Assembly: GCA_021162935.1 (NCBI GenBank)
Contig: JAGGXR010000013.1
Coordinates: 1-38,175, forward strand
DNA: 38,175 nt
Direction: 5' to 3'
From: Deltaproteobacteria bacterium
Lineage (GTDB): Bacteria > Myxococcota_A > Polyangia > HGW-17 > SLPX01
Shown here: in pieces, positions 1 through 38,175 of the stretch
Numbering within the stretch: position 1 is the stretch's first letter
Layout of the letters: each line of letters starts with the position of its first letter
Translations under genes and position numbers: made by a program
Notes under the pieces: model-generated
Seen by the model: the letters and a program-made list of their open reading frames with translations, nothing else
Told to the model about the DNA's origin: nothing
Database searches by the model: none

Positions 1-17
1 CCTCAATCGTCGGCTCG
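1..17. repeat. Left terminal inverted repeat of the IS1380-family element
   Basis: It begins CCTCAATCGTCGG and matches the reverse complement of 2195-2211 at 16 of 17 positions. It starts at the first base of the window. Confidence 0.8.
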
Positions 18-256
18 TCGGGTAATGGGGTAACCAGATAAGGGGCAAAGAAGCAAGAAGTGTCCATGTGTGGGAAAAATACTGGAGACGGACAGAGATT
101 GTGGCGTCACAACGCGCATCAGAGGGTCGTAGGCACGCAAAAATAGCCGAGTTGCCGAGTTCGTTGGTTGCTGCGTGACCGGGCAAGGCACAGCTGCGCC
201 CTGCAGCCCCTTTCGAGAAGGCTGCTGGCTGGCTGAAGAATTGCGATGGGGCGGAT

Positions 257-1840
257 CTAGGCCCGAAGAGCGTTGGGCGGCCTGGCCAAAAGGGAACCTA
301 CAACAGTGAGTTTTTTGAGTCGGGCGCGAATGACGCGCAGGTATTTGGCCAGGACCGACGTGCTGTCGAGTTTGACGACCAAACGTCGCGCGTGGGACAC
401 GACTCTGGCTGCGACATTGAGCAGGACAAAGCGCAGCCTCTTGGGTTTTGCACGCTGTAGGCCGCAATCAGCAGGCAGTTGTTTCTTGGTCAATTGAATC
501 AGGTTATGGACCATCAAGACGATGCGAAGCCAGGCCGCGTTGGCGCCGAATCGGCTCGTGGGCATCACGCCAGCACCAAGTTGATTTTTTGCGATGTCAT
601 GGCCGTGTTCGATGCTGCCCTGTTTGGCCCGATGCCAGCGGATAATCCCGGCGCCGGCGCCGTCCATGTTCGTGACCACTGCAAAGTATCGGTACGTCTT
701 GTCGGCGAACGAGTCTTCGGATTCCTCGAAGAGATCAAGTTGTGTGCCTTGTTGCGCGTCGTCTTGTTGCTTGTCGTCTTTTGGTCGCTCCTCTACCACT
801 CGGATGGCGAGGTAGCGTAGAGGCTGGCCCTGTTTCTTGTGGTTTCTGGCCATATCCGGGACGAAATCAACCTCGGCCCATTGGTAGAGTTTTTCTGGCA
901 ACATCACCTTGTCGTCAGCACTCTGGCGGACTGGCCGCAGCCTGCGTCCCTTGGCCTTTTTGCTGGTCTTGTGTCGATGGGCCGCTTTGGGCATGTCATG
1001 CCAGTCTGATTCGCTGACGGCAGCAATCGACTTTTTGAGCGACTCGGACATTTTGGCCGAAATGGCGAAATCCACTCCGCGCTTTTCGAGTAAGACCAAC
1101 AGCCCATCGACGTAACAGGCAGAATCAGCACGAAGCACAAGCTTTTTGTGCGTTGCTTCAAGCCGGTCGAGTACCCTGGCAACGAAAGGCTCCATGGCAA
1201 AAATTGCCGGGACGTTTCCATCCCGAAATTCGTCGGCTATCCACAGTTCGAGCTCGGCCAAAAAAGCCATCTGAGGTTGGAATCCTTTGACCTTTTTGTA
1301 TGTCCACAACGCCGCCTTACTGGCTGCCTCGATGATCGTCGCGTCGATTTCAACCGTCAGCACCGACTCCTTCGTGTCAGCCAGCACGGCCTTCCACACT
1401 GCCTGACTGATTCCGTCGAGCGACTGCAGCGCCGGCCCCTCGGGCCGAATCCATGCCGGGCCTTGCTGTGACAAAGCCTGATCTTGTTCGGCCGTCAGCA
1501 CTTTCCCGTCTGGTCTCTGGCTGAATCGGTACAGAAACTCCTTCAACTGTGTGGCGCTGCTCAACTGCATGCCCATAAGACGACCCAGACCCCCATCTGC
1601 CCTCAGCACTTCAATATCACTGATGTGCTCCCCACCACTGGCCATGAGGCTGATCAGGCTCACCAGATGCCGTACGAGCGTCTTCGTGTTTCGAATTCCT
1701 ATGGCCTGGGCCAACTCTGCCAACTGCTGCCTCGAAACCAATCTGAGAAATGCCTCAACCAGCAGAGGCACACCGGCATATGCCGTGGATGTCGTTTCAG
1801 ACTCGACAGATTCGACTTGGTAGGATAAAAAGTTGTTCAT
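257..1840 (-). CDS. IS1380-family DDE transposase
   Basis: This 527-residue protein is a DDE transposase that would cut and join the ends of the surrounding element. The family call rests on the overall pattern. The N-terminal half carries a stretch with the SGGEHISDIEVLR motif, followed by the first catalytic Asp in LTVEIDAT, the second in LRADSACY, and a C-terminal RWHRAKQGSIEHGHD segment holding the catalytic Glu. I chose the ATG at 1840 (MNNFLSYQ) over the upstream in-frame ATG at 1930. The extra 30 residues are not family-like, and an AAAGGC stretch lies just upstream of 1840. A TATAAT hexamer on the minus strand at 1898-1903 could be part of its promoter, although I see no -35 box at good spacing. 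The frame is open, so the enzyme may be active. Confidence 0.88.
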   Translation of the reverse strand: MNNFLSYQVESVESETTSTAYAGVPLLVEAFLRLVSRQQLAELAQAIGIRNTKTLVRHLVSLISLMASGGEHISDIEVLRADGGLGRLMGMQLSSATQLKEFLYRFSQRPDGKVLTAEQDQALSQQGPAWIRPEGPALQSLDGISQAVWKAVLADTKESVLTVEIDATIIEAASKAALWTYKKVKGFQPQMAFLAELELWIADEFRDGNVPAIFAMEPFVARVLDRLEATHKKLVLRADSACYVDGLLVLLEKRGVDFAISAKMSESLKKSIAAVSESDWHDMPKAAHRHKTSKKAKGRRLRPVRQSADDKVMLPEKLYQWAEVDFVPDMARNHKKQGQPLRYLAIRVVEERPKDDKQQDDAQQGTQLDLFEESEDSFADKTYRYFAVVTNMDGAGAGIIRWHRAKQGSIEHGHDIAKNQLGAGVMPTSRFGANAAWLRIVLMVHNLIQLTKKQLPADCGLQRAKPKRLRFVLLNVAARVVSHARRLVVKLDSTSVLAKYLRVIRARLKKLTVVGSLLARPPNALRA

Positions 1841-2194
1841 GTGTGGTTTTGCCTTTTTTGTTTTATATCTCAACGAGGAATACCACACATTCTTCTTATT
1901 ATAAAGGCACAATGCGCTATTATCTGACAATACACGAAGTGCCTATGGTATAACGCTTGCCGACGTTTCTCAAGAAACAGCATTCCGAATATCATCCAAT
2001 CAGGTGCACCAGTAGTCATCGATACATCACAGAGGAATAGAGCACAGAATCCTCGCCCTTGCACGCACTTGTCACAAAACGGAGCGTCGTGGCATGCCTC
2101 TCCCTCATTTTTCACCCATTGGGTGAAGTTTTCCTGGCCCGCCCACAGCCGTCAATCCCCATCCTTCGATCACTTGCTGGTCTTTTTACGAAAT

Positions 2195-2211
2195 CGACCC
2201 GACGATTGAGG
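2195..2211. repeat. Right terminal inverted repeat of the IS1380-family element
   Basis: On the plus strand it ends GACGATTGAGG, the inverted copy of the window's first bases. It sets the right edge of the element at 2211. Confidence 0.8.
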
Positions 2212-2375
2212 AAACACTTGAACTGAATCTCAACAGAAAACTGTTGTTGCTCGAGAACAAGAGATTGCGTAGTCGGCAAGACAGAGAATTGCACTGCGGT
2301 TGGAAGCTGTGGAGTTTCGGTAGAAAAAATCAGTAGGAAACGGTAATGGGCTAAAATGCACTCGGTCGGGGGAGA

Positions 2376-3818
2376 TTAGTCACCGGAAGCGTAGATGACT
2401 TCCGGAGTGTTTCCGATCGTAGCGTCGACTGAAGCCACCGAATCGTGGAAATTGTAGACGGCTTGCGATTCCTGGATGCGTGCATCGAAAAACACCGCAT
2501 TGTCGGTAAATTGAGCCCCAAAACGGTAGTCGATCATCTCGGCGGGGTTCAACGTGCGTTGCAACCATGTCTGGCGCACCATTACCACATCGGCCTCGCT
2601 GTACAGATCTCCTACGTTCCGGCTGGGATCTACGTCCTGACCACCGAAGAACAGGGAATGGGGGTTCGCGGTGTCATCGATTTGGCCGCTGAGTGGAGTT
2701 TCGTTCATCTTGATGCCGTCCACCCAGAGTTCGACCGGATCGTCGTCTCCAGCCCTTTGCATGCAGATGGTCAGCCAGCGTCCGGCCCGCACGATGGAAC
2801 CGTAAGGGTCTTGCCATACCACATTGACCCACCCACCCTTTTGCAACCAGGCGTGAATCCGCGGCGGATCGGTGGCGATGTTTACGGAAATAGCCACGTC
2901 CCCGTCGAGATCTTCCCAAGCACGGCCCCGAAAGAAATGCCACCCGCCTTGGGAGTATTCGGGAACCTGCACGGTTTCGATGATTGCCCACGCCCCGCTG
3001 CTCATAAACCCTTCTTTGGAGGGAAAGGCAAAGAAATCTTCGTCGGCCGCGTTCATCAGCATTGCGCGTCGGATGTCTTCTGCGTGGCAGGAAAATTCCG
3101 TGTCGTCGACCTCTCCCGCCTGCAGGATGCCGTCGCCGGCTGTTGCGCCCCCGTCGCCGTTGTCGAGGCCCGTTTCGATACGCGTGCCCCCTGCCGCACA
3201 GTTTTCTCCCGGAGGTTCGGTGCTGACCTGTGTGAGCGTGGTTAGGCCCTCGCAAACGTAACTGGTCGTGGTGACTTCATTTTCATCGAGGGTACCGTTG
3301 TCGTTTTCGTCGATTCCGCTTTCGATCTTTATCCCACCGACAAGGCAATTTTCACCGGCGGGTTCCTCCGATTGAACAATGAGGCTCGTGTTTCCGTCCG
3401 TACCGACACCGTCGCAGACATAGCTCGTGGCATTGATTTCGTCCGGCTGCAGCTCGCCATCATCGTTTTCGTCGATTCCGGTATCGAGCCGTTGTCCGCC
3501 TTGCGCACAATTGGTGCCGGCTGGTTCTTCACTCACCTCGGCCAAAGAGTTGTGACCGTCTTGCCCGTCTGCGGCAGAACCGTTGCACACGAACTTTTCT
3601 CCGGCGACTTCATTTTCCGAAAGCACGCCGTCATCGTCTATGTCCACACCCCATGAAATCCGGATTCCGCCGGCCTCGCAGGTGGCGCCCGGATCCTCGT
3701 CTTGGATTTCGATCAAGCTGGAAGGACCGCCTGCACCAGCCGGTCCCTCATTGCCTTTGTCACCGCAGGAAGCCAATAATAAAATGGTGGTAAGTACGTA
3801 AACAATTTTGGAATACAT
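2376..3818 (-). CDS. Lipoprotein with four DUF7151-like repeats and a LamG-like C-terminal domain
   Basis: This 480-residue predicted surface lipoprotein starts MYSKIVYVLTTILLLASC, a signal peptide ending in a lipobox (LASC). A short Gly-rich collagen-like piece (GNEGPAGAGG) follows. Four repeats of about 45-50 residues come next, each with the pattern EPAGxNCxxGGxxIxxGxDxNxxGxLxxxEVxxTxYVC: two Cys around an acidic DxDxDG-like loop that could bind calcium. The C-terminal roughly 250 residues resemble a concanavalin A/LamG jelly-roll domain (for example HAWLQKGGWVNV and ELWVDGIKMNE), suggesting glycan or surface-protein binding. I chose the ATG at 3818 because GGAGA sits upstream and the lipobox follows directly; the frame is open further upstream to 3929. 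It stands alone between two transposable elements. The specific ligand is unknown. Confidence 0.8.
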   Translation of the reverse strand: MYSKIVYVLTTILLLASCGDKGNEGPAGAGGPSSLIEIQDEDPGATCEAGGIRISWGVDIDDDGVLSENEVAGEKFVCNGSAADGQDGHNSLAEVSEEPAGTNCAQGGQRLDTGIDENDDGELQPDEINATSYVCDGVGTDGNTSLIVQSEEPAGENCLVGGIKIESGIDENDNGTLDENEVTTTSYVCEGLTTLTQVSTEPPGENCAAGGTRIETGLDNGDGGATAGDGILQAGEVDDTEFSCHAEDIRRAMLMNAADEDFFAFPSKEGFMSSGAWAIIETVQVPEYSQGGWHFFRGRAWEDLDGDVAISVNIATDPPRIHAWLQKGGWVNVVWQDPYGSIVRAGRWLTICMQRAGDDDPVELWVDGIKMNETPLSGQIDDTANPHSLFFGGQDVDPSRNVGDLYSEADVVMVRQTWLQRTLNPAEMIDYRFGAQFTDNAVFFDARIQESQAVYNFHDSVASVDATIGNTPEVIYASGD

Positions 3819-4000
3819 GACTTCTCCTTTCGTTGAGTCTCTGAGTCTTTTTTCTTCTGTCAAAAACACCGCCACTGCATGTGGACTGATATGTAACGAC
3901 CTGTCAATACCATCACCGAACTTTTTCACGAGGTATCGGCAAAGGTTACGCTAAACACAGCAATGAGGCCGGATGCATCGACGTTGACATCTGTGATCTG

Positions 4001-5246
4001 TTAAGCATTTGCAGCCCTCCTGCTAAGCGTGTGCCGCGTGACGTTGGGGTCCACCATGGACCCTACCAACAGCATGTCCAAGTACTCATGCTTCCAATGT
4101 ATCCCTGCCTTGCGTAGGACCTCAATGACCAGGACCAACCGATAGGTGTTCCAAGCCTTGAGGAACCGCTTGTGTGAGCACCTCCTCGCCATCACGTATG
4201 CCAGGGCGTCGTGGAAGGCCTTGCCCCCGTTCAGCTCTGCGCTGCGGAGCACTCGCTCGCACAGAGTATCCATCGCGACCCGACTTACCCCCAACCGGAT
4301 CAAGGCCGTGTAGATGAGGACTTCGGTGATGTGCTCCTTCTTTCCATTGCGAAATTTCTTGATGCCGCATTCGTTTTTCCAAATGGCCAAAAGCAACTCC
4401 ACAAATCAACGCGCCGTGTAGCTGATGCGGATCTGCTCCGGCGTCATCCACTCCCGCCGAACGTTCGTGACGTAAACGTGAAATTCGTGGGTCTGCGGAT
4501 GGCGTACTCCGACCACGCGCAAGGTGAGCATTCGTTGAATCGTCTTGGTGTTTTTCTTCCCGCGTACTCGCCGTCAACGCTTCTGGCGAAATGTGAACTT
4601 CACCGTAACGTCCAGCTCATGTCTCAGCAAGCCCTTCAACGCCTTCTTCACCCTGAGCCCCACCAGTCCCGCGTCCGGCCCGGGCCCTGATGGTGGTCTG
4701 CGATGATCACGGGATTGGCCTTGTTCTTCATCCGGCTGACGAAGGAGCCCTTCTGTCGTACGATGTCTCGAACGCCTGGATACCTGAAATAGCCGAGGTC
4801 AAACAGCAGCACCTTCCCTTTGATGTCCAGGCTCCCGAGCTGAAGCGACTTGCTTTCTCCGGTCGTGCCCGCCGCGACAATGATCCGCTTGGCCGAAACG
4901 CTCAGGACGCTGTAGACGGCGTTGACCTTGGCTCGCGCGGCAGTGATTTTTGTCCGTGGCCCCGCAGAGATCCACGCCAGCGTATCGGCCAACGACACCA
5001 AGCTCCTATCAATGCCCAAGATATCCCTGAAGCGCCGAAAGATCTCTCGTCGCATCTCCGCCTGAAAGTCAACTTCCATCGCGCGCTGGGCGCAGGACTT
5101 CGCGAAGCTCGCGAAGTCCTACGAAAACCGACCCAGAAAAGAAAAGAACACCGGGCCACCATTTTCCCCGCCATCACGTGCAACAGCCTCTGGAAACCAC
5201 CGATCGTCAACGCCACACAGGAGGCACGCCCAGGACCAAAGTCCAC
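4001..5246 (-). pseudogene. Decayed IS4-family transposase
   Basis: Fragments of one transposase lie in different frames. Roughly 5246-5120 gives the N-terminal part, 5079-4648 the centre (LFDLGYFRYPGVRDIV, a typical IS4 segment containing a catalytic Asp), and about 4500-4001 the C-terminus. In the last fragment the frame reads EWMTPEQIRISYTAR, then a TGA at 4406-4408, then FVELLLAIWK. Related enzymes have Trp here (YTARW), so TGG appears mutated to TGA inside the motif that carries the catalytic Glu. At least one frameshift near 5115-5125 and stops near 4600-4650 also break it. I found no convincing terminal repeats, so the element's limits are uncertain. It flanks the AT-rich oxidoreductase gene. 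Confidence 0.8.
5094..5120. repeat. Perfect 12-bp inverted repeat with 3-bp loop
   Basis: AGGACTTCGCGA, then AGC, then TCGCGAAGTCCT. It lies inside the decayed IS4 transposase, close to the point where the reading frame changes. Confidence 0.85.
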
Positions 5247-5339
5247 AACAGAACGACGATCTCTCTCTTTGCAATGCCCTCCAAGCCTTGATGTTACTAC
5301 TATCTCGTCAATTTTTATATATATTGTTCTAAACTGTCA

Positions 5340-7199
5340 TCATAGTTTTTTTGCTATTTCATAAGCATCTTTAATAGCATCTTGTGCGTTACCTGCTTTT
5401 TTTGCATCACCAATAACATGAACCGAAATGCTATTTTTCAATTCATTTTCTAACGGATTAAAGCTTTTCATGCCAGTTGAAACAACAATCATATCAATAT
5501 CATTAAATTGAATATCTTCCCCATTTTTTTCTGCATAAACCATTTTCCCTCCAACCTTTTTAATATGAGTGTGGTCGCTAAAAACGGTTCCTTTTTCTTT
5601 CATCATTTTCAAAGAAAGCGCTTTTGCAATTTTTTCCATATCTCCACCAAAGTCAGTTGTTCGTTTAACAATAACGACCTGATTATTAAGAGGAATTAAT
5701 GCTGTCGCAATATCAACACCGATAAGGCCTCCGCCAATTATCAAAACTTTTTTGTCTTTAGGTAAATTTTCTTTCAATAAAATTTCCGCCCAATAAAATT
5801 TATCTAATCCATCAATTTTTATTTCTGCCGGTTTTGACCCGGTAGCAATAACTACCTCATCATAATTATTTATTAAGTCTGACCTTTCCGCCTCTTTGTG
5901 GATTACATTTACATTGTTATCATTTATCTCTTTAACAAAATACGGAACTAACCTTTCCATTGATTTTTTATTTGGAGTAAGCGAAGCAAGATTAAATTGT
6001 CCGCCAAGTTCATCTTTTTCGAAAAGTGTTACTTTGTGCCCTCTTTTTCTTAATGTTAAGGCGGCTTCCATTCCTGCCAAACCACCTCCAACAACAGCAC
6101 AGTTTTTTGATTTTGTGGCTTTTTCAAAGACATCAATCTCTTTGCCTACTTTTGGATTTACAAGACATTGAAGACCTTGTCCTGATCTTACTCCACCAAG
6201 ACAACCTTCGGCACATGCCAGGCAAGGACGAATATTCCCTTTTACTTTCATTAAATATTTCCCCACAAAATCAGGGTCGGCAATAAGTGCTCTCCCGATT
6301 GCAATATAATCAGCCTTGAAATTATCTGTAAGGCTCTTTATATCGTCTTCTGTATTTATCTGTCCCACGTAAATTGTAGGAATATTTGCTTCTTGTTTGA
6401 TTTTCTTAGCAAATTCCCACGTTTTTCCTTTTGGCACAAACATGTGTTGGAAATACCAAGGAGCAGTATCGCAAACAGTTCCTGCAGAAACATGGATGGC
6501 TTCAACGGATTTTTCTTTCAAGATTTTAGAAAATTTAATCATTTCCTCTAATTTAATTCCGTCTGGTATCATTTCATCACCACTAATTCTAACAATAATT
6601 GGCAAATCCGTTGCAAATTTTACGGCATCCACAATTTCTAGAGGAAATTTTATTCTGTTCTCAAAACTTCCGCCATATCCATCAGTTCTGTCGTTTAATT
6701 TTGGTGAAAGAAATTGAGCAACGAGATAACCGTGCCCAAATTGAAGCTCAATAATAGAAAAACCTGCTTTTTCCGCTCTTTTTGCAGCTTCTGCATATAA
6801 ATTTATTGCATGCAGAATATCATCTTTATCCATTTGTTTTGGAGTTACATCACCAATTTTACACGCTTTATCTGTTGATGACAAAAAATAATTTCCCGGA
6901 ATTTTCGGATTAGCCATCCTTCCAGGATGGTTCAAATGAGCAATTACTTTTGTATCAAATTGATGAATTGCCTCTGTTAATTTTTTGAGTCCCTCAATTT
7001 TATCATCATTGTCAATGCCAATTTGAGTTGGTATTTCTCTTAAACCCTTGTCAATATACAAAGGCTCAAGTGTAACTGCCCCAATAAATTTACTTCTTGC
7101 CTCATAAAAATTGAGATGTTTTTCAGTAATAACACCGGTTTTGTCGCCGTATCCTGTTTTGATAGGAGCAAAAATGAAATTATTTTTAAGTTCTATCAT
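5340..7199 (-). CDS. OYE-family NAD(P)H:flavin oxidoreductase, 2,4-dienoyl-CoA reductase type
   Basis: This 619-residue two-part flavoenzyme has an N-terminal old-yellow-enzyme TIM barrel (about 1-330) that binds FMN, with the family stretch GHGYLVAQFLSP followed by DGYGGSFENR. C326, C329, C333 and C345 have the CX2CX3CX11C spacing of the [4Fe-4S] site in E. coli FadH-type enzymes. A C-terminal FAD/NAD(P) disulfide-reductase-like half has two GGGLxG nucleotide-binding loops (near 368-375 and 478-485). The family passes electrons from NAD(P)H through FAD, Fe-S and FMN to an enoyl-type substrate, which cannot be named here. The start at 7199 has AAGGAGGT eight bases upstream. The gene is far richer in A+T than every neighbour and lies between two dead transposase genes, so I infer lateral transfer. 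It appears intact. Confidence 0.9.
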   Translation of the reverse strand: MIELKNNFIFAPIKTGYGDKTGVITEKHLNFYEARSKFIGAVTLEPLYIDKGLREIPTQIGIDNDDKIEGLKKLTEAIHQFDTKVIAHLNHPGRMANPKIPGNYFLSSTDKACKIGDVTPKQMDKDDILHAINLYAEAAKRAEKAGFSIIELQFGHGYLVAQFLSPKLNDRTDGYGGSFENRIKFPLEIVDAVKFATDLPIIVRISGDEMIPDGIKLEEMIKFSKILKEKSVEAIHVSAGTVCDTAPWYFQHMFVPKGKTWEFAKKIKQEANIPTIYVGQINTEDDIKSLTDNFKADYIAIGRALIADPDFVGKYLMKVKGNIRPCLACAEGCLGGVRSGQGLQCLVNPKVGKEIDVFEKATKSKNCAVVGGGLAGMEAALTLRKRGHKVTLFEKDELGGQFNLASLTPNKKSMERLVPYFVKEINDNNVNVIHKEAERSDLINNYDEVVIATGSKPAEIKIDGLDKFYWAEILLKENLPKDKKVLIIGGGLIGVDIATALIPLNNQVVIVKRTTDFGGDMEKIAKALSLKMMKEKGTVFSDHTHIKKVGGKMVYAEKNGEDIQFNDIDMIVVSTGMKSFNPLENELKNSISVHVIGDAKKAGNAQDAIKDAYEIAKKL

Positions 7200-7207
7200 A
7201 GTATGTT

Positions 7208-7215
7208 ACCTCCTT
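7208..7215 (-). promoter_or_regulatory. Consensus Shine-Dalgarno of the flavin oxidoreductase gene
   Basis: The minus strand reads AAGGAGGT, eight bases before the ATG at 7199. It fixes that start and is among the strongest ribosome binding sites in the window. Confidence 0.85.
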
Positions 7216-7238
7216 ATGGTGTGTTCAGCAAAATGAGA

Positions 7239-7267
7239 AGTGTAGTTGTTAGATCCGTCGATGTCAA
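7239..7267 (-). promoter_or_regulatory. Sigma70-type promoter for the flavin oxidoreductase gene
   Basis: The minus strand has TTGACA (7267-7262), a 17-bp spacer and TACACT (7244-7239), about 40 bp before the start codon. A perfect -35 box at ideal spacing suggests the gene arrived with its own promoter and could be expressed from it. Confidence 0.6.
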
Positions 7268-7634
7268 GGGGAAAACTCAAAAGCACCTGCACAGGATCCC
7301 GGCCCCGGGTTTCAGGCGATCATGAGGGACTCAGGGCGTCCTGTGGTAGTACGGCCATGACCGATGATGAAAGCCTGCTGTCCCGTCTACAGGAAGTTAT
7401 CTGTTTGCGGCACTACGCTCGAAGCACGGGAAAAAACGTACATGCAATGGGAACACTCCCGGGATTCAGATCCCGCGACTGCACAATTGCCCGATCATCG
7501 GTGGCCAAGACCGGCCAGTGATGCCTTACCCAAGGAAACGGTGCAGTGCACCCTTGCCCTTTGGTAGGCGACGGACATGAGCGCGATGTGCCGGGGTGAC
7601 CAAGATGTGCCGGGGTGACCAAGCCGACTGGGTC
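7268..7634. other. Intergenic stretch without a recognisable gene
   Basis: I see no convincing reading frame here. It contains a small hairpin near 7457-7474 (CGGGAT, TCAG, ATCCCG) and a 19-bp tandem duplication at 7585-7622. It lies between the foreign oxidoreductase promoter and a dead transposase-like gene and may be transposon debris. Confidence 0.5.
7585..7622. repeat. 19-bp tandem duplication
   Basis: GATGTGCCGGGGTGACCAA occurs twice without a gap (7585-7603 and 7604-7622). It is one of three short perfect duplications in this decayed region. Confidence 0.9.
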
Positions 7635-8165
7635 TCAAACTGCCAACTCCTCCTTCTCCGTGGTTGCTTGTTCTCTCCGTTTCAACTTCACCGGCATTCT
7701 AGTCACAGGACGGCGGACGCTGAGCAACTCCAGCAGCGCACGTAGCGACGCACGTGAGCGCATGCGGTAGTCACCGTTCTGCCGCTTGCGGAACTCTCGG
7801 TTCTCACGCTCAACGTAGTTCGAGGTCTTGTCGGCGTTTTCAAATCAGTTCCCTTCATCTGATAACCAGCCAGCCAAGCCTTACGATCCACCGTGTCGCC
7901 GACCTCGCGAAACCAATCGCGAAACCAATCGAGCACTGTGCTCGCATCAAGCTTCGCCAGATGGAGCTTGTCTCGGCCCCAGGCAGCGGCCTGCTCCGCC
8001 GACATCTTGTAGTCGCGCACCAGCTCGACGACCAGCAATCGCGCCAGCACGCTGTACTGGCCGCCCGTCTTCTAGTCCTCCGGCAGCAGCATGAACCACT
8101 TCCTCCCCTCAGGACAATCCGGGGACAAGTAGCAGCCTGCTTGGAGTTCGCCGACGCTTGGATGA
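7635..8165 (-). pseudogene. Decayed transposase-like gene, family uncertain
   Basis: Coding-like sequence can be followed through three breaks. It reads CYLSPDCPEGRKWFMLLPED, then a TAG, then KTGGQYSVLARLLVVELVRDY. It continues to MKGTDLK at about 7845, where a one-base shift moves to the frame reading KTSNYVERENREFRKRQNGD and ends at 7635-7637. The NYVERENREFRKR segment resembles the Glu-containing C-terminal region of transposases, but I cannot name the family. A 12-bp perfect duplication at 7906-7929 repeats WFRD in frame. The N-terminus is not recoverable, and beyond about 8165 there is only the 27-bp duplication and unassigned sequence. Function is presumed lost. Confidence 0.55.
7906..7929. 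repeat. 12-bp tandem duplication inside the transposase-like pseudogene
   Basis: CGCGAAACCAAT occurs twice in a row and gives the doubled DWFRDWFRE in the encoded peptide. Confidence 0.85.
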
Positions 8166-8214
8166 AGCAGGTGTAGCTCTCACAAGTGATGAAGCAGGTG
8201 TAGCTCTCACAAGT
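8161..8214. repeat. 27-bp tandem duplication
   Basis: A 27-bp unit beginning GATGAAGCAGGTG and ending CTCACAAGT occurs twice without a gap (8161-8187 and 8188-8214). It sits at the 5' side of the decayed transposase-like gene. Confidence 0.9.
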
Positions 8215-8416
8215 GCCTGTAGGTGCAAAGAAGCAATTGACGCCAGCCATTCAGTATCGTGTAATGCAGCATAGTATCGTGAGAAGATGGGTGGAAGAAA
8301 TCGCTCACGTTTGAACCATAAGGAGGACTCGTCCAGGCGCACGCCCTGCCTGATAGCCTCTGAATTGCTTTCTGCCCGTTTCTTCGCCAATTCGGACCAA
8401 GAAAGGAGCTGTTGTG

Positions 8417-10552
8417 ATGAAAATGGACCAACGTCTGGTGACCGTCTTAGCGTTCGGGCTGTTTATCGGTGGACCTGGGGCTGCACATGCCCAATCCCTG
8501 GCCAGGATATGGGCGGTCGACGACGGCGAACGAATCCGCCAAGATGATGTGAACTATCCGTTGGCGGATAGCTCTGACAACGAGGTGTGGGACGGTCATA
8601 CGATTCGAATCTTTGGCGCCCGCAACGAAATCGTCGCCTTCCAGCTCATTTTGGAAAACGGCCCTGCGGCTCTCGATAGCGTCACCATCTCTCTGGATCG
8701 GTTGTCCAACGGCGACAGCGTCATCGAAAATACCGGCTCAGTGGGTGACCCCTTCGACTACCGAGGCAAGCACATCGAACTCTTTACGGAACACTACTCT
8801 TCGGTGATCAGCAATACTGCCGGGGCGTCTTGGTGGTGGAACGGAGCCAGACCTTTGGACATCTACGACGGTGAGTACGTCGGTCTCCTTCCGGACGCGC
8901 TCATTCCGTTTGAAGCACCAAGCGGACTCGGCGGCGCGCCCTTTTCCATCGCACCAAATGTAAACCAAGCCATTTGGATCGACATCTATGTACCCAGAGA
9001 CGCGCCTGCAGGAACCTACTCCGGCGAACTCACCGTGACTGTCGGTGGGCAAACAGCTCAGCAGATTCCCATCGAGCTGCAGGTCTATGGATTCAGCCTG
9101 CCGGACGAAACGCACTTCAAGAATTTCTTCGTTCTGCCCGAAGGATCACGGGACGGACGAGAAGGCATCCGCACGAAGCATCCCTGCTCGGGCGGCGACG
9201 CCGAGTACGACCTGATCGAAGGCCGGTACTACCAGATGGGTCACCGTCACAGAATGGACATGAACACAAACACCGACCTGGATGGCATGGTCGCCCATTT
9301 CGGACGCTACATCACCGGCGAGCACTATCGGCCCGCACACAACTACGAAGGCCCCGGAGAAGGCACAGGCCATGGCACCTATTCCATTGGCACCTATGAC
9401 CAGCCGAACCACGGAAGCAAATCGGGATTTTGGCCGAACACCGAAACGGACTGGCGCAATGCATCGGATGCCTGGGTGACCTGGTTCGATCAGAACGCAC
9501 CGAACACCGTAATCTTCAAGTACTTCCCCGACGAACCCATGCACGATCCAGACACCCTATTTCCCATTATCTTGGAACGGGCCGACTGGATTCACAACAA
9601 TCCCGGCCCTGGAGGGGCATTAATGGTGTACTGCACGGTGAAGCTCCATCCAGACCTCTATGGATACGTGGACTTCTGGTCGGTCACCGGACAGGCAGGC
9701 TACAATCCTGGCGACGACGTGCTGACCGGTTACGACGTGCCGAAGGTGAACGAACGCCGAGCAGAAGGAGACCGGATCGGGGTCTACAACTCGCAGCGAC
9801 CTGGCCAAGGCGCGGTCCAGGCAATCGACGCCGATGCGGTCGAGTCGCGCGTGACGCCCTGGATCGGCTTTAAGTACCACATCGACCAGTACTTCCAATG
9901 GGAGACCGCGTATTGGAACAACCCGAATGACAAACGCAATGTCTTTCAAACGGTCTATCGGCCGGATGGCAGTCGCAACGGCAACGGATTCTTCTTCTAT
10001 CCGGGCGAGGAGGCGGACTTCCCCCAAGACGACCGTGGTCTGAAGGGGCCCATCGCCTCGATTCGAATGAAAAACTGGCGCAGAGGGCAGCAGGACTATG
10101 AATACCTATGGCTTGCCACGCAACACGGACTGGCCGACCAAGTGACGCCCATTGTCGACAGCATCGTACCCCGCGCCTTCGACGACTATGGCGACGGCTT
10201 CGACAGTCAAAGTAGCCAGCCCCTGTGGGCCCGAAGAGGCTATGAATACGAAGCAGCGCGCAGGAAAATCGCTGACCTGCTGGCTTCGGTCATCCACGAA
10301 GACGGTGGTACGGCCGATGCAGGGGTGGACGACGGAGCGACCATCGTAGACGGCGGACTGGAAGGAGATGCAGGAAATGAGGCGGATGCGGGTCCTGCTG
10401 CGACCAAGGACAAGGCCGGATGCAATTGCCGAACCTCTCGAGGACCCACAAATCCGATTCTGTGGTTGCTGCTGATTGCCCTCATCGCTCTCCTGAAAAG
10501 AAGGCGAATGGGCGAATCGAAAGGACGCTCGACGCCTTCATCCTCTTCGTGA
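8417..10552 (+). CDS. Exported DUF4091 (glycoside-hydrolase-like) protein with MYXO-CTERM-like tail
   Basis: This 711-residue protein has an N-terminal signal peptide (cut likely after AHA, about residue 24). A beta-rich N-terminal half contains an EIVAFQLILE stretch typical of DUF4091 proteins. A large alpha/beta domain follows, ending in RRGQQDYEYLWLA, the signature I associate with the DUF4091 domain of GH123-like proteins. After an Asp/Gly-rich linker (GGTADAGVDDGA) comes a C-terminal GCNC motif, a hydrophobic helix (PILWLLLIALIALL) and KRRR. That three-part tail resembles the MYXO-CTERM sorting signal and implies cell-envelope anchoring. AAAGGAG lies eight bases before the ATG at 8417; a GTG at 8414 directly precedes it. 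The substrate is unknown; hydrolysis of amino-sugar glycans is only an inference from the family. Confidence 0.8.
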   Translation: MKMDQRLVTVLAFGLFIGGPGAAHAQSLARIWAVDDGERIRQDDVNYPLADSSDNEVWDGHTIRIFGARNEIVAFQLILENGPAALDSVTISLDRLSNGDSVIENTGSVGDPFDYRGKHIELFTEHYSSVISNTAGASWWWNGARPLDIYDGEYVGLLPDALIPFEAPSGLGGAPFSIAPNVNQAIWIDIYVPRDAPAGTYSGELTVTVGGQTAQQIPIELQVYGFSLPDETHFKNFFVLPEGSRDGREGIRTKHPCSGGDAEYDLIEGRYYQMGHRHRMDMNTNTDLDGMVAHFGRYITGEHYRPAHNYEGPGEGTGHGTYSIGTYDQPNHGSKSGFWPNTETDWRNASDAWVTWFDQNAPNTVIFKYFPDEPMHDPDTLFPIILERADWIHNNPGPGGALMVYCTVKLHPDLYGYVDFWSVTGQAGYNPGDDVLTGYDVPKVNERRAEGDRIGVYNSQRPGQGAVQAIDADAVESRVTPWIGFKYHIDQYFQWETAYWNNPNDKRNVFQTVYRPDGSRNGNGFFFYPGEEADFPQDDRGLKGPIASIRMKNWRRGQQDYEYLWLATQHGLADQVTPIVDSIVPRAFDDYGDGFDSQSSQPLWARRGYEYEAARRKIADLLASVIHEDGGTADAGVDDGATIVDGGLEGDAGNEADAGPAATKDKAGCNCRTSRGPTNPILWLLLIALIALLKRRRMGESKGRSTPSSSS

Positions 10553-10801
10553 ATCCTTACCTGGAATGCAGGGGCTGAATTGGATTTTGCCTAGAAAACG
10601 ATGCAGATGACACGGGAACGGACACAGCCTGTCATCTCCCAAGTTTTTTCCCAAAAAGGACGTCCCATCCGGACAACAGCCCACTGTTGAGGTTCTCCAA
10701 TCCGTCTGATATCCTCGCTGTGAAAGACGGCGACACAGATGACATCGACGTGACGACTCCAGGAATCACCACCGTCGTGCGCCGTCGGAGAGACAACGAC
10801 C

Positions 10802-12757
10802 ATGATTCATCGCACATTCATTGCATTGACGCTCGCCTCGATCTTGGTGGCCGCCTGCACCCGCCGCATCCCTGGAGCGATCCACACCAATCAAAACGAC
10901 AACACGAACCAAAACGACAACACGAACCAAAATCACAACACGAACCAAAACGACAACACGAACCAAAACGACAACACGAACCATGCACCACCGACCTTCT
11001 CCTTCAGTCAAACAATGCACGTCTCGGACAGGCCGGCAGTGGACCTTCTGTTCGTGCTGGACAACTCTGGCACCATGGCCAACGAACAGCAGACTCTTTC
11101 TGACCAGTTTCCCTTGATGATTGAGCGCATCACCAAAGCCATGGGCGGCATGCCCGACCTGCACGTGGGCGTCGTCACGACGGACCTCGGCGCTGGAAGC
11201 TACACGGACTTGGGCGGCTGTCGACCGGTCGGTGGAGACCAGGGCATTTTGGGCATGGCCGAGAACACGAACCGATCCGAGTTCTGCATCGGAACCGGCC
11301 AACGATACCTGGTCGACGAATCCCCGAAGGGATGCACGATCCAGGTCGATGCGCCTGGCTCCTGCACATCGGACGCATGCACTCAGGCCGATTGCGACGC
11401 CATGGCGGTCAATGGCGAATTTTTGACCCTGGTCCACGATAACAACGGCTGCCCCCGTTGCGTGAACTACCAAGGAACCCTGGCCAATGCGTTTGACTGC
11501 ATGAGCCACGTGGGTACACAGGGCTGCGGATTCGAGCAGCCCCTCGAAGCCATGAAGAAGGCGCTCGACCTGAACGATACGCCACAGAATCAGGGATTCC
11601 TGCGCGATGCGGCCCTGCTCGGCGTGGTGCTCCTGAGCGACGAAGACGATTGTTCCGCCTCGGATCCGGACACTCTGTTCAATCCGGACCCCAACCTGAA
11701 CACCATGACATCCTCTGTGGGATTCCTCACGTCGTTCCGATGTTTCGAGTTTGGCGTGACCTGTGACGTGAACGACCGGACGGTCGTTGGGCCGAGACAA
11801 AACTGCAGCCCCAGGGAGGATCACGACGCCCTGCTCTACCATCCGTCCCGATACACGGCGTTCCTCGAATCCATCAAGGACCCGTCCCACCTGCGCGTGA
11901 TGGCGCTGTCCGGCCCCATCGCCCCAGTCAACGTGACCCTGGACAGCCAGCAACGTCCTTTGTTGGACCACTCGTGTCAGGATCCGGCCATCCCCAATGA
12001 AGGCGCGGCTCCAGCCATTCGGACCCACGCGGTGGTCGCGCACTTCTATGACCAGGCGGACCTAGACACATGGGCCTTTTCTTCCATTTGCAGCACGGAT
12101 TTTTCGGCTCCCATCGAAGGACTGGGACAGAGTCTCAAACAGGCGGCTGAAACGCTTGCCTGCCTCGATCATCCGGTTGCGGGCTGCTCCCACGGTACCG
12201 CGGGAAGCGACTGTCTTGCATGCCTGCCCAAGTGTTCGATCACCTTGCAAACCGACCCTGGAACAAACAATCAGAAGACGTACGAGGTACCATGGTGTGG
12301 TGCCCTGTGCCTGTCGGGAATCTGCACGAAATCGGACCTGCAACCCTGCAATGCCGATGCATCGGGAAGATGCCAATGCTTCGTAGGATGGGCGTCCGTC
12401 ACACTCGACGACGGCACGAAAGGATGCGGACAACTCTTCTACCCACAAGGCCCCGAGGTCAGGGTGGACTCCATTCTGGCAAACGTCCTTCCCGTCCAGG
12501 AACCCACCTGCACGGGCACGAGCTGTTCAGCCGACCAGGCCGGACGGGCCTCTGCATGCTGGTCGCTGGTGGACGCAGAAACATGCGCCAGTGGATCGGC
12601 TATGACGTTGGTCGTTTCGGATCCAGATTTCCTTCATGAGACCCTGCTTTCGGGCACGTGCGAAACCGTCCCAACGACCGAGACAAACTGCTCCGACGGA
12701 AGGGACGACGACGAAGACTGTCTCGTGGATCACATGGACCCGGACTGTGCCCCATGA
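10802..12757 (+). CDS. VWA-domain surface lipoprotein with TNQNDN repeat linker
   Basis: This 651-residue lipoprotein has a signal peptide ending LVAAC (Cys about residue 19). A hydrophilic linker of five TNQNDN-type hexapeptides precedes a von Willebrand factor A-like domain beginning VDLLFVLDNSGTM. That DxSxT motif is the metal-ion-dependent adhesion site. The domain includes LLGVVLLSDEDDCS and several disulfide-type Cys pairs. The C-terminal part is Cys-rich and ends NCSDGRDDDEDCLVDHMDPDC, an acidic pattern common at the ends of myxobacterial surface proteins. GGAGAG precedes the ATG. The stop overlaps the next start (ATGA), so the downstream membrane protein is probably translationally coupled. 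A role in surface adhesion or protein interaction is likely, but the partner is unknown. Confidence 0.82.
   Translation: MIHRTFIALTLASILVAACTRRIPGAIHTNQNDNTNQNDNTNQNHNTNQNDNTNQNDNTNHAPPTFSFSQTMHVSDRPAVDLLFVLDNSGTMANEQQTLSDQFPLMIERITKAMGGMPDLHVGVVTTDLGAGSYTDLGGCRPVGGDQGILGMAENTNRSEFCIGTGQRYLVDESPKGCTIQVDAPGSCTSDACTQADCDAMAVNGEFLTLVHDNNGCPRCVNYQGTLANAFDCMSHVGTQGCGFEQPLEAMKKALDLNDTPQNQGFLRDAALLGVVLLSDEDDCSASDPDTLFNPDPNLNTMTSSVGFLTSFRCFEFGVTCDVNDRTVVGPRQNCSPREDHDALLYHPSRYTAFLESIKDPSHLRVMALSGPIAPVNVTLDSQQRPLLDHSCQDPAIPNEGAAPAIRTHAVVAHFYDQADLDTWAFSSICSTDFSAPIEGLGQSLKQAAETLACLDHPVAGCSHGTAGSDCLACLPKCSITLQTDPGTNNQKTYEVPWCGALCLSGICTKSDLQPCNADASGRCQCFVGWASVTLDDGTKGCGQLFYPQGPEVRVDSILANVLPVQEPTCTGTSCSADQAGRASACWSLVDAETCASGSAMTLVVSDPDFLHETLLSGTCETVPTTETNCSDGRDDDEDCLVDHMDPDCAP
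10885..10974 (+). repeat. Five 18-bp coding repeats (TNQNDN)
   Basis: Five copies of CACGAACCAAAACGACAA-like units follow one another, with a partial sixth to 10983. The first and third copies have small changes. They encode the flexible linker between the lipid anchor and the VWA domain. Copy number may vary between strains. Confidence 0.9.
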
Positions 12758-13530
12758 TCAGAAGAACCGACTCCACGGACCGTCAGGCATCCAAAGCCAC
12801 AACGGCCTTGAGTCGGTCGCGCCGAATTGGTCTACGCGCAGCGTTTCTCCACCCGGTTCTGGTGGGAATCTTGGGCATCAATCTCTGGGTCCTGATGCTC
12901 GTGGCCCCCGGATGGGGACGGCAGCAGGCCTGGAATTGGATGCAGCTCTTGGTCGTAGCGGTACCCCTCCTGGCGCTCGCCCATGGCATCGTCAGGTCTT
13001 CGTCCTTGATTCTACTGACCGTGTTTCCCCTGCTGCTCGCAGGAGCGGCGCTCAGCACGGAAAGCCTACCGACGAACATCTTGTGGCCCTGGCCCCAAAC
13101 CGCCATGACCGGCATCGCTCTCGCCGTGTTCTTGTTGACCGCCGCCTCTCCGGCGCCCCAACAACCCCTGACAACGAAACGATCGAACCAACAGCCTCCG
13201 GATCCTAGCGACCGATACCTTCTCGATGGTCTGGCCCTCGTCTGCCTCGCCATGCCGGCCGCGCTCATCTGGCACATCCACTCGGGGCTGCACGCATCCA
13301 TCGTGACGCACTTTGCTGGAAAGGCGCCCGATGTACTCGTGCTGTTCGACGTTCTCTTGCTGGGACTGTGGAGCCTGGTATACTTGCTGATGGTCGCGCG
13401 CCCCGTGGCCCAGGCAGTCCCTCGATTTTCAGTGGTCAGGTCCCACGGCGTTCTACGAACAGGGCTTGTCGTCCGAATCGTGGAGGCTCTGGCTGCTTCT
13501 TTGATCGCGCTTGCGGCATGGTGGTTGTAG
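12754..13530 (+). CDS. Polytopic membrane protein, unknown family
   Basis: This 258-residue protein has about seven predicted membrane helices. Examples are VLVGILGINLWVLMLVAPG, LLVVAVPLLALAHGIV, LILLTVFPLLLAGAAL, ALVCLAMPAALIW and VLVLFDVLLLGLWSLVYLLMVA. I do not recognise a family. A hydrophilic loop (PQQPLTTKRSNQQPPD) separates an N-terminal four-helix group from a three-helix group. The ATG overlaps the stop of the VWA lipoprotein by four bases (ATGA), which argues for this start over the further-upstream open frame and for coupled translation. Context suggests it works with, or anchors, the VWA lipoprotein or the downstream foldase. Confidence 0.7.
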   Translation: MIRRTDSTDRQASKATTALSRSRRIGLRAAFLHPVLVGILGINLWVLMLVAPGWGRQQAWNWMQLLVVAVPLLALAHGIVRSSSLILLTVFPLLLAGAALSTESLPTNILWPWPQTAMTGIALAVFLLTAASPAPQQPLTTKRSNQQPPDPSDRYLLDGLALVCLAMPAALIWHIHSGLHASIVTHFAGKAPDVLVLFDVLLLGLWSLVYLLMVARPVAQAVPRFSVVRSHGVLRTGLVVRIVEALAASLIALAAWWL

Positions 13531-13574
13531 TCGGATTCGCGCGACAGTGTTTGGACATCTGGACCAGGTACTAC

Positions 13575-13790
13575 ATGAAGGAACACAATGAAACATCATG
13601 GCGAAAAAAGGGATGGCTTCGATCCGTCACCATAATCCTGGCTCTCGGAACCATGGCCGCCATGTGGGAAACGTTCAGCTTCCTGGCGCAAAAAAATAAC
13701 GCCGCAGGACTCATGAGCCTCGTGGCGACCCTCATGCTCGCTCACACGACCGGCGGCTTGACGCGTCTCGTGCTGGAACGACGCCAATAA
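13575..13790 (+). CDS. Small membrane protein, unknown
   Basis: This 71-residue protein has a charged N-terminus (MKEHNETSWRKKG) and two probable membrane helices (SVTIILALGTMAAMWETF and GLMSLVATLMLAHTTGGL). There is no recognised family. It lies 44 bp after the membrane protein gene and on the same strand. An in-frame ATG at 13518 would overlap the preceding gene and add 19 residues. I prefer 13575 because it avoids the overlap, but neither start has a clear ribosome binding site. Confidence 0.5.
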   Translation: MKEHNETSWRKKGWLRSVTIILALGTMAAMWETFSFLAQKNNAAGLMSLVATLMLAHTTGGLTRLVLERRQ

Positions 13791-13899
13791 ACCGAGCAGG
13801 ATCGCATTGGCTCAAGGCATGAAAAACATGAAGAACCAGGCCTTCACGGTCCACGTCTCCAACGCGACTGGCCAATCGATGGTCATTGCGAGATATACG

Positions 13900-14889
13900 A
13901 TGACTCGATCGGCCATCACCATCCAATGGGCCACCATAGCGTGTTTCGTCCTGGCCGGACTGGCGCTGCCAGCATGTCATCATCCCCGTAACAAAAACTG
14001 CCAACGCTTCCACGCCGTCCTATACGAGCCAAAAACCGCCCATGCCGCCGCCCTCGTCGATGGAGTTCCCATCCCCGTCGAGGAAGTCAAGCACCAGATT
14101 GGCGCCACCGGAAAATCGCCTCGCCAGGCATTGGACGAACTGATCGACTTCCAGGTGCTCGTCGCAGAGGCAAAACGCTTGGGCTTCGACCAATCGCCGG
14201 ACGTGCAGAGGGCCGTGGCCTCCGCGGCAGCCTACAAGCTCATCAAGATCGCCTTCGAGCGCTCACACTCTGCGAAGGATGTGCCGAACTCACGCCTCAA
14301 GAAGGCCTATCAGCTCAACATTCACCATTTCGTTCGACCGGAACTGAGACGATTCAGTCACGTACTCGTTCGCCTCCCCTGGCGACGCTTGAATGGACAG
14401 AAGGTCATCTATAAGGATGAAATCAAAGGCGCCAGACATCTCGCTCAAGAATTCCACGACATCGTGGCATCGGAACTGCGACGAAGGAAACTCACATGGC
14501 GAGAATTCGAGGCCCTGGCGGACCACATCGAGGATCGAGGTTTCAAGATCCTCGTCGAACGGGGCACCAAAGATCGAGCCGGACTCGCCGAGTCCTTCTC
14601 AAATGCATTGTTCGACATACCGAAAGCCGGTGACATCAGCCAAGTGGTCAAGACACGGTACGGCTTCCACGTTATCTACCTACAGAAAATCCTCCGTCCC
14701 AAGAATGTGTCCTTCAGCCAGGCCAGGCCACAGGTGCTGGCGCACGTGTATCCTGAGTGGCGTTCCGAGGCCTTTACGAAATGGCTCCAGTCCATTGCAA
14801 CCCACTGCTCCACCATCGAGCACCCAGAGCGTATCCCCGTCGCAGGAGCCTGCGCAACGCACCGACGAGGCCAGGGTCATGGCTTCTGA
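13900..14889 (+). CDS. PpiC/parvulin-type peptidyl-prolyl isomerase lipoprotein
   Basis: This 329-residue lipoprotein resembles SurA/PrsA-like foldases. The signal peptide ends with lipobox LALPAC. An N-terminal helical part follows (DGVPIPVEEVKHQI, ALDELIDFQVLVAEAKRLGF, RAVASAAAYKLI), then a parvulin domain starting RRFSHVLVRLPW and ending TRYGFHVIYLQKI. The inserted loop DEIKGARHLAQEF fits this fold. Such proteins catalyse proline isomerisation or chaperone exported proteins in the periplasm. The open frame extends up to 13807; I chose the ATG at 13900 because the signal peptide and lipobox begin there. The last 11 bases overlap the Roadblock/LC7 gene, so the two are likely co-translated. 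Confidence 0.75.
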   Translation: MTRSAITIQWATIACFVLAGLALPACHHPRNKNCQRFHAVLYEPKTAHAAALVDGVPIPVEEVKHQIGATGKSPRQALDELIDFQVLVAEAKRLGFDQSPDVQRAVASAAAYKLIKIAFERSHSAKDVPNSRLKKAYQLNIHHFVRPELRRFSHVLVRLPWRRLNGQKVIYKDEIKGARHLAQEFHDIVASELRRRKLTWREFEALADHIEDRGFKILVERGTKDRAGLAESFSNALFDIPKAGDISQVVKTRYGFHVIYLQKILRPKNVSFSQARPQVLAHVYPEWRSEAFTKWLQSIATHCSTIEHPERIPVAGACATHRRGQGHGF

Positions 14890-15241
14890 ATTCGCCGAGA
14901 TGCTGGCGGCGCTCGTCGGGGGGGTTCCAGGAGCCGTGGGCGCCGTGTTCATCGATTGGGAAGGCGAAGCTGTGGATCAATTCGGCCACATCCCCGAAAT
15001 GGACATCAAGCTCATCGGCGCCCACTGGGGCGTGGTCCTCAATCTCATCAAAAACATGCTCAGTCCGCAATTGCTGGGAAACGCCCACCAGATCATCCTG
15101 AGCAGCGACAAGGCCGACATCATCGTCCAGGTCGTGGACAAGGACTACTGCATCGTCCTGGCCATGAAAGAATCCAGCCACCTTGGCATGGCGCTCCACC
15201 AACTCGAACGAACGTCGGTCGAGATCTGCACCCACATGTAG
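14879..15241 (+). CDS. Roadblock/LC7-domain protein, MglB-like
   Basis: This 120-residue single-domain cytoplasmic protein has the Roadblock/LC7 pattern: an N-terminal helix (MASEFAEMLAALVGGVPGAVGAVFIDWEGEAVD), a central GxHWGVVLNLI helix, then IILSSDKADIIVQVVDKDYCIVLAM strands. Family members such as MglB bind small Ras-like GTPases (MglA), often as activators in polarity and motility control. No GTPase gene is in the window, so the partner would lie elsewhere. The ATG overlaps the end of the PpiC lipoprotein gene by 11 bp. It is the last gene of the rightward cluster and faces the formimino-THF genes, with 50 bp between stops. Confidence 0.75.
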   Translation: MASEFAEMLAALVGGVPGAVGAVFIDWEGEAVDQFGHIPEMDIKLIGAHWGVVLNLIKNMLSPQLLGNAHQIILSSDKADIIVQVVDKDYCIVLAMKESSHLGMALHQLERTSVEICTHM

Positions 15242-15291
15242 CCGGGTTCGACCTCATTGGAGAACGGCCATCGCCACAGCGTCTGCGACCA

Positions 15292-15921
15292 CTACTTGGA
15301 AAGAGCCGACTCCACGGCTGCAGTGGTCTCGGCTGCAAGACGATCCGCTTGCTCCACCCAGGCATCGAGATCGGTGCGACACCTGTCCGCAAACGCCTCG
15401 TCGCCCACGGACGGCAGATTCACCAGAACATTGTAGCGAGCGCCAATCAGGCCACTGCGCAGCATCAGCGCCGCCACGCCCACGTCGGTCACAGCCCCCT
15501 TGAACGCCTTGCGTGCCAACTCGGGAAGTGGCGCCAATGCCTCGAAACACACCCGAGCCGTTTCCAACGGCACTTCGGCTGCCTGACGATAAGCCTCCAT
15601 GACCCGATCCTTGTCGTCGGACGCGTCTCGACCAGCCGCGATCACTGCATCGTAGGCATCGGAATCCGCGTCGACCAAATCTCGCAACTGATCCCGATAC
15701 TTCATGACCGTCTGCTCGACTTCCTCGAAATGGAGGCGCAGCTCGTCACCCATTTTCGAGGCGCTGATCCGACAGACCATCACAGAAAGGGCCGAGCCCA
15801 TGCTTCCGGCCAAGGCGGCCACCGAGCCGCCACCTGGCACGGGCGCTCGCGACGCCACGTTCTGCACGAAACTGGTCACAGGAAGATATGCGAGTTTGCT
15901 TGCATTTGCCCGTTCAGTCAT
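15292..15921 (-). CDS. fchA: Formimidoyltetrahydrofolate cyclodeaminase / methenyl-THF cyclohydrolase (FTCD_C family)
   Basis: This 209-residue all-helical enzyme of the FTCD C-terminal family is recognisable by PVPGGGSVAALAGSMGSALSVMV near residues 28-50. The mid-protein AAEVPLETARVCFEAL and the later GAVTDVGVAALMLRSGLIGARYNVLVNL are also characteristic. Members turn 5-formimidoyl-THF into 5,10-methenyl-THF with release of ammonia, or hydrolyse methenyl-THF; the sequence does not decide between them. GAGGAG precedes the ATG by nine bases. It lies 150 bp downstream of the formimidoyltransferase gene on the same strand, so the two probably carry out consecutive steps of folate-linked histidine degradation. 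No other hut gene is in the window. Confidence 0.85.
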   Translation of the reverse strand: MTERANASKLAYLPVTSFVQNVASRAPVPGGGSVAALAGSMGSALSVMVCRISASKMGDELRLHFEEVEQTVMKYRDQLRDLVDADSDAYDAVIAAGRDASDDKDRVMEAYRQAAEVPLETARVCFEALAPLPELARKAFKGAVTDVGVAALMLRSGLIGARYNVLVNLPSVGDEAFADRCRTDLDAWVEQADRLAAETTAAVESALSK

Positions 15922-16070
15922 TTTCTTCTACTCCTCGCAGCGGGTCGAGCGGCCCGCCTGTCTCGTTTTCTCGTTCACGACCTCGGTCTTCTCCATCCAC
16001 CGTCCGGAGACGCACCGTTGGAATCCGACCCGAGTCGTGTCTTTCATTCGTCGATTGTCAAAACCGGCCG

Positions 16071-17132
16071 TCATGCCCAACCAGCGGCAGCGATACGCCG
16101 CTCGATGATCTTGGCATCCGGATCGAATGGATTGTAATCCGACAGCCCTAAATACTCACAAGCGGCATCCACCAGGTCGGCTTCCGTCATCTTCGGTCGC
16201 CTGCAATTTTCTTCGAAGAGATGATACTCGGCCGCCAGGAGCAGTGGCTCGACCGGAAGGAGGCCGACCACCTCGGAACCAGTCACTTCGATGCCGCGCT
16301 TGTTCGCCTCGAAGCGCACCTCTTCGAACGCCACGTGTGGCGGTGTGATGAGGTAGTTCGTCAGATTGATGGATACCTGGCAAAAAGGCGGTCGGCCTGG
16401 TGCGGTCACGGGCACCCCCATCGCGCGGACCATTCTGAGCTTCCCTTTCCTGCGAACCGGCTTGCCGTTCCGCATCACGACCTTGCCTGATTCGTCTTTC
16501 ATCTTCCCGCCCATCTGACGGACCGCCTCGGCGATTTCTTGGGTCACGTTCACATCTTCGGTGGCCAGGTCCACGTTATAGGCTACCAGAAAAAATCGCG
16601 CCCCAGCAGCCACGGCCCCAAACGTCGGAACGAACTTGGCCGGTCCGAAGTCCGGCTCCCACTGAGGGTCTGCCAGCTTCTCTGGAAGCCCCTCGTACTG
16701 GCCGGCGCGGACCGTAGCCAGATTCCTACGTTCGGGTCGGCTCGCCGCACCACCGTACAGGTACACCGGAAGGCCCAATTCCTGGCCAACTCTCCTCCCA
16801 TAGCTCCGCGCCATCTCGGCACAGTCCGCCATGGACACCCCGCGCACGGGCACGAACGGGCAGACATCCAGCGCCCCGAACCTGGGATGCTCGCCCCTGT
16901 GCTTCCGCATATCGATCCGCTCGGTCGCCACGATCGTGGCCCGATAGGCAGCCTCGACCACCGCATCCGGCTCGCCAGCAAAGGTCACGACGACGCGGTT
17001 GTAGGAGGCATCCGGATCCACGTCCAACAGGAGCACTCCGGGCACCGCTGACACGGCTTCTCCAATGGCGTCCCAAACAGCCGAATCACGACCTTCAGAA
17101 AAATTCGGCACACATTCAACGATTCGATCCAC
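16071..17132 (-). CDS. ftcD: Glutamate formimidoyltransferase
   Basis: This protein of about 353 residues transfers the formimidoyl group from formiminoglutamate to tetrahydrofolate. It begins DRIVECVPNFSEGRD, the family's N-terminal signature. It contains KHRGEHPRFGALDVCPFVPV (with the conserved His of the active site) and the second-domain stretch VAAGARFFLVAYNVDL. The C-terminal cyclodeaminase domain of the mammalian fusion is absent; it is encoded separately just downstream. AGGAGG is followed by two in-frame GTG codons, at 17138 (two bases away) and 17132 (eight bases away). The spacing favours 17132. The 150 bp between this gene and the cyclodeaminase shows no clear terminator, so an operon is likely. 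Confidence 0.88.
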   Translation of the reverse strand: MDRIVECVPNFSEGRDSAVWDAIGEAVSAVPGVLLLDVDPDASYNRVVVTFAGEPDAVVEAAYRATIVATERIDMRKHRGEHPRFGALDVCPFVPVRGVSMADCAEMARSYGRRVGQELGLPVYLYGGAASRPERRNLATVRAGQYEGLPEKLADPQWEPDFGPAKFVPTFGAVAAGARFFLVAYNVDLATEDVNVTQEIAEAVRQMGGKMKDESGKVVMRNGKPVRRKGKLRMVRAMGVPVTAPGRPPFCQVSINLTNYLITPPHVAFEEVRFEANKRGIEVTGSEVVGLLPVEPLLLAAEYHLFEENCRRPKMTEADLVDAACEYLGLSDYNPFDPDAKIIERRIAAAGWA

Positions 17133-17262
17133 GCTCACGGCCTCCTTTCTGGGAACACATCACGCTTCAAACCGTCCAAACGAATCGACAACGACCCGAC
17201 GGCCAAGCGACAAAAAATGAAAAACCTGAAAGACCACGAAAGACCAACGCAGCATGACCAGT

Positions 17263-17544
17263 TCAGCACTTCCAAAGATCTTCGCAGGCGTCCGTCGCCA
17301 TGACACAATCAAGCCTGTCCTGGCCCGCACCCTGTTGCTGACAGGACTCCTCGCACCCCTTCAACTCGTCGGCCGTCGAAGGATCCTGTTCATCGCAACT
17401 CTGTCGACAGATCTGGCAGGTGTGCAGACAGGCCTGCCGGCAGGTCGTCTTGTCCTCGCACCCTGTCCAGCCACCAGCGACCACCATCATGGACAAAAGG
17501 GCGACCAACACAACCGCCGACTGCTTTGCAATCCAGTGCAACAT
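17263..17544 (-). CDS. Small Cys-rich putative lipoprotein
   Basis: This roughly 93-residue protein has an N-terminal hydrophobic segment (QSAVVLVALLSMMVVAGGW) ending in GWTGC, a possible but atypical lipobox. Ten further Cys follow in 64 residues. The first five are spaced CX3CX3CX2CX3C, the rest are spread as GC, SC, DC, AC and a final KC. Such spacing suggests a disulfide-rich or metal-binding exported domain; I recognise no family. The start is uncertain: ATG 17544 gives a normal signal peptide, while an in-frame ATG at 17562 has a GGGG stretch upstream. It lies between ftcD and the RCC1 lipoprotein. Confidence 0.6.
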   Translation of the reverse strand: MLHWIAKQSAVVLVALLSMMVVAGGWTGCEDKTTCRQACLHTCQICRQSCDEQDPSTADELKGCEESCQQQGAGQDRLDCVMATDACEDLWKC

Positions 17545-17756
17545 GGCGGCTATTATAATCATCGCCCCTGGCGACTCAACCACTCATTGCATCCCCTCGC
17601 TCTGCTTGTTGTCGTTCCCGCGCGGCCAGATCAGGGACTGAGGGGTCCGGGACATCAGGAGTGGAACTGGGGTCTGCATGGCGTCCATGGCCGCAGCCGC
17701 GGCGCGAAAGGCCGCGTTGGAACGGGCAACGCCCGCGCCACGCCCGCAGCGGCCCC

Positions 17757-17910
17757 TCACGGCCAGGTCACCTGGACCGAGGTGCGTCTGTCGGTCGTGG
17801 TGCCGTCGCCGAACTCGCCGTCGTAGTTGTATCCCCAGCACCAGGCCGTGCCGTCTCCCTTGACCACGCACATGTGCCAATAACCGGCGGAGATGGCCTG
17901 CAGCGGCCCC
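17757..17910 (-). pseudogene. Orphan eighth RCC1 repeat, a 154-bp tandem duplication of the gene's 3' end
   Basis: Just past the stop of the RCC1 lipoprotein, the minus strand encodes another full repeat ([36 protein letters not shown]), ending VQVTWP and a stop, in a different frame. A 31-bp stretch (17746-17776 and 17900-17930) is identical in both copies, 154 bp apart. Since 154 is not a multiple of three, the extra repeat cannot be read with the gene. It also carries several substitutions relative to the in-frame repeats. Confidence 0.8.
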
Positions 17911-19407
17911 TCACGGCCAGGTCACCTGGATCGGGGTGTGTCTGTCGGTCGTGGTGCCGTCGCCGAGCTCGCCGCCGTAGTTGTATCCCCAGCACCAGGC
18001 CGTGCCGTCTTCTTTGACCGCGCAGGTGTGGTACATACCCGCGGAGATGGCCCGCGCGCCGGTCAGGCCGCTGACCTGGACCGGGGTGTGTCTCTCGGTC
18101 GTGGTGCCGTCGCCGAGCTCGCCGTGGTCGTTGAATCCCCAGCACCAGGCCGTGCCATCTTCTTTGACCGCGCACGTGTGCCAATAACCCGCGGAGATGG
18201 CCCCTACGCCGGCCAGGCCGCTGACCTGGACCGGAATGGAGATGTCGGTCGTGGTGCCGTCGCCGAGCTCGCCGTAGTAGTTGTCTCCCCAGCACCAGGC
18301 CGTGCCGTCGTCTTTGACCGCGCAGGTGCGGTTCGAACCCGCGGAGATGGCCCCCACGCCGGTCAGGCCGCTCACCTGGACCGGGGTGTGTCTGTCGGTC
18401 GTGGTGCCATCGCCGAGCTCGCCGTCGTAGTTGTCTCCCCAGCACCAGGCCGTGCCGTCTTCTTTGACCGCGCAGGTGTGGTACATACCCGCGGAGATGG
18501 CCCACGCGCCGGTCAGGCCGCTGACCTGGACCGGGATGTGTCTCTCGGTCGCGGTGCCGTCGCCGAGCTGGCCGTGGCCGTTCCATCCCCAGCACCAGGC
18601 CGTGCCGTCTTCTTTGACCGCGCAGGTGTGGTGCGAACCCGCGGAGATGGCCCCCACGCCGGTCAGGCCGCTGACCTGGACCGGGGTGTGTCTCTCGGTC
18701 GCGGTGCCGTCGCCGAGCTCGCCGTACGAGTTGAATCCCCAGCACCAGGCCGTGCCGTCTTCTTTGACCGCGCAGGTGTCATACCAACAACCAGCGGAGA
18801 TGGCCCCCGCGCTGGTCAGCCCGCTCACCTGGACCGGGGTGTGTCTCTCGGTCGTGGTGCCGTCGCCGAGCGGGCCGTAGCCGTTCCATCCCCAGCACCA
18901 GGCCGTGCCGTCGTCTTTGACCGCGCAGGTGTACCAATAACCCGCGGAGATGGCCCGCGTGCCACAACTCGCGCAGCCGCTTTCATCGTACTGGCACCCA
19001 GCCGTGCATCCCAGGCTGCCATCGTCATAACCTCGGCTCTTGCACGTTGCACCATTGAGATCTGTGCCGTCGCACTGCTCGCCCTGGTCAATCTGTCCGT
19101 TCCCACAGTCCGCGGCAGGCACGCACTGGGTCTCGTCGAGCCGGCACTGCTCGGTGCACCCCAACAAACCCGACACGTAGCCTTGGCTCCCGCACGTTGC
19201 CTCGCCCAGGTCGACTCCATCGCATTCCTCATCACCGTTCTTGATGCCGTTGCCGCAACTGCAGTCTTGAGGACAATTCGTTGCTGTTTCCCCCGAATCG
19301 CACACCTGATTCCCACAGGTCGAGTTAGAACCGGAATCGTCACTGCAGCTCACTGCAACCAATGCAAGCAGCAGGGCAGGATACATCGCAAATCGCAGGT
19401 GTCTCAT
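17911..19407 (-). CDS. RCC1-repeat beta-propeller lipoprotein with myxobacterial Cys-rich repeats
   Basis: This 498-residue surface lipoprotein has a signal peptide ending VAVSC. A Cys-rich region with [14 protein letters not shown] and [14 protein letters not shown] repeats follows, typical of myxobacterial outer-surface proteins. Seven RCC1 repeats of 50-51 residues complete it, each with [47 protein letters not shown]. Seven repeats make one complete seven-bladed propeller. At DNA level the repeats are about 150 bp and very similar, so recombination between them is likely. I chose the ATG at 19407, which has AGGAGG six bases upstream; a TTG lies directly before it. The last blade ends in QVTWP rather than VSGLT, as expected for ring closure. 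Ligand unknown. Confidence 0.85.
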
Positions 19408-19421
19408 CAATCTCCTCCTTG

Positions 19422-19457
19422 CAAATTCCTCACAAACCCCTACAAATTCCTCACAAA
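19422..19457. repeat. 15-bp direct repeat in the RCC1 lipoprotein leader
   Basis: CAAATTCCTCACAAA occurs at 19422-19436 and 19443-19457, a 21-bp period (two helical turns), just upstream of the ribosome binding site. It could be an operator or a simple duplication. Confidence 0.7.
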
Positions 19458-19632
19458 TAATGAATCTCGCCGGGTCTCAACAAGCAACCTTCGCGTCCCA
19501 CCGACCAAGCCGAATCCACACAAACGATGGACATCATTTTAGTCCTTCATATCCATACGATGCAAAGATTTCTTGGCCAACCTGTGCTTGCTCAGGAAAC
19601 ATGTCCGGTCCAAAATGGAGGGCGTCTATTCC

Positions 19633-21279
19633 TCAACTCATCCGCCCCCCCCCGGACCAGGTGGCGGCCCCAAGCCTTCGATACAGCAGCGCCAGGAGGC
19701 CACGGCTCGAATGACGATCATGTGGGAATGATGGATACCGACCGCTGACGTAGTTCTGATAGTGCCGACGGAAGTCCTCGTAGACCGCGTCTTGTTCCGC
19801 CCTGGGCGCCACGCCGCCAGACACGTCCAAAGACGCAAGCTCCCGATCCGACGGGCCTCCGAGTTGGACGCCGAACAGGGCCGGACTGCGGCCGACTTCA
19901 GAACCAGCATAGGCCACGAAACGCGAAAGCTGCACCCCATCGACCCACTGCCGATGGGATCGCACGAACGCCAGGGTCTGTCTGGTCTGCTCCATGGTCT
20001 GGCCGGGGAATCCGGTCATCAAGAACAGATAGTTCGAAATGCCCGCCTGCCACGAGACCTCCAAGACGCGACGGATGCCCGCCGGCGATGTCCCCTTCCT
20101 CATGCGCCGCAGCACATCCTGATCCATGCTCTCGACACCCCACAGCAACAGGTCGAAACCCGCTCTCGCCATGTCCTGCAACAGGTCTGACCCAAAGGCC
20201 GTCTCCGGGCGGACCATGGATGCAAAATGGAGTTCACCCAAATGTCGTCCGACAACCGCACGACTGAACGCCTTCGCAAAAGTCGGAGAGAGACACTCGT
20301 CTACGAAGAAAAAGTGCCGTACATCAGCCTGTTCCACCGCCTGTTCCACCTGACGCACCACGAACTCGACCCGACGCTCGATGTAGGGATGCACGTTATA
20401 GGCCTGGGGACAAAAGGCGCAGCGTTTCCAGTAGCACCCTGCATTCGACGACAGGGGCACCGTGCCGGCCGGAGCGAAGAATGGTCCACCCGACCCATAA
20501 AACTTCGGCGACCATTCGGGAAGTTCGCGCAACGCGACCAGGTGAGGCTCATCGATCCCTTCGCCCACCAGGTTCTCCACGTTCGGAGGCCGCCCTCTGC
20601 GGACCAACTCGTACAGGCTGGACAGGACCAACTCGCCAGGCCCAGACGCGACCCAGTCGAGGCCCCACGATGTTTTGAGGTGCTCCAACCCCGGCACGTC
20701 CAGACCAAGGGTAGGCCAACCGCCTCCCACCGTAGGAATTCGACGCCTGTGTAACTCGCGGATCACCGCGGCGGTGACCGGGTCTGGCGCACCGGGCAAC
20801 GAAAAACCCACGAGACGAGGTGCTCCCCGGGAAAGAATCTGCGCCAGGAGCCAACGGACCTTGGGGTGAAACGACGGATCGAGCCGATGGGTCTCCTCTT
20901 GGAACACGTCCCATGCCGTATCCAGAACGAGATGCGCCGATTCGAAACGATCGGCATCAAAAAAATACTCGGGACGCGCGCAGGTCCAGGTCTTTCGAGC
21001 CTCATCGACGATCCGCCGAAAGCCGTCCACACCACATTGCAACAGCCCCGCCAGGTCGTCACGGCCTGGTCTGGCCCTGCCTTTCGCAAGACCCCGAAGC
21101 AGCCAGTCTGGATCCCCAAGCAACGTCTGCAGCCAATGATCCGTTCCATCGATCACGAAGGTGGCCTCGGCCACCGAGTCCATGGACGCCAGAATCATGG
21201 CGGTGCCCAAGTCGGCAAAAGACCGCACGAACAGACCGCGTCCTGGAAGCCCTTCCTGTCTTTCTACGAGCACGAACAC
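19633..21279 (-). CDS. Radical SAM protein with cobalamin-binding-like N-terminal domain
   Basis: This 548-residue protein has a Rossmann-type N-terminal part (RLVGFSLPGAPDPVTAAVIRELHRRRIPTVGGGWPT) resembling the B12-binding domain of class B radical SAM enzymes, but without the DxHxxG cobalt ligand. The radical SAM domain starts NAGCYWKRCAFCP, with C282, C287 and C290 as ligands for the SAM-cleaving [4Fe-4S] cluster. This is CX4CX2C, one residue longer than the usual CX3CX2C. HFFFVDECLSP, LLLWGVESMDQDVLRRMRKG and NYLFLMTGFPGQTMEQTRQTL follow, all typical of these barrels. The start is a GTG at 21279 (MFVLVERQ), with GGAG about 14 bases upstream. A ferredoxin gene is divergently placed 253 bp away. 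The reaction cannot be predicted. Confidence 0.82.
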   Translation of the reverse strand: MFVLVERQEGLPGRGLFVRSFADLGTAMILASMDSVAEATFVIDGTDHWLQTLLGDPDWLLRGLAKGRARPGRDDLAGLLQCGVDGFRRIVDEARKTWTCARPEYFFDADRFESAHLVLDTAWDVFQEETHRLDPSFHPKVRWLLAQILSRGAPRLVGFSLPGAPDPVTAAVIRELHRRRIPTVGGGWPTLGLDVPGLEHLKTSWGLDWVASGPGELVLSSLYELVRRGRPPNVENLVGEGIDEPHLVALRELPEWSPKFYGSGGPFFAPAGTVPLSSNAGCYWKRCAFCPQAYNVHPYIERRVEFVVRQVEQAVEQADVRHFFFVDECLSPTFAKAFSRAVVGRHLGELHFASMVRPETAFGSDLLQDMARAGFDLLLWGVESMDQDVLRRMRKGTSPAGIRRVLEVSWQAGISNYLFLMTGFPGQTMEQTRQTLAFVRSHRQWVDGVQLSRFVAYAGSEVGRSPALFGVQLGGPSDRELASLDVSGGVAPRAEQDAVYEDFRRHYQNYVSGRYPSFPHDRHSSRGLLALLYRRLGAATWSGGGRMS

Positions 21280-21345
21280 AGGTCACCTACTCCCGCTCGA
21301 AGACCACGAACTGCAGCCGCTGATTGTTTCGACACGCGCGTTTCG

Positions 21346-21411
21346 CGTGCCTTTTCGTCTCGCCTCTTCCTTTCACCTTCGTGCCTTTTCGTCTCGCCTT
21401 TTCGTCTCGCC
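21346..21411. repeat. Direct repeats of CTTTTCGTCTCGCC upstream of the ferredoxin gene
   Basis: CGTGCCTTTTCGTCTCGCC occurs at 21346-21364 and 21380-21398 (34-bp period), and TTTTCGTCTCGCC again at 21399-21411. The array ends eight bases before a -35 box, between the divergent radical SAM and ferredoxin genes. Confidence 0.8.
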
Positions 21412-21418
21412 TTTTCGA

Positions 21419-21450
21419 TTGACTGCGACTTTTTCCGATCTATATATAAT
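21419..21450 (+). promoter_or_regulatory. Probable sigma70 promoter of the ferredoxin gene
   Basis: TTGACT at 21419-21424 is followed by an AT-rich TATATATAAT (21441-21450). TATATA at 21443-21448 gives an 18-bp spacer. The predicted leader is about 75 bases. Confidence 0.55.
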
Positions 21451-21532
21451 GCCTCTTGAAACGGATAGTACGCAAGCGGAGTCGGCAAGAGCCACAAACA
21501 AGACCCGCTGTTCGGAAAGGAGACACGTTGCC

Positions 21533-21730
21533 ATGGCGATGAAGATTGACCAAGACCTCTGCACCCAATGTTCTGCTTGTATCGACGAATGTCCTCACGA
21601 GGCGATTTCCGAAGATGACGACGGCAGCATCGTCATCGACCCCAACACATGCGTCGAGTGCATCGATCAGGATCCACCTGAGCCCCGATGCGTTCCTGCC
21701 TGCGCCTTCGATGCCATCCTCAAGGCGTAA
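21533..21730 (+). CDS. 2[4Fe-4S] ferredoxin, YfhL/Alvin-like
   Basis: This 65-residue electron carrier has two cluster motifs. C10, C13, C16 and C20 form CX2CX2CX3CP. C40, C43, C53 and C57 form CX2CX9CX3C, whose long central spacer is typical of the YfhL/Allochromatium type. AAGGAG lies about ten bases before the ATG at 21533; the frame is open upstream, but that part is AT-rich promoter DNA. It has its own promoter and a hairpin after the stop, so it is probably a single-gene unit. Divergent placement next to the radical SAM gene makes it a possible electron donor for that enzyme, which is inference only. Confidence 0.9.
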   Translation: MAMKIDQDLCTQCSACIDECPHEAISEDDDGSIVIDPNTCVECIDQDPPEPRCVPACAFDAILKA

Positions 21731-21755
21731 AGCAGGCTCTTTCTGTACAACTCGT

Positions 21756-21785
21756 GCAATGCCGGTCCCCTTGGGCCGGCATTGC
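21756..21785 (+). terminator. Hairpin after the ferredoxin gene
   Basis: GCAATGCCGG pairs perfectly with CCGGCATTGC around a ten-base loop, 25 bp after the stop codon. No T tract follows, so it may be a weak terminator or an mRNA-stabilising hairpin. Confidence 0.5.
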
Positions 21786-21839
21786 TGTATCATGGCCATC
21801 ATCCAGGGCTCGGCGCCCGCATCATAGGGAGGGATTTCC

Positions 21840-22283
21840 ATGAATAGACGTCATCTCGCACTCATCGTGCTCCTTGGCGCGACCATCTCCATGGGAGCAA
21901 GCAAAGGCTGCTCCTGCCATTGGTCCACGGCAAAAATCACCGATGCAGTCATGTCCGCTGGCGTCGACAAGACCGTCCACCCGACAAACAAGACGAACGT
22001 CTTCAAACCGAACCAGGGCAAAATTTACTGCATCGTGTACCTCAAACATTGCCCCAAGGGCACGAACGTCAGTGTCAAATGGAAGTTCCTGGGCGGCCCG
22101 GCAGGAGGCCCCAAAGCCGGTGACATCGACTCCACCAAGAAGGGCAACGTCCATGGTTCGGGTCGACTCGCATTCAGTCTGACCAAGGCGCCAGGCAAAT
22201 CCTGGCCCGTGGGCAAATACGCCGTCGAAATCTCACTAAATGGCAAGAAGGATCGAACCGTCTCCTTCGAAGTCAAGCCGTAG
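21840..22283 (+). CDS. Small exported protein, unknown
   Basis: This 147-residue protein has a signal peptide (MNRRHLALIVLLGATISMGA) followed by SKGCSCHW. The mature part looks beta-rich (VFKPNQGKIYCIVYLKHCPKGTNVSVKWKF, then GKYAVEISLNGKKDRTVSFEVKP), suggesting an immunoglobulin-like sandwich. A possible lipobox at the first Cys is weak. AGGGAGGG lies six bases before the ATG. I recognise no family. It follows the ferredoxin hairpin and converges on smc. Confidence 0.7.
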   Translation: MNRRHLALIVLLGATISMGASKGCSCHWSTAKITDAVMSAGVDKTVHPTNKTNVFKPNQGKIYCIVYLKHCPKGTNVSVKWKFLGGPAGGPKAGDIDSTKKGNVHGSGRLAFSLTKAPGKSWPVGKYAVEISLNGKKDRTVSFEVKP

Positions 22284-22291
22284 AACCTCAT

Positions 22292-22321
22292 CATGTACGA
22301 AGTACTCATGTACGAACTGCT
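22292..22321. repeat. 15-bp imperfect tandem duplication
   Basis: CATGTACGAAGTACT (22292-22306) is followed directly by CATGTACGAACTGCT (22307-22321), downstream of the small exported protein gene. Confidence 0.7.
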
Positions 22322-22410
22322 CATTTCGTTCCCCCTTGCGGCTCGATGACGCCCCATGAAAGATTCGACGACGGCGACCAAAATATCACCGAGGCGACAC
22401 AGAACAAACG

Positions 22411-22443
22411 AAAAAGCCGACGATGCAAGGTGGAAGCATCGGC
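22411..22443 (-). terminator. Rho-independent-type terminator of smc
   Basis: On the minus strand, GCCGATGC, a nine-base loop and GCATCGTCGGC form a stem with a three-base bulge. TTTTT follows (22415-22411). It lies about 30 bp after the smc stop. Confidence 0.7.
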
Positions 22444-22472
22444 TCGCAAGGAAGCGAGCAGGCCAGGCAATG

Positions 22473-25400
22473 CTATGCGGCCAACTCGGCGGCTCGACGC
22501 AGATCCACCTGCACCACCTTCGACACGCCCGGTTCGTCCATGGTCACCCCGAAAAGCGCATCACAGATCTCCATGGTGCGCTTGTTGTGGGTAATGAGCA
22601 AAAACTGCGTGAACATGCTCATCTCACGAATCATCTCGTTGACCCGATCCACGTTCACGTCATCGAGCGGCGCGTCCACCTCGTCCAGGATGCAGAACGG
22701 ACTCGGATGGTAGAGAAATACCGAAAATACCAAGCTGACCGCAGCAAGGGCCTTCTCGCCGCCGGACAGGAGTTCGACGGGTTGCAGCTTCTTGCCCGGC
22801 GCCTGGGCCACGATCTCGACCCCTGACTCCAGCAGGTTGTCCTCTTCGGTGAGCACGAGCTTCGCCTTGCCCCCCCCGAACAACCGCGGAAACACCTTTT
22901 CGAATCGTTCGTTGATGGCGTCGAAGGCTTCCTTGAAGCGGACTCGACTCGTCTTATTGATCTTCCTGATGGCCTTGGACAGTCGCTCCAGAGCGTCTTC
23001 GAGGTCCTGGCGTTGCTCCGAAAGGAAGGCATGGCGCTCGGTCAGTTCTTGGAATTCCTTGCGCGCCGTGGGATTGTAGTCCTGCCTCATTCGATTGAGC
23101 ATCTCTTCGAGGCCGTCCAACTGATGCTGCTGCTCCTCGCCCCACAACGGACGGAGGTGGAAATCGACCAGGAGGCTCTCCAAATCTTCGTCGTGGCGCT
23201 GGCGCACCTCCCGTTCGAGATGTTCCAGATCCATGTCGAGCTTCTGGGCGGACAGTTCCCGATCCGTCGTGTCCTTGACCAGGGTCGACAGGCGATCCCT
23301 CGCCTTCTTGAGGGTCAGTTCCAGATCGGTGACGGTCGTGCGCAGCCCCTCGACCTTGTTGCGAGCACCGAGCAATGCATCGTCCAGTTCCTTGCTGTTC
23401 GCCGCGAGTCGCGCGGCTTCGGCGGTCGCCGCCGCGATCTCTTCGGCCAACTCGACCGAACGGGAACGGCCCTGTTCCACCTGGCGAGCCAAGTCCGCCA
23501 ACCGTTGCCTCATCTGCGACTCCGCGCGCTCATCCCGGTCCAATGCCGCATGAGCAGCCGAGAAGCGCTCACGATTCTGGGCCACCTCGACCTTCAATTC
23601 CGTGAGCGCCGCACCAGCCTCCTCGACCAGCCTGGCCAATTCCTCGGACCGATTGCCCAACGCCACGATCTGCTCTTCGATGCCGTCGAGCATCTGACGC
23701 TTCCGCTCAGCGTCCACGACCGACTCGGACACCTCGTGGCCTTCCTGGTCGAGAGCACGACGCGCTCGCTCCTCTTCGGCCAACAAGGTGGCCATACGCC
23801 TGGACGCCTCCTCCAATCCGGAACGGATACGGTCGAGGTCCTTTTGGATATCGAGTTGCGCCATCTCAGCACTGTGGGTCTGACGAACCACCAACTCCAG
23901 TTCAGAGGCGATGGTGCTCTGTTCGTGCTTGAGTGCCATGAGGGAGGCCAAGCTCTCCTGCTCGGCCTTCTCCAGCTCGACGGCCATCTCGGCCAGCTCG
24001 CGGATCTCCCGCTTCTGCCCGAGGATCCCCGAAGACCGATCCTCTGCGCCCATCCCCCCGGTGATGGCGCCGAACGCATCCACCACCTCGCCGTCCAGGG
24101 TCACGAGCGGAGTATGGGTCCGCTGCCAGGTGCCGATGGCCGAAGCCAGATTCTCCGCCACGAGCACGTCGCCCAATAAATATTCGGCCACGCCGCGGTA
24201 CTCGGACGAAACATCCACCATGTCCAACAACGAACCGCGAATACCGTCGCCCGAACCATGCGCATTTCTGTTTCGGCCCCCGCGGGACCGCACATCCAAT
24301 GGAATGAAACTGGAACGGCCCCGCCGGTCTCTCTTGAGGTACTCGACCGCCTCGACCCCGACCTGCTGGCTGTCGACGAGCACGTTCCCGAGTCGGTCGC
24401 CAAGGGCCGCTTCCACGGCCGACTCCAGCTCAGCCGGGCTGGACACGATGTCGGCCACGAGACCGCGAACACCTCGCCACTGCTGCTCACGGCGCTCCAT
24501 GATCGCCTTGGTGCCCTGCTCGAAACCTTCATAGCGACGCTGGATTTCTTCCAGGGAACTCAGTCGGGAACGACAGCGATGGAGCTGGGTGCGAACCGTC
24601 TCCAATTGGATCTCGCCGTGCTGGATCTGATCCGCCAACTCGGCGGACCGCTCTTCGACATGCTTCCTGCGCACCTCGAGTTCCTCCATGGAATCATGAC
24701 GATCCTCCATGGACTGCTCCAGGCGCTCCTGGTCACGACGGGCCCCTTCGACCCGGGTCTCGAGTTCCTTGCGCTCCGCCACGATCTGCTCCACGCGGGA
24801 CAACAGATCGAGACGACGCCCCTGCCACGCCGCGGTGCGCCCCTGGGAGGCCGCAATCTCGGTGGCGAACTCCGCCTTGCGCGCCCGAAGTTCGGACAAC
24901 TCACGACCCACGGCCGTCAATTCCTCGCGAAGCCCTTCGTGCTCCTCACGTCGGATTTCGCGCACCATCCCTCGCTCGCCGGAATCCTGCTTGAGCGTAT
25001 CGAGGTGCTCCCGTTCCTGAGCGATCCTGGCAACGAGATCCTCCAGGTCCTGCTCCAGCCTGTGGATCTCCTCGTCGGCCCGCTTTCCATCCGCCTCCAG
25101 TCGCGTCTTTTCCTGCTTTTTGAAACCAGCCTGGCTTTCCAGGAGTTTGATCTTGTTGTCGACCTCGTAGACCTTTTCCTGCACCGTGGCCAAGTCGGTC
25201 TCGGCCTGGGCGAGGTCGAGCCGATGGGCTTCCAACCGCGCCTCGGCAGCCTGGACGGTGTTTTCCACTTCCGCCCGTTCACGACTCAAATCCGACAATT
25301 TCTCAGCCACGACCTTCCTGGCCGTGGTCAGACCCAGGAATTCGTGAGCCGTGCGCCACAGGTCCAGATCACGATGCTCGGTGCTGTACATCTCGTACCG

Positions 25401-26048
25401 CTCGGCCTTGCGCGCCTGTCTCTTCAGGGAGCGCAGGCGCCGTTCGATTTCGGCCACGATGTCACTCACCCGAAGGAGATTCTGCCTCGTACTCTCCATG
25501 CGCCGCTCTGCGGACTTCTTACGGGATTTGTACCTTGTGATCCCCGCCGCTTCTTCGATGACCGTCCGCCGCTCCTCTGGTTTCGCCGTCACGATGAAAC
25601 CAATCTTGGCCTGCTCGATGATCGAATAAGCCCGACTGTGCGCCCCGGTTCCCACAAAAATGTCCGCAATGTCCTTGAGGCGGCAGGGCACTTTTTGGAT
25701 GAAGTACTCGCTCGTCCCGTCGCGGAACGCCCGCCTGGTCACCTGGATCTCCGAGTAGTCCACGTACCGCGCCGGCACAGTGCCAATCGTGAGGTCGAGC
25801 GTCATGGTCACCTCGGCCATGCCCACTGCCCCCCTGGTATCCGAGCCGCCGAAGATCAGGTCTTCCATGCTCCGACCCCGCAGCATGCGGGCCGACTGTT
25901 CTCCCATGACCCAACGCACCGCGTCTACGATATTGGACTTCCCGCAGCCATTGGGGCCGACGATGGCCGACAGGCCCTCTTCGAACGTCAAAACGGTTCG
26001 ATCACTGAACGACTTGAACCCGGAGATCTCTAATTTCTTGATGCGCAT
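22473..26048 (-). CDS. smc: Chromosome segregation ATPase SMC
   Basis: This protein of about 1191 residues is full-length for bacterial SMC. The N-terminal head has Walker A GPNGCGKSN (about 28-36) in the classic MRIKKLEISGFKSF context. Two long coiled coils surround a hinge near residues 510-650 (LGDRLGNVLVDSQ and DGEVVDAFGAITGGM). The C-terminal head has the signature LLSGGEKALAA and Walker B FCILDEVDAPLDD. SMC organises and helps separate the chromosome together with ScpA and ScpB, which are not encoded here. I chose the ATG at 26048; a TTG at 26060 would add MASK. Neither start has a strong ribosome binding site. Confidence 0.95.
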   Translation of the reverse strand: MRIKKLEISGFKSFSDRTVLTFEEGLSAIVGPNGCGKSNIVDAVRWVMGEQSARMLRGRSMEDLIFGGSDTRGAVGMAEVTMTLDLTIGTVPARYVDYSEIQVTRRAFRDGTSEYFIQKVPCRLKDIADIFVGTGAHSRAYSIIEQAKIGFIVTAKPEERRTVIEEAAGITRYKSRKKSAERRMESTRQNLLRVSDIVAEIERRLRSLKRQARKAERYEMYSTEHRDLDLWRTAHEFLGLTTARKVVAEKLSDLSRERAEVENTVQAAEARLEAHRLDLAQAETDLATVQEKVYEVDNKIKLLESQAGFKKQEKTRLEADGKRADEEIHRLEQDLEDLVARIAQEREHLDTLKQDSGERGMVREIRREEHEGLREELTAVGRELSELRARKAEFATEIAASQGRTAAWQGRRLDLLSRVEQIVAERKELETRVEGARRDQERLEQSMEDRHDSMEELEVRRKHVEERSAELADQIQHGEIQLETVRTQLHRCRSRLSSLEEIQRRYEGFEQGTKAIMERREQQWRGVRGLVADIVSSPAELESAVEAALGDRLGNVLVDSQQVGVEAVEYLKRDRRGRSSFIPLDVRSRGGRNRNAHGSGDGIRGSLLDMVDVSSEYRGVAEYLLGDVLVAENLASAIGTWQRTHTPLVTLDGEVVDAFGAITGGMGAEDRSSGILGQKREIRELAEMAVELEKAEQESLASLMALKHEQSTIASELELVVRQTHSAEMAQLDIQKDLDRIRSGLEEASRRMATLLAEEERARRALDQEGHEVSESVVDAERKRQMLDGIEEQIVALGNRSEELARLVEEAGAALTELKVEVAQNRERFSAAHAALDRDERAESQMRQRLADLARQVEQGRSRSVELAEEIAAATAEAARLAANSKELDDALLGARNKVEGLRTTVTDLELTLKKARDRLSTLVKDTTDRELSAQKLDMDLEHLEREVRQRHDEDLESLLVDFHLRPLWGEEQQHQLDGLEEMLNRMRQDYNPTARKEFQELTERHAFLSEQRQDLEDALERLSKAIRKINKTSRVRFKEAFDAINERFEKVFPRLFGGGKAKLVLTEEDNLLESGVEIVAQAPGKKLQPVELLSGGEKALAAVSLVFSVFLYHPSPFCILDEVDAPLDDVNVDRVNEMIREMSMFTQFLLITHNKRTMEICDALFGVTMDEPGVSKVVQVDLRRAAELAA

Positions 26049-26529
26049 CTTCGAAGCCAACCTATCGAGTCACGAAGAAACCGCCTCTGACGACCAGCCC
26101 GACAGGGCCTTGCACCACGATGGTTTCGACCACGTTCCCAGGGCCGTTGCCCCTCATCCGACAACACGGAATTTAGGGAGCAGATGTAGCACCAGGCCCC
26201 TTTCGAGTAAACCAAAAACAGGAAGACCGACCACCTGCATGATACCCAGACCAAGTAGGATGCATACCCCTGCACAACGACATATTGTGGTCTCCCCGCT
26301 CCGGAACGGATCTCTGACACGGGACGGATCCCTCGCCTCGGGACAGATCCCCGATCCGGAACGAATCCCTCACATCGCGGCGGATCCCTCGCCCCCCCGT
26401 ACTGCCGGCATCCGAAGAACCGAAAGCATCCGCTCACGTTCTCCCCCCAGTTCGCTGACATGACGATTGTCCAGGCGACCTTCCTGCGCTATAGTCGATC
26501 CATTGGCCTGCATACGGAGGGTACCTGTG
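26049..26529. other. Divergent intergenic region between smc and the beta-helix lipoprotein gene
   Basis: No gene is evident in these 480 bp. The right half holds the degenerate direct repeats at 26301-26395, and GGAGGG near 26517 is the ribosome binding site for the rightward gene. Promoters for both flanking genes should lie here, but I cannot place them with confidence. Confidence 0.6.
26301..26395. repeat. About five degenerate 17-21-bp direct repeats (GGACGGATCCCTCGC type)
   Basis: Successive units begin near 26303, 26322, 26341, 26358 and 26377. They share GGA-CGGATCCCTC with substitutions, for example GGACGGATCCCTCGCCTCG and GGAACGAATCCCTCACATCG. The array lies between divergent genes. 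Confidence 0.65.
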
Positions 26530-28341
26530 ATGTCATGCACCGCGATCGCGACCACGTCCAAGTCACTGCGCTGCCGACCCGACTGTCCATGGAAGCCACC
26601 CGATGGCGCGAAAGGTTTGTCCCCCATCCTCGGTGCGTTGTTCTTCCTGGCGGCGTCTGCAATGCTCGCCATCGGATGCAGCGACGATTCCGAAACGACG
26701 ACCGATGCTGCAACTACAGACGGAAGCGGCCAAATGGATGGCGGTATCCAGGATGGATCGAGCCATGCCGATGCATGGAAACCGCCGCCCCAGGACGGCT
26801 GGGTGCCGCCCATCGGCATCCCGCAACCTGAATTCGGCATCGATGAGCATGCGCCCGATGCGCCCAATCCCTGGACCGACCAGGTCCCTGGCTTCTACTA
26901 TATTGACAACACGAGCCAGGAGGCCACGGACGACAACAACGAATACGGCACACCGAGCAAGCCGCGGATCACCATCCCGACACACCTGCAGGCGGGTGAC
27001 GTGGTGGAGGTCCACGGTGGACCCTACGATTCGTCCCTCTCGTTTTCCGGTGCCGGCACCGCATCCAAACCAATCTTCGTACGGGGCGCCTCCACCCAGC
27101 CACGCCCCGTCCTGTCTGCGCACCTGGACGTCACGGGCAGCTTCTTCATCTTCGAAAACCTCGATCTGAACGGCGCGGACAACGGTCTGTCCGTGCGCAC
27201 CCCGTCCGACCACGTCGCGGTCCGGTTCTGCGAGGTTCAAAACGGCCAGGGAGGCCCGGCGTCCGGACTCTACACGGGGCGATGGAATCCAGAAGACGAC
27301 CCGGCGGTTGCCACGCAGATCGTGTTCTACGGCAACTCCATCCACGACAATGGCGACTGGCATTCGGACCATGACGAGGATCACCACTGCGTGGCGGTGG
27401 GCCATCATGCCGACCACGTCTGGATCGTGGACAACGAAATGTACCACTGCAGCGGTGACGGCGTGCAGGTCAACGCCAAGAAAGCAGGCCTCGCCTCCAC
27501 CTTGAACCACGTGTACATCGGCCGCAACGATGCTTGGGAAAATAAGCAAACCGGCTTTTGGAGCAAGCAAGCGACGGACGTGATCGTCTCACAAAACACG
27601 ATCTGGGGCATGCGGCCCTCGAACTCGTCCGAAGGGTCGGGACTGGGCTGGCAGTATGGCCCCGAGCGAGTCTGGTTCATCTACAACCAGGTCTTCGACT
27701 GCGAAAACGGCATCAAGTCTTCGACGAACGTGGGCGACGTGGACGATGTCGCCGGCACGGGCCAAGACATATACGTCATCGGAAACCTGTTCTACGACAT
27801 CCACAAGTCGGACGGATCAGGCCCCACCAACAACCCATGGCAGTATGGCTCCGCCATTCGGATGACGGACCAGGACGCGGTCAAGCACCTCGTCGCCAAC
27901 ACGGTCTACGACGCGGACGTGGCCATCACGTATGCACGCGGCACAGGCGGTCTGGTGATCACCGACAACCTCCTAGCCCATGTCGCGGGCCATCAGATCA
28001 TCGTAGAAACCGACGCAGCGGCCCAGGCATCGACCACCGACCATGACCTGTTTGGCGAAACCGCCTCCATTCGATGGGGCTCGTCCAACGAGACGAGCCT
28101 GGCGAACTTCCAGTCCGACCAGCAAGGCCAATGCTCCGGCTGCATCGAAGCAGACCCGAAACTCGTCGATCCGACGCAGGACGACTTTCACCTCTCGGCC
28201 GACAGCCCCGCCTTGGACCAGGGTGCCGATGCGCCGGAATACGACGAGTTCGAAACGCGCTACGGCATCTCCATCCGCGTCGACATGGACGGCGTCACCC
28301 GCCCCCAAGGCTCCGGCTTCGACATCGGCGCCTACGAATAG
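26530..28341 (+). CDS. Right-handed beta-helix surface lipoprotein
   Basis: This 603-residue protein has a long N-terminal region before a hydrophobic segment and lipobox (LGALFFLAASAMLAIGC, Cys near residue 50). An acidic Asp/Gly/Thr-rich linker follows, then a large domain with repeated short beta-strands typical of parallel beta-helices (VEVHGGPYDSSLSF, VYIGRNDAWENKQTG, VIVSQNTIWG, VWFIYNQVFDCENG, IYVIGNLFYDIHKSDG). The end, DSPALDQGADAPEYDEF and GFDIGAYE, is a common closing motif of such proteins. The fold is used by polysaccharide lyases and adhesins, but I see no diagnostic catalytic site. ATG 26530 has GGAGGG upstream. The n-region before the hydrophobic segment is unusually long (about 30 residues). 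Confidence 0.8.
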   Translation: MSCTAIATTSKSLRCRPDCPWKPPDGAKGLSPILGALFFLAASAMLAIGCSDDSETTTDAATTDGSGQMDGGIQDGSSHADAWKPPPQDGWVPPIGIPQPEFGIDEHAPDAPNPWTDQVPGFYYIDNTSQEATDDNNEYGTPSKPRITIPTHLQAGDVVEVHGGPYDSSLSFSGAGTASKPIFVRGASTQPRPVLSAHLDVTGSFFIFENLDLNGADNGLSVRTPSDHVAVRFCEVQNGQGGPASGLYTGRWNPEDDPAVATQIVFYGNSIHDNGDWHSDHDEDHHCVAVGHHADHVWIVDNEMYHCSGDGVQVNAKKAGLASTLNHVYIGRNDAWENKQTGFWSKQATDVIVSQNTIWGMRPSNSSEGSGLGWQYGPERVWFIYNQVFDCENGIKSSTNVGDVDDVAGTGQDIYVIGNLFYDIHKSDGSGPTNNPWQYGSAIRMTDQDAVKHLVANTVYDADVAITYARGTGGLVITDNLLAHVAGHQIIVETDAAAQASTTDHDLFGETASIRWGSSNETSLANFQSDQQGQCSGCIEADPKLVDPTQDDFHLSADSPALDQGADAPEYDEFETRYGISIRVDMDGVTRPQGSGFDIGAYE

Positions 28342-28448
28342 AAACGGCAAAGCCGCATCGGATTCACCGGAAGCCCGATCCATCCTGCAGGCTCCGTCAG
28401 ACTCGGATAGGGTTGCAGACCCGGCGCCGTCGGGCTACAAACTTGACC

Positions 28449-29666
28449 ATGAAAACACCCGTTGCACAGAGGATACAGCAATTGGGCGAGTACCTGTTTG
28501 CAGGGCTCGACCGCAAAAAACAAGAGGCCATCCAGGCGGGACTGGACGTGGTGGACCTTGGGGTCGGAGACCCGGACCTGCCCACGCCGAGCCACGTGAT
28601 CGAGGCGCTCGCCGAGGCGGCGCGTCGGCCCGAAAACCACCAGTACCCGTCGTACAAGGGAAAACGCGCCCTGCGCCTGGCCATTGCGGAGTACATGAAA
28701 AGACGCTTCTCGGTGGACCTGGATCCGGACCGTGAGATCGTGGTGCTCATCGGGTCCAAGGAGGGCATCGCCCATCTGTCCTGGGCGCTCATCGATCCCG
28801 ACGACCTCGTATTGGTGCCCGACCCGGCCTATCCGGTCTACGCGGCCACGGCCCGATTCTGCGGCGGGCACGTGGAACGGATGCCCCTGCTGCGCAGCCA
28901 CGGCTTCTTACCCGACCTGGACGAGGCGGATCGGGTCATCCGATCCAATGAGGCGGCCCGCGCCAAACTCATGTGGCTCTGCTATCCGAACAATCCCACC
29001 TCAGCCACGGCGACCTCCTCGTTCTTCGAAAGGGCAGTGACGCTGGCCGCCAGACACGAGATGGTGGTGGCAAACGACGCGGCCTACTATGAATTGTACC
29101 TCGATGGGGTGCAGCCGCCCTCGATCCTCCAGGTTCGAAACGCCAAGGACGTTGCGGTGGAGTTCTACTCCCTGTCCAAGACGTTCAACATGACTGGTTG
29201 GCGCGTGGGTTGGGCCGCTGGCAACGCAGAGGTGATCGGCGCTCTGGGGCGCGTCAAAACGAACGTCGATTCGGGCGTGTTCGGCGCGGTTCAGGATGCA
29301 GCGCTGGCCGCCCTGACCGGAGATTGGTCCCATGTGGTCGCACTGCGCAAGCGGTACGCCAGGCGTCGGGACCGACTCATGGCTGGGCTCGAACGGGGTG
29401 GCTGGGACGCCATCCGACCCACGGCCACGTTCTTCGTGTTGGCGGCCTGCCCAAACGGCATGACGAGCATCGAGGCGGTGGAATGGCTCCTGGATCGAGC
29501 CGGGATTGTGGCCACGCCCGCCGTCGCCATGGGGCCACACGGCGAAGGATTCGTCCGATTCAGCCTCACGGCCGGCGATGACCGAATCGAAGAGGCGGCC
29601 CGGCGACTCGAAGCCATGGACCTGACTGAAGCGACCAGGTCGCCTAGAACGGTCAAAAAGCCATGA
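28449..29666 (+). CDS. PLP-dependent class I/II aminotransferase, LL-diaminopimelate aminotransferase-like
   Basis: This 405-residue aminotransferase has the N-terminal signature VVDLGVGDPDLPTPSHVIEAL, central LCYPNNPTSA and VVANDAAYYELY motifs, and the PLP lysine K244 in SLSKTFNMTGWRVGW. Late FVRFSLTAGDDRIEEAARRL also fits. The overall pattern is closest to the DapL/aspartate aminotransferase group; the true amino donor is undetermined. The ATG at 28449 has no obvious Shine-Dalgarno, and the open frame runs further upstream. The stop overlaps the start of the CHAT protease gene (ATGA), so the two proteins are probably made together, an unusual pairing. Confidence 0.85.
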   Translation: MKTPVAQRIQQLGEYLFAGLDRKKQEAIQAGLDVVDLGVGDPDLPTPSHVIEALAEAARRPENHQYPSYKGKRALRLAIAEYMKRRFSVDLDPDREIVVLIGSKEGIAHLSWALIDPDDLVLVPDPAYPVYAATARFCGGHVERMPLLRSHGFLPDLDEADRVIRSNEAARAKLMWLCYPNNPTSATATSSFFERAVTLAARHEMVVANDAAYYELYLDGVQPPSILQVRNAKDVAVEFYSLSKTFNMTGWRVGWAAGNAEVIGALGRVKTNVDSGVFGAVQDAALAALTGDWSHVVALRKRYARRRDRLMAGLERGGWDAIRPTATFFVLAACPNGMTSIEAVEWLLDRAGIVATPAVAMGPHGEGFVRFSLTAGDDRIEEAARRLEAMDLTEATRSPRTVKKP

Positions 29667-31252
29667 GACTCCACCTTGCATTCCAGGGCCCGGGCAATCT
29701 GGCCTGCACCGTGGCGGAGGCCACCCTGCGACAGCGCCACATGGTGGCCTATGACACGGATCGCATCCGCCAGTTGGCAGGCGACGTGCTGGACATCCTG
29801 CAGCGCGGCAACCAGACGCACAAGCTCACCGAGGCAAACCTCGAACAGCTTCGACTCGTGGGCGAAGAACTCGCCCGTCGCCTCCTGCCGGGCCCGGTGC
29901 TCACGGACATCCGTCGCACCATGGGGAACTTGACCCTGGAGCTGGACGAAGAACTCGTCTGGATTCCATGGGAACTCATCTATGACGGCGAACAGTTCCT
30001 CTGCCGCCGATTCGACATGGGCCGCATCGTGCGCACCTCGACCCCGACCAGGGCCATGATCAGCCGCAGTCGAAAGCCGGCGTCCCGCATGAAGCTCTTG
30101 GTGATGGCCTCGAATCCGGCCGGAGATCTCCCTCAGGTGGAACGGGAAGGCTCCGAGATCATCGCCCAACTCGACGAGGAGGGCAACCTCCTGGCCAGAC
30201 TCGTCACCGAGCCCGATCTCGGTCTCGTCCGACGCGAAATGAAGGACCACGACATGGTGCATTTCGCGGGCCACGCCGACCGGCTCGAAGATCGGGGACA
30301 ACCAGGATGGCGTCTGTCTGACGGCATCCTGCCCACGTCCGAGATCGAAGACATGGGCGCCGGGCGCCCCATGCCCCTGTTGGTGTTTTCGAATGCCTGT
30401 CACAGCGGCGCCTTTGGAGACCCGACCAAGGGTGCCTTCGGCTTGGCCCATGCGTTCTTGACCGCTGGCGTCCGGCATTACGTCGGCACCCAGTGGGAGG
30501 TGATCGACGGCCAGGGCGCCCAGTTCGCCCGACACTTCTACAAAGATTTGGTTCGCGGCGGCTCCATGGGAGCAGCTGTGCGCAACGCCCGCAACCGGGT
30601 CATCGCCGAATCCGGCGAAGGAAATCTGGCCTGGGCCACCTACGTGCTCTACGGCGATCCGGACTTCGCCCCCCTGCCCGCCAAGCCGAAACAGGCAGAG
30701 CCCATGCCCGAATTGCCGATCCGGCTGGGCGTTCGGGCGACAGCTCCATACAAGGGTAAAAAACGCCGGCCCAGTCCATCATCTGGCGACATGCGTGCCG
30801 TGCAGCAAAACCGTTCCAGCCAACTCCTTGCCGGCATTGCGGCCCTGTCCCTTCTCGTGACGGCAGTCATGGCAGTCCTGCTCGTTCTCCGCCAAACGAA
30901 CCACCACACGACGCACAACGTGACACCGGCTGCACCCACCGAAGCGGTCTTGCTCACCGTGGAAAGCCACACGAACGAGAACGACCGACAGGCAGGAGAC
31001 GCAGCAGCCCTGCTCGCCGCCTGTCTGTCGGAACGAATCGGCAAAAAGGTGCCATTGGTGCAACAGGCGGCCCCGGGTCAAGCGCTGGCTGTGGTGGCCA
31101 TCGAACCGAGGCGGCTGCAGGGCAAGCTGCTGCTGACGGTCACGGTCACCAAGGAGGGCCAGGTGGTCTATTCGAAAATCATCCCAGGAGACGGAGGCCT
31201 GCTGACCGCTTGCCAACCCATCGCCCTCGACGCACTCAAATACCTCAAGTGA
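29663..31252 (+). CDS. CHAT-domain (caspase-like) protease with C-terminal membrane anchor
   Basis: This 529-residue protein has an N-terminal region (1-150) containing LELDEELVWIPWELIYDGEQFLC, typical of the lead-in to CHAT domains. The CHAT peptidase domain (about 150-345) follows, with catalytic His204 in HFAGHAD and Cys246 in FSNACHSG. FLTAGVRHYVGTQWEV is a further CHAT hallmark. A basic linker (KGKKRRPSPS) leads to one membrane helix (LLAGIAALSLLVTAVMAVLLVL, about 388-409) and a roughly 120-residue C-terminal domain, presumably periplasmic. CHAT proteases are relatives of caspases and separase, and several act in bacterial defence or regulated proteolysis; the substrate here is unknown. 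It is coupled by a four-base overlap to the aminotransferase gene. Confidence 0.87.
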   Translation: MRLHLAFQGPGNLACTVAEATLRQRHMVAYDTDRIRQLAGDVLDILQRGNQTHKLTEANLEQLRLVGEELARRLLPGPVLTDIRRTMGNLTLELDEELVWIPWELIYDGEQFLCRRFDMGRIVRTSTPTRAMISRSRKPASRMKLLVMASNPAGDLPQVEREGSEIIAQLDEEGNLLARLVTEPDLGLVRREMKDHDMVHFAGHADRLEDRGQPGWRLSDGILPTSEIEDMGAGRPMPLLVFSNACHSGAFGDPTKGAFGLAHAFLTAGVRHYVGTQWEVIDGQGAQFARHFYKDLVRGGSMGAAVRNARNRVIAESGEGNLAWATYVLYGDPDFAPLPAKPKQAEPMPELPIRLGVRATAPYKGKKRRPSPSSGDMRAVQQNRSSQLLAGIAALSLLVTAVMAVLLVLRQTNHHTTHNVTPAAPTEAVLLTVESHTNENDRQAGDAAALLAACLSERIGKKVPLVQQAAPGQALAVVAIEPRRLQGKLLLTVTVTKEGQVVYSKIIPGDGGLLTACQPIALDALKYLK

Positions 31253-31334
31253 GCCGACGACCAGGACGCCCGTCTGGTGGCAGGCCAGGCAGTAGCTGTC
31301 GGGATACGATGCTGGAAATAGCAGGAGGGCTCAA

Positions 31335-32753
31335 TCACGGAATGGCGCCGATGCCGTCGCCCGCATAGACCCGGGCGAGCATCTTGCGTACCTTGTACTG
31401 GACGTAGGGGAGCATGCGTCTCGGTCCGTATTCCCAAAATTCCTCAGACCACCAATGGATCGAAAACGGCATGTAGGTCGAATCGGCCAGGGTGACCACC
31501 GTGGGGATCCGGCCGTGTCGGCGAAGGAACGTCATCATGGCCTCGACCTCGGCGATGCCCTTGTCCACATGCTGGCGATGGGCGAGCCATTTTTGACGTC
31601 GAGCATCGGTCACATCCGACTTGAGGAACTTGTTTCTTCCCTCGTAGTGGCTCGGCGGTGCCTTGCGCGACAGTCCGGGGGTCAGGTCCACCGATCCGAA
31701 GTAGTCCAGGTCGATGTCCAGAACGAAGTTTCCCTTGTGGATCGCTGCGAGCAACTCCCGCTTGAGCAGCGCATCCTTGTCCGCATCCTTGGGCCAAGGC
31801 AACGTGGTGAACACCGACAGGGTCAGACGCCGCACATGGTCGAAGACGCCCATCTCGGAAGCCGGCCTGGGCAGGCGTAGCCAGGAACTGTCATCGGGCA
31901 CGGGCGGTCTTCCCGTGGTATCAGTCGATCGATCGTAGTAGAGTTCCCAGTCCTTCGATAGCGCCTTGATACCAGGATTTTCCTTGATCTGCTGGCCATA
32001 GAAAAAGGGGCGCATGACCACGTCGCCGAGCCCATACCAGTCGGGCTTGGGCCAGATGAAGTGCTTGAATCCAAGCAGGAGAATGCCGACGCTGCAGGGC
32101 ACCGCTGGGTCGTTGAGATACTGATCCAGTTCTCGCTCGGCGCTGCGGATGTTGGTTCCCTTCATGATGCCTCGACCCAATTGCAACACACGAGCCGGAT
32201 CCGCCAGCCCTCTCGTATCGGAATGGGAATCGAAGTGCACCAGTGTATCCACTGGATGACGTCTGGCAGATTCCGCCCACAGGGCCGCGGCGCGATGGTG
32301 CCCATTGACGGAGAAGACTGGGATCTTGAAATGACGGGCCAACTCGTTTCGGATGGGGTTGAGCCTCGCCGTATACGTGTAGAGCCATTCCCAAACGGCC
32401 GAGTCGTCGTCCCAACGATTCCGTTTGGTCAGCTTCTCCACCAGGTCGGCGTAAAGACGTCGCATCCTGGGAATCGTATCCGAAGCCATCTCCGGCCGGT
32501 TCTCATACACCACGATCAGACATTCGAGCTGACGCATCGCGGCTCGAATCGCACCGAGGTCATCGAAGTCGTCTGCCTTCTGGGCGGGACAGAAACCGCC
32601 TTTGGGCATGACGCCCCCAGGCCAGCCCGCAGGCTCGGGATGAGACTGCACCTTGGCACAACCACTCGCCACGAAGGAAAGAGTGAACCAAAACGCCAGG
32701 ACAACGCCTACCCAACGCACTGCGTCTGTCTTGAGTCGAAAAGAAACCGACAT
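31335..32753 (-). CDS. UPF0489 (arginase-like) lipoprotein
   Basis: This 472-residue protein has a signal peptide ending VASGC, so it is probably a lipoprotein. Its core shows two arginase-type metal-binding motifs: HFDSHSD at residues 173-179 and LDIDLDYF at 345-352. These match the UPF0489 family, whose members are predicted hydrolases of unknown substrate. HFKIPVFSVNGHHRAAALWAE precedes the first motif. AGGAGG lies five bases before the ATG at 32753, which decides the start over the longer open frame. It follows the flippase-like gene by 75 bp on the same strand. A lipid-anchored, exported version with both metal motifs kept is unusual to my knowledge. Confidence 0.75.
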   Translation of the reverse strand: MSVSFRLKTDAVRWVGVVLAFWFTLSFVASGCAKVQSHPEPAGWPGGVMPKGGFCPAQKADDFDDLGAIRAAMRQLECLIVVYENRPEMASDTIPRMRRLYADLVEKLTKRNRWDDDSAVWEWLYTYTARLNPIRNELARHFKIPVFSVNGHHRAAALWAESARRHPVDTLVHFDSHSDTRGLADPARVLQLGRGIMKGTNIRSAERELDQYLNDPAVPCSVGILLLGFKHFIWPKPDWYGLGDVVMRPFFYGQQIKENPGIKALSKDWELYYDRSTDTTGRPPVPDDSSWLRLPRPASEMGVFDHVRRLTLSVFTTLPWPKDADKDALLKRELLAAIHKGNFVLDIDLDYFGSVDLTPGLSRKAPPSHYEGRNKFLKSDVTDARRQKWLAHRQHVDKGIAEVEAMMTFLRRHGRIPTVVTLADSTYMPFSIHWWSEEFWEYGPRRMLPYVQYKVRKMLARVYAGDGIGAIP

Positions 32754-32828
32754 AAAAACCTCCTGTCCCCGCAAGGAGACGTCGCTCACCGATTTTCCAG
32801 GAGAGTGGGTAAGGAGCATCCACACACT

Positions 32829-33989
32829 TCAGGCCTCCTGGTCGGCCATCACCGTCTCTTCATCCGCCTCGGCCGCCTCGACGACTTTGCGAAACGATAC
32901 CTGCCCCGTGGCAACCACCAGGACTCCGATCCCTACATACCACAAAAGCTGCACGCCATGAACGAGCACCACGTAGGCCATCCCCGGACCGGTCACCACC
33001 ACGGCAGGTAAGAACAGGGACAGACCCAATCGGCCAAATTCGTGAAAATTTCCCACCAAGCCCGGTCCTGCAGGCAAGGTGATCCCGATGACCACCAGTC
33101 CGCAGACGGCAAAGGCGCCGGCGATCGGGAGATGGAGATGGAAGGCACGGGCGAGCACGTAGAAGCCCAGTCCGTTGAGGCCCCAATACACGATCGACGC
33201 AGCCACGTACCGAACGAGTAATCCAGGCCGACCCAAGGCTCGAAATCCCTTGATGATCCCTTCGAGCACATAGGACATGCGATCCCGAAACCAGACGAGA
33301 CGCCGCCGCCCCGTGCCGGCAAGGAGCTCCAACAGGCTGAGACGCAATGCCCACCGCACCGCGGCCTCAGGCCGCCACATGGCAAGGACCAAAAAGACCG
33401 TGGCGCCACCGAACAGGGCCAGCGCCGACCAGCCCGTCGCCATCATCCAGTCCGTTCCCCGGCCCTGTCGCTCCAACACCACGAAGGTGCCAAAGAGAAA
33501 AAGGGAGACGATGAGCCCATCCACCACTCGCTCCACGGCAATGGTTCCCATGGCGGCGCTCATGCGGAGCCGGCCCGCACCTCCCCGAGCACCGGAGCGA
33601 CCATCTTTCGAATCGGCATCCCTGGATGCCGCATCCCTGCGGTCACCATCCTTCGGGTCTGCAATCAAATAGGGACGAACCACCTCTCCCAACCGGAGGG
33701 GCAGGGCGATGATGGCCATAAACCCAACCCATGACACGGTCAAAATGCGCCACGTGGAAGGCATCTTGGGCGCAATGGGCTCCAACAAAAACCTCCAACG
33801 CCAGGCGCGGAAAAACTGCACCCCCGCCAGAGTGCCAAAGTAGGGGACGAGCCACCAGTAGTCGGCATCTGCAAACGCCTCCCCCAACGCGGACCAGTTC
33901 AGGCCACGAAAGGCGAAGTAGGCCAAGCCTGCGCCAACAGCCAAAGAAAGCAGCAACCGTACCGCGACCTTGGACAAGGAGCCCCCCAT
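32829..33989 (-). CDS. Lysylphosphatidylglycerol synthase TM region / YbhN-family flippase-like membrane protein
   Basis: This 386-residue protein has about eight membrane helices in the pattern of the LPG synthase transmembrane (UPF0104/YbhN/AglD) family. VRLLLSLAVGAGLAYFAFRGLNW at the start, FFRAWRWRFLLEPI, LPLRLGEVVRPYLI, VERVVDGLIVSLFLF, and near the end ITLPAGPGLVGNFHEFGRLGL are characteristic. Members move lipids or lipid-linked sugars. A hydrophilic insert after the third motif (PKDGDRRDAASRDADSKDGRSG, about 108-130) is rich in Asp, Arg and Lys and looks like a local sequence expansion. AAAGGA precedes the ATG; the gene begins six bases after the nucleotide-sugar dehydrogenase stop, so the two are one operon. 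A role in envelope polysaccharide export is inferred from that. Confidence 0.82.
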   Translation of the reverse strand: MGGSLSKVAVRLLLSLAVGAGLAYFAFRGLNWSALGEAFADADYWWLVPYFGTLAGVQFFRAWRWRFLLEPIAPKMPSTWRILTVSWVGFMAIIALPLRLGEVVRPYLIADPKDGDRRDAASRDADSKDGRSGARGGAGRLRMSAAMGTIAVERVVDGLIVSLFLFGTFVVLERQGRGTDWMMATGWSALALFGGATVFLVLAMWRPEAAVRWALRLSLLELLAGTGRRRLVWFRDRMSYVLEGIIKGFRALGRPGLLVRYVAASIVYWGLNGLGFYVLARAFHLHLPIAGAFAVCGLVVIGITLPAGPGLVGNFHEFGRLGLSLFLPAVVVTGPGMAYVVLVHGVQLLWYVGIGVLVVATGQVSFRKVVEAAEADEETVMADQEA

Positions 33990-33995
33990 TTCCTT

Positions 33996-35288
33996 TTAGA
34001 TGCTCCAGACTTTGCCAGCGAACTCGCTGCGGAACGATCCGGTGGCGTTTCTGGTATCCACGACCAACTGAGCCTCCTCGACCACGCGCCGGTAATCGAT
34101 GTCGCTGTGATCCGTCACGATGATGACACAGTCGTACGACGCCACGTCCGTCAGGTCCTTTCTGGGTATCTCGCGCCCCAGTACCGACAACTCCTCCACG
34201 AAGGGATCGTGGTAGGAGATGTCTGCGTGCTTGTGGGCCAGCATATCGATGATGTCCAGCGCCGGCGACTCCCGCATGTCGGAAATGTCCTTTTTGTACG
34301 CGACCCCGAGCATCAAAATCTTGGACCCATTGACCGCCTTGCCATGCTCGTTGAGGGCCTCGACCACCCGCTCCACCACGACCCTGGGCATGGACGCATT
34401 GACCTCTTCGGCCAGCTCCACGAACCGAGCGGTGTACTTGAGGGTCTTGAGTTTCCATCCGAGATAATGCGGATCGATGGGAATGCAATGCCCGCCCAGC
34501 CCGGGACCTGGATAAAATCGCATGTAGCCAAAAGGCTTGGTGGAGGCGGCGTCGATCACCTCCCACGAATCCAATCCGAGACGGTTGCACATGATGGACA
34601 CTTCGTTGACCAGAGCAATGTTCACGGCGCGGAACGTGTTTTCGAGCAACTTGACCATCTCGGCCGCATCGGTCGATGACACGGACACGAGATGGTCGAT
34701 GAACCGACCGTACAGGACCTCGACCCGCTTGAGACACTCGGGGGTGCAACCTCCCACCACCTTCGGCGTGTTGCGGATTCCATAGGTGGGATTGCCCGGG
34801 TCCACCCGCTCGGGCGAGAAGGCGAGGCAGAAGTCCTTACCCACCACGAGCCCGGTTCGCTCCAACCTGGGCCGCAGCATCTCTCTAGTGAAACCCGGAT
34901 AGGTCGTGGACTCCAGCACGATGAGCTGTCCTGGATGCAGATGCTTGGCCACATGTTCAGCCGCATCCATGATGAACGACACGTCCGGATCCTTGGTCTT
35001 GCGCAAAGGCGTTGGCACACAAATCACCACGGCATCCGCATCGGCCAGGACCGAATCGTCCGTCGTGGCATCCAAACGGCCGGTCAACTCCTTCAGCGAG
35101 GCGTCAGACACATCGCCCACGTAGGAATGGGCCTCGTTGAGAGCATCCACTTTGGCTTGTATCTTGTCGAGTGCCGTGACACGAATCCCAGTGCGTGCCA
35201 TTTCCACAGCCAGAGGCAGTCCCACGTATCCGGCGCCGACCACCACCACCCGCACGTCCCCGGACCTGACCTTGTCGAAAAAGTTCAT
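33996..35288 (-). CDS. Nucleotide-sugar (UDP-sugar) 6-dehydrogenase, WbpA-like
   Basis: This 430-residue NAD-dependent enzyme oxidises a UDP-sugar at C6 to the uronic acid. It has an N-terminal Rossmann loop VVVVGAGYVGLPLAVEMA, then LESTTYPGFTREML, CLAFSPERVDPGN, and the active-site Cys268 in GPGLGGHCIPIDP. C-terminal MLGVAYKKDISDMRESPAL completes the family. Wording of these motifs is closest to UDP-N-acetylglucosamine 6-dehydrogenases such as WbpA, rather than UDP-glucose dehydrogenases, but the substrate is not proven. GGAGG lies about eight bases before the ATG at 35288. The upstream leader carries 23-bp direct repeats. The flippase-like gene follows after six bases. Confidence 0.87.
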   Translation of the reverse strand: MNFFDKVRSGDVRVVVVGAGYVGLPLAVEMARTGIRVTALDKIQAKVDALNEAHSYVGDVSDASLKELTGRLDATTDDSVLADADAVVICVPTPLRKTKDPDVSFIMDAAEHVAKHLHPGQLIVLESTTYPGFTREMLRPRLERTGLVVGKDFCLAFSPERVDPGNPTYGIRNTPKVVGGCTPECLKRVEVLYGRFIDHLVSVSSTDAAEMVKLLENTFRAVNIALVNEVSIMCNRLGLDSWEVIDAASTKPFGYMRFYPGPGLGGHCIPIDPHYLGWKLKTLKYTARFVELAEEVNASMPRVVVERVVEALNEHGKAVNGSKILMLGVAYKKDISDMRESPALDIIDMLAHKHADISYHDPFVEELSVLGREIPRKDLTDVASYDCVIIVTDHSDIDYRRVVEEAQLVVDTRNATGSFRSEFAGKVWSI

Positions 35289-35340
35289 CTTCACCACCTC
35301 CGTTCGACCCGATGCCCGTTCCAACCTTCAGAGGCCACGC

Positions 35341-35403
35341 CCAAACACCTTCGAAAGTCAGGTCCAAATACCTTCGAAAATAATGTCCAAACCCCTTCTG
35401 GGG
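35341..35403 (-). repeat. Three 23-bp-spaced direct repeats upstream of the nucleotide-sugar dehydrogenase gene
   Basis: CCAAACACCTTCGAAAGT at 35341, CCAAATACCTTCGAAAAT at 35364 and CCAAACCCCTTC at 35387 have a strict 23-bp period. A further degenerate copy (CCAACCTTCAGA) lies at 35321. TTCGAA in two copies is itself a palindrome. The array is 50-115 bp before the ATG at 35288, a sensible operator position. Confidence 0.75.
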
Positions 35404-35507
35404 CCAGGCTCCGGACCACATCGAAGCACCACGGGCGCTCAAGATCCGACAATCACAGCGGTATCACCAATCAACCGACTTCGTCGGCCCGGGTCCAATC
35501 CCAAACA

Positions 35508-36239
35508 TCATCCCCCGACCGGATCGGGCAGACGGCCGGCGAGTACCTCGCGCGGATTTCGAACCAGAAACGACTCCAACGCCGACCGCCCCATGCTCTT
35601 GTCCACCCAGGTCATGCCCCGTTCCGTGGCCGCCAGAGTCGATGCCGAATGGCTGTCCGTCGTCAGCACCTGCACCACCCCTTCGGACAGGATCCGCTTC
35701 GCCCACTTGGCATAGGTGCGCCCCCAGGTTCCACCAATGGTATCCAGGTTGACCGACAGCGCTGCCATCTGTCCCAGGTCTCGAAACCTGTCCAACATCT
35801 TCATGTCGATGCCATACCGTTCGATGTGGGCGAGCACGATCGTGTAGCCCTGCTTTCGCCATTCGAACAGCTTCACGCCAAAATCAGGAGGCACCGGCGG
35901 CGAGGCGAACTCCACCAAAAACGTCTTCGTCTCTCCGTAACAGGGAATCTCGTTCACGTGCGCCCGCCTCCAAAACAGCTCGTCATAGCAGTTCTCCGCA
36001 CCAGGAAGGAGATCGAGGTCGATACCCTGCACCTCAAAAGTCTTCTTCAAAGACCGGACACCGGAACGCACCAGGTCGAGGTCCGGCGTAAACAAGCCGT
36101 AGCGCTGATGACTCGTACAGCACACCAACTCGAATCCAAGGCGGGCAAGGCCCGATGCCAATTCCAGACTTTGAGAAATCTCGGAAGGACCATCGTCCAG
36201 TCCGGGCAGCATATGATTATGGAGATCGACGTAGCCCAT
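35508..36239 (-). CDS. PHP-domain tyrosine-protein phosphatase, CpsB/YwqE-like
   Basis: This 243-residue PHP-superfamily hydrolase has metal-binding motifs DLHNHMLPGLDDGP at the N-terminus, CTSHQRYG, LLPGAENCYD, LAHIERYG and TTDSHSAST. These match the order seen in CpsB/YwqE phosphatases (which more often read TPH, LAHPERY and SDAHN). Family members dephosphorylate BY-type tyrosine kinases and so control capsule or exopolysaccharide production. No such kinase is encoded in the window. The ATG at 36239 lacks a clear Shine-Dalgarno. A 19-bp palindromic repeat array lies 70-160 bp upstream. The nucleotide-sugar dehydrogenase is 219 bp downstream on the same strand, so a shared polysaccharide role is likely. 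Confidence 0.82.
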   Translation of the reverse strand: MGYVDLHNHMLPGLDDGPSEISQSLELASGLARLGFELVCCTSHQRYGLFTPDLDLVRSGVRSLKKTFEVQGIDLDLLPGAENCYDELFWRRAHVNEIPCYGETKTFLVEFASPPVPPDFGVKLFEWRKQGYTIVLAHIERYGIDMKMLDRFRDLGQMAALSVNLDTIGGTWGRTYAKWAKRILSEGVVQVLTTDSHSASTLAATERGMTWVDKSMGRSALESFLVRNPREVLAGRLPDPVGG

Positions 36240-36311
36240 GGTATTTGAAAGATTTCATAGAGACTTACGACTCAAACCGCAAGGAGAAAAGGGGGAACCC
36301 GACCCAAACCC

Positions 36312-36400
36312 GCTCGATCACTCGACCGAGGCTCGATCACGCGAGCGAGGCTCGATCACGCGACCGAGGCTCGATCACGCGACCGAGGCTCGATCACGCG
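36312..36400 (-). repeat. 19-bp tandem repeat array of imperfect palindromes
   Basis: Four full units (36312, 36331, 36350, 36369) of GCTCGATCACGCGACCGAG type and a partial fifth (36388-36400). The first two units carry small changes. Each contains an 18-bp stretch, CTCGATCACGCGACCGAG, matching its own reverse complement at 14 of 18 positions. It lies between the phosphatase start and the ISKra4 element, 14 bp from the latter. Confidence 0.9.
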
Positions 36401-36414
36401 TGGCACAGTGACTC

Positions 36415-36437
36415 GAGTGCGGATCTTTTAGCCCGAG
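36415..36437. repeat. Left terminal inverted repeat of the ISKra4-family element
   Basis: It starts GAGTGCGGATCTTTTA and matches the inverted window end at 20 of 23 positions. Confidence 0.85.
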
Positions 36438-36624
36438 AGAGAGATGAATAAAGACAGAGAGTTGGAGAAGGAAGGGGGAGAAAAAAAGCCTCCAATGCGG
36501 TAGATAAGAATGATCTACCAACCAATCTGCCACAAAAGGAGGCGTACAATGAGGCACCAGGCAATGATGGGGGGAATTTTGGAGGAAGAGGGAAATAAAG
36601 GCAAGGGAAAGAATTTTTATTGGA

Positions 36625-38142
36625 GTGAGACAAGAATTCGATGGGTTAGTTGAATTCGCGAAAACAAGTCACGACACCCTGAGCGGATTCGAGGAAGAGG
36701 CGTGGCGTCGAGGTCAGACATTGTTGCGAAAATTGGTGCAGGCATACGTGGACCTGCAAGCGTATATGGAGAAGCCTGCAAAAGTGATCGGGGCGGACGA
36801 TGTGGCCCGCAAATATCGGCGCAACGGGGAAACACGAAACATAGAGACGATATTTGGGGAGGTAGATGTGAGACGAAGTCGGTACGAAAGTGGGCAGCAA
36901 GTGGCGGGGCTTTGTCCGCTGGACGGAGAGTTGAATTTGCCAGCGGGCAAGTACTCACATTCAGTGGCAAAGCGGGTTTCGGGATGGGCGACGATGGGGT
37001 CATTTGATAACGCAATCGAGACGTTTGAACAGACGTGTGGGACCACGGTGCCGAAACGACAGACAGAGGAATTGGTGCAGAGGTCAGCGGTTGATTTTGA
37101 GGAATTTTATCGGGGACGGTCGGTGGAAGAAATTCGGAAAAGTCAGAAGGATTCGACGATTACAGTGCTCACGACTGACGGGAAAGGCGTGCTGGTCTAT
37201 CCGCAGGATTTGCGAAAAGAGACGCGCAAGAAATTGGAGAAGGAATACGGCGAACAACTGTATTTTCGCAAACGGATGGCCCAAGTGGCGGCAGTCTATC
37301 ATGTAGAGCCGTACAAACGGTCAGCCGAAGATGTGTTGGCAGGTCTGATGGACAGGACAACGAAGAGGACGAAGGCAGCGCGGCCGAAACCTCAAGACAA
37401 GCGGGTATGGGCGGGAATCGTCGATGATAGTGAACAAATTATCGGCACAGCGTTCGAGGAAGCACTGCGGCGTGATCCGAAGCAACAAACGGATTGGGTG
37501 GTAGTGGTCGACGGAGCGGAACACCAGATCAAAGTAATCACCGACCAAGCTCGAGCCTGGTCGGTCAACGTGACGATTGTGTGCGATATCATCCACGCAA
37601 TCGAGTACGTTTGGAAGGCAGCCAAGATGCTCTACACAGATAAGCAACGACAACGCAAATGGGTCAAGGCCCACGTGGATCGTCTGTTGCGTGGCAAGGT
37701 CAGCCAGGTGGCGGCTGGAATCCGACGGGCAAAGACCAAACGTGGCCGGAAGTTGAAAAAGGCAGAACGAAAAAAGATCGACGAAGCAGCAGATTATCTG
37801 CTGAATCACAAATATTATATGCGATATGACCGGTATCTGAAGGCAGGATATCCGATTGGCAGCGGGGTCATTGAGGGCACAGTCCGCCAGCTCGTCAATG
37901 ACCGAATGGACATCACAGGTGCCCATTGGAGGTTGAAATCGGCCGAGGCAGTCCTGAAAATGCGTGCGCTGAAAAAATCCGGAGATTTCGAGACATATTG
38001 GGCGTTCCACGAACGTCAGGAACTGAAACGGAACCATCTTGCAAAATTTGCGAATGAGAAACTGCCTATGGTGTTGTCGGCCCTGACCCTGGCCGCCCGA
38101 CGTCGGCGGCGACAACTTCCAGCCCTACGTCTCGTCCCATGA
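36625..38142 (+). CDS. ISKra4-family transposase
   Basis: This 505-residue DDE-type transposase has an N-terminal region with FGEVDVRRSRYES and LCPLDGELNLPAGKYSHSVAKRV. Candidate catalytic Asp residues lie in ITVLTTDGKGV and WVVVVDGAEHQIK, and the Glu in YPIGSGVIEGTVRQLVNDRMDITGAHW, the strongest family hallmark. The start is a GTG at 36625 with GGA just upstream; an upstream alternative is not obvious. The frame is complete and ends 33 bp before the element's right end, so it is likely functional. Confidence 0.9.
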   Translation: MRQEFDGLVEFAKTSHDTLSGFEEEAWRRGQTLLRKLVQAYVDLQAYMEKPAKVIGADDVARKYRRNGETRNIETIFGEVDVRRSRYESGQQVAGLCPLDGELNLPAGKYSHSVAKRVSGWATMGSFDNAIETFEQTCGTTVPKRQTEELVQRSAVDFEEFYRGRSVEEIRKSQKDSTITVLTTDGKGVLVYPQDLRKETRKKLEKEYGEQLYFRKRMAQVAAVYHVEPYKRSAEDVLAGLMDRTTKRTKAARPKPQDKRVWAGIVDDSEQIIGTAFEEALRRDPKQQTDWVVVVDGAEHQIKVITDQARAWSVNVTIVCDIIHAIEYVWKAAKMLYTDKQRQRKWVKAHVDRLLRGKVSQVAAGIRRAKTKRGRKLKKAERKKIDEAADYLLNHKYYMRYDRYLKAGYPIGSGVIEGTVRQLVNDRMDITGAHWRLKSAEAVLKMRALKKSGDFETYWAFHERQELKRNHLAKFANEKLPMVLSALTLAARRRRRQLPALRLVP

Positions 38143-38152
38143 CGTCGGACGC

Positions 38153-38175
38153 CTCGGGGAAAAAGAGCCGCACTC
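38153..38175. repeat. Right terminal inverted repeat of the ISKra4-family element
   Basis: Its reverse complement starts GAGTGCGGCTCTTTTTCC. It ends exactly at the last base of the window. Confidence 0.85.

Follow-up and report, generated by a model that had tools for sequence, protein, structure and literature searches.

The gene pair and its surroundings

The window, i.e., the whole stretch of DNA that was analysed, is a complete contig of 38,175 bp (C13) from a genome of 5.1 Mb assembled in 168 contigs. On its forward strand, an aminotransferase gene, most likely dapL, is directly followed by a gene encoding a CHAT domain, a transmembrane helix and an external domain (the CHAT gene). The features of the pair are as follows:

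28449-29666, + strand: dapL, 405 aa, from ATG at 28449 to TGA at 29666, with the PLP lysine Lys244
29663-31252, + strand: CHAT gene, 529 aa, from ATG at 29663 to TGA at 31252, encoding the CHAT-TM-external-domain protein
29663-29666, + strand: ATGA overlap of the dapL stop and the CHAT start, 4 nt, read from the sequence
29663-30685, + strand: CHAT protease region, residues 1-341 (PF12770 at residues 66-332; AlphaFold model)
30833-30889, + strand: single transmembrane helix, residues 391-409, from hydropathy, with a basic stretch on its N-terminal side
30923-31249, + strand: external C-terminal domain, residues 421-529, with Cys454 and Cys517 and a possible CsgG/PelC/LpoB-like fold

A sequence-only reading had proposed that the two proteins form a functional module. 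The elements on which it was built, namely the ATGA overlap with the coordinates of both genes, the residues His204, Cys246 and Lys244, a single membrane helix and an external domain, were all confirmed. Three further genomes have conserved both genes side by side, which rules out a chance pair of open reading frames. Stop/start codon overlaps are common and able to couple translation (PMC6728339), so dapL and the CHAT gene are likely co-translated. No other PF12770 match occurs in the window genome, so the CHAT gene is present as a single copy. Its neighbours in the window are housekeeping and exopolysaccharide-type genes.

Several other features of the contig were recorded. Downstream of the CHAT gene lies a convergent gene (31335-32825) for a lipoprotein-like product with weak similarity to UPF0489/peptide-arginase proteins. 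An Old-yellow-enzyme/dienoyl-CoA-reductase-like gene, recognised by eye at 5340-7199, lies in a stretch of about 39% GC, compared with about 60% GC for the contig, and this stretch looks like an acquired or mis-assembled piece. A lipoprotein-like ORF with tandem RCC1-like repeats (17911-19410, by eye) has a long open frame running antisense to it (17893-19542, + strand). The two ends of the contig carry transposase-like ORFs (257-1930 and 36625-38142, by eye), which are probably the assembly break points.

Assignment of the aminotransferase

The aminotransferase matches Pfam Aminotran_1_2 (E 4.4e-63), and its PLP lysine, Lys244, lies within the motif SLSKTFNM. Against NCBIfam NF006756 (LL-DAP aminotransferase), it scores 521.9 bits, above the cut-off of 507. 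We infer its exact substrate, since its score against the TIGR03540 equivalog (513.4) lies below that model's cut-off of 593.25. DapL makes LL-DAP directly from tetrahydrodipicolinate in a single step and so does without DapD, DapC and DapE (PMC3102117). In the window genome, which is 97% complete, dapF was found and dapD gave no match, PF14805 being the only dapD model used. With dapF present and dapD absent, DapL is probably the sole route of this genome to LL-DAP. Profile matches and pathway context together suggest that the aminotransferase is most likely a housekeeping DapL of lysine and peptidoglycan biosynthesis. It shares with known DapL the NF006756 match, the PLP lysine and the pathway context, but differs in falling short of the equivalog cut-off.

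The CHAT protease region

The CHAT protein matches PF12770 with an E-value of 1.7e-33 (116.8 bits, curated cut-off 24). The catalytic dyad consists of His204 and Cys246. It is invariant in ten sequences of the class and likewise throughout alignment A3, whose 17 sequences include distant relatives from Desulfobacterota and Omnitrophota. The AlphaFold model has a mean pLDDT of 80.7 overall, and values are mostly above 85 in residues 1-341. In this region, the model predicts a pseudo-protease half and a catalytic half, i.e., the two-half fold of separase-type CHAT proteins. VIA gave Z scores of 24.6 with separase ctSPD, 23.1 with Csx29 and 20.9 with DdvA; matches to separase and Csx29 ranged from 20 to 25. 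The protein is hence described here as a candidate protease of the separase/Csx29 type, its proteolytic activity being predicted from fold and dyad.

The fold might also serve as a regulatory scaffold that does not cleave, as it might in a membrane anti-sigma factor. The transmembrane anti-sigma factor DdvA does share it, at 17% identity. However, a strictly invariant His-Cys dyad argues for catalysis, and no adjacent sigma factor gene was recognised. We regard the scaffold explanation as highly improbable.

The membrane helix and the external domain

Hydropathy places one hydrophobic helix at residues 391-409, and in the model the helix extends from 385 to 412. All relatives examined likewise have a hydrophobic helix after the CHAT domain. 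The basic stretch before the helix points to a cytoplasmic location of the CHAT domain, and the C-terminal domain would then probably be extracytoplasmic, as the earlier reading had assumed.

The external domains evolve fast and vary between lineages, being 9-21% identical to that of the window protein. Nevertheless, Cys454 and Cys517 are invariant among 12 external domains, and 24 of the 26 cysteines in these domains fall in the two columns. This conservation suggests a disulfide bond in an oxidising compartment.

The full model predicts a strand, a helix, a sheet and a final helix for the external domain; folded alone, the domain yields a low-confidence model (pLDDT 50.5). It matches no Pfam family. 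Its profile gave only chance matches (spidroins) among PDB sequences and a weak match to the outer domains of Desulfobacterota CHAT proteins (probability 86%, 6% identity). The outer domain of one such Desulfobacterota relative matches CsgG and LpoB over the cut-off. A Foldseek search returned PelC (E 8e-4, TM 0.40 by target). The resemblance to CsgG, PelC and LpoB is weak, and a fold of this kind is possible.

In two genomes in which dapL precedes the CHAT gene (G002 and G005), the CHAT protein ends just after the helix and the external domain is lost, a loss seen in one family. A frameshift was considered as the cause and rejected: both proteins share the same end point, and no convincing sequence of the C-terminal domain follows the CHAT stop. 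The domain is thus dispensable in these two genomes, and sensing cannot rely on it there.

Distribution and upstream neighbours of CHAT orthologues

A scan of genome contigs with the single sequence gave no relative; an alignment-based scan did. CHAT matches with an E-value of 1e-30 or better were found in 19 of 317 genomes of the class, the window's own included. Within the order of the window genome, 11 of 13 genomes carry one copy each, and the remaining two are 70-73% complete.

This distribution bears on a role in anti-phage defence or programmed cell death. CHAT and caspase-like proteases operate in type III-E CRISPR and SAVED-CHAT systems, and PADLOC reported a weak SAVED_CHAT match (E 1.5e-5). 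The match is confined to residues 181-399, i.e., to part of the CHAT region and the linker, and no SAVED domain appeared in the Pfam scan of the protein. Moreover, a gene kept as one copy in nearly the whole order is unlike the patchy genes of defence, its neighbours are housekeeping genes, and inspection of the window ORFs by eye showed neither CRISPR nor a nucleotide cyclase or a SAVED partner. A defence module, one of the roles first suggested for the pair, is accordingly given very little credence.

In 18 genomes of the class, it was possible to read which gene immediately precedes the CHAT orthologue:

dapL, four genomes: the window's own, G001, G002 and G005 (families f1 and f2 of the window's order)
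folK, seven genomes: G013, G021, G029, G037, G045, G053 and G138 (families f5, f13, f16, f18 and f21)
ldcA (LD-carboxypeptidase, peptidase S66), five genomes: G004, G006, G007, G008 and G009 (family f4)
rrf2 (Rrf2 regulator), one genome: G003 (family f3)
none close, one genome: G097 (family f22)

Representatives were identified with Pfam for folK (G013), the S66 peptidase (G007) and Rrf2 (G003), and the rest were assigned by blastp. Overlaps of 4 nt join the CHAT gene to dapL in the window's own genome, G001 and G005, to ldcA in G006 to G009 and to folK in G013, provided that the G013 CHAT gene begins at its first ATG. The remaining gaps that were read are short, at most about 75 nt. The G002 junction contains a repeated stretch resembling a duplicated ATGA overlap.

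In a tree built from 25 CHAT cores, four changes explain all upstream-gene labels, which is the minimum possible, and the labels hence follow lineage; the deep nodes of this tree are unresolved and some branches long, and it favours neither dapL nor folK as the first partner. In three of the folK genomes (G013, G053 and G138), dapL is also nearby, about 1-5 kb upstream and separated from the CHAT gene by folK, and the single folK of the window genome lies apart on another contig (C100). A simple account is that the contact between dapL and the CHAT gene may have arisen through the loss or removal of intervening DNA. Judged from gene order, the CHAT gene usually closes a short putative operon whose first gene varies by lineage.

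Some further genes were noted at these loci. In the ldcA group (L032 to L036), four of the five loci show the ATGA overlap. The gene birA lies downstream of the CHAT orthologue in G006, G008 and G009, and birA is also found in G010. Flp/Tad-pilus-like assembly genes were seen by eye near folK and the CHAT gene in three genomes (L026, L028 and L030).

Is DapL a dedicated partner?

The proposal of a dedicated pair holds that the CHAT protease cleaves DapL or is regulated by it, linking the state of the envelope to DAP and lysine supply. It can draw on the overlap and on an adjacency that spans two families of the order, in four genomes, at 45-60% CHAT identity. Moreover, the products of overlapping gene pairs are often subunits of a single complex (PMC10666635). 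Against it, folK, ldcA or rrf2 precede most CHAT orthologues at equally tight spacing. In G015, G023, G038 and G047, DapL orthologues of more than 50% identity are unaccompanied by a close relative of the CHAT protein. Neither dapL nor folK was present in the DNA read around the distant CHAT relatives, which are largely Omnitrophota and Desulfobacterota MAGs, many on short contigs. Since the same coupling occurs with folK and ldcA, the overlap is no sign that DapL is a partner, an inhibitor or a substrate. On these sequence grounds, a role of DapL as dedicated partner or as substrate is unlikely, and we consider the whole proposal very unlikely.

The survey for the same adjacent pair, which the sequence-only reading had named among its checks, gave a divided outcome. 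The pairing does reach beyond this genome, to three others, but most lineages have other genes directly upstream of the CHAT gene. This comes close to what was to refute the module. Of the coupling, the overlap is real and its effect on translation probable, but the same overlap with folK and ldcA makes it no sign of partnership. Most likely, the dapL-CHAT pairing is a local accident of gene order and not a dedicated two-protein module. A tempting but probably wrong partner is thereby removed for the membrane-anchored protease. More generally, genes that overlap by ATGA are not necessarily functional partners: here, one and the same gene shows this overlap with three upstream genes that are unrelated to each other.

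Proposed role of the CHAT protein

The best explanation, which we hold to be probably correct, is an ordinary operon of a housekeeping DapL and a membrane-tethered CHAT signalling protease without a dedicated partnership. The CHAT gene would sit behind lineage-specific housekeeping genes and draw transcription and reinitiating ribosomes from them, and the two proteins need not interact. The separase/Csx29-like protease would lie in the cytoplasm, tethered to the inner membrane by one helix. In the lineages keeping it, the outer-side domain, probably stabilised by a disulfide, would be the input or docking part, and an activator may act through it. Once activated, the protease would cut a cytoplasmic substrate encoded away from the CHAT gene. 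Two counterpoints deserve mention. The overlap is kept in three dapL genomes and the adjacency in two families, so co-expression might be beneficial in these lineages. Furthermore, dapL and ldcA are both related to peptidoglycan and DAP, and the swapped partners are thus not fully random.

The second counterpoint is the basis of a cell-wall explanation, in which an LpoB/CsgG-like periplasmic domain monitors peptidoglycan and the gene stays near DAP/murein genes for co-regulation, without direct contact of the proteins. The dapL (f1/f2) and ldcA (f4) neighbours, the nearby dapL in three folK genomes and the CsgG and LpoB matches of the Desulfobacterota relative speak for it. Nevertheless, the commonest neighbour is folK, the outer domain of the window protein fits no family, and two dapL genomes have no outer domain. 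This explanation appears rather unlikely. Of much the same, perhaps very slightly better, standing is a conserved one-protein receptor of the caspase/separase type, crossing the membrane once, whose disulfide-bearing periplasmic domain would sense the cell-wall or redox state, activate the CHAT domain and have it cut an anti-sigma-type regulator, the gene lying in DAP/murein operons in some lineages. A transmembrane receptor, if true, would offer a simple bacterial model of separase/caspase-fold signalling across a membrane. Under the preferred operon explanation, the CHAT protein is possibly envelope-responsive. What the analysis singles out as conserved is the His-Cys dyad of the protease together with its membrane helix, and the cysteine pair in those proteins that retain the outer domain.

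Comparison with known systems

The top structural match is separase ctSPD, with 307 residues aligned at an rmsd of 3.7 and 17% identity. The likeness is very remote: the eukaryotic separase acts in cohesin cleavage and has no membrane anchor. DdvA (PDB 8rot), a membrane protein with the CHAT/separase fold, aligns over 270 residues. It is much larger (a chain of 897 residues), is an anti-sigma factor by its entry title and was compared by fold only.

In Desulfobacterota, the proteins of L053, L056 and L075 share the order of a CHAT domain, one transmembrane helix and an outer domain. No dapL or folK neighbour was found beside them. In contrast to the window protein, the outer domains of these CHAT-TM-(TPR)-CsgG/LpoB-like proteins have no conserved cysteine pair. 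L053 also differs in having TPR and nucleotide-cyclase domains; its gene (5902-9153) fuses a class III nucleotide cyclase, a CHAT domain, one membrane helix, TPR and a CsgG/LpoB-like domain. Two relatives, L056 and L098, are carried by the cultured bacterium Desulfonema magnum. Among the papers searched, none joined a CHAT domain, CsgG and a transmembrane segment.

Csx29, the TPR-CHAT protein of type III-E CRISPR (Craspase), shares the separase-like CHAT fold over residues 1-336. The window protein has no TPR match in Pfam and no Cas7-11 context, no Cas genes being seen by eye in the window ORFs of at least 200 aa, and it possesses a membrane anchor and an extra external domain. Csx29 is an endopeptidase under allosteric control; once switched on, it cuts Csx30, a protein that binds a sigma factor and inhibits it (PMC10028731). 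The proposal of a membrane-held signalling protease rests on the analogy with this switch and cleavage.
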